Assembly: GCA_005239725.1 (NCBI GenBank) | Contig: SBBM01000051.1 | Location: 1-36,958, forward strand | From: Planctomycetales bacterium | Lineage (GTDB): Bacteria; Omnitrophota; Gorgyraeia; Gygaellales; Profunditerraquicolaceae | DNA: 36,958 nt | Direction: 5' to 3' | Shown: piece after piece, positions 1 through 36,958 of the stretch | Position numbering within the stretch: the first letter of the stretch is position 1 | Layout: the number at the start of each line of letters is the position of its first letter | Notes under the pieces: generated by a model | The model's input: only the letters and a program-made list of their open reading frames with translations | Told to the model about the DNA's origin: nothing | Database searches by the model: none | Translations under genes and position numbers: made by a program

Positions 1-21
1 GTCCCTGGTTTTACGTTTTAG

Positions 22-339
22 TTAATCTCCGTAAACCGTGGTTGTGTATTCGCCGAAAATGCCTAGGATATTCCTGGCATCGTAATCAACGTACTTGATC
101 CTGCTGATTTTTCCATCCTCCGCAGCTGCCTTTATGCTGGCGTCACCGGTAGCAACTAAACCAAGCACGGAAGTAGCCTTAGCTTTGCCTACTTTGCTGT
201 AAGACAGGCCTTCGCTGCCCGCGGCTACCGGCGCTTTTATTTCTGTATAAAACGCGCCATACGGATAAGGAGTTGCGCAGCCGGATAAGAATGCCGCTGT
301 CAACACAGTTAATACCAAACAGGTCATACCTTTTTTCAC
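22..339 (-). CDS. TRL-like family putative lipoprotein
   Basis: A 105-residue protein with a basic start, a hydrophobic stretch and a lipobox LSGC ending at Cys21, so it is probably lipid-anchored after signal peptidase II cleavage. The mature part carries the pattern PYPYGAFYTEIKAP and KATSVLGLVATGDASI, followed by a tail ending in GEYTTTVYGD. I recognise this as the TRL-like family of small bacterial lipoproteins; its function is not known to me. The start is GTG at 339, preceded by a G-rich Shine-Dalgarno-like tract, and GTGA overlaps the stop of the upstream membrane protein by 4 nt, so the two are probably translationally coupled. Family call fairly sure, role unknown. Confidence 0.75.
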   Translation of the reverse strand: MKKGMTCLVLTVLTAAFLSGCATPYPYGAFYTEIKAPVAAGSEGLSYSKVGKAKATSVLGLVATGDASIKAAAEDGKISRIKYVDYDARNILGIFGEYTTTVYGD

Positions 340-578
340 CTTACACCCCCTTTCTTGTCGGTAAGTTCAACTATTTGTTTCTGAAGGTTTGTGATGGTGG
401 ATTCGAGTTTCTGGTTAGAATTTATCAAACCCTGGTTGGAATTAATTATAAACTGTATGTTTTCATTAAGGCTTGTCAGCATGGCGCCGATATGGAATAG
501 CCTTAAGGAGATGGCGATTAAAAAGAGGGCAATAACGGTAAGGATTGCATTTAAATATTTTACTTTGGCTTTCTTCAT
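336..578 (-). CDS. small single-pass membrane protein with coiled coil
   Basis: An 80-residue protein I cannot assign to a named family. Residues about 10-30 (LNAILTVIALFLIAISLRLF) form one transmembrane helix after a short basic start. The rest, rich in Asn, Gln, Leu and Ile (for example NSNQGLINSNQKLESTI), looks like a heptad-type coiled coil, so the likely form is an inner-membrane anchor with a coiled-coil stalk. The stop overlaps the GTG of the downstream TRL-like lipoprotein gene, suggesting a two-gene envelope operon. There is no Shine-Dalgarno before the ATG, and a -10 box lies only 7 nt upstream, so the mRNA may be leaderless. The plus-strand ORFs in the same place look like shadows. 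Confidence 0.6.
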   Translation of the reverse strand: MKKAKVKYLNAILTVIALFLIAISLRLFHIGAMLTSLNENIQFIINSNQGLINSNQKLESTITNLQKQIVELTDKKGGVR

Positions 579-585
579 TGGTCGT

Positions 586-615
586 ATTATACTACTTTCG
601 CAATGAAGGTAGCAA
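586..615 (-). promoter_or_regulatory. putative promoter for the small membrane protein and TRL genes
   Basis: On the minus strand a perfect TATAAT (586-591) is preceded at 18 bp by TTGCTA (610-615), a 4/6 match to the -35 consensus. The usual spacing puts the transcription start at about 579, one base before the ATG at 578, so the transcript would be leaderless or nearly so. The absence of a Shine-Dalgarno agrees with this. Confidence 0.5.
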
Positions 616-635
616 GTAATTTTTTGCCTAAACTA

Positions 636-664
636 TTGACTTGAAAAACAAAATAGCATATAAT
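636..664 (+). promoter_or_regulatory. sigma-70-type promoter of rpsO-pnp
   Basis: TTGACT at 636-641, a 17-bp spacer and TATAAT at 659-664: near-consensus housekeeping promoter. The expected start is about 671, giving a leader of about 50 nt that begins with a 14-bp palindrome GGTTTTTAAAAACC (676-689) and ends in a strong Shine-Dalgarno. It probably drives the plus-strand run that starts with rpsO. Confidence 0.85.
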
Positions 665-720
665 TAAAAATATCCGGTTTTTAAAAACCCGAAAAATAAA
701 TAAGAAGGAGGTGAGAAAGA

Positions 721-990
721 TTGCTTTTAGTTAAAGAAAAGAAACAGAAGCTTATCAATGACTTTAAGATCCATTCCCGGGATACAGGTTCAGCCGAGGT
801 CCAGATTGCGCTGATAACCGAAAGAGTCAATAATCTATCCGACCACTTTAAGCACCACAAGAAAGATTTTCACTCCCGGCGCGGGCTTATTATGCTTGTG
901 GGCAGGCGTCGCAGGCTATTGGATTACGTTAAAAAGAAAGATATCGCCAAATACGAAGAGATCCTGGAGAAACTCAACTTAAGAAAGTAA
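721..990 (+). CDS. rpsO: 30S ribosomal protein S15
   Basis: An 89-residue protein of exactly the usual S15 length. It binds the central domain of 16S rRNA early in 30S assembly. Family signatures are visible: [19 protein letters not shown] near the start, [18 protein letters not shown], and [16 protein letters not shown]. The start is TTG at 721, chosen because AAGGAGGTGA (705-714) is a near-perfect Shine-Dalgarno at proper spacing and the N-terminus then matches the family. It is followed by pnp, the conserved rpsO-pnp pair, under the promoter at 636-664. In some bacteria S15 represses its own translation through its leader; the short palindrome in this leader is a candidate site, but that is inference. 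Confidence 0.97.
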
Positions 991-994
991 GTTG
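975..994 (+). other. hairpin across the rpsO stop codon
   Basis: CAACTTA (975-981) and TAAGTTG (988-994) form a perfect 7-bp stem with a 6-nt loop, including the rpsO stop codon. A second pairing ACTTAAG/CTTAAGT (977-983 with 1009-1015) overlaps it. No T-run follows, so it is not a classic terminator. In enterobacteria the rpsO-pnp spacer holds an RNase III hairpin used for PNPase autocontrol; a similar role here is only a suggestion. Confidence 0.4.
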
Positions 995-1045
995 CGTCTT
1001 CATCCTCCCTTAAGTAAAATAATCAAAGCCTAGGAGCGGAATAAT

Positions 1046-3118
1046 ATGCAGACTATCAAGTTCGGAAGGAATGATTTGATTTTGGATACGGGAAAGGTCG
1101 CCAAGCAGGCGAACGGCTCGGTTACGGTTCAGTACGGCGGGACGGTCGTCTTGGTTACCGCATGTATGTCTAAAAAACCCCGGGAAGACCAGGATTTTTT
1201 CCCCCTGACCGTTGAATACCAGGAAAAGACTTACGCGGCAGGCAGGATCCCCGGCGGATTTTTTAAAAGGGAAGGCAGGCCTTCGGAGAGTGAAATCCTG
1301 ACCAGCCGCCTTATTGACCGTCCTATCCGACCGCTCTTCCCCAAAGGCTTATTTAATGAGGTGCAGGTTATCGCCGTTGTCTTGTCCAGTGACGGGGAAA
1401 ACGACCCCGATATCCTGGCGGTCACCGGCGCTTCCGCCGCATTATCCATATCAGATATACCTTTCAACGGGCCATTGGCCTGTTGCCGTGTGGCAAGAAT
1501 AGATAATCAGATTGTGCTTAACCCGACCTACAAAGAATTGGAAAGCGCCGAGCTAGAAGTGATTGTCGCTGCCAATGCCAAAGGCATTGTCATGCTCGAA
1601 TCCAAGGCTAAAGAGGTGTCTGAGGAGGTATATTTAGAAGCGGTTAAATTCGGCTTTGATAACCTTCAGGGCATAATCGGCTTCCAGGAAGAATTTGTGA
1701 AACAGCACGGAAAACCAAAAGCAGATATTGAATATAAAAAGATAGACGAAGTTCTGCAAGGTAAGGTTGAGGAACTGGCAAAAGAAAAACTCAAGGAAAT
1801 TTATAAATTAAGCAAAAAAGAAGAGAGGGAAGAGGGCGTAGGTTTATTATTCGGGGAATTAGAGGGAAAACTTACCCCGGGAGGCTACCTCCCCATCGAT
1901 ATCAAGATGGCCCTGGTCAAAGTAGAACAGGATGAAGTGAGGAATAAAATATTAAATGAAAATAAACGCATAGACGGCAGGGGTTTTAAGGATATCCGGC
2001 TTATTACCTGTGAAGTCTCTGTCTTACCGCGCACGCACGGTTCCTGTATCTTTACCCGCGGACAGACGCAGAGCCTGGCGGTTACTACGTTAGGTACCGG
2101 TGAAGACCAGCAGTTAATCGAGGCTTTAGAGGGAGAGACTTATAAATCTTTTATGCTGCACTACAGTTTTCCTCCCTTTAGTGTAGGCGAAACTGCGCCT
2201 TTACGCGGCCCCGGACGCCGGGAGATAGGCCATGGCGCCCTGGCAGAGAAGTCGCTTGCGGCAGTCATGCCTTCTAAAGATAAATTTCCCTACACCGTAA
2301 GAGTGGTTTCGGAAATCCTGGAATCTAACGGTTCTTCAAGTATGGCTTCAGTATGCGCGGCAAGCCTCTCGCTGATGGATGCCGGTGTCCCGATAAAAGA
2401 TACAGTGGGCGGGGTTGCTTTAGGCTTGATTAAAGAAGGCGGGAAGGCAGTCATCCTGACTGATATTACGGGCTTAGAAGATCACTTCGGAGATATGGAT
2501 TTTAAGGTAGCAGGAACCAGGACCGGTGTTACTGCCGTGCAGCTTGATTTAAAAATAGACGGCATAGATATAGATTTATTAAAGGCATGCCTGGCCCAGT
2601 CAAAAGAAGGCAGGTTCTTTATTTTAGATAAGATGGACGCGGCGTTATCCGCGCCTCGCGAGCAGATTTCTTCGTATGCGCCGCATATCGATGTCATTAA
2701 AATCAATCCGGAAAAAATCGGCGAGCTTATCGGCCCGGGAGGAAAAACTGTGAAGGGAATTATCGCCGCAACCGGAGCAACCGTTGATATCCAGGATGAC
2801 GGCAGTGTTATTGTGGGCTCGACCGATGCCGCAAAGGCCGAAGAAGCGATTAAAATGATAAAGCTGATAACCGAGGATGTGGAGGTCGGCCGTATTTATA
2901 ATGGCAAGGTTAAACGCATCATGAACTTTGGTGCTTTCTGCGAAATCGCCCCGCGCAAAGAGGGTCTGGTTCATGTTTCCGAATTAGCCGCCAAGTTCGT
3001 CAAGAACGTGGAAGATGTGGTTAAGGTGGGAGACGAGATTAAAGTCAAGGTAATAGGTATTGACGAGCTGGGCAGGATTAATCTGAGCAAGAAGCAGGCT
3101 GAAGCCGAAGAGAAGTAG
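1046..3118 (+). CDS. pnp: polyribonucleotide nucleotidyltransferase (PNPase)
   Basis: A 690-residue phosphorolytic 3'-5' exoribonuclease, the usual PNPase length. Order of domains: first RNase PH-like domain (about 1-215), helical linker, second RNase PH-like domain (about 310-540), KH domain (about 550-610, with ELIGPGGKTVKGI) and S1 domain (about 618-685, with NGKVKRIMNFGAFCEI). The active-site segment EDHFGDMDFK has Asp479 and Asp485 in the places of the metal-binding aspartates, and FTRGQTQSL supplies phosphate-binding residues. It degrades mRNA from the 3' end to nucleoside diphosphates in the cytoplasm and can run in reverse. ATG at 1046 with AGGAG about 9 nt upstream. It lies 55 nt after rpsO and 6 nt before ftsK, so probably one operon. 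Confidence 0.97.
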   Translation: MQTIKFGRNDLILDTGKVAKQANGSVTVQYGGTVVLVTACMSKKPREDQDFFPLTVEYQEKTYAAGRIPGGFFKREGRPSESEILTSRLIDRPIRPLFPKGLFNEVQVIAVVLSSDGENDPDILAVTGASAALSISDIPFNGPLACCRVARIDNQIVLNPTYKELESAELEVIVAANAKGIVMLESKAKEVSEEVYLEAVKFGFDNLQGIIGFQEEFVKQHGKPKADIEYKKIDEVLQGKVEELAKEKLKEIYKLSKKEEREEGVGLLFGELEGKLTPGGYLPIDIKMALVKVEQDEVRNKILNENKRIDGRGFKDIRLITCEVSVLPRTHGSCIFTRGQTQSLAVTTLGTGEDQQLIEALEGETYKSFMLHYSFPPFSVGETAPLRGPGRREIGHGALAEKSLAAVMPSKDKFPYTVRVVSEILESNGSSSMASVCAASLSLMDAGVPIKDTVGGVALGLIKEGGKAVILTDITGLEDHFGDMDFKVAGTRTGVTAVQLDLKIDGIDIDLLKACLAQSKEGRFFILDKMDAALSAPREQISSYAPHIDVIKINPEKIGELIGPGGKTVKGIIAATGATVDIQDDGSVIVGSTDAAKAEEAIKMIKLITEDVEVGRIYNGKVKRIMNFGAFCEIAPRKEGLVHVSELAAKFVKNVEDVVKVGDEIKVKVIGIDELGRINLSKKQAEAEEK

Positions 3119-3124
3119 CTAAAG

Positions 3125-5305
3125 GTGAAAGAAAGAAGATTAAATGAAATTAAAGGTGTCATATTAATTGCGCTAGGGTTAATTATTCTGGCCAGTCTTG
3201 TTTCGTTTACTCCCTACGACCTTAAATTTTATACCTCGCACCCGAATATCCCCCCTAAGAATTTTATCCGCATTTTCGGCGCATACCTGGCGTATATAGT
3301 CTTATTCCTATTAGGTTGGCCGGGATATTTTATACCTTTTTTTACTATCTGGTGCGGGGTAGGTTTCTTTCGCCAGAAGCCTCCTTATTTAAATTTGGTC
3401 AGAACCCTGGAAATTGCAGGGCTCTTATTGTCGGCGAGCTCTTTGATAGGGATGTTGCCTTTTGGGAATGAAACCGTCGGCTTTAACCGCGCGGGGTTCT
3501 TCGGGTTTATTATATCCCGCAAGACTTCTTCTTATATCGGGCCTTTAGGCGGTTATATCCTTTTTATTACCCTGTTTTTAGCGTTTTTTGCCCTGGTTGC
3601 CGAGGTTTTGATATCTACCTTTATTTCAAATATCATAGAAAAAATAAAACTTGTCCTGAAACCCCTGTCTAAATTTCAATTCAAAAAACGGAAGAAGGAC
3701 ACCGCAGAGGTCAGGCCTAAAGACATTTCTTCAAAACCAAAAATAACTGTATCGGATTCTTCTCCGAAAGAAAAATCATCGAGGGGCATTCTGTCTCTGT
3801 CTTCAAAGCCCAAAATAAAGATAAATACGGAACCGCGGCCTGTTGCTGGACCCACGGCAAAAGCGCCGATATTAAAAACCGGAGATTATCATTTGCCCAC
3901 CCTGGACTTATTGGATTCGCCTCCGCCTCCCGAAGCCCGCCAGATTAAAGAGGACCTTACCAATAACGCGCATATTTTGGAGGATACGCTTGGCGATTTC
4001 GGCATTTCAGTCAAGATTACTGATATTGAGCGCGGGCCGATAATCACCCGTTATGAACTTGAACCGGCGCCGGGAGTAAAGATTAACCGTATCGTTACTT
4101 TAAGCGATAATATTGCCCTGGCCATGAAGGCGCAGTCAGTAAGGATAGTAGCACCCATCCCGGGCAAGGGCAAGGTAGGCGTAGAAGTGCCTAATACGCA
4201 GAGCAGCCTGGTTTATTTAAAAGAGGTGCTTGCAGGCAAAGAATTCCAGGAAATGGATTCAAAATTAACCCTTGCGTTAGGCAAAGATATCGCTGGCAAG
4301 GCTGTGATTGCGGATTTAGGAATCATGCCGCATCTTTTAATCGCCGGGACAACAGGCTCAGGAAAGACCGTCTGCGTCAACTCACTGATATTATCTTTAC
4401 TTTTTAAGGCTACGCCCAACGAATTAAAATTCCTGATGATTGACCCGAAGATGGTGGAGCTGGCGCCTTTTAACGGTCTGCCGCACCTTTTATGCCCGGT
4501 GGTTACCGATTCCAAGAAGGCATCCTGCGCCCTTAACTGGGTAGTGGATGAAATGGAGCAGCGCTATCAATTGCTGGCAAAGGCCGGGGCAAGGAATATT
4601 GAGGCTTATAATCAAAAGCAAGAGATGCTTCCTTACATCGTGGTTATGATTGACGAATTTGCGGATTTAATGGTGGTTAGCCGCGACCAAGTCGAAGGTG
4701 CGATTACTCGCCTGGCGCAGCTTTCTCGCGCCGTAGGCATACACCTGGTTCTGGCAACTCAGAGGCCTTCGGTAGATGTAATCACGGGCGTAATCAAGGC
4801 TAACCTGCCTGCGCGCATATCTTTTAAGGTCGCCTCCAAAGTAGATTCGCGTACTGTTTTGGATATGAACGGCGCCGACAAACTTCTGGGCAGGGGGGAC
4901 ATGCTCTTCTTAAGGCCGCAGGATTCAAAACTAACCCGCGCGCAAGGGTGCCTGGTTTCCGATAGTGAGATTGAGAGAATAGTAGGATTTATCAAGGCCC
5001 AGGCAGAGCCGGTTTACGATGAAGAAATATTAAAGGAACAGAAAAAGTCTTCTTTGCCCGGGGGCACGGAAAAAGACGAACTCTATGATGAGGCTGTTAA
5101 GGTTATCATAGAAAGTAACCAGGCATCGGTATCGATTTTGCAGAGGCGTATGCGCTTAGGCTACACCCGCGCCGCGCGCATTATTGATATGATGGAGCAG
5201 GAGGGGCTTGTCGGGCCTTTTGAAGGAAGCAAGCCGCGTAAGATTTTGATTGACCGGCAGGCGTGGCTTGAAAAAGACATAATGAACGCAGGGGGAGGGA
5301 AATAA
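3125..5305 (+). CDS. ftsK: FtsK/SpoIIIE-type DNA translocase
   Basis: A 726-residue septal DNA pump that clears and sorts chromosome termini during division. The N-terminus holds about four membrane segments (roughly residues 9-29, 53-80, 92-112 and 138-170), then a Lys/Pro/Ser-rich linker to about 250, then the alpha/beta motor with Walker A GTTGSGKT (408-415) and Walker B VVMIDEFAD with Asp510-Glu511. The C-terminal gamma winged helix (about 655-722, RRMRLGYTRAARIIDMMEQEG) recognises polar sequences such as KOPS in relatives. The GTG start at 3125 sits 6 nt after pnp and lacks a clear Shine-Dalgarno, suggesting coupling; the stop shares one base with the rodZ ATG. Partner recombinase XerD is encoded at 19232-20119. 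Confidence 0.96.
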   Translation: MKERRLNEIKGVILIALGLIILASLVSFTPYDLKFYTSHPNIPPKNFIRIFGAYLAYIVLFLLGWPGYFIPFFTIWCGVGFFRQKPPYLNLVRTLEIAGLLLSASSLIGMLPFGNETVGFNRAGFFGFIISRKTSSYIGPLGGYILFITLFLAFFALVAEVLISTFISNIIEKIKLVLKPLSKFQFKKRKKDTAEVRPKDISSKPKITVSDSSPKEKSSRGILSLSSKPKIKINTEPRPVAGPTAKAPILKTGDYHLPTLDLLDSPPPPEARQIKEDLTNNAHILEDTLGDFGISVKITDIERGPIITRYELEPAPGVKINRIVTLSDNIALAMKAQSVRIVAPIPGKGKVGVEVPNTQSSLVYLKEVLAGKEFQEMDSKLTLALGKDIAGKAVIADLGIMPHLLIAGTTGSGKTVCVNSLILSLLFKATPNELKFLMIDPKMVELAPFNGLPHLLCPVVTDSKKASCALNWVVDEMEQRYQLLAKAGARNIEAYNQKQEMLPYIVVMIDEFADLMVVSRDQVEGAITRLAQLSRAVGIHLVLATQRPSVDVITGVIKANLPARISFKVASKVDSRTVLDMNGADKLLGRGDMLFLRPQDSKLTRAQGCLVSDSEIERIVGFIKAQAEPVYDEEILKEQKKSSLPGGTEKDELYDEAVKVIIESNQASVSILQRRMRLGYTRAARIIDMMEQEGLVGPFEGSKPRKILIDRQAWLEKDIMNAGGGK

Positions 5306-6129
5306 TGGAAGCGGAATCAAGTGGCGCAAAGCTTAAAAAGCTCCGCTTAGAAAAAGGCTTCAGCCTTGAAGAGGCGCAGAAAAAAACCAAAATCCATCTT
5401 GATGTCCTGAAGGCCATAGAAGAAGACAATTTTATAAATTTAAGCCCGGTATATGCCAAAGGTTTTTTAAAAATTTATTGCAAATTCCTGGGTGTGGATT
5501 ATAAGTCTTATATCCCTGATTATAAGGAGCTGCAGGCACAGCCGGGCGCACAGATTAAGCAAGAAGAGCCGCCGCAATTCATTAAAAATACTCCGGAAAA
5601 ACGGGATGTCTCCAGGCCAAAAGTAAAGTTAAAGACGATTGTTGTAATATTGTCAGGAATATTTCTTGCGGTTAGCCTGTTTAATCTCGGCAGAAAAATG
5701 GCGCGTGTCCCCAAGAAGGAGGAAAATAAACCGAAAGTAACCAGGGCCAAGCAGCCGGCTCTGGAAAAGGCAAAGCCAAAACCAGATGCAAAGCTCAATG
5801 TAAAGCCAGATACAGCCCTTGTTGAGAAAAAGGTGCGCACAGAAACTATCTTCCAGGAAAAGAATCTTGTTGAGATAAGGCTGGTCATAAGCGCAAAAGA
5901 GGACTGTTGGATGCAGGTAAAGGTGGACCGCCATCTGGTTTTTCAGAATATTTTAAAAAAGGGAAGGTTCGAAAGCTGGAAGGCAAAAGATAAAATAGAA
6001 CTTTCTTTAGGCAACGCCGGCGGAATAGATTTAGAGATAAACGGCAAACTCATCTCTCCCCTGGGCCGAAGAGGACAGGTGCTCAAAAACATCGTAATCA
6101 CCAAAAACGGCTTAAACATACCGCAGTAA
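5305..6129 (+). CDS. rodZ: RodZ-like helix-turn-helix membrane protein
   Basis: A 274-residue protein with the RodZ layout. A cytoplasmic Xre-type helix-turn-helix (about 8-75: LKKLRLEKGFSLEEAQKKT ... YAKGFLKIYCKFLGVD) normally binds MreB. Then comes a Lys/Pro-rich linker, one transmembrane helix at about 112-128 (IVVILSGIFLAVSLFNLG), a second Lys/Pro-rich spacer, and a C-terminal periplasmic beta domain (DUF4115-like, about 185-270, with KEDCWMQVKVD and LEINGKLISPLG). RodZ links the MreB cytoskeleton to the elongasome and cell shape. It overlaps ftsK by one base (TAATG). No mreB is in the window. The stop codon lies inside the first unit of a repeat element. Confidence 0.88.
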   Translation: MEAESSGAKLKKLRLEKGFSLEEAQKKTKIHLDVLKAIEEDNFINLSPVYAKGFLKIYCKFLGVDYKSYIPDYKELQAQPGAQIKQEEPPQFIKNTPEKRDVSRPKVKLKTIVVILSGIFLAVSLFNLGRKMARVPKKEENKPKVTRAKQPALEKAKPKPDAKLNVKPDTALVEKKVRTETIFQEKNLVEIRLVISAKEDCWMQVKVDRHLVFQNILKKGRFESWKAKDKIELSLGNAGGIDLEINGKLISPLGRRGQVLKNIVITKNGLNIPQ

Positions 6130-6294
6130 TCAGGGGACGTAATCAGGGGACGTTTCCCTTATCTGTAACTCTTTGCAATGCATAACGATAGAAAGAGGTA
6201 GGTTGGATTTGTCGGTTAGATATTATAAATTGCCAGTTTGTAACTTATTATTTCCCATGCCGTTATGAACAAGGGAAACGTCCCCTACGTCCCC
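6127..6294. repeat. inverted-repeat element overlapping the rodZ stop and the rimO start
   Basis: A 13-bp unit TAATCAGGGGACG occurs twice in tandem (6127-6139 and 6140-6152). The second copy runs into GGGGACGTTTCCCTT (6146-6160), whose exact reverse complement AAGGGAAACGTCCCC lies at 6271-6285, followed by a second inverted CGTCCCC unit ending at 6294. About 110 bp of AT-rich sequence separates the arms. The left arm includes the rodZ stop and the right arm is translated as rimO codons 3-10. No transposase is present, so a non-autonomous palindromic repeat (REP/MITE-like) is the best description. Boundaries are approximate. The AT-rich core holds only a weak promoter-like TTGGAT/TATAAA pair. 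Confidence 0.75.
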
Positions 6295-7533
6295 TATAAA
6301 ATTGGGATATTGAATTTGGGCTGCCCCAGGAACCTGGTGGATTCGGAGAATATTTTAGGTCGCCTTAACCTGAAAGGCTACCCTATTACCGATGTTGCCA
6401 AGGCTGATATCGCTATTGTTAATACTTGTGCATTTATAGAAGACGCTAAAAGAGAGTCAATTGACGCGATATTGAGTCTGATTGATTTGAAAAAAAATGG
6501 CAAACTGAAAAAGATAATCGTTTATGGCTGTCTGGTTCAACGTTACAAGGATAAATTAAGGCGAGAACTTCCGGAAATAGATGCCTTTGTGGGTAGGGTT
6601 TCGCTTAATCATTCGCAGGAGGCATACCAGATAACCCCCAGGCATTTTGCATATGTAAAGATATGCGAAGGCTGCATAAATAACTGCTCATATTGTATTA
6701 TCCCGAAGATAAAATCGAAATTTGCCAGCCTCGGTATGAACAGCATACTTGAAAGAGTAGATAAGTTGGACCGCGAAAAAGTTTCGGAGATAAATATTGT
6801 CGGGCAGGATATAACCGGTTACGGCATCGACCTGTATGGCGTGCCGAAACTCGCCGAGGTTTTAGGCAAAATATCCGCCAGGGTAAAGAATACAGGCTGG
6901 ATAAGGCTCCTTTATTTATATCCTAGCCGTATCAGCGATGACTTGCTAAGGCTCATCAAAGACGAGCCGCGCATATGTAAATATATTGACGTGCCTATCC
7001 AGCATATCAACGACCGCATATTAAAATTGATGCGCCGGGATACCAAAAAGAAAGATATCCTGAAATTGATAGAAAAAATCAGGAAAAACATCCCGGGGGT
7101 GGCTTTGCGGACCTCCCTGATCGTGGGTTTTCCTTCTGAGACGGAAAGGGAATTTAACGAATTGCTTAAATTTATTGACGATGCCAGATTCGAAAGGCTG
7201 GGCGCTTTTGTGTATTCCAGAGAAGAAGGGACAAAGGCATATGGTTTTGAGGGGCAGGTTCCCAAAAAAGTTAAGATAGGGCGTTTTAACGCGGTCATGG
7301 AAAAACAGAAGCTTATTTCGGAAAATTTAAATAAAAAATTTCTTGGCAAGCAGATTGATGTTATAATAGATAATATTGAGGACAGCCGTTATTTAGGCCG
7401 CAGCCAATATGACGCCCCGGAAGTTGACGGCATAGTCTATGTGAGTTCAAAGAAAGAATTGAAACCCGGTGATTTTGTAAAGGTAAAAGTTACGACTACC
7501 CTGGAATACGATTTAGCAGGAGAAGCCGTATAA
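6265..7533 (+). CDS. rimO: ribosomal protein S12 methylthiotransferase RimO
   Basis: A 422-residue radical SAM enzyme that adds a methylthio group to a conserved aspartate of ribosomal protein S12, using two iron-sulfur clusters. The N-terminal UPF0004 domain starts with IGILNLGCPRNLVDSE and has its conserved cysteines (GCPRN, NTCAF, YGCLVQ). The radical SAM motif is Cys137-Cys141-Cys144 in CEGCINNCSYC. The C-terminal TRAM-like domain contains GRSQYDAPEVDGIVYV, diagnostic of RimO rather than MiaB. The first 12 residues (MNKGNVPYVPYK) have no counterpart in typical RimO and are encoded by the inverted-repeat element; no Shine-Dalgarno precedes the ATG. The stop overlaps the pgsA ATG by one base. 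Confidence 0.95.
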   Translation: MNKGNVPYVPYKIGILNLGCPRNLVDSENILGRLNLKGYPITDVAKADIAIVNTCAFIEDAKRESIDAILSLIDLKKNGKLKKIIVYGCLVQRYKDKLRRELPEIDAFVGRVSLNHSQEAYQITPRHFAYVKICEGCINNCSYCIIPKIKSKFASLGMNSILERVDKLDREKVSEINIVGQDITGYGIDLYGVPKLAEVLGKISARVKNTGWIRLLYLYPSRISDDLLRLIKDEPRICKYIDVPIQHINDRILKLMRRDTKKKDILKLIEKIRKNIPGVALRTSLIVGFPSETEREFNELLKFIDDARFERLGAFVYSREEGTKAYGFEGQVPKKVKIGRFNAVMEKQKLISENLNKKFLGKQIDVIIDNIEDSRYLGRSQYDAPEVDGIVYVSSKKELKPGDFVKVKVTTTLEYDLAGEAV

Positions 7534-8111
7534 TGAATATCGCTAACAGGCTCACCATATTAAGGATTATCCTTACTTTTGTTTTTATGATTCTCTTGCG
7601 TTTTCCGGGCCTCTGGGCAAAAGTGGCGAGTTTCGTAATATTTTTATTTGCCGCGCTTTCGGATTACCTCGACGGCAGGATTGCGCAGAAAAGAAATATG
7701 GTTACCGATTTCGGAAAACTTATGGACCCCATTGCCGATAAAATCCTGGTCCTGGCGGCATTTATAACATTCGTGCAGATGCAGTTAATCAAGGACTGGA
7801 TGGTCCTGATTATCATATCCCGCGAGATAGTAATTACCTCTTTAAGGGTCTTCGCCCTCAATAAAGGCAAGGTGCTTGCCGCAGCCAAGGCAGGCAAACA
7901 TAAAACCTTGTCGCAGATGCTGGTAATATTTGCCATACTTTTATTTATCGTTACGAAAGAGGCAATGAAAACCTTTTTTACCTGGAACCCGGTCTGGGAG
8001 AATTTTTTCCGTCAGGGCATATACATAGTGATGCTCCTTATCGTAGGGCTTACCCTTTATTCGGGCCTTTCCTATCTCTGGGAAAACCGCAAGGTAATCA
8101 CAAATATTTAA
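7533..8111 (+). CDS. pgsA: CDP-diacylglycerol-glycerol-3-phosphate 3-phosphatidyltransferase
   Basis: A 192-residue integral membrane protein of the CDP-alcohol phosphatidyltransferase family, with about four to five hydrophobic segments. It makes phosphatidylglycerophosphate, the committed step to phosphatidylglycerol and cardiolipin. The signature is DYLDGRIAQKRNMVTDFGKL followed by MDPIADK: all four metal/substrate aspartates and both glycines are present, but the usual Ala-Arg after the second aspartate reads Ala-Gln. The next gene, pgpA, performs the following dephosphorylation. ATG overlaps the rimO stop (TAATG), so the gene is in the same translational chain. PgsA is preferred over PssA because of length, motif and the pgpA neighbour. 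Confidence 0.92.
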   Translation: MNIANRLTILRIILTFVFMILLRFPGLWAKVASFVIFLFAALSDYLDGRIAQKRNMVTDFGKLMDPIADKILVLAAFITFVQMQLIKDWMVLIIISREIVITSLRVFALNKGKVLAAAKAGKHKTLSQMLVIFAILLFIVTKEAMKTFFTWNPVWENFFRQGIYIVMLLIVGLTLYSGLSYLWENRKVITNI

Positions 8112-8121
8112 AGTCTGTCAG

Positions 8122-8589
8122 GTGAAAATACAAAATTTTATAATCAAAACATTGAGCACATTTTTTTATACCGGCTACCTCCCGTTTTTCCCCGGGACAT
8201 TCGGTAGTATTGCCGGGATATTGCTTGTCTTTCTCATGAAAGGCGATAATTCCTTATATCTTATATCTACGGCTGCCGTGGTGGCATTGGGTTTTTTAAT
8301 TTCCGGCAGGGCCGAGGGGTTGTTTAATAAAAAAGACGCCAGGCCTATTGTGATAGATGAAGTATCCGGAGTATTTTTAAGCCTTTTATTTATTTCCTAC
8401 GACATCAAATTAATAATTGCCGCATTTATCCTCTTCCGCATATTAGACGCATTAAAACCCTATCCCGCCCATAGGCTTGAGAAATTCAGGGGAAGCATAG
8501 GTATAATGGGGGATGATATAGTTGCGGGGATTTATACGAATATTATCCTTCAGATAGTCTTAAGATGCGCTTCTTTTAAGGTTTCGTAA
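8122..8589 (+). CDS. pgpA: phosphatidylglycerophosphatase A
   Basis: A 155-residue membrane phosphatase that turns phosphatidylglycerophosphate into phosphatidylglycerol, directly after pgsA. Family signatures: GYLPFFPGTFGS near residues 17-28, VIDEVSGVF in the middle, FRILDALKPYP, and GIMGDDIVAGIYTN near the C-terminus; these acidic blocks bind Mg2+ in the family. Hydrophobic helices surround them. The start is GTG at 8122, 10 nt after pgsA, with CAGG just upstream. Its last 40 bases overlap tail-to-tail with thpR on the other strand, leaving no room for a normal terminator between the two. Confidence 0.94.
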   Translation: MKIQNFIIKTLSTFFYTGYLPFFPGTFGSIAGILLVFLMKGDNSLYLISTAAVVALGFLISGRAEGLFNKKDARPIVIDEVSGVFLSLLFISYDIKLIIAAFILFRILDALKPYPAHRLEKFRGSIGIMGDDIVAGIYTNIILQIVLRCASFKVS

Positions 8590-9122
8590 ATAGGGCCTTT
8601 TGGGGTGAGCGTGCTTTGAAAAAGCGTAATTTTTACAGCTGTAAATTCTGCAGAGAATCCGCCTGATTCGCTTGTCAGATTTTCTAATGCTTGAGATAAT
8701 TTATTCCGGTTTTTACTTGAGCGTGTCCTTCCGATAGTGATATGCGACGAAAACGGTCTTTCCTCTTTAGGGATGCCGATTTTTTCGCTCTCTTTCTCTA
8801 AATCTTCCGCGATTTGTTTTACTTCAGAATCTCCTTTATCAATTCCCGCCCAGATAACCCGTGCGGATTTTATGTTCGGGAATGCGCCGAAAGAAGTAAG
8901 GTGTATATAAAATTGCGTTTTATTCCCCGCGATATCTTCAAGGATTTGAGTGATTTGATTTAATTGTTTCTCGTCAATTTCGCCTAAAAATTTCAGGGTG
9001 AGGTGGATATTCTGAGGATTGACCCATTTGACGTCGGCATTGGAGGATTTTAATTTTGCCTGCGCCTTTGCCAGGTAATCTTTGATTTCCTGCGGTAAGT
9101 CAATGGCAATAAACGCTCTCAT
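8550..9122 (-). CDS. thpR: RNA 2',3'-cyclic phosphodiesterase (2H family)
   Basis: A 190-residue 2H phosphoesterase, formerly called 2'-5' RNA ligase. It opens 2',3'-cyclic phosphates on RNA ends in the cytoplasm; the physiological role is poorly known. The start MRAFIAIDLP is typical, and both catalytic HxT motifs are present: HLTL (His40, Thr42) and HITI (His127, Thr129). The ORF track extends to a TTG at 9140, but the ATG at 9122 gives the family N-terminus and the extra codons come from a palindromic element. No Shine-Dalgarno is seen. The gene follows cinA on the minus strand, a pairing often seen next to recA; no recA is in the window. Confidence 0.9.
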   Translation of the reverse strand: MRAFIAIDLPQEIKDYLAKAQAKLKSSNADVKWVNPQNIHLTLKFLGEIDEKQLNQITQILEDIAGNKTQFYIHLTSFGAFPNIKSARVIWAGIDKGDSEVKQIAEDLEKESEKIGIPKEERPFSSHITIGRTRSSKNRNKLSQALENLTSESGGFSAEFTAVKITLFQSTLTPKGPIYETLKEAHLKTI

Positions 9123-9138
9123 AAGTATGGGGTATGGC

Positions 9139-9305
9139 AATTTTTGTCTTTGCTTCCGGCGTGCTTCAGAATTTTTGCCGTCTGCTACGGTTTTCTTCCT
9201 CGCTACGGACAGGCTGCCCGTTTATAGATTCCTCCGTTCGTCGTAAAACCTTGCAGACTTTTGCCAACAATTTTCTTATGCACGCTCCAGCAAAAGACAA
9301 AAATT
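9139..9305. repeat. 167-bp imperfect palindromic element between thpR and cinA
   Basis: The ends are near-perfect inverted copies: AATTTTTGTCTTT at 9139-9151 is matched by AAAGACAAAAATT at 9293-9305, and GCGTGC (9159-9164) by GCACGC (9280-9285), about 22 matches over a 26-bp terminal repeat. Further in, GTCTGC (9180-9185) pairs with GCAGAC (9253-9258) and GGTTTT (9189-9194) with AAAACC (9245-9250), so most of the stretch can fold into one long interrupted hairpin. It reaches the cinA stop on one side and lies 17 bp from the thpR start on the other. The plus-strand ORF listed here is a shadow. This is a non-coding repeat of unknown family. Confidence 0.65.
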
Positions 9306-9771
9306 ATAATAGTCTTTTTAGCAATTCTAACGTCTTTAATGCCGCTTTTTTTCTAATTATTGTGCGGGTGCCGGTGAAACGGAATTGCCGGCAGACTTTT
9401 TTATCTTTGCTGTCTATGGCGATAAAGACGGTGCCGAGGGGTTTTCTAAGTGAGCCGCCGCTTGGCCCTGCGATGCCGGTTATGCCTATACCGAAATCGG
9501 CTTTTGTTATTCTTCTTGCGGATTGCGCCATCAGGCAGGCAACTTCTTTTGAAACGGCGCCTTTTTGAGAGATGATTTTTGCGGGTATCTCTAAGGTGTC
9601 TATTTTGGCCTGGTTACTGTAAGTAACGAAGCCGGCGGTGAAATATCTTGAGCTGCCGGAGAGGTCGGTAAGGAGTTTTGAAACAAACCCTCCGGTGCAG
9701 GATTCGGCTATGGCAACAGTTTTACCTTTTTTTATCAGGAGGCTATGTATCTGCCTTAGAATGGTTTCCAC
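9304..9771 (-). CDS. pncC: CinA C-terminal-type nicotinamide-nucleotide amidase
   Basis: A 155-residue stand-alone CinA C-terminal domain (PncC type), which deamidates nicotinamide mononucleotide to nicotinate mononucleotide in pyridine-nucleotide salvage. Signatures: VAIAESCTGGFVSKLL near residues 19-34, GFVTYSNQAK, GAVSKEVACLMA, and GIGITGIAGPSGG. The N-terminal molybdopterin-binding-like (COG1058) domain of full-length CinA is absent, as in many bacteria. The start is GTG at 9771, which coincides with the predicted transcription start of an almost consensus minus-strand promoter; no Shine-Dalgarno, so a leaderless transcript is likely. thpR follows on the same strand after the palindromic element. 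Confidence 0.93.
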   Translation of the reverse strand: METILRQIHSLLIKKGKTVAIAESCTGGFVSKLLTDLSGSSRYFTAGFVTYSNQAKIDTLEIPAKIISQKGAVSKEVACLMAQSARRITKADFGIGITGIAGPSGGSLRKPLGTVFIAIDSKDKKVCRQFRFTGTRTIIRKKAALKTLELLKRLL

Positions 9772-9777
9772 AAAAAT

Positions 9778-9806
9778 ATTATAAGCCTTTTTAAATATAT
9801 TGACAA
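9778..9806 (-). promoter_or_regulatory. promoter of the cinA-thpR unit, divergent
   Basis: Minus-strand TTGTCA (9801-9806), a 17-bp spacer and TATAAT (9778-9783). With standard spacing +1 is base 9771, the G of the GTG start codon of cinA. The -35 box shares five bases with the -35 box of the opposing riboflavin promoter, so the two promoters probably compete for polymerase. Confidence 0.75.
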
Positions 9807-9827
9807 GACAATAATCTCTGGTATAAT
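9800..9827 (+). promoter_or_regulatory. promoter of the FMN-riboswitch riboflavin operon
   Basis: Consensus TTGACA (9800-9805), 16-bp spacer and TATAAT (9822-9827). Expected start about 9834, three bases before helix P1 of the riboswitch, which fits well. Confidence 0.9.
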
Positions 9828-9941
9828 TACATCAATAATCTTCGGGGCAGGGTGGAATTCCCGACCGGCGGTTAAGCCCGCGACCTCCACGTTCAGAGGT
9901 TACAAGTCAATGTAAATTCTGAATGTGGGGTTGATCCGGTA

Positions 9942-9984
9942 CCTTTCGGCTTCGCTCAAGGTTAATGTTGAGCAGAGTCGAACC
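9942..9984 (+). repeat. hairpin insert in the P5 loop of the FMN aptamer
   Basis: Between the GGT and AAATTCC parts of the conserved P5 loop lies an extra hairpin: TTCGGCTTCGCTCAA pairs with TTGAGCAGAGTCGAA with one mismatch and a few wobbles around an 8-nt loop. In ordinary FMN riboswitches this loop is a few bases long. The arms resemble the TTCGACT...GCTCA palindromes scattered in many uncultivated genomes, so a small repeat may have landed here; that origin is inferred. Confidence 0.6.
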
Positions 9985-10040
9985 ATAAATTCCGGAGCCG
10001 ATGGTATAGTCCAGATGGCAGGAGATTAGGAGCGCATTTG

Positions 10041-10065
10041 CCCGAAGATTTTTTTCGGGTTTTTT
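10041..10065 (+). terminator. Rho-independent terminator of the FMN riboswitch
   Basis: CCCGAA (10041-10046) pairs with TTCGGG (10054-10059), extendable to 8 bp, followed by six T (10060-10065). Its 5' arm is shared with the antiterminator pairing described for the riboswitch. Confidence 0.9.
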
Positions 10066-10077
10066 ATTTAATGAACG

Positions 10078-10223
10078 CATAACTTACGGAGCGCGGGGTG
10101 CGACGTAAGTTATCTGCGCGAATTAACCCCACACCTAGATGGCACATTAGAAAATTATGATTTTCTGGGGGTGGGGTAAGTTCGGCCGAATAAGTTATGC
10201 CGGCTTTCGCCGCCATAACTTAT
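10078..10223. repeat. three-hairpin palindromic element before ribBA
   Basis: Three adjacent hairpins fill the gap between riboswitch terminator and ribBA. A: ATAACTTACG (10079-10088) with CGTAAGTTAT (10104-10113). B: CGAATTAACCCCACACC (10119-10135) with its partner at 10167-10184, containing AGAAAAT-TATG-ATTTTCT (10149-10166). C: ATAAGTTATG (10190-10199) plus CGGC with GCCG plus CATAACTTAT (10214-10223). Hairpins A and C share the same 8-mer in mirrored order, so A-left can also pair with C-left, enclosing B. This resembles paired REP/BIME-type repeats. The last bases include an ATG that is a possible ribBA start. Confidence 0.7.
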
Positions 10224-10233
10224 GGCCTCACTT

Positions 10234-11445
10234 ATGTTCAATAGTGTTCAGGAAATAATTCAGGACTTAAAAGACGGCTCAATGGTTATCATCGTTGATG
10301 ATGAAGACCGCGAAAACGAAGGCGATTTAGTGGTGGCGGCCTCGTTTGCCAAATCCCAGCACATTAATTTTATGGCCAAATATGGCAGGGGGCTTATCTG
10401 CGTGCCTATGGAAGAAGAAAGGTTAGAGGCCCTGGATTTGCAACCTATGCTGTATGAAAAGGGTTTATCCAATAAGGAAGACCTTTTTTCCACGGCCTGG
10501 ATGATTTCCGCGGACGCATCTTCCGGCATAACTACGGGCATATCCGCACATGACCGTGCACGCACAATCGAAGTCCTGATAAACCCGCAAAGTAAGCCTG
10601 AGGATTTAATCCGGCCCGGGCACATATTTCCCCTCAGGGCGCAGAGGGGAGGGGTTTTGGTGCGCGCCGGGCATACCGAGGCAGCAGTGGATTTAGCAAA
10701 ACTCGCCGGGCTTTATCCCGCCGGGGTAATATGCGAGATTATGAATGACGACGGCACAATGGCCAGGCTCCCCCAGTTAGAGAAATTTGCCAAGCAGCAT
10801 AATTTGAAGATCGGCTCAATTACCGACCTTATTGAGTACCGCAGGCGTTCGGAAAGACTTATCGAGAGGGTTTCCGAGGCAAGACTCCCGACGCAATGCG
10901 GGGTTTATAAAATAATTTTATACCGCGATTTGATTAGTAATAAAGTCCATACGGCGCTTACGATGGGCGAATGGAAAAACGAGCCGGTGCTTGTACGCGT
11001 GCATTCGGAGTGCCTGACCGGGGATGTATTCGGCTCTTTGCGCTGCGATTGCGGCAGGCAGCTTCAGAGGGCGATGGAGATTATTGATAAGGAGAAAAAG
11101 GGGATTATTCTTTATATGAATCAGGAGGGCCGGGGCATTGGCCTGGTAGATAAAATCCGCGCTTATAATTTGCAGGATAAGGGCATGGATACGGTTGAAG
11201 CGAATGAGGCGCTGGGTTATAAGCCGGATTTAAGGGATTACGGTATCGGCGCGCAGATTATGGTAGATTTGGGGGTAAGGGATATCAGGCTCTTGACTAA
11301 TAATCCCCGCAAGATCGTAGGTCTGGAAGGTTACGGGATAAAAGTTATTGAGCGCATGCCCCTTGAAATCGAACCAAACCCCGCAAACTACCATTATTTA
11401 AGGGCCAAGAAAGAGAAATTGGGGCACCATATTAAATTAAAATAA
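10234..11445 (+). CDS. ribBA: bifunctional DHBP synthase / GTP cyclohydrolase II
   Basis: A fused enzyme of about 403 residues catalysing both entry steps of riboflavin synthesis: ribulose-5-phosphate to dihydroxybutanone phosphate (RibB, residues about 1-200) and GTP ring opening (RibA, about 205-400). RibB motifs: [39 protein letters not shown]. RibA motifs: [15 protein letters not shown] with zinc ligands Cys260, Cys271 and Cys273 (numbered from the start used here), [13 protein letters not shown] and LLTNNPRKI. The ATG at 10234 gives the usual MFNSVQEI start; an in-frame ATG at 10222 lies inside the upstream palindromic element. Neither has a Shine-Dalgarno. It is the first gene under the FMN riboswitch. 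Confidence 0.96.
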
Positions 11446-11474
11446 CCCTATTTCAAACCCCCATGGGAATAGGG
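11446..11474 (+). other. hairpin between ribBA and ribH
   Basis: CCCTATTTC (11446-11454), immediately after the ribBA stop, pairs with GGAATAGGG (11466-11474), 9 bp with one wobble and an 11-nt loop. No T-run follows; the ribH Shine-Dalgarno comes right after, so it may shield the message end or tune ribH translation. Confidence 0.4.
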
Positions 11475-11490
11475 TAAGAAGGAGGGAGTT

Positions 11491-11958
11491 ATGGTTAAAG
11501 TGATTGAAGGGAATTTGATTGCAAAAGGAAAGAAATTCGGCATCATTGCCTCGCGTTTCAATGATTTTATTACCAAGGAATTAGTTTCGGGTTGTTTAGA
11601 CGCGTTGGTCAGGCACGGGGCGAATGCTGATGATTTGACCCTTACCTGGGTTCCGGGTGCGTTTGAAATACCGTGCGTAGCGCAAAAGATGGCAAAGTCT
11701 AAAACTTACGATGCATTGATTTGTTTAGGCACTGTTATTCGCGGCTCTACCCCGCACTTTGAATATGTTTCTTCCGAGGTGTCAAAAGGCGTGGCCCGCG
11801 TTTCCCAGGACACAGGCTTACCGGTGATATTCGGCATAATTACCGCCGACACCATTGAGCAGGCGATTGAACGCGCCGGCACAAAAGACGGCAATAAAGG
11901 CAAAGACGCCGCCATAAATGCCATTGAGATGGCTAACCTTTTAGACAAGGTCAAGTGA
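11491..11958 (+). CDS. ribH: 6,7-dimethyl-8-ribityllumazine synthase
   Basis: A 155-residue lumazine synthase, normal length, joining dihydroxybutanone phosphate with the ribityl-aminouracil made by RibD and a phosphatase. It normally builds pentamers or 60-mer shells. Signatures: [18 protein letters not shown] at the start, [24 protein letters not shown] with the catalytic His region, [17 protein letters not shown] and DGNKGKDAA. Start ATG at 11491 is supported by AAGGAGGGAG 8-10 nt upstream, the strongest ribosome site of the operon. It sits 45 nt after ribBA and is followed by nusB, a common neighbour of ribH. Confidence 0.97.
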
Positions 11959-11989
11959 TTCATTAAAGGTTAATTGGCGAGTGGTTAAA

Positions 11990-12406
11990 ATGAGAAAACG
12001 GACACAGGCGCGCGAATTTGCGCTGCAAATTTTATACCAGATAGATATCACCCATGACGCCTACGATATTTCCCTGGATAATTTTTGGAAAACAAATACG
12101 GAGCAAGAGGTTTCCGAAGAGATAAAGGCCTTTGTCGGCGAGCTGGTTAAAGGCGTTGCGGATAATTTAACGGCCATTGACGATAAGATCGCCTCCTACG
12201 CAACCAACTGGGAAATTGAACGTATGGCGGTCGTAGACAGGAATATATTACGCATGAGCTGTTATGAACTTTTATTCCGGGAGGATATTCCGCCGAAGGT
12301 TTCCATAAACGAGGCAGTGGACCTTGCCAAGAAGTTTTCCGATATAAAAGCAGGCAAATTTGTTAACGGCATCCTGGATAAGGTGAAATCGGAAAAGGGT
12401 AAATGA
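11990..12406 (+). CDS. nusB: transcription antitermination factor NusB
   Basis: About 138 residues, all-helical RNA-binding factor that joins NusE (S10) on boxA of rRNA leaders for antitermination. Signatures: MRKRTQAREFALQILYQIDI at the start, WEIERMAVVDRNILRMSCYEL in the middle and PPKVSINEAVDLAKKFSD followed by KFVNGILDKV. The ORF track begins at GTG 11981 (three residues longer); I prefer ATG 11990 because the family begins with the RKR/ARE motif, but the upstream site is weak for both. The stop overlaps the next ATG by 4 nt (ATGA). ribH-nusB adjacency is widespread and makes NusB subject to the FMN riboswitch here. Confidence 0.95.
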   Translation: MRKRTQAREFALQILYQIDITHDAYDISLDNFWKTNTEQEVSEEIKAFVGELVKGVADNLTAIDDKIASYATNWEIERMAVVDRNILRMSCYELLFREDIPPKVSINEAVDLAKKFSDIKAGKFVNGILDKVKSEKGK

Positions 12407-13221
12407 AATACGCTGACCTACACCTTCACACCGCATTTTCCGACGGGACTTATTCCTCCGAGGAGCTTATCCGGCAGGCAGCGGAAAAGAAATTGGCGGC
12501 TGTCGCCATCACCGACCACGACAGCGTAGAGGGAGTTGAGCTTGCCCAGAAAGCCGGCGATGCAAGCGGCATAGAAGTGCTTTCCGGCATAGAGCTCACC
12601 GCAGAGGAAGAAGGCTTGGAAATCCATATCTTGGGTTATCTGATTGACCAGAGAAATGAGGAGTTGATAAAGCGGCTGGATTTTTTAAAGAAAAAGCGCG
12701 TTGAACGCATATATAAGATTGTAGATAAATTAAAAGATCTGGGGTTAAAATTAAGGCCTGAAAACGTGTTTGACATTTCGGGTAACGGCACAGTAGGCAG
12801 GCTCCATATCGCCAGGGCCATGGTGAAAGAAGGACTGGTTGGTTCGATATTTGAGGCATTTAAGAATTACATCGGCGATAAATGCCCGGCCTATGTCCTG
12901 GGCTTTCGGTTTTCTCCCAAAAACGCGATAGCCCTGATAAAAGAATCCGGCGGCATACCGGTGTTGGCGCATCCGTATGTGCTTGGCCGGGATGACCTGA
13001 TACCTAAATTTGTTGATTACGGGCTTATGGGTCTGGAGGCTTATTATGCAGAACACACACCCCCTATGACAAAAGACTACCTTAAGTTGGCAATGAAATA
13101 TAAGCTGTTGGTTACAGGCGGTTCGGACTGCCACGGTAATGCCAAGCCCGAAGTAAAAATAGGCTCGATTAAGATTCCTTATGGCTTGGTTGAGAAATTA
13201 AAAAAAGCAAAACAGAGTTAA
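12403..13221 (+). CDS. PHP-domain phosphoesterase (RNase AM/YciV type)
   Basis: A 272-residue PHP domain protein. Metal-binding motifs: DLHLHTAFSDGT (His7, His9), ITDHDS (38-41), GIELTAE, VLAHPYVLG and GSDCHGN near the C-terminus. Order and length match the TrpH/YciV group, which includes RNase AM (a 5'-3' exoribonuclease that also cleaves 3',5'-nucleotide bisphosphates). Which of these activities it has cannot be told from sequence alone. It overlaps nusB by 4 nt and lies 9 nt before ribD, so it is co-transcribed with riboflavin genes. Riboflavin synthesis also needs a phosphatase acting on the RibD product, usually a HAD enzyme; a PHP enzyme doing that would be new and is only a thought. 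Confidence 0.9.
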   Translation: MKYADLHLHTAFSDGTYSSEELIRQAAEKKLAAVAITDHDSVEGVELAQKAGDASGIEVLSGIELTAEEEGLEIHILGYLIDQRNEELIKRLDFLKKKRVERIYKIVDKLKDLGLKLRPENVFDISGNGTVGRLHIARAMVKEGLVGSIFEAFKNYIGDKCPAYVLGFRFSPKNAIALIKESGGIPVLAHPYVLGRDDLIPKFVDYGLMGLEAYYAEHTPPMTKDYLKLAMKYKLLVTGGSDCHGNAKPEVKIGSIKIPYGLVEKLKKAKQS

Positions 13222-13230
13222 TCTTAAAAA

Positions 13231-14319
13231 ATGGCAAGGAACCATCTTTATTTTATGAAATTGGCTATGCAACAAGCCCTGAAGGCTAAAGGCAGGACTT
13301 CGCCCAATCCGCTTGTCGGGGCATTAGTGATAAAGAACGGGCGGGTTGCCGGGAGAGGATATCATGAAAAGGCAGGTATGCCTCACGCAGAAATTATCGC
13401 CCTTGGTGAAGCAGGAAGCAAAACCAAAGGAGCAACTTTATATGTAACTTTAGAGCCCTGCACCCATTTTGGCAGGACTCCGCCCTGTGTAGAAGCCATA
13501 ATAAAAAGTGGGGTAAAAGAGGTAATAGTAGGAATGATTGACCCTAACCCCCTGAATAACGGCGAGGGAATTGAGATATTAAAAAGAAATGGCATAAAGG
13601 TCCAGGTGGGCTTTCTGGAAAAAGAATTAAAAAAAATGAATGAGGCATTCATAAAATATATTACAAAAAAAACGCCCTTTGTTACGGTTAAGGTGGCGCA
13701 GTCGCTAGACGGCAGGATTGCCACAAGAACAGGGGATTCCAAATGGATAACTTCGGACAAGTCGCGCATTTACAGTCACCGCATCCGCCAGTATTACGAT
13801 GCGATTATGGTCGGAAGCAACACCGTATTGAGGGATAACCCAAAACTCGATGCCTGGTTTTCAAAAAGGCATCCCATAAAGATTGTAGTGGATAGCCAGT
13901 TGAGCACACCGTACGGCGCAAATATATTTTCCAAAGATAGCCGGGTGATAATCGTAACTCTTCCTGCCAAGCCGGGCCAGGAAACGGAAAACAGGAAGAT
14001 TCTGTCGGAAAAGGCAAAGATTTTGGAAGTGAAGGAAAAGGCGGGCCAGATTAATTTAAGGGATATGATGAAGAAGCTGGCGCAGCTTGAGATAACCAAT
14101 ATTATTGTTGAGGGCGGCGGCACGTTAATCGGCTCATTATTTGATGATGGCCTTGTAGATAAAGTTTTATTTTTTATCAGCCCCAAGATTATCGGTGGCA
14201 AGAACGCCATCAGCTCGGTTATGGGAGATGGCATTTCGCGCGTTGACAAAGCGATAAAATTGAAGGATTTTAAAATAACCCGCAGAGGGGAAGATTGTCT
14301 TGCTGAAGGCTATGTTTAG
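13231..14319 (+). CDS. ribD: bifunctional riboflavin deaminase/reductase RibD
   Basis: A 362-residue fusion doing steps two and three of the pyrimidine branch. N-terminal CMP/dCMP-deaminase-type domain (about 1-145) with zinc site MPHAEIIAL (His52, catalytic Glu54) and EPCTHFGRTPPC (Cys77, Cys86). C-terminal NADPH-dependent reductase domain (about 148-360) with VKVAQSLDGRIATRTGDSKW, VGSNTVLRDNPKL, and IIVEGGGTLIGSLF. Length is standard. The ATG at 13231 has no Shine-Dalgarno; it is 9 nt after the PHP gene. The last codons overlap ribE. Together with ribBA, ribH and ribE it completes the pathway except for the phosphatase step. Confidence 0.96.
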   Translation: MARNHLYFMKLAMQQALKAKGRTSPNPLVGALVIKNGRVAGRGYHEKAGMPHAEIIALGEAGSKTKGATLYVTLEPCTHFGRTPPCVEAIIKSGVKEVIVGMIDPNPLNNGEGIEILKRNGIKVQVGFLEKELKKMNEAFIKYITKKTPFVTVKVAQSLDGRIATRTGDSKWITSDKSRIYSHRIRQYYDAIMVGSNTVLRDNPKLDAWFSKRHPIKIVVDSQLSTPYGANIFSKDSRVIIVTLPAKPGQETENRKILSEKAKILEVKEKAGQINLRDMMKKLAQLEITNIIVEGGGTLIGSLFDDGLVDKVLFFISPKIIGGKNAISSVMGDGISRVDKAIKLKDFKITRRGEDCLAEGYV

Positions 14320-14893
14320 CGGGATTGTCGAAGAGTTAGGCGTGGTTAAAAAGATATCCCGGCGGGGAAATGTTACCTTCTTTGAAATCCAGGCAGATAA
14401 GGTATTGGAAGATGTAAAGATAGGCGATAGTATCGCCGTAAATGGCGCCTGCCTTACTGTGGTAAAGAAAGAGGGCAGATTTTTAAGTTTTGAGGTAATG
14501 CCTGAAACCCTGAGGATAACGAACCTGGGGACTTTAAAAATTTCCGGGAAGGTAAACCTTGAGCGCAGCCTTAAAGTCGGTGGCCGGGTGTCAGGGCATT
14601 TTGTTACCGGACATATTGATTGCGCAGGAAGTATACGCAAAAAAGGCTATTCCAATGGGAATTTATGTTTTGAAATCGCAGTCCCCGGAGAGTTTATGGG
14701 CTATGTTTTGCCCAAAGGCTCAATAAGCATTGACGGCATAAGCCTGACTATCGTAAATAAAAAATCAAATACCTTTTCCGTATATATAATCCCACATACG
14801 CTCAAAAACACAACACTTGGGTTTAAGGGCCCTTCGGATAAAGTAAATATCGAATTCGATATCCTTTCCAAGCAAACCAACCCATTCCGTTAA
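14312..14893 (+). CDS. ribE: riboflavin synthase (alpha subunit type)
   Basis: About 193 residues, converting two molecules of dimethylribityllumazine to riboflavin plus ribityl-aminouracil. Two tandem lumazine-binding barrels are visible: the first begins MFSGIVEELGVV and has VNGACLTVV; the second has GHFVTGHIDCAGSI and SIDGISLTIVN. The family nearly always starts MF(S/T)GI(V/I), so ATG 14312 is chosen over the TTG at 14300 in the ORF track. It overlaps the ribD end by 8 nt, with GAAGG close upstream. It is the last gene of the riboswitch operon; a short inverted repeat after the stop (ATTGCG/CGCAAT, 14903-14920) may act as a weak end signal. Confidence 0.95.
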   Translation: MFSGIVEELGVVKKISRRGNVTFFEIQADKVLEDVKIGDSIAVNGACLTVVKKEGRFLSFEVMPETLRITNLGTLKISGKVNLERSLKVGGRVSGHFVTGHIDCAGSIRKKGYSNGNLCFEIAVPGEFMGYVLPKGSISIDGISLTIVNKKSNTFSVYIIPHTLKNTTLGFKGPSDKVNIEFDILSKQTNPFR

Positions 14894-14903
14894 TTTCTAA
14901 CCA

Positions 14904-14932
14904 TTGCGAAATTCCGCAATTTCTGCTATACT
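14904..14932 (+). promoter_or_regulatory. putative promoter of tRNA-Pro
   Basis: TTGCGA (14904-14909), 17-bp spacer, TATACT (14927-14932). Predicted start about 14939, 19 nt before the tRNA. The -35 box lies within the inverted repeat ATTGCG/CGCAAT. Confidence 0.6.
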
Positions 14933-14957
14933 ACAATAATTAAATTACGAAAAATTC

Positions 14958-15035
14958 CGGGGAGTGGCTCAGTTTGGCTAGAGCGTTGCGTTCGGGACGC
15001 AAAGGCCGGCGGTTCAAATCCGCCCTCCCCGACCA
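14958..15035 (+). tRNA. tRNA-Pro (anticodon CGG)
   Basis: A 78-nt cloverleaf. Acceptor stem CGGGGAG (14958-14964) pairs with CTCCCCG (15025-15031), then discriminator A and an encoded CCA (15033-15035). D arm GCTC...GAGC; anticodon stem TTGCG/CGCAA around the loop TTCGGGA, giving anticodon CGG, which reads the proline codon CCG; G37 is as expected for tRNA-Pro. T arm GGCGG-TTCAAAT-CCGCC. It lies between ribE and the acylphosphatase gene, whose ATG follows the CCA by 4 nt. Confidence 0.97.
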
Positions 15036-15039
15036 ATCT

Positions 15040-15312
15040 ATGAAAAAGCAAATCCACGTATTTTATACGGGCAGGGTGCAGGGCGTAGGTTTCCGGTTTA
15101 CCGCTGGAGATATCGCCCGTGAGCTGGGAGTTTGCGGCTGGGTCAAAAACCTGCATAATGGTCGGGTGGAAGTCATGGCAGAGGCAGACGAGGATACCCT
15201 GAAAAGATTCCTTGAAAGAATAGATAAATACTTTTCCGGTCATGTCCATGACACGGATATCCAGTGGCAGCCTGCCACAGGCGAATTCCAGGATTTCAGC
15301 ATTAAATTCTGA
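15040..15312 (+). CDS. acyP: acylphosphatase
   Basis: A 90-residue acylphosphatase, the normal size, hydrolysing acyl phosphates such as acetyl phosphate or 1,3-bisphosphoglycerate. The signature [12 protein letters not shown] holds the phosphate-binding loop with Arg19, and [13 protein letters not shown] holds Asn37; both correspond to the catalytic residues of the family. The ORF track extends upstream through the tRNA; ATG 15040 is the start that gives a family-length protein. It lies only four bases after the tRNA CCA, so no Shine-Dalgarno is possible outside the tRNA. The stop overlaps the next ATG (TGATG). Confidence 0.95.
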
Positions 15313-16040
15313 TGCGATACGCTATATTTTCTGATGTCCATTCTAATATGGAGGCCCTTGACGCAGTAATCGCAGCCTATAAATCCGAATCCATAGACAG
15401 GTATTTGTGTATTGGCGATGTCGTGGGCTATGCGGCTAACCCCAAAGAATGTATTGAAAAGGTTAAATCCCTGGCAGCAGTTACAGTTGCCGGAAATCAT
15501 GACTGGGCGACGGTATATTTATTTTCCGACAATTACTTTAACGATATGGCGCGCGAGGCGATATCCTGGACCAGGAAGGTTTTGGATAAAAAGGAAAGGA
15601 ATTTCCTGGAATCCCTGAAACTTACATACGAAAATGAGGATTTGACTTTAGTCCACGGGACACTGGATAAGCCGCAGGAATTTGAGTATTTAGCCAGCCT
15701 CTCTGCGGCAGAGGCTACATCCGGTGCGCTCCAGACTGATATTTGTTTTGTCGGGCATTCGCACGTTGCCGGTACATTTATTTCGGATACGTTTGGCCGC
15801 ATATTTTATACGGATGAAGACGAAATCAATATGGAGGGAGAAAACAGCTATATTGTGAACGTAGGTAGCGTGGGCCAGCCCCGCGACGGCGACCCCAGGG
15901 CTGCCTATGGTATATATGATACCGTCAAAAGGCGCATTGAAATAAAGAGGATAAAGTACGATATAGACAGCGCAAGAAAAAAGATTATCCAGCAGGGTCT
16001 GCCGCAATTCTTCGGCGACAGGCTCCTTTCCGGAAGATGA
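15312..16040 (+). CDS. calcineurin-like metallophosphoesterase
   Basis: A 242-residue metallophosphoesterase of the YfcE/MJ0936-like group. Metal ligands are visible in order: FSDVHSNMEAL (Asp8, His10), CIGDVVGYAANPKECIE, VAGNHDWA, LVHGT and FVGHSHVAG. These build a two-metal centre that hydrolyses phosphomono- or diesters; the natural substrate is unknown and may be a nucleotide second messenger or cyclic nucleotide. The C-terminal part NVGSVGQPRDGDPRAAYGIYD is typical of this subgroup. ATG overlaps the acyP stop by one base, and ligA follows after 6 nt, so these form a run. Family confident, specific role not. Confidence 0.9.
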   Translation: MRYAIFSDVHSNMEALDAVIAAYKSESIDRYLCIGDVVGYAANPKECIEKVKSLAAVTVAGNHDWATVYLFSDNYFNDMAREAISWTRKVLDKKERNFLESLKLTYENEDLTLVHGTLDKPQEFEYLASLSAAEATSGALQTDICFVGHSHVAGTFISDTFGRIFYTDEDEINMEGENSYIVNVGSVGQPRDGDPRAAYGIYDTVKRRIEIKRIKYDIDSARKKIIQQGLPQFFGDRLLSGR

Positions 16041-18050
<2,010 letters not shown>

Positions 18051-18068
18051 AGGGTGGGATCCCGCCCT
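18051..18068. other. near-perfect palindrome after ligA
   Basis: AGGGTGGGATCCCGCCCT directly follows the ligA stop and folds into a 7-bp GC-rich stem with loop GATC. No T-run follows, so it is a stabilising hairpin or a small repeat rather than an ordinary terminator. The next gene starts 36 nt further with AGAGGA as its ribosome site. Confidence 0.45.
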
Positions 18069-18104
18069 GGATAATTATTCTGGGCGAAAAAAGAGGATAT
18101 TAAA

Positions 18105-18614
18105 ATGAGAAAAATAAATTTTTCACTTAAGCAAATAGTTTTACTAGTTACTAGTTATTCGTTACTGGTTACTAGTTTTGGTTGCGAGGCCTTTGTGCGC
18201 AAATTCACCCGTAAGCCCAAGAGAGAAAAAGAAACGGTGCAAATGGTATTGGCGCCTGAAGAATATAAGGGCCCGCAAATGACCAAGGAAGAAATTTACA
18301 GGAAATATTTATTGTATTGGCAATCCTGGCAGGACGAACTCATCAATTCGCTTTCAGATAACGGGAGTGTAAAGAAACATTTAGACTGCCTGAATGAGGC
18401 ATTAAATAACCTGGGGCACATAAGGGCGCTTTTGAATGATGGGAAGCAAAAGAAACTTGATGTTTATATCAGTCAGTTAAATGAACTTAAAGATTCAATC
18501 GCGAGCGATATTTATAATGCCGATACAGCCAGGAATAGCGCAACTGCTGAGAGAATAAAAAGGGTTATCCTACGGCATTTTTCTTACAGTGACATAAAGG
18601 ATTGTTTGATATGA
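18105..18614 (+). CDS. uncharacterised exported protein, possible lipoprotein
   Basis: A 169-residue protein I do not recognise. The first 27 residues look like a signal peptide ending in VTSFGC; the Gly-Cys pair would fit a lipoprotein, although Ser at -3 and Phe at -2 make a poor lipobox. The mature part is charged and helical (EEIYRKYLLYWQSWQDELINSL; DCLNEALNNLGHIRALL; AERIKRVILRHFSYSDI), so probably an all-alpha periplasmic protein. The signal-peptide DNA is an imperfect tandem duplication (units at 18141 and 18162). ATG has AGAGGA upstream. It overlaps the MBL gene by 4 nt and so is co-expressed with it. Confidence 0.7.
   Translation: MRKINFSLKQIVLLVTSYSLLVTSFGCEAFVRKFTRKPKREKETVQMVLAPEEYKGPQMTKEEIYRKYLLYWQSWQDELINSLSDNGSVKKHLDCLNEALNNLGHIRALLNDGKQKKLDVYISQLNELKDSIASDIYNADTARNSATAERIKRVILRHFSYSDIKDCLI
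18141..18181 (+). repeat. tandem duplication in a signal-peptide coding region
   Basis: TTACTAGTTACTAGTTATTCG (18141-18161, 21 nt) is followed by a near copy beginning TTACTGGTTACTAGTTTTGG (18162-18181); within each, TTACT(A/G)G is itself repeated. Encoded peptide is LLVTSYS followed by LLVTSFG. Similar TTACTGG-type simple repeats occur between genes of many uncultivated bacteria; that link is from memory. Confidence 0.7.
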
Positions 18615-19231
18615 TATTAGAAGAAGTCCGCGTAGGGCAAATGCAGGTTAATTGTTATATCCTGGCGCAAAGAGAGAATTCAGCCGCGATAATCATCGAC
18701 CCGGGTGATGATGAGGTAAAGATCAAGAAGGTTTTAAAGAGACGGAAATTAAGGCCCGGTATAATTATTAACACACACGGCCATATGGACCACATTGGAT
18801 GCGATGACGATTTTGGCGTAGATGTTTATGCGCACCGCGATGAAGTAAAATTATTGAAAGACCCGGAGGAAAACCTCTCCGGCGTCTTTGCCATCCCTTA
18901 TTCCGTAAAGTCAAGAATCAAGGCATTGGAGGATGAGGAAAAGATAACCCTCGGCGATATTGAGCTTGAAGTCATACACACGCCCGGCCACACTGCCGGA
19001 GGCATTGCATTGTTATTAAAGAAACCGCAAGGTAAAATATTATTCACCGGAGATACTTTATTTTGCGGCAGTGTCGGCAGGACGGATTTTCCCGGAGCAG
19101 ACGGGGAACTGATTATAAAATCAATAAAAGAAAGGTTATTGAAGCTTCCCGATGATACGGTTATCTATCCCGGGCACGGCCCGTCCTCTACCATCGGTGA
19201 AGAAAGAAAAACCAATCCCTTTCTTACTTAA
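18611..19231 (+). CDS. MBL-fold metallohydrolase (glyoxalase II-like)
   Basis: A 206-residue metallo-beta-lactamase-fold hydrolase. The dinuclear site motif THGHMDHIG gives His56, His58, Asp60 and His61; further ligands are in HTPGHTAGG, FTGDTLFCGSVGRTDFPG and YPGHGPSSTIGEE. This pattern fits the hydroxyacylglutathione-hydrolase-like subgroup (YcbL type), cytosolic thioester hydrolases whose true substrate is often unknown. No separate substrate-binding C-terminal domain, unlike true glyoxalase II. ATG 18611 overlaps the previous stop (ATGA); the TTG at 18602 in the ORF track is less likely. xerD starts immediately after the stop codon. Confidence 0.9.
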   Translation: MILEEVRVGQMQVNCYILAQRENSAAIIIDPGDDEVKIKKVLKRRKLRPGIIINTHGHMDHIGCDDDFGVDVYAHRDEVKLLKDPEENLSGVFAIPYSVKSRIKALEDEEKITLGDIELEVIHTPGHTAGGIALLLKKPQGKILFTGDTLFCGSVGRTDFPGADGELIIKSIKERLLKLPDDTVIYPGHGPSSTIGEERKTNPFLT

Positions 19232-20119
19232 ATGCAGGAATTTATAGATACATTCCTTAATTATCTTTCGGCTGAAAGAGGTCTGTCGCGCAATACCATT
19301 ATTTCTTACCGCGAAGACCTCAGGAATTATATAGATTTTTTGAATCGGCATTCCATCAGCACATTATCCAAGACAACCAAGAACGACATAGTTGATTTTA
19401 TGCTTCATCAGAAGGACAAAGGTCTGGAAGCAAATTCCGTTGCCCGCCGATTAGCCGCAATCCGCATGTTTTACCGGTTTTTGGTAAGGGAAAGAATTTT
19501 AAAGACAGACCCCAGCATCCTGATAGATTCGCCTAAATTGTGGAAAAAAGTCCCGGAGACCCTTTCGCTAAATGAAATAGAGGCATTGTTAAACCAGCCG
19601 AATATCCGGGATAAACAGGGCATAAGAGACAGGGCAATCCTGGAAACGCTTTATGCCACAGGCATGCGTGTTTCAGAAGTGGTTAATTTAAAGAAGGACA
19701 ATGTCAACTTTGATGTCGGGTTCTTGCGCTGTATCGGCAAGGGCAATAAGGAACGGATTATACCTTTGGGGAAAAAGGCAATGCACAGCATTACGAAATA
19801 CCTGCGGGAGTCAAGGCCCGTTTTTTTAAAGAAAAAAGAATCGGAGTTCCTTTTTTTGAGCCGTTTCGGGAAAAAGATATCGCGCCAGTCGTTGTGGAAG
19901 ATTATCAAAAGGTATGCCAGGGAGGCCAGGATTAAAAAGCCTATCCGGCCGCATATCTTAAGGCATTCTTTTGCCACGCATTTGTTGGAGAGGGGTGCGG
20001 ATTTGCGTTCGGTGCAGGAGATGCTCGGGCATTCCAATATTTCGACAACCCAGATTTACACGCATATAAATAAAGACAGGCTTAAAGCCACACACCGGAT
20101 GTTCCACCCCCGGCCATAG
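19232..20119 (+). CDS. xerD: tyrosine recombinase XerC/XerD
   Basis: A 295-residue tyrosine recombinase of Xer length. N-terminal SAM-like core-binding domain (about 1-85, FLNYLSAERGLSRNTIISYRED) and catalytic domain (about 105-290). Catalytic residues: Arg146 in TGMRVSEVVNL, Lys in GKGNKER, His241 and Arg244 in HILRHSFATHLLERGADLRS, His267 in MLGHSNIS, and the nucleophile Tyr276 in TTQIYTHI. This pattern is characteristic of XerC/D, which resolve chromosome dimers at dif with FtsK help. It starts right after the MBL stop with no gap, in a housekeeping run and without attachment-site-like repeats, so it is not a phage or integron integrase. C versus D cannot be settled; XerD is the closer impression. 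Confidence 0.92.
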   Translation: MQEFIDTFLNYLSAERGLSRNTIISYREDLRNYIDFLNRHSISTLSKTTKNDIVDFMLHQKDKGLEANSVARRLAAIRMFYRFLVRERILKTDPSILIDSPKLWKKVPETLSLNEIEALLNQPNIRDKQGIRDRAILETLYATGMRVSEVVNLKKDNVNFDVGFLRCIGKGNKERIIPLGKKAMHSITKYLRESRPVFLKKKESEFLFLSRFGKKISRQSLWKIIKRYAREARIKKPIRPHILRHSFATHLLERGADLRSVQEMLGHSNISTTQIYTHINKDRLKATHRMFHPRP

Positions 20120-20137
20120 CTAAACGGGGAGAGACCC

Positions 20138-20185
20138 TATCTTGGCTATTTTAAAGCAGGAGGGGGGACCTGCCCTCAAAAGATA
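20138..20185 (+). other. structured leader before the CCA/poly(A) nucleotidyltransferase gene
   Basis: TATCTT (20138-20143) can pair with AAGATA (20180-20185), enclosing GCAGG (20156-20160) with CCTGC (20169-20173). A perfect Shine-Dalgarno-like AGGAGG sits in the inner hairpin but is about 25 nt before the ATG at 20189, too far for normal use. It may be a decoy, a repeat or an RNA switch that moves the site; evidence is weak. Confidence 0.35.
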
Positions 20186-20188
20186 AGT

Positions 20189-21457
20189 ATGAAAAAATAT
20201 CTGAAGAAATTACCGCAAGAACTCGTTGAGTTAATAGAATTATCCGGAAATATTTCCGAAATCTTGGGCTATACCGCCTACCTTGTCGGAGGCTTTGTCA
20301 GGGATTTGCTCCTGGGGGTAAAGAATTTTGACCTGGACATTGTTATTGAAGGAGACGGTATTAAATTTGCCGAAGAGCTTGCCGCAAGACTAAAGGCAAA
20401 GTGCACAAGGCACAAGAGGTTCGGCACGGCAACCATTCATCTTAAGCCTCACTTAAAGATAGATATTGTAACCGCAAGAAAAGAATTTTACCCGACGCCT
20501 GCCAGCCTTCCCGTGGTGACATTCGGCAGGATTGAAGATGATTTAAGCCGCCGGGATTTTACCATAAATGCCCTTGCCGTAAGCATAAACCGGAAAAGCT
20601 TTGGCAGGTTTATGGATTTGTTTGACGGTAAAGCCGATTTAGCGGATAAAAAGATTTGCATATTGCACGATTTAAGTTTTGTTGATGACCCGACCAGGAT
20701 CTTAAGGGCAATACGTTTTGAGCAGAGGTTTGGTTTTGCTATTGAGAAAAAGACGCTTAAGTATCTCAGGGAGGCAGTGCGGATTAAGATGCTGGAAAAG
20801 GTCCAGCCCCAACGTCTGCGCGATGAAATCATCCTGATGCTGAAGGAAGAGCATCCGATAAAACAGATAAAACGCCTGGAACAACTGGCAGGCCTGCAGT
20901 TTATAAACCCGCACTTAAAAATTTCAAAGAAGACGGATGCTTTGTTGAATTCTATTGACGGGCAGGTTAACTGGTTTAAACATGAGTTTCCTCATCGCCG
21001 GCAGCTTGATAATTGGTTAGTTTACTTCATGGGTCTGGTAGATTCTCTTGAGGTAAGCCAGATAAATTCAATCTCTAAAAAGTTTGTTTTCCGGCAGGGT
21101 GAAGAAAAAAGGATGCTGGCTTATAAAGAAATCAGCCTGAAAATTATCGCGGAATTATCCCGGCCGGCAGTTAAGCCCAGTAAAGTATTTAAATTGCTTG
21201 AGTCTTTGAGCTATGAAATAACCCTTTTGATAAAAGCGAAATCCAAGGATATTAATCTGCAGAGAAATATTGAAGATTTTTTTAAAATTTATAACGGCAT
21301 GAGAATTTTAATTTCCGGAGAGGACTTACGTAAATTAGGGGTTGTCCCGGGCCCGGATTACCAGAAGATTTTCCATAAGGTATTGGATGCAAGGCTTGAC
21401 GGCCAGGTTAAGACAAGAGAGGAAGAATTGGCTTTAGCGAGAAGGTTAACAAAATAA
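20189..21457 (+). CDS. tRNA nucleotidyltransferase / poly(A) polymerase family protein
   Basis: A 422-residue class II nucleotidyltransferase that adds CCA, or only the last A, to tRNA 3' ends. Head and neck motifs are clear: YLVGGFVRDLLLG (about 31-43), DLDIVIEGDGIKFAEEL with the metal-binding Asp-x-Asp, RRDFTINALAV (about 120-130), DDPTRILRAIRFEQRFGF (about 164-181) and an arginine-rich EKVQPQRLRDEI. The C-terminal end ISGEDLRKLGVVPGPDYQKI is typical. I see no HD phosphohydrolase motif. CCA-adding, A-adding and poly(A) activities are hard to separate by sequence, so I give no symbol. The one tRNA in the window encodes its own CCA, so the enzyme may mainly repair. DUF503 follows after 3 nt. 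Confidence 0.9.
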   Translation: MKKYLKKLPQELVELIELSGNISEILGYTAYLVGGFVRDLLLGVKNFDLDIVIEGDGIKFAEELAARLKAKCTRHKRFGTATIHLKPHLKIDIVTARKEFYPTPASLPVVTFGRIEDDLSRRDFTINALAVSINRKSFGRFMDLFDGKADLADKKICILHDLSFVDDPTRILRAIRFEQRFGFAIEKKTLKYLREAVRIKMLEKVQPQRLRDEIILMLKEEHPIKQIKRLEQLAGLQFINPHLKISKKTDALLNSIDGQVNWFKHEFPHRRQLDNWLVYFMGLVDSLEVSQINSISKKFVFRQGEEKRMLAYKEISLKIIAELSRPAVKPSKVFKLLESLSYEITLLIKAKSKDINLQRNIEDFFKIYNGMRILISGEDLRKLGVVPGPDYQKIFHKVLDARLDGQVKTREEELALARRLTK

Positions 21458-21460
21458 GAA

Positions 21461-21742
21461 ATGACCGTTGGCATTTTGAGGATTTCCCTATTTATACCGG
21501 AGAGCAATTCATTAAAAGAGAAAAGGCGCGTTTTGCACAGTCTGAAGGCAAGACTGCGTAATAATTTCAATGTCGGATTAGCCCAGATTGACGGTGAGGA
21601 CAAATGGCAGAAGGCAACCCTTGCGGTAGTGGGAGTGGAAAGAAGCGGAAACAACGTAAATAGTGTTTTATCAAACGTGGTAAATTTTATCGGAAATTAT
21701 AACGGCGTAAATATAATTGATTATGAAATGGAGCTTATTTAA
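21461..21742 (+). CDS. DUF503 (YlxP-like) family protein
   Basis: A 93-residue protein of the DUF503/YlxP family. The diagnostic start MTVGILRISLFIPESNSLKEKR and the later NFNVGLAQIDGEDKWQKATLAVVGVE are clear. Members usually lie beside rbfA, as here, and a role in ribosome or RNA metabolism is assumed from that location; biochemical function is unknown. ATG 21461 follows the nucleotidyltransferase stop closely, and rbfA starts 11 nt after its stop. Confidence 0.9.
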   Translation: MTVGILRISLFIPESNSLKEKRRVLHSLKARLRNNFNVGLAQIDGEDKWQKATLAVVGVERSGNNVNSVLSNVVNFIGNYNGVNIIDYEMELI

Positions 21743-21753
21743 AGGAGATCGGG

Positions 21754-22131
21754 ATGGGAAGAAAGGATAGGGTTGCCGAGGCTATAAAAAGAGAGGTCAG
21801 CCAGATAATACACGATGAATTAAAGGACCCGCGTTTGGGGTTTGTTACTATTACGGGAGTTGAAATAACCGCTGACTTAAGAACCGCCAAGATTTTTTTT
21901 AGCGTCTTAGGGCAGGAACAAGAGTTTAAGAAGACTAAAGGGGCACTGGAGTCATCATCAGGTTTTATCCGCAGGCTCATCGGCCAGAGGATAAAATTAA
22001 GGTTTACTCCGGAGATTATTTTCCGGCAAGATAAATCTTCCGAATATAGCAGCAGGATACAGGAAGTTTTAAACGAGATAAAGGAGCTAGATGAGTCTAA
22101 AAAAAGTAATCGCCTGCATAAAAAAGAATAA
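21754..22131 (+). CDS. rbfA: 30S ribosome-binding factor RbfA
   Basis: A 125-residue KH-fold assembly factor that binds the immature 30S subunit and helps 16S rRNA 5'-end maturation and cold adaptation. Signatures: GRKDRVAEAIKREVSQIIHDEL at the start, DPRLGFVTITGVEITADLRTAKIFFSVLG, and RLIGQRIKLRFTPEIIFRQD. Start ATG 21754 has AAAGGAGATC at good spacing. The last 41 bases overlap nrnA in another frame, an unusually long overlap; the overlapping tail (DESKKSNRLHKKE) is low in conservation, so RbfA may have been extended into nrnA. Confidence 0.95.
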   Translation: MGRKDRVAEAIKREVSQIIHDELKDPRLGFVTITGVEITADLRTAKIFFSVLGQEQEFKKTKGALESSSGFIRRLIGQRIKLRFTPEIIFRQDKSSEYSSRIQEVLNEIKELDESKKSNRLHKKE

Positions 22132-23062
22132 GAGTTTTTTGATTGCCACGCATACGAACCCGGAAGGAGATGCCCTGGGTTCGGAACTTGCTTTCTATAA
22201 CCTGGTTAAATCCTTAGGAAAAGAGGCGGTTATTGTCAACGAGGATAACCTCCCTTATGGTTATGAATTTTTACCCGGCAAAGAATTAATGAAAAAATTC
22301 GGCAAGAATACGCAGAATATAAAATTCAGCGTTTTCGTGGTTTTGGATTGTTCGGATTTAAAAAGGACGGGAGAGGTTTACCGCTTAAACGCGGATAATA
22401 AGCCAACCCTAAATATTGACCATCATATAAGCAACATTAATTTCGGCACCATAAATTGGGTAAAGCCGCATGCTTCATGCACCTGTGAAATGGTTTATGA
22501 AATTTATAAAGCAATGCGCCTGCCCATAGATAAAGATACGGCTATTGCCTTGTATACCGGCATAATGGCAGACACGGGCTCATTTCATTATTCTAACACC
22601 AGCGCATTTGCGCACAAGATAGCCGCAGAACTTTTAAAGTACAAACTCGATGTCCGCGAGATTTATAGGAGTGTCTATGAGAATATGCCTTTTGCCGATA
22701 TGAAATTGCTGGTGGAAATCCTGCCTACAATCAGGCGCTCGTTCGGCGGAAAGGCCGTATGGTTTGAGGTAAAAAAGGATACCTTGAAGAAACGCAAAAA
22801 AATATCCATTGATTTGGCCGAGCATTTATTGACATTTGCCAGGGCGATAAAAGGGGCGGAGGTCGCGCTTATATTCAAGGAAAATTTTGTGAAGGACAGC
22901 GAAGTGAGGGTTAATTTTCGCTCGCAGGGTAAAGTTGACGTAAATAAAATTGCTCAAATGTTCGGAGGCGGGGGGCATAAGGCAGCTAGCGGCGCTACCC
23001 TGCACGGCAAAATCGAAACTATCCGCAACAAAGTCCTGGCGAAAGTCAAAGTGGCACTTTAA
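22091..23062 (+). CDS. nrnA: DHH-family bifunctional oligoribonuclease/PAP phosphatase
   Basis: A 323-residue NrnA-like protein with a DHH domain (about 1-190) and a DHHA1 domain (about 215-320). Motifs: ATHTNPEGDALGSELAFY (metal site His21, Asp27), VVLDCSD, NIDHHISN, YTGIMADTGSFHYSNTS and the C-terminal MFGGGGHKAASGA. NrnA degrades 2-5 nt RNA and removes the 3' phosphate from pAp. The first motif reads NPEGD, where many relatives have NPDGD. The start ATG at 22091 lies within rbfA; the protein start MSLKKVIACIKKNKSFLIATH fits the family, so the overlap is real. rbfA-nrnA pairing is conserved in many phyla. Confidence 0.94.
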   Translation: MSLKKVIACIKKNKSFLIATHTNPEGDALGSELAFYNLVKSLGKEAVIVNEDNLPYGYEFLPGKELMKKFGKNTQNIKFSVFVVLDCSDLKRTGEVYRLNADNKPTLNIDHHISNINFGTINWVKPHASCTCEMVYEIYKAMRLPIDKDTAIALYTGIMADTGSFHYSNTSAFAHKIAAELLKYKLDVREIYRSVYENMPFADMKLLVEILPTIRRSFGGKAVWFEVKKDTLKKRKKISIDLAEHLLTFARAIKGAEVALIFKENFVKDSEVRVNFRSQGKVDVNKIAQMFGGGGHKAASGATLHGKIETIRNKVLAKVKVAL

Positions 23063-23144
23063 CAGGGATTCCCCCCCCATGAAGGCAGACACGCGCTAAC
23101 TTAAAAATTGGGCACGCGAAGCAAAGCCTAAAATTATAGAGTAG

Positions 23145-23540
23145 ATGAAAAAGAAAACGAGATTTGTAGAATTGAAGAAAATATTTGAGACGCTGCATGG
23201 GCCAAAGGGGTGTATGTGGGATAAGAAGCAGACGCATAAAAGTATATTGCCGGATTTGCGCGAAGAAGTCAGGGAGTTTATCGACGAGGTAAATAGAGGC
23301 CATACGCGGAATATGAAGGAGGAATTGGGTGATATATTGCTGCATGTTATGTTTCATGCCCAGATTGCTTCAAAGGAAGGCAAGTTTAACATTGAAGACG
23401 TTATCAAAGAGTTGATAACGAAATTAAAGAGACGGCATCCGCATGTTTTCGGCAAGGTAAAAGTAAATTCCGCGCAGCAGATTGTTAAAAACTGGAACAA
23501 GATTAAATTGGCAGAGAAAAGAAGAAAGCAGCCCCGATGA
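23145..23540 (+). CDS. mazG: MazG-family nucleotide pyrophosphohydrolase, single domain
   Basis: A 131-residue single MazG domain, half the size of E. coli MazG. Motifs: LHGPKGCMWDKKQTHKSI, LREEVREFIDEV and EELGDILLHVMFHAQIA form the EExxE-12-28-ExxD Mg2+ site; KLKRRHPHVFG follows. The family hydrolyses NTPs or damaged nucleotides to NMP and pyrophosphate. It is 82 nt after nrnA (a stretch where I see no feature except a run of eight C) and overlaps ribF by 4 nt. In many genomes truB occupies the slot between nrnA/rbfA and ribF. Start ATG 23145 without obvious Shine-Dalgarno. Confidence 0.9.
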   Translation: MKKKTRFVELKKIFETLHGPKGCMWDKKQTHKSILPDLREEVREFIDEVNRGHTRNMKEELGDILLHVMFHAQIASKEGKFNIEDVIKELITKLKRRHPHVFGKVKVNSAQQIVKNWNKIKLAEKRRKQPR

Positions 23541-24442
23541 TTGTTATACATGGGATAAATAAGATTAGGAAATATAAGAGGCCGATGGTGGCCATTGGTG
23601 TATTTGACGGCGTACATCGGGCGCATATACAGATTTTGCGCGCCAGTGTTGAGCATGCCCGGCGGATTAACGGCACAAGTATAGTTTTGACATTCTATCC
23701 CCACCCGCAATTAGAAGACGATATTTATTCTTTAAATCATCGCCTAAGATTAATCGCCGGATTGGGCGTAGATGTGTGCGTGGTTATAAATTTAAGCAAG
23801 GCCCTGTACAAGATGCCGGCGGAAGATTTTATCCGCAATATCCTGGTGAAAAAAATCCGGGCGGAATATATTTACGTGGGAAAAAACTTTACCTTCGGTA
23901 GAGGTGCTGAAGGTAATTATAAACTTCTAAAGAGTTTATCAAAAGTTTACGGTTTTAAATTAAAGGTATTTAGGCCGATAAAAATAAATAGCAAAATTAT
24001 AAGTAGCACATATATCCGTAAATTAATCAGCGAGGGAAGACTTGATACTGCGGAAAGATTACTTTCCCGTGCGGTGAGTATTCTGGGGACGGTGACAAGA
24101 GGGAGCTCGCTGGGTAGAAAGTTAGGTTTTCCAACGGCGAATATAAACCCTCACCACGATATAATTCCTCCTTCAGGAATCTACGCGGTCAAAATTACTT
24201 TAAGCGGCAAGAGATTGAAGGGGGTTTGTTATATCGGCACTCGTCCTACATTCAGCCGGGAAATAAAAAAATATGTGGAGGTGCATATATTTAATTTTAA
24301 TAAAAATATATATAATAAAGAATTGGAGGTGCAATTTGTAAAAAAGATAAGGGCAGACCGCAAATTTAAACTTATTAAATCTTTAGTAAAACAGATTAAG
24401 AAAGATGTTCAATTCGCCAGAAATATCCTTTCTTCCCACTAA
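23537..24442 (+). CDS. ribF: bifunctional riboflavin kinase / FAD synthetase
   Basis: A 301-residue enzyme making FMN and FAD from riboflavin. N-terminal FAD synthetase nucleotidyltransferase domain (about 1-160): AIGVFDGVHRAHIQIL and the later SSTYIRKLISEGRL. The usual HxGH nucleotide motif reads His-Arg-Ala-His, a Gly to Ala change that deserves a check. C-terminal kinase domain (about 175-298): GRKLGFPTANINP, PPSGIYAVKI, CYIGTRPTF and EVHIFNFNKNIYNKELEVQFV, all intact. ATG overlaps mazG by 4 nt. It is not under the FMN riboswitch, 12 kb away. Its product FMN is the ligand that shuts off ribBA-ribE. Confidence 0.94.
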   Translation: MIVIHGINKIRKYKRPMVAIGVFDGVHRAHIQILRASVEHARRINGTSIVLTFYPHPQLEDDIYSLNHRLRLIAGLGVDVCVVINLSKALYKMPAEDFIRNILVKKIRAEYIYVGKNFTFGRGAEGNYKLLKSLSKVYGFKLKVFRPIKINSKIISSTYIRKLISEGRLDTAERLLSRAVSILGTVTRGSSLGRKLGFPTANINPHHDIIPPSGIYAVKITLSGKRLKGVCYIGTRPTFSREIKKYVEVHIFNFNKNIYNKELEVQFVKKIRADRKFKLIKSLVKQIKKDVQFARNILSSH

Positions 24443-24515
24443 TTTTACCACAATATATGCTACACACCTGATTAATATCCCCTAGTAATTGTGTTATATC
24501 AAGTTAGGTAAAATT
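24441..24515. other. AT-rich spacer with 9-bp inverted repeat
   Basis: Downstream of ribF, AATTTTACC (24441-24449) is the reverse complement of GGTAAAATT (24507-24515), 57 bp apart. The spacing is too long for a good terminator, so it may be chance in AT-rich DNA or a weak end signal before the mraZ promoter. Nothing else is seen up to 24520. Confidence 0.25.
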
Positions 24516-24520
24516 TTATC

Positions 24521-24549
24521 TTGACAAATAAGGCAATTTTACGTATACT
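24521..24549 (+). promoter_or_regulatory. main promoter of the division and cell wall cluster
   Basis: TTGACA (24521-24526), 17-bp spacer, TATACT (24544-24549): almost consensus sigma-70-type. Predicted start about 24556, 45 nt before mraZ. It is the only clear promoter I see for the co-directional run to the window end. Confidence 0.88.
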
Positions 24550-24560
24550 TTTGGATACGT

Positions 24561-24590
24561 AGTGGCATAAAGTGGGTTAAAGTGGGAAGG
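24561..24590 (+). promoter_or_regulatory. triple MraZ operator repeats
   Basis: Three 10-bp direct repeats in phase: AGTGGCATAA, AGTGGGTTAA, AGTGGGAAGG. The core TGG(G/C)N with 5-bp gaps matches the known MraZ target, TGGGN boxes with a 10-bp period upstream of mraZ. They lie at about +6 to +35 of the predicted transcript, so bound MraZ would block early transcription. The last box merges with the AAGG ribosome-binding site. Confidence 0.88.
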
Positions 24591-24600
24591 GCTATAATTT

Positions 24601-25038
24601 ATGTTTTACGGTGAGTATTTACATTCTATGGACCGTAAAGGCAGGCTGGTATTGCCTGCTAAATTACGCGAGGTTTCAAAGAATAATTTCATTGAAAAAT
24701 TCTTTGTTACCCGCGGCCTGGATAAATGCCTTTTCATGTTTAGCGAAGAAGAGTGGCGTAACCAGGAACAGAAATTCAAATCTATATCTTTTACCAAACA
24801 GGAAGCCCGCATTTTTAACCGTATATATTTTTCCGGTGCAATAGAGATAATACCCGATAAACAAGGAAGGATACTCCTGCCGAATTATTTGAAAGAATTC
24901 GCCGAGATTAAAAAGGACGTAATGGTCGTAGGTATCTCCAACAGAATAGAAATCTGGGCAAAAGAGAAATGGCATGATTTTTACGGAAATTGGCGCCAGT
25001 CATTTGAGGAGATTGCCGAGAAACTAATGGAGATGTAA
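24601..25038 (+). CDS. mraZ: transcriptional regulator MraZ
   Basis: A 145-residue MraZ with two AbrB-like beta-swapped repeats: FYGEYLHSMDRKGRLVLPAKLRE at the start and IEIIPDKQGRILLPNYLKEFAEI in the middle, each holding the DxxGR motif, with RGLDKCLFMFSEEEW between them. MraZ forms rings that bind repeated TGGGN boxes and usually represses its own dcw operon. The operator-like triple repeat directly upstream supports autoregulation here. It is the first gene of the cluster, 8 nt before rsmH, the universal order mraZ-rsmH. Confidence 0.96.
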   Translation: MFYGEYLHSMDRKGRLVLPAKLREVSKNNFIEKFFVTRGLDKCLFMFSEEEWRNQEQKFKSISFTKQEARIFNRIYFSGAIEIIPDKQGRILLPNYLKEFAEIKKDVMVVGISNRIEIWAKEKWHDFYGNWRQSFEEIAEKLMEM

Positions 25039-25046
25039 TTCCACCT

Positions 25047-25949
25047 ATGCTGATAATGGAAGAAGAAGTGCACACGCCGGTAATGTTAAAAGAGGTTTTA
25101 GATTACCTGGAATTGGCGCCGGGTAAGCTCATAGTTGACGCCACAGTCGGCACGGCCGGGCATGCCCATAAGATGCTTGAGCGCATCACTCCCGGCGGAA
25201 GATTAATCGCGATAGACAGAGACCAGGAGTCTTTAAATTATGCCAGGGAAAAATTATATGCTTTTAAGCATTCCTGTGAGTTCGTGCATAGTAATTTCTC
25301 GGAGATAGATACTGCGCTAAAAAGTGTGAATGTTTCAAAGATTGACGGCATATTGTTTGACCTGGGTATTTCCTCTTTTCAACTGGATAACCCGGAGAGA
25401 GGTTTTAGCTTTCAGGCTGACGGGCCGTTAGACATGCGCCTGGACAGAACAAGTTTTATATCCGCCTACGATTTAGTGAACAACCTTAATGAAGACGAAA
25501 TATCTTCGATACTGCAGGCATTCGGCCAGGAAAGATGGCACAACCGGATTGCCCATCTTCTGGCCCAGGAGAGGCAGAGGCACCCGATTTCCACAACCTT
25601 GGAATTATCCGATATCATAGCCAGGGCAATACCTCACAAATATAGATATTACCGTATACACCCGGCAACCCGCACTTTCCAGGCGCTGCGCATTGCGGTA
25701 AACAGGGAATTGGAATCGCTGGAAATAGCGATAAACAAGACAGTTGACTTTTTGAACAATAAAGGCAGAATATGCGTCATTTCTTTTCATTCATTGGAAG
25801 ACCGTATAGTTAAATTAAATTTTCGCAAGTTGGCAGCCAGAGGGATTTTAAATTTGATAACGCCTAAGCCTTTGACGCCTACGTCGGAAGAAGTGGGCGA
25901 GAACCCTTCCAGCCGGAGCGCCAAATTCAGGGTTGCCGAAAGAGCCTAA
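25047..25949 (+). CDS. rsmH: 16S rRNA (cytosine-1402 N4) methyltransferase
   Basis: A 300-residue SAM-dependent methyltransferase that modifies C1402 in the ribosomal decoding centre. Motifs: EEVHTPVMLKEVLDYL start, VDATVGTAGHAHKML (SAM motif I), GILFDLGISSFQLDNPERGFSF, GPLDMRLD, HPATRTFQALRIAVNREL, and VISFHSLEDRIVK; the C-terminal ENPSSRSAKFRVAER is near the family consensus ENPRSRSAKLR. Two possible ATGs (25047 and 25056); the first is used. The ftsL-like gene begins directly after its stop, with no gap. Confidence 0.96.
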   Translation: MLIMEEEVHTPVMLKEVLDYLELAPGKLIVDATVGTAGHAHKMLERITPGGRLIAIDRDQESLNYAREKLYAFKHSCEFVHSNFSEIDTALKSVNVSKIDGILFDLGISSFQLDNPERGFSFQADGPLDMRLDRTSFISAYDLVNNLNEDEISSILQAFGQERWHNRIAHLLAQERQRHPISTTLELSDIIARAIPHKYRYYRIHPATRTFQALRIAVNRELESLEIAINKTVDFLNNKGRICVISFHSLEDRIVKLNFRKLAARGILNLITPKPLTPTSEEVGENPSSRSAKFRVAERA

Positions 25950-26330
25950 ATGAGATTATCAAGGTTTTTGTCCACGGTTTTCTTTATTACTTTTCTTTCC
26001 TGCCTTTATGTCTGGCAGCAGACCGAAATTTTCCGCTTTGCTTATTTGAGGGAAAAGACTCTTGCGCACTTCAATGATTTGCTTGATAAAAACTCCATTC
26101 TAAGATATAATTTAAAAAAGAACACTTCCTTGATAAGCATGGGCAGCAAAGTTTCCCAGCCTAAGGATTTTCAGATGCCAGATAATTATCTGTTGGTAAA
26201 ATTAACCTCCCCCAAAGAAGAGTTGAGCCCGGACAACCGGTATCAGGGTAAAAGGCAGAATCTGGTATCGCGTTTCTTCAGCGTGAAAAGGGTTGCTGAA
26301 GCAAAGACAATCGGCCCTTCGGCCCCCTAG
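25950..26330 (+). CDS. FtsL-like small division protein
   Basis: A 126-residue protein in the exact place of ftsL between rsmH and ftsI. It has a short basic N-terminus, one transmembrane helix (about 6-24, FLSTVFFITFLSCLYVWQQ) and then a probable coiled-coil region (about 25-65), as FtsL has, to bind FtsB and FtsQ. The tail after about residue 70 is longer and more polar than usual (SPKEELSPDNRYQGKRQN). FtsL sequences diverge greatly, so identity rests on position and topology. Starts immediately after the rsmH stop (TAAATG). The symbol is left open for that reason. Confidence 0.7.
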   Translation: MRLSRFLSTVFFITFLSCLYVWQQTEIFRFAYLREKTLAHFNDLLDKNSILRYNLKKNTSLISMGSKVSQPKDFQMPDNYLLVKLTSPKEELSPDNRYQGKRQNLVSRFFSVKRVAEAKTIGPSAP

Positions 26331-26384
26331 GTTGAATTCCAATTTCGGTTTAGCATAAAGTATCGGCACTAATTTTATATACTT

Positions 26385-28112
26385 GTGTATATAGTAAATT
26401 ACAGCCGCAGGGCTGGCGTGGTATTTTTGGTTTTTGTCGTTTTCCTAATATTCTGCGCAGCCCGCCTTTTTTTTATTCAGCTGTTCCAATCTAAATTTCT
26501 TTCCGGGATTGCCAATAAACAGCACAATTTATTTGTGGAGCTAGAGCCGCGCAGGGGCGCCATATACGACTGTAACCTTAAGCCGCTGGCAGTCAATATC
26601 TCCACGGATTCTCTTTACGCCTCCCCATCCGGCATGACAGCCAGAGACAAAGAAACAGCCATAAAAAAACTTATGCCCATATTAAATGTAAATTATTCTT
26701 ATTTAAAGGAGAGGTTAGGTCGTAAAAAGGCCTTTGTCTGGCTTGCGCGTAAGATAACTCCGGAGCAGGGCGAGGCGGTAAAAAAATTAAATTTAAAGGG
26801 TATAGGTTTTATAAAGGAGAGCAAGCGCTGCTACCCCAACAGGTATCTTGCCAGCCACATTATCGGGTTTGCCGGGTTGGATAATACGGGACTCGAAGGC
26901 CTGGAATTATATAGCGACAAATACCTTAAAGGAGAGCCGGGCTGGGCGGTAATGTTGAGGGATGCCCGTCAGAGGAAATTGGATATCTATGACCGGATGG
27001 TTTCTCCCAGGGACGGCCAGGATTTAGTTTTGACTGTTGATGAGGTCATCCAGTATATTGCCGAGAGGGAACTTGAGAAGGCATTTAAACAATACCATGC
27101 CAAAGGCGCCAGTATTATAGTGATGGACCCATATACCGGTAAAATCCTTGCCATGGCAAACCGGCCTACTTTTGACTTAGAGGGATTTTCCGCCGCCGAT
27201 AAGGATTCCAAACGTAACCGCGCGCTCTGCGATTTGTTTGAACCGGGTTCGGTATTTAAAATCGTTACGCTCTCTGCGGCAATAGAAGAGAAGAAGGTTT
27301 CCGAGGAAGACAGGTTTTTCTGCGAAAACGGGGCTTACCGCGTAGCCAACCACATATTGCATGACCATCAAAAACACGGCTGGCTTACTTTTAGGGAAAT
27401 AATCGAAGAATCAAGCAACATCGGCACGACCAAGGTCGCTCAGATCCTGGGTCCGGATATCGTATATAAGTATGTAAAACTTTTTGGCTTCGGCGCAAAA
27501 CTGGGAGTGGATATGCCGGGAGAGATTTCCGGTATATCTAAGGAGCCGCGCTTATGGTCTAAAACATCTATCGGGGCAGTGCCTATTGGCCAGGAGGTCG
27601 GCGTTACGGCATTGCAGTTAGCCTGCGCCATATCCGCGATAGCCAACGGCGGGCAATTAATGCAGCCGTACATCATTAACGAAATCAGGGATAAACAGGG
27701 CCAGACCATAAAGAAATTTTCACCGACGGTAATCCGTAAGGTCATATCTCCGGATACCGCCGCAAGGGTAAGGAAAGTACTTACCGGGGTTGTTGAGCAT
27801 GGCACGGGTAGAATGGCAAAATTGGAGGGGTTTTTCAGCGCAGCAGGAAAAACCGGGACCGCGCAGAAACTTGAGCCTGACGGCAGCTATTCCCACGATA
27901 ACTTTGTCGCTTCTTTTATTGGTTTTGCCCCTGCGGAAGAGCCGCTTCTGGCCATAGCGGTTATAGTTGATGACCCGCGTCCGGTTTATTTCGGAGGCGT
28001 GGTGTCTGCCCCGGTATTTAAGAGCGTTGCCTCCGATGTGTTAAGGTACCTTAAAATTAATCAATTCCACAAAGACCTGGTGGCGTTAAATGAGACTGAA
28101 AGAAATAATTAA
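26385..28112 (+). CDS. ftsI: septal peptidoglycan transpeptidase FtsI (class B PBP)
   Basis: A 575-residue class B penicillin-binding protein. One N-terminal membrane helix (about 9-29), a PBP dimerisation/pedestal domain (about 50-210, RRGAIYDCNLKPLAVN) and a transpeptidase domain with the three active motifs: Ser289-x-x-Lys292 in EPGSVFKI, Ser343-x-Asn345 in EESSNIGT, and Lys489-Thr-Gly in AGKTGTAQK. It cross-links septal peptidoglycan with FtsW. No PASTA domain, as expected for Gram-negative-like FtsI. Start GTG 26385 has no Shine-Dalgarno and is 54 nt after the ftsL-like gene; the exact start is uncertain. The 3' end overlaps murE by 23 nt. Confidence 0.94.
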   Translation: MYIVNYSRRAGVVFLVFVVFLIFCAARLFFIQLFQSKFLSGIANKQHNLFVELEPRRGAIYDCNLKPLAVNISTDSLYASPSGMTARDKETAIKKLMPILNVNYSYLKERLGRKKAFVWLARKITPEQGEAVKKLNLKGIGFIKESKRCYPNRYLASHIIGFAGLDNTGLEGLELYSDKYLKGEPGWAVMLRDARQRKLDIYDRMVSPRDGQDLVLTVDEVIQYIAERELEKAFKQYHAKGASIIVMDPYTGKILAMANRPTFDLEGFSAADKDSKRNRALCDLFEPGSVFKIVTLSAAIEEKKVSEEDRFFCENGAYRVANHILHDHQKHGWLTFREIIEESSNIGTTKVAQILGPDIVYKYVKLFGFGAKLGVDMPGEISGISKEPRLWSKTSIGAVPIGQEVGVTALQLACAISAIANGGQLMQPYIINEIRDKQGQTIKKFSPTVIRKVISPDTAARVRKVLTGVVEHGTGRMAKLEGFFSAAGKTGTAQKLEPDGSYSHDNFVASFIGFAPAEEPLLAIAVIVDDPRPVYFGGVVSAPVFKSVASDVLRYLKINQFHKDLVALNETERNN

Positions 28113-29553
28113 ATTACTCGGAAAGAAAAAAATCATTTCCGGCTTAACGGACTTTGAAGTTTCCGGGATTAGTTCTAATTCGAAATCCGTTAGAGATAAT
28201 TTTATCTTTGTGGCGGTTAAAGGCGCAAAGGCTGACGGGCATAAATTTATCCGGGAAGCCATATGCAGGGGCGCGAAGGCAATAGTTTATAGTTCGCAGT
28301 TGACAGCTCACAGTGAGCCGGGGGTTAATTTTATCCGCGTAAAGGACACACGAAAGGCTTTGCCGGAGTTAGCCGCGGCATTTTATGGTAATCCGTCTGC
28401 AAAGATGAAGATCATAGGGGTGACGGGGACTAACGGTAAAACAACCGTTACCTATCTAATCGAAGCAATATTGAAAGAGGCAGGCTATACCCCCGGGGTC
28501 ATCGGGACAATTGAATACCGGTTCAATAATAAAATTATTCCTTCCAAAAATACCACCCCCGGGCCGGTAGAGCTTCAGTCTATGTTAAGCCAGATGAAAA
28601 AAATGGGAATAAATTATGCGGTTATAGAAGTCTCTTCGCATGCCCTGGACCAGGCGAGAGTGGGGGCAATCGATTTTTCCTGCGCGATATTTACCAATTT
28701 AACCCAGGACCACCTGGATTACCATAAGACAAAAGAGGGTTATTTCCAGGCCAAGGCCAAACTCTTTAAAAATCTTAAAGTCCGCGCACTCGCCGTGATT
28801 AACAACGATGATGCCCACTCCGGGAGGCTCAAGAAATTGAGCGCCGCCAAACTTATTACTTACGGCATTAAGAATAAATCCGATATTATGGCAGAGGATA
28901 TAAATGCCGATGTCCTGGGCGGAGAATTTATTTTATCCGGGCCAAAAATCAAAACCAGGCTAAAGACGAAATTAATCGGCATGCATAACGTTTATAATAT
29001 TCTGGCAGCGGTTTCCTGGGCGGTAAAAGAAGGGATAAGTTTAAAGACGATAAAATCTGCGATAGAGAAATTTGCGCTTGTCCCGGGCAGGCTTGAGAGG
29101 ATAAATTTTAAGGGGGATTTTCAGATTTTTGTGGATTATGCCCATACGGAAGACGCGCTCAGGAATGCTATCAGCGCATTAAGGCATTTTAATCCCAGGA
29201 GGATTATTACGGTCTTCGGTTGCGGCGGAGAACGCGATAAAACAAAGAGGCCGAAGATGGGTCGGGTAGTCACGGAATTAGCGGATTACGCCGTGATTAC
29301 CAGCGATAACCCCCGCTCGGAGAATCCGTATGATATAATGCGCGATATTAAAAAAGGGATTAAGGGCAATAATTATTGCGCGATTGCCGACCGGTTTAAG
29401 GCAATAAAAAAATCACTCTCTCTTGCTTCTGCCGGAGATATAATACTGGTAGCCGGAAAAGGCCACGAAAATTCCCAGGCATTAAAAGACAAAACAATAG
29501 GCTTTAATGACTCCAGGGCGATAAAGGAATGTTTAAAGTCAATGAATTATTAA
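28090..29553 (+). CDS. murE: UDP-MurNAc-tripeptide synthetase MurE (meso-DAP type)
   Basis: A 487-residue Mur ligase adding the third residue of the peptidoglycan stem. Nucleotide loop GVTGTNGKTTVTYL (about 113-126), central motifs EVSSHALDQARV, FTNLTQDHLDYHKT, GMHNVYNILAAV, and C-terminal VDYAHTEDALRNA. The substrate motif SDNPRSENP (DNPR) indicates meso-diaminopimelate rather than lysine. The N-terminal domain contains an odd stretch VYSSQLTAHSEPG at about 66-78 (28285-28323) where the DNA looks like a short repeat; family members have a variable loop of similar size there. ATG 28090 lies within ftsI; 25 nt overlap with murF. Confidence 0.95.
   Translation: MRLKEIIKLLGKKKIISGLTDFEVSGISSNSKSVRDNFIFVAVKGAKADGHKFIREAICRGAKAIVYSSQLTAHSEPGVNFIRVKDTRKALPELAAAFYGNPSAKMKIIGVTGTNGKTTVTYLIEAILKEAGYTPGVIGTIEYRFNNKIIPSKNTTPGPVELQSMLSQMKKMGINYAVIEVSSHALDQARVGAIDFSCAIFTNLTQDHLDYHKTKEGYFQAKAKLFKNLKVRALAVINNDDAHSGRLKKLSAAKLITYGIKNKSDIMAEDINADVLGGEFILSGPKIKTRLKTKLIGMHNVYNILAAVSWAVKEGISLKTIKSAIEKFALVPGRLERINFKGDFQIFVDYAHTEDALRNAISALRHFNPRRIITVFGCGGERDKTKRPKMGRVVTELADYAVITSDNPRSENPYDIMRDIKKGIKGNNYCAIADRFKAIKKSLSLASAGDIILVAGKGHENSQALKDKTIGFNDSRAIKECLKSMNY
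28288..28318 (+). repeat. short repeat-like sequence inside murE
   Basis: The stretch reads roughly AGTTCGCAGTTGACAGCTCACAG followed by TGAGC (28291-28318, broken here), with alternating (A/G)GTT-C/G-CAG units and an exact inverted repeat GCTCAC-A-GTGAGC (28306-28318). It encodes YSSQLTAHS. Simple repeats of the type CAGTTCACAG are frequent between genes in several uncultivated lineages (from memory). Confidence 0.4.
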
Positions 29554-30899
29554 AGGCTGTTTCAGGGAAGTTAATTAATCCGGGCAATAGCGCGGATGTA
29601 AAAGGCATTTCCATTGATACAAGGACGATTAAACCGCTGGATGCCTTTCTCGCCATGAAGGGAGATAATTTTGACGGCCATGATTTTATAGGTCTGGCGG
29701 TAAATAAAGGCGCGGGCTGTATTATAATAGAAAAAGGTAAAGGCAAAGGCAAAGATTTTGCGAAAACAACAATTATAGAAGTAAAGAGTACGGTTAAGGC
29801 GTTGGGGGACATAGCCGGTTTTCACCGCAGGAAATTTGACATTCCGGTTATCGCGGTTACCGGCTCAAACGGTAAAACTACCGTCAAGGAAATGATAGGC
29901 TGGATTTTATCGGAGAAACTTAATGTTTTAAAAAACGAGGGGACAAAGAATAACCATATCGGCTTGCCCCTGGCCTTGCTTAACCTGAATGCGCGCCATG
30001 ATATTGTCGTTGTTGAGATAGGCACAAACCATTTCGGCGAGGTGGAATACCTGGCAAAAATTTGCCAGGCGAACATCGGCCTCATTACCAACATCGGGCC
30101 TTCGCACCTGGAATATTTCAAAAACCTGGAAGGGGTATTGAGGGAAAAATATGCATTGATAAGAAACCTGAAAAAACCGCATATAGCCGTGTTGAACGGT
30201 GACGATGGCCTCCTGAGAAAAAAGCTCTGTGTAAAAACAAAAAAACCGTTTACTTTGAGTTTCGGAATTGAGAGCAAATGTGATTTTTTCCCGTCCAATA
30301 TCAGTAATCTTGACGGCGGGATGGAATTTACAATAAACGCTGCCGGAAATTGCAAATTCAGGCTTAATACCCTCGGTTACCATAATATTTATAATGCGCT
30401 TTCCGCCATATCTATCGGCCGTATTTTCGGCATGCCATACAAAGATATCGCCCGGAGGCTAAACGCCTTTGAATTCCCTCCGGGGAGGCTGAAAATTATC
30501 AGGCTCGGCGACATTAAATTTATAGATGATACCTACAATTCCAATCCTCTTTCCCTGAAGCAGGCATTAAATTCTTTATATAACTTTAAGAACCGGGGGA
30601 GAAAGATTTTTCTAATGGGGGATATGCGGGAATTGGGCAGCCGGACTGAAGCCTTTCACCGGCAGGCAGGAAGAGAGGCTGCGAGGTCTTGTGATATACT
30701 TATAACTGTAGGTGAGCTTTCCAGGGCAGCGGCAAACGCAGCCAGGAAGAACGGCCTCGGCAAAAACATGGTATTTTCCTGCTGTTCCTGCAGAGAAGCA
30801 AAGGAAATTTTATACAATGATATATTGCCGGCGAAAGAGGATGTTATCCTGGTTAAGGGTTCGCGTTCAATGAAAATGGAGGAGATTTTTAAGGTTTAA
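29529..30899 (+). CDS. murF: UDP-MurNAc-tripeptide D-Ala-D-Ala ligase MurF
   Basis: A 456-residue Mur ligase adding D-Ala-D-Ala to complete the UDP-MurNAc-pentapeptide in the cytoplasm. Motifs: GISIDTRTIKPLDAFLAMKG (N-terminal UMP binding), VTGSNGKTTVKEM (P-loop, about 110-122), NNHIGLPLALL, VVEIGTNHFGEVEYLAKI, LGYHNIYNALSAISIG, and DDTYNSNPLSLKQAL in the C-terminal domain. A run of GGTAAAGGCAAAGGCAAAGA (29735-29754) encodes KGKGKGKD, a small simple-sequence expansion in a surface loop. Starts in the murE 3' end (25-nt overlap) and stops 2 nt before mraY. Confidence 0.95.
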   Translation: MFKVNELLKAVSGKLINPGNSADVKGISIDTRTIKPLDAFLAMKGDNFDGHDFIGLAVNKGAGCIIIEKGKGKGKDFAKTTIIEVKSTVKALGDIAGFHRRKFDIPVIAVTGSNGKTTVKEMIGWILSEKLNVLKNEGTKNNHIGLPLALLNLNARHDIVVVEIGTNHFGEVEYLAKICQANIGLITNIGPSHLEYFKNLEGVLREKYALIRNLKKPHIAVLNGDDGLLRKKLCVKTKKPFTLSFGIESKCDFFPSNISNLDGGMEFTINAAGNCKFRLNTLGYHNIYNALSAISIGRIFGMPYKDIARRLNAFEFPPGRLKIIRLGDIKFIDDTYNSNPLSLKQALNSLYNFKNRGRKIFLMGDMRELGSRTEAFHRQAGREAARSCDILITVGELSRAAANAARKNGLGKNMVFSCCSCREAKEILYNDILPAKEDVILVKGSRSMKMEEIFKV

Positions 30900-30901
30900 T
30901 C

Positions 30902-31990
30902 ATGTTGTACTATTTACTGTATCCTTTACACAGCACAATTTCTCTTTTTAACCTTTTCCGCTACATCACCTTCCGGGCAAGTTTGGCTGCCCTGACAGCT
31001 TTTCTTATCAGCTTGATATTCGGCCCTGTTGTAATAAAGATGCTCGCCAGGTTAAAGATGGGGCAGAATATAAGGACCGAAGACAGTAAGAAATTATATG
31101 AATTGCATAGCCAGAAACAGGGCACGCCTACGATGGGCGGTATACTGATATTGCTGGCCATGGTATTTTCCACGTTGCTTTGGGCGGATATTTTTAACAA
31201 GTATATTGTGATAGTTGTATCTACTACTCTGTGGCTGGGCATAACCGGATTCGCCGATGATTATTTAAAGCACATAAGAAAATGTTCTAAGGGCCTGACT
31301 GCCACGGCAAAATTTGCTAGTCAGATTACCCTGGGGCTGGTATTGGTGGTTGTCCTGGCCCTATTTACCCGGAGCGGCACAAAGATCGACGTACCTTTTT
31401 TAAAAGATGTTTCCCTGGAATTGGGTATTTTCTACATCCTTTTTGTTATCCTGGTAATAACCGGCTCTTCCAATGCCGTAAACCTTACTGACGGGTTGGA
31501 TGGGTTGGCTATCGGCGTGGTAGTTATGGTGGCTATTGCTTTTAGTGTTTTAACCTATGTCTCGGGCAATATTAAATTCAGCAATTATCTCCTTATACCC
31601 TATATCCCCGGCAGCGGAGAATTAACCGTATTTTGCGCGAGTATGCTGGGGGCGGGCCTCGGGTTCTTATGGTTTAATTGTTATCCCGCATCTATTTTTA
31701 TGGGAGATGTCGGTTCCCTGGCTTTAGGCGGCGCCATCGGCACAATCGCTTTATTGATAAAGAAAGAATTGCTGCTTGTAATAGTGGGAGGCATATTCGT
31801 TTTGGAGGCGTTATCGGTAATTTTGCAGGTAGGTTCTTTCAAGCTGGCAAAAAAACGGCTCTTTAAAATTGCCCCTTTGCATCATCATTTTCAATTCCTC
31901 GGTTGGTCTGAGACGCAGGTGATTATAAGGTTTTGGATTGTGGCAAGCCTTTTTGCCCTCCTGACATTGGTTACGCTGAAGATAAGATAG
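30902..31990 (+). CDS. mraY: phospho-MurNAc-pentapeptide transferase MraY
   Basis: A 362-residue polytopic membrane enzyme, about ten helices, that transfers phospho-MurNAc-pentapeptide to undecaprenyl phosphate giving lipid I. Motifs: FRYITFRASLAALTAF near the start, HSQKQGTPTMGGILIL (typical KxGTPTMGG), GFADDYLKH with the Asp-Asp pair, SSNAVNLTDGLDGLAIG, FMGDVGSLALGG, and APLHHHFQFLGWSETQVI near the C-terminus. All active-site aspartates and histidines are present. Starts 2 nt after murF and ends 10 nt before murD. Confidence 0.97.
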   Translation: MLYYLLYPLHSTISLFNLFRYITFRASLAALTAFLISLIFGPVVIKMLARLKMGQNIRTEDSKKLYELHSQKQGTPTMGGILILLAMVFSTLLWADIFNKYIVIVVSTTLWLGITGFADDYLKHIRKCSKGLTATAKFASQITLGLVLVVVLALFTRSGTKIDVPFLKDVSLELGIFYILFVILVITGSSNAVNLTDGLDGLAIGVVVMVAIAFSVLTYVSGNIKFSNYLLIPYIPGSGELTVFCASMLGAGLGFLWFNCYPASIFMGDVGSLALGGAIGTIALLIKKELLLVIVGGIFVLEALSVILQVGSFKLAKKRLFKIAPLHHHFQFLGWSETQVIIRFWIVASLFALLTLVTLKIR

Positions 31991-32000
31991 CCGTATCTTA

Positions 32001-33269
32001 ATGAAAAACACTGATTATTTTACGAATAAAAAAATCACAATTGTGGGTTTTGCCCGTTCGGGTCTGGCCTGCGCTAATCTTTTACATGATTTAGGCGCCC
32101 AGGTCAGCATAACCGATAATAATGATTCGGATGTAACCCGCGCGAATTTGCCGAAATTAAAACCAAAAGATATAAGGTTTGAGCTAGGCAGGCATACCGA
32201 GGAATTTGTAAAAGGGAGGAATTTGGTTGTTGTTTCTCCCGGCGTTCCGGATACGGCCTTGCCTATTGTCTGGGCCAGACAATACCGCATACCGGTAATA
32301 AGCGAGGTAGAGGTTGCCTCCATTTTATGCCCCGGCACGATTATTGCGGTTACGGGTACTAACGGCAAGACTACGGTAACGACATTAATCGGCAAGGTTT
32401 TAGAGGCGGCGGGAAAAAAGGCGGTTGTCTGCGGTAATATCGGGAATCCATTCTCCGGAGAAGTTGATAAAATCGGGGATAAGGATTTTGTGGCCCTGGA
32501 GATAAGCTCGTTTCAACTGGAGAAAATAGAAACTTTTAAGCCGAAAATCGCAATTATCCTTAATTTAAGCCGTAACCACCTGGATAGGTATAACAGCATG
32601 GAAGAATACCTTGCGGCTAAAAAGAATATATTCAGGAACCAGGACGAATCGGATTACCTTATTTTAAATGCCGATGACGAAGCCATAAATAGGCTGCACA
32701 GGGAAGCCAAGTCTAGGGCAGTATATTTTTCGCGAAAAAGAGGGGTAAACCCGAATCAGGCTGCGGTATTGGCCGTTTCTTCAATATTGGGCATAGATGA
32801 GAAAATTGCCCTGAATGTATTTAAGGAATTTAAGGGCGTGGAGCACAGGCTGGAGCAGGTTTTGGAGATAAACAAGGTTAAATTTATCAATGATTCCAAG
32901 TCAACCACGGTGGATTCCGCGGTATGGGCGTTAAAGAATACGCCTGGGCCGGTAATCATGATTGCCGGAGGGAGGGAGAAGGGCAATGATTACGGTGTTG
33001 TGCGCGACCTGGTAAAAGAAAAGGTAAGGGAAATTATTTTAATCGGAGAGGCAAAGGACAGGATCGCAGGGGCATTTAGCGGCATTTTGCCGTTTACTAA
33101 AGTAAATACGCTGGAGGAGGCAGTCAAAGTTGCATTTGCCAAGAGTGAGCCTGGGGCATGCGTATTATTTTCTCCGATGTGCAAAAGTTTTGACATGTTC
33201 GCAAATTACGAAGAGCGGGGGAAGGTTTTTAAAAAGATAGTTCTTGATTTGGCAGGGGCCAGGGGTTAG
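32001..33269 (+). CDS. murD: UDP-MurNAc-alanine D-glutamate ligase MurD
   Basis: A 422-residue Mur ligase adding D-glutamate. N-terminal Rossmann-like domain (ITIVGFARSGLACANLL), P-loop AVTGTNGKTTVTTL (about 116-129), EISSFQLEKIETF, NLSRNHLDRYNSMEEYLAAKKNIF with the carbamylated Lys, and C-terminal INDSKSTTVDSAVWAL and LFSPMCKSFDMFANYEERG. The central domain looks about 35-40 residues short: after VYFSRKRG it goes straight to VNPNQAAVLAVSSILGI, without the strand region and the usual L(P/S)GxH before HNxxNxxAA. The frame is intact and C-terminal motifs are good, so it is probably active or lineage-specific. Confidence 0.94.
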   Translation: MKNTDYFTNKKITIVGFARSGLACANLLHDLGAQVSITDNNDSDVTRANLPKLKPKDIRFELGRHTEEFVKGRNLVVVSPGVPDTALPIVWARQYRIPVISEVEVASILCPGTIIAVTGTNGKTTVTTLIGKVLEAAGKKAVVCGNIGNPFSGEVDKIGDKDFVALEISSFQLEKIETFKPKIAIILNLSRNHLDRYNSMEEYLAAKKNIFRNQDESDYLILNADDEAINRLHREAKSRAVYFSRKRGVNPNQAAVLAVSSILGIDEKIALNVFKEFKGVEHRLEQVLEINKVKFINDSKSTTVDSAVWALKNTPGPVIMIAGGREKGNDYGVVRDLVKEKVREIILIGEAKDRIAGAFSGILPFTKVNTLEEAVKVAFAKSEPGACVLFSPMCKSFDMFANYEERGKVFKKIVLDLAGARG

Positions 33270-33272
33270 AAG

Positions 33273-34367
33273 ATGATGCGCGAAGTGCGGATAAACATAT
33301 TTATGGTTGTGGCCCTGCTTATGGCCATAGGCGTGGTGATGATTTACAGCGCCTCCAGTATTTATGCCCTGGAGAAGTATAATGACAGCATGTTTTTTTT
33401 AAAGCGGCACCTTTCTTTTATTGCCATCGGCGTCATCCTTGCATTTCTTGTTATGGTAGTTGATTACCGGAAGCTCGCCGGGTTCGCCAAGCCACTTTTA
33501 TTATTTTCCATTTTTTTGCTAATTCTGGTTTTGTTGCCCGGCATAGGCAGGGAGGTTAGCGGGGCAAGCAGGTGGTTCAGGTTTAAATTTATCAGTTTCC
33601 AACCCGCGGAGCTGGCGGCCATAGCGGTAATCATTTATATTGCGGATTTTATCAGCCGGAAAAGCGAAAACCTGAAGACATCATGGAGGGCGTCCATGCC
33701 GGTAATGTTTGTTTTCGGGTTTTTGTCGCTTTTAATCCTGGCCCAGCCGGACCTGGGCACAGTTTTAGCCATAGGGACCGTAGTGTTCATCATGCTTTTT
33801 GTCGCGGGGATGAATTTGCGCTATCTTTTTTCGTTAATCCTGAGCACGTTGCCTGCGCTCTATGTGTTGATATTCAATGTGCCTTATAGAAAGTTGCGTA
33901 TTATGGCATTTTTAAACCCCTGGGCAGACCCCAAGGGCAGTGGTTTTCAGATTATCCAGTCACAGGTTGCTCTGGGTTCGGGGGGGATGTTGGGTACGGG
34001 CCTGGGGCATTCCAGGCAGAAATTGTTTTATCTTCCCGCGGCGCACACCGACTTTATTTTTTCCATAATTGGCGAAGAACTCGGGCTTATAGGGACAATC
34101 GCGGTTATAATATTATTTATAGTTTTTATCCACCAGGGGGTTAAGATAATCAAAAATTCGTCAGATAAGTTCGGATATTTCTTAAGCCTGGGACTGGTAG
34201 CTTTGATTGTTTTTAAGGCAGCCGTAAATATCGGCGTATCCTGCGGCCTCCTTCCCACCAAAGGCCTGCCTTTGCCTTTTATAAGCTACGGCGGTTCATC
34301 TTTTATCTTTGATATGGTTTCCATAGGCATACTGATGAATATCGCAAAAACCGGAGAATGCCCGTGA
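33273..34367 (+). CDS. ftsW: SEDS peptidoglycan glycosyltransferase FtsW
   Basis: A 364-residue SEDS protein with about ten membrane helices, polymerising lipid II at the septum with FtsI. Motifs: MIYSASSIYAL in helix 1, SGASRWFRFKFISFQPAELA, LAQPDLGTVLAI, PYRKLRIMAFLNPWADPKGSGFQ, GHSRQKLFYLPAAHTDFIFSIIGEELGL, and LPFISYGGSSF near the end. FtsW rather than RodA is favoured by position between murD and murG. ATG-ATG start 33273, 3 nt after murD; murG starts inside its 3' end. Confidence 0.95.
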   Translation: MMREVRINIFMVVALLMAIGVVMIYSASSIYALEKYNDSMFFLKRHLSFIAIGVILAFLVMVVDYRKLAGFAKPLLLFSIFLLILVLLPGIGREVSGASRWFRFKFISFQPAELAAIAVIIYIADFISRKSENLKTSWRASMPVMFVFGFLSLLILAQPDLGTVLAIGTVVFIMLFVAGMNLRYLFSLILSTLPALYVLIFNVPYRKLRIMAFLNPWADPKGSGFQIIQSQVALGSGGMLGTGLGHSRQKLFYLPAAHTDFIFSIIGEELGLIGTIAVIILFIVFIHQGVKIIKNSSDKFGYFLSLGLVALIVFKAAVNIGVSCGLLPTKGLPLPFISYGGSSFIFDMVSIGILMNIAKTGECP

Positions 34368-35509
34368 ACCCCGCCCTTCCTAAGGATAATTTTAAACCGG
34401 GGAAGAAGAGCGGGGTGAAAATCCTTGCTGTTACCGGGGCAAGCGGCGGGCATATCTTTCCCGCGCTTGCTTTTCTCGAGAGAATAAAAAACAGGTGCAA
34501 AGACGCGGAATTGCGCCTGGCCTTGCCCGCAAGAGGCGTAAAGATAGCAGCAAACGGCCTGCCACGCAGGGCTTATTTCATTTCCTGTCCGAATATCAGA
34601 TTAAGCCTTGATTTTAGCAATATTATTGCTATATTAGGGTTTCTTAAGGGAGTTTTCCAGGGCATATTTATACTTATGGAATTCCGCCCTGATATCGTCG
34701 TTGGTTTCGGGAGTCTGGCAAGTGTTCCGCTTGTCCTGTTTGCCTGGGCCTTAGGCATAAAGGTTTTGATACACGAGCAGAATGTAACTCCGGGCAAAGC
34801 GAATAAGGTGCTGGCCCGGTTCAGCGACAAAATTGCCGTTTCGTTTAAAGAGACCGCGGGATATTTCAAGGATATCGGGGATAAGGTTATCTATACGGGG
34901 AACCCCCTGCGCAGTAAATTAGCATCCGGGCTAACCGGCAAAAATACGGCGTTGGGTTTCTTCGGGTTTACCGCTGATAAGTTTACGCTGCTGGTATCCG
35001 GCGGAAGCCAGGGCAGCCACAATATCAACCTTGCATTCTCGGATACATTGTTAAAATCGCCTTTTGCAAATGGTTTGCAGGTTATCCATATTTCAGGCGC
35101 AAAGGATTATGATTTTTTGCGCGAAAGGTACAAGAATTCAGGTATAAATATAAAATTGTTTAAATTCCTGGAGGCCATGGAATACGCCTATTCTGCCTGC
35201 GACCTTATAATTTCCCGCGCCGGCGCAACTACTATTACCGAAATTATGTATTTTAGGCTTCCGGCGATACTCGTGCCCTACCCATTCGCAGATGAACACC
35301 AGTTGAGCAACGCAAAGATGTTAGAGGCCCTGGGTTCGGCAATTATAATTGAGGATAGCCAGCTAAATACAGGCATATTACAAAAATCCATGCAGGATTT
35401 AATAGGCAGCCCCGCCAGGATTGACTTGATGCGCTCGCGGTATACTGGGGTCCAGATGGGCAATGCAGGCGATTTATTTGCGGAGGCGGTCTTATCTTTA
35501 GGGCAATGA
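34358..35509 (+). CDS. murG: lipid II synthase MurG (GlcNAc transferase)
   Basis: A 383-residue GT28 glycosyltransferase that adds GlcNAc to lipid I at the inner face of the membrane. Motifs: VTGASGGHIFPALAFLE (first glycine loop; most relatives read GGTGGHIxPA), VGFGSLASVPLVL, IHEQNVTPGKANKVLA, TGNPLR, LLVSGGSQGSHNINLAF and SRAGATTITEIMYFRLPAILVPYPFA(DEHQ) for the donor nucleotide. The first 20 residues are an extra polar extension; in-frame start ATG 34358 overlaps ftsW by 10 nt. The stop overlaps the next ATG by 4 nt. Confidence 0.95.
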   Translation: MPVNPALPKDNFKPGKKSGVKILAVTGASGGHIFPALAFLERIKNRCKDAELRLALPARGVKIAANGLPRRAYFISCPNIRLSLDFSNIIAILGFLKGVFQGIFILMEFRPDIVVGFGSLASVPLVLFAWALGIKVLIHEQNVTPGKANKVLARFSDKIAVSFKETAGYFKDIGDKVIYTGNPLRSKLASGLTGKNTALGFFGFTADKFTLLVSGGSQGSHNINLAFSDTLLKSPFANGLQVIHISGAKDYDFLRERYKNSGINIKLFKFLEAMEYAYSACDLIISRAGATTITEIMYFRLPAILVPYPFADEHQLSNAKMLEALGSAIIIEDSQLNTGILQKSMQDLIGSPARIDLMRSRYTGVQMGNAGDLFAEAVLSLGQ

Positions 35510-36282
35510 AAAAACTTGTTTTTATATCGGGATTTTTGTGCCTGCTTCTTTATACTGTTCAGGCTCAAGCAGATGAGTGGCGTAGCGAAAAGAGCACGCA
35601 TTTTATCATTTATTATAAGGACGCATCCGAGGATTTTGTAAGGCAGGTTGCGGATAAGGCGGAAGGTTTTTATAACAGGGTCGCGGATGATTTGGGTTTC
35701 AGACGGTATGATTTCTGGCTCTGGGACAACCGGGCAAAAATTTATATACATAATGACGCCGGGGATTTTCAGAAGGCAACGGGACAGCCTGCCTGGGCAG
35801 CAGGCGCAGCTATACCTACCAGTAAAATAATCCATACTTATCCTTATGCCGAACGGTTTTTTGATACAATACTGCCGCATGAGATGGGCCATATTGTTTT
35901 CCGGGAGTTTGTGGGGTTTTATAACCCCGCTGTGCCGCTCTGGCTGGACGAGGGCGTTGCATCATACCAAGAGGATTTCAGGAGCGCCTGGGCCAAAGAA
36001 TTGTTGAGGAGGGCTATGCGCGATAATTCTTTAATGAGCCTAAATGAATTATCCAATATGAACCCCCATTTAACGCAAGACGCGGAAGCCGTCAATCTCT
36101 TTTATGCCGAATCCGTAAGCATAATAAATTATCTAATTAAGGAATTCGGCAAGGATAGCTTTGTTTCATTCTGCCAGACCCTAAGGGACAAGAAGAATCT
36201 GGAAAAGGCAATAGCTTCTACCTATCCCATCGAGACCCTGGGGGAGCTAAATGAGAGGTGGCAGAAGCATTTATCGAAATAA
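35506..36282 (+). CDS. secreted HExxH metallopeptidase-like protein (peptidase MA-like)
   Basis: A 258-residue protein with signal peptide (MKKLVFISGFLCLLLYTVQAQA, cleavage before Asp23) and a gluzincin-like active site: HEMGH (His125, Glu126, His129) followed by WLDEGVASY with Glu149, the expected third zinc ligand 20 residues on. It resembles the peptidase MA-like family (PF13485). Probably a periplasmic zinc protease of unknown substrate, without extra domains or repeats. It is linked to cell wall genes by 4-nt overlap with murG and 6 nt spacing to murC, a position where other dcw clusters have no such gene, so a role in wall or septum remodelling can be supposed but not shown. Confidence 0.85.
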   Translation: MKKLVFISGFLCLLLYTVQAQADEWRSEKSTHFIIYYKDASEDFVRQVADKAEGFYNRVADDLGFRRYDFWLWDNRAKIYIHNDAGDFQKATGQPAWAAGAAIPTSKIIHTYPYAERFFDTILPHEMGHIVFREFVGFYNPAVPLWLDEGVASYQEDFRSAWAKELLRRAMRDNSLMSLNELSNMNPHLTQDAEAVNLFYAESVSIINYLIKEFGKDSFVSFCQTLRDKKNLEKAIASTYPIETLGELNERWQKHLSK

Positions 36283-36288
36283 AATTAT

Positions 36289-36958
36289 ATGAGCCAAGAA
36301 TTGCATTATCATTTAATCGGCATCGGCGGGATAGGCATGAGTGGGATTGCGCAGCTTTTATTGCAGCGCGGTTCAAGGGTGAGCGGCTCGGATTTGAAGC
36401 CGTCCGATATGCTTATGCACCTAAAGAATCTCGGCGCCGACGTGTTTATCGGGCATAATGCCGAAAACATAAAAGGCGCCGATATAGTAATATATTCTTC
36501 CGCGGTCAACGTAGATAACCCGGAAATAAAAGCTGCGTTGGAAAAAGGCATGCCTGTATTAAAAAGGGCCCAGGCGCTTGCCGAGCTCATGAAATATAAG
36601 AATGTCGTTACCGTTGCCGGGAGCCACGGCAAGACAACAACCGCATCTTTGGTTTCCCACCTGCTTTTGGAGGCAGGGGATTCCCCCACGATAGCGGTGG
36701 GCGGCATATTCAAGAATATTGATAATAATGCTTCTCTGGGCAGGGGGGAGTTCTTTGTGGCAGAGGCAGACGAATCCGACGGGTCATTTTTATATTACCG
36801 ACCGCGTTATTCTATAATTACCAACATAGATTATGAACACCTTGATTATTACGGGAGTTTTGAGAAGGAAGTGGATGCCTTCGGGAAATTTATGCTTAAT
36901 ACCCAAGAGGACGGGTGCCTGTTTTGTTGTGCCGACGACGCAAACCTTAAGAAACTAA
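36289..36958 (+). CDS. murC: UDP-MurNAc-L-alanine ligase MurC, 5' part (cut by window end)
   Basis: The reading frame from ATG 36289 is open to the window edge (223 codons) and missing from the ORF track because its stop is outside. It encodes MurC, which adds L-alanine to UDP-MurNAc. N-terminal motif HLIGIGGIGMSGIAQLLL with a glycine-rich nucleotide fold, VSGSDLKPSD, YSSAVNVDNPEI, P-loop VAGSHGKTTTASLV (about 109-122), EADESDGSFLYYRP and ITNIDYEHLDYYGSF. The GSHGKTT loop and EADESD distinguish MurC from other Mur ligases. Starts 6 nt after the peptidase-like gene; no clear Shine-Dalgarno. Confidence 0.95.
   Translation, partial: MSQELHYHLIGIGGIGMSGIAQLLLQRGSRVSGSDLKPSDMLMHLKNLGADVFIGHNAENIKGADIVIYSSAVNVDNPEIKAALEKGMPVLKRAQALAELMKYKNVVTVAGSHGKTTTASLVSHLLLEAGDSPTIAVGGIFKNIDNNASLGRGEFFVAEADESDGSFLYYRPRYSIITNIDYEHLDYYGSFEKEVDAFGKFMLNTQEDGCLFCCADDANLKKL

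Follow-up and report, generated by a model that had tools for sequence, protein, structure and literature searches.

The junction between rodZ and rimO in the window analyzed here (the whole stretch of DNA, 36,958 bases in length, from an uncultured bacterium) is occupied by a REPIN-like, RAYT-associated miniature element, a member of a dispersed repeat family with the invariant ends GGGGACGTTTCCCTT. In most relatives the rodZ stop and the rimO start overlap at this position; no ATG is present at the native place of the rimO start in the source genome, and its RimO frame is intact. We think it likely that the element, which was probably moved by a RAYT, inserted at the rodZ stop/rimO start and destroyed the native ATG, that RimO is now translated, most probably, from an ATG in the right arm of the element, and that the hairpin formed by the arms probably lowers this translation.

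The family member spans window positions 6133-6294 (its parts are listed in Table 1). A preliminary description of this DNA had reported a palindromic repeat element at 6127-6300 and had read the right arm as N-terminal residues of RimO, and both observations are upheld: inverted arms of 25 nt each, 84% complementary and spaced by 92 nt, lie at 6145-6169 and 6262-6286, and MNKGNVPYVP is read from 6265-6294. On the left side there is also a 13-nt direct repeat (6126-6151). An Rfam search returned a chance miRNA match alone, far below the cut-off.

Table 1. Features of the rodZ-rimO junction, in window positions
Feature	Position	Strand	Remarks
rodZ	5305..6129	+	Pfam HTH_25 and RodZ_C; stop TAA 6127-6129 in native position; C-terminus ...GLNIPQ*, that of relatives ...GLSIPR*
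Left boundary tandem duplication	6126..6153	+	13-bp unit GTAATCAGGGGAC x2.15, consisting of flank TAATCA and element end GGGGACG
Miniature element	6146..6285	.	140 bp without duplicated parts; two inverted REP-like arms and a spacer between them; 13 paired copies in genome
Left invariant end GGGGACGTTTCCCTT	6146..6160	+
Left subterminal stem-loop-like region	6166..6190	+	Weakly conserved among copies; weak in the rimO copy
Right subterminal stem-loop-like region	6241..6265	-
Putative rimO start codon	6265..6267	+	Within right arm; no other ATG/GTG/TTG in the open frame ahead of residue 12; Shine-Dalgarno motif absent upstream
rimO	6265..7533	+	TIGR01125; UPF0004, Radical_SAM and TRAM_2; codons 1-10 element-derived
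Right invariant end (AAGGGAAACGTCCCC on + strand)	6271..6285	-	In-frame reading is RimO KGNVP
Right boundary tandem duplication	6278..6296	+	9-bp unit ACGTCCCCT x2.11; in frame, three extra RimO residues

The 13-mer end GGGGACGTTTCCC has 44 exact copies in the 1.46-Mb genome, 22 on each strand, and its reversed control has none; this recurrence, together with the fact that perfect tandem duplications (unit 8-45 bp) number just two across the 36,958 bases of the window, one at each end of the rimO element, places the element far beyond chance. These copies, which the preliminary description had suggested looking for, fall at 26 places, 13 of which have two exact inverted arms with an outer length of about 140-175 bp. 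When up to three mismatches were allowed, 41 perfect 15-mers and four with one mismatch were recovered, and the others were near control level. Sequence identity between copies is 99% over the first 15 bases and just 54% over the following 30; pairing of the subterminal stem varies with position, from 11 to 38 of the 39 ends, and a small subterminal hairpin is a moderately supported prediction. At six places an open frame stops at a TAG whose G is the first base of the element. We ruled out a 2-bp target duplication, as the choice of TA or CA on one flank is independent of that on the other (27 and 7 of 39 ends).

The exact 13-mer is carried by 15 of the 108 genomes of the same taxonomic family. 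We also note a second, short form of about 53 bp in which one GGGGACGTTTCCC end faces a GGGGACGGTTCT- or GGGAACGCTTCT-like end (L005, L006, L009, L010, L018, L019, and L038). Five relatives (G115, G124, G114, G106, and G022; L125-L142) have the same ends, with many copies in which only about 3-25 nt separate the arms to give short hairpins, and long paired elements with these ends occur at three loci (L082-L084) in Clostridium/Clostridia MAGs, apparently distant from the source lineage.

The genome also encodes a REP-associated tyrosine transposase of the kind that the preliminary description had proposed to seek. The C54 gene (L039:2041-2616) specifies a 191-aa Y1/HUH protein that is RAYT/TnpA_REP-like; it matches Pfam Y1_Tnp above the cut-off, NF047646 with 70.8 bits (below the cut-off of 80), and PDB 4er8 with E=4.8e-5. 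The gene is flanked on both sides by the family's ends, GGGGACGTTTCCCTT at L039:1892 and, on the right, an end that differs by one mismatch, and the relative G018 has a RAYT 66% identical to the C54 protein that bears the same kind of ends. We infer the link between this RAYT and the dispersed copies, and the mobility of the latter, from these shared ends; the rimO element would thus probably be a REPIN-like unit (two REP-like arms ending in GGGGACGTTTCCCTT) mobilized by the RAYT/TnpA_REP-type transposase of C54. RAYTs have been reported to cleave DNA in vitro, and rare excision reads have been described (PMC8266576, PMC3116915). The literature searched contained no paper that mentions both the Omnitroph lineage, to which this genome may belong judging from its genes, and a tyrosine transposase.

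Comparison with known systems is informative in placing the family. REPINs, which have invariant ends and a looser interior (PMC3116915), are associated with RAYTs (Bertels and Rainey 2011, PMC3116915), and the source element resembles them in its two inverted repeats, whose invariant end measures about 16 nt, in an interior that varies and can form a hairpin, in intergenic dispersal and in a RAYT gene in the genome: its copies are dispersed, near-invariant at their ends and often in inverted pairs, and the RAYT (HUH-Y1) gene is flanked by the same repeats. It differs from them in that the GTAG/GTGG tag beside the hairpin is absent, the ends being GGGGACGTTTCCCTT, and in its arms of about 48 nt and its boundary tandem duplications. 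Di Nocera et al. (PMC3733652) described RAYT-like genes that lie between inverted repeats of the motif GGGGWSAS, and the TIRtrons/TIRYTs of TnpA_REP subclass 2.1 (Di Nocera et al. 2013, PMC3733652; PMC6006769) are similarly RAYT-like genes between long inverted repeats that start with GGGG, with dispersed dimers. Of the source sequence GGGGACGT, the first six bases (GGGGAC) fit the subclass consensus GGGGWSAS but the last two (GT) do not. The subclass 2.1 transposase has a C-terminal HTH domain; none was seen in the 191-aa C54 protein, on which the NCBIfam match covers only the core, residues 20-140. The features of the CGTC-tagged REP superfamily, an unpaired CGTC tag beside an 8-9 bp stem and no transposase association, were not found in the source element, in which CGTC is part of the 15-nt end and whose family is RAYT-associated. 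Formally, then, the element is no GTAG REP, and is closest to REPINs and TIRtrons.

REPs have been described at both ends of genes and, in frame, inside them (Di Nocera et al., PMC3733652), and the Rickettsia palindromic elements and further intragenic REPs treated in that paper are likewise palindromic repeats in frame inside genes or at gene starts. Unlike these, the source copy also holds the sole start codon ahead of a conserved core, the native start having been lost. The kind of event is thus already known, and rimO is a clear, recurrent new example of it.

Among 26 relatives, 20 show an overlap of the rimO start codon with the rodZ stop (ATGA, GTGA, or TAATG), and alignment of the rimO starts, another suggestion of the preliminary description, indicates that relatives have their own start at the junction, where this element is absent. 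The homology of most relatives' RimO begins at residue 10-13 of the source RimO, and the element's end at 6294 coincides with this onset (residue 11 is codon 6295-6297). L045, whose RimO is closest in identity (70%) among the relatives, has CGC TAA TGG at the junction, and the source has CAG TAA TCA followed by the element. The rodZ stop is therefore native, contrary to the earlier claim that the repeat supplies it, and the rimO ATG has probably been cut by the insertion, whose target would have been an overlapping junction, ancestrally something like TAATG. It is extremely improbable that the arrangement is an assembly artefact in which two pieces of the genome were joined through a repeat: several element copies do lie at contig ends (C7, C16, C44, and C57), but the order rodZ-rimO-pgsA is that of the relatives, and the spacer of the rimO copy is unlike that of other copies, leaving just short repeats in the junction.

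Three other relatives (G023, G020, and G040; L049, L053, and L071) have a rodZ-rimO gap of 132-159 nt that holds other, unrelated palindromic inserts, after which rimO retains its own ATG. This junction appears to have received insertions more than once.

The ATG at 6265, in the right arm, is the only one ahead of the conserved RimO core, and in relatives an ATG or GTG is retained upstream of the conserved KIGIL strand. Translation would now begin at this codon, adding ten element-encoded residues to RimO. The idea that the repeat had become the 5' end of rimO thus stands as far as the start codon goes; the ribosome-binding site also expected of it is not seen, as no Shine-Dalgarno motif lies upstream of 6265 (many other genes in the window also have none) and the AUG is paired in a predicted hairpin. 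In a read-through transcript from rodZ this AUG has a predicted pairing probability near 1, within a fold of -72.5 kcal/mol (z -5.1); in a transcript starting within the spacer it is predicted to be freer. We looked for a promoter-like site within the element and found none. Because the AUG would be paired in the read-through transcript and the spacer offers no promoter-like site, the two-arm mRNA hairpin probably lowers rimO translation and uncouples rimO from rodZ.

The missing Shine-Dalgarno motif and the strong hairpin at 6265 could be read as a sign that the element is simply an untranslated intergenic insertion and that rimO starts at a weak downstream codon, a TTG at residue 16 or 18, especially as many N-terminal REPs may be untranslated (Di Nocera et al., PMC3733652). 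We regard this as quite unlikely, since initiation at TTG would remove the conserved KIGIL strand that relatives keep downstream of their start, and the right arm and 9-bp duplication maintain an open frame. Unlikely too, if a little less so, is that rimO is effectively silenced, with its start and native overlap gone, the new AUG sequestered by the hairpin and the frame persisting only because the insertion is recent. The predicted structure and the missing promoter-like site would fit such silencing, and rimO, which the preliminary description took for an essential-type gene, is dispensable in E. coli; but RimO has suffered no frameshift, stop or loss of identity, its frame is preserved by the right 9-bp duplication, and two other genes share the arrangement with their frames intact. 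As judged from its mean identity to relatives, one of the highest values in a comparison of 29, RimO is not decaying. We favor use of the right-arm ATG.

The two other genes are a CCA-adding/poly(A) polymerase gene (C4, L001:44-1528; MSNKEGKRP..., MSNKEGKRPLFF...), whose only upstream ATG lies in an element copy, and a ProA-like gene (C57, L041:2-559; assigned from a reading of the sequence and a weak Pfam aldehyde-dehydrogenase match below the cut-off), whose sole upstream ATG likewise lies in a copy. For both genes, relatives carry a start codon at the matching position, and the family has likely given replacement starts to these genes too. Two further candidates were set aside. An MBL-fold gene (C47, L038:631-1401) has an in-frame copy of the shorter, ~53-bp form near its N-terminus, but after its native ATG, which is retained at L038:631, so that the copy is an in-frame insertion; a ThiH-like radical SAM gene (C37, L035:620) is ambiguous, since an ATG of its own is present and is preceded by AAAGGGG. 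With three start-codon cases and one in-frame case, the 1.46-Mb genome suggests that members of this element family become part of genes recurrently.

The tandem duplications are not peculiar to the rimO copy. In 437 kb of the genome, a non-random sample drawn mostly from element-bearing contigs within which boundaries and other places were compared, there are 19 perfect tandem duplications (unit 9-45 bp), eight of them at the 31 arm boundaries and 11 elsewhere; the boundaries make up about 0.2% of the 437 kb, so that duplications there are far above background. Those at boundaries are 9-35 bp long, and in each of them a few bases of flanking DNA are joined to the element's beginning. In a limited search of the literature on RAYT elements we did not find such boundary duplications described. 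We tentatively suggest, with considerable doubt, that RAYT movement or processing may leave a scar, a tandem duplication joining a few target bases to the element's first 7-30 bases; with a preference for insertion beside YA (TA, or CA as it occurs in CAT, the backward reading of ATG), such scars would turn the family into a repeated source of start codons and N-terminal residues. The boundary duplications could show in what way RAYTs cleave and rejoin DNA in cells, and rimO, with a native start in relatives that was apparently removed by insertion and an open frame that survives, is a clean test case for repeats becoming parts of genes.
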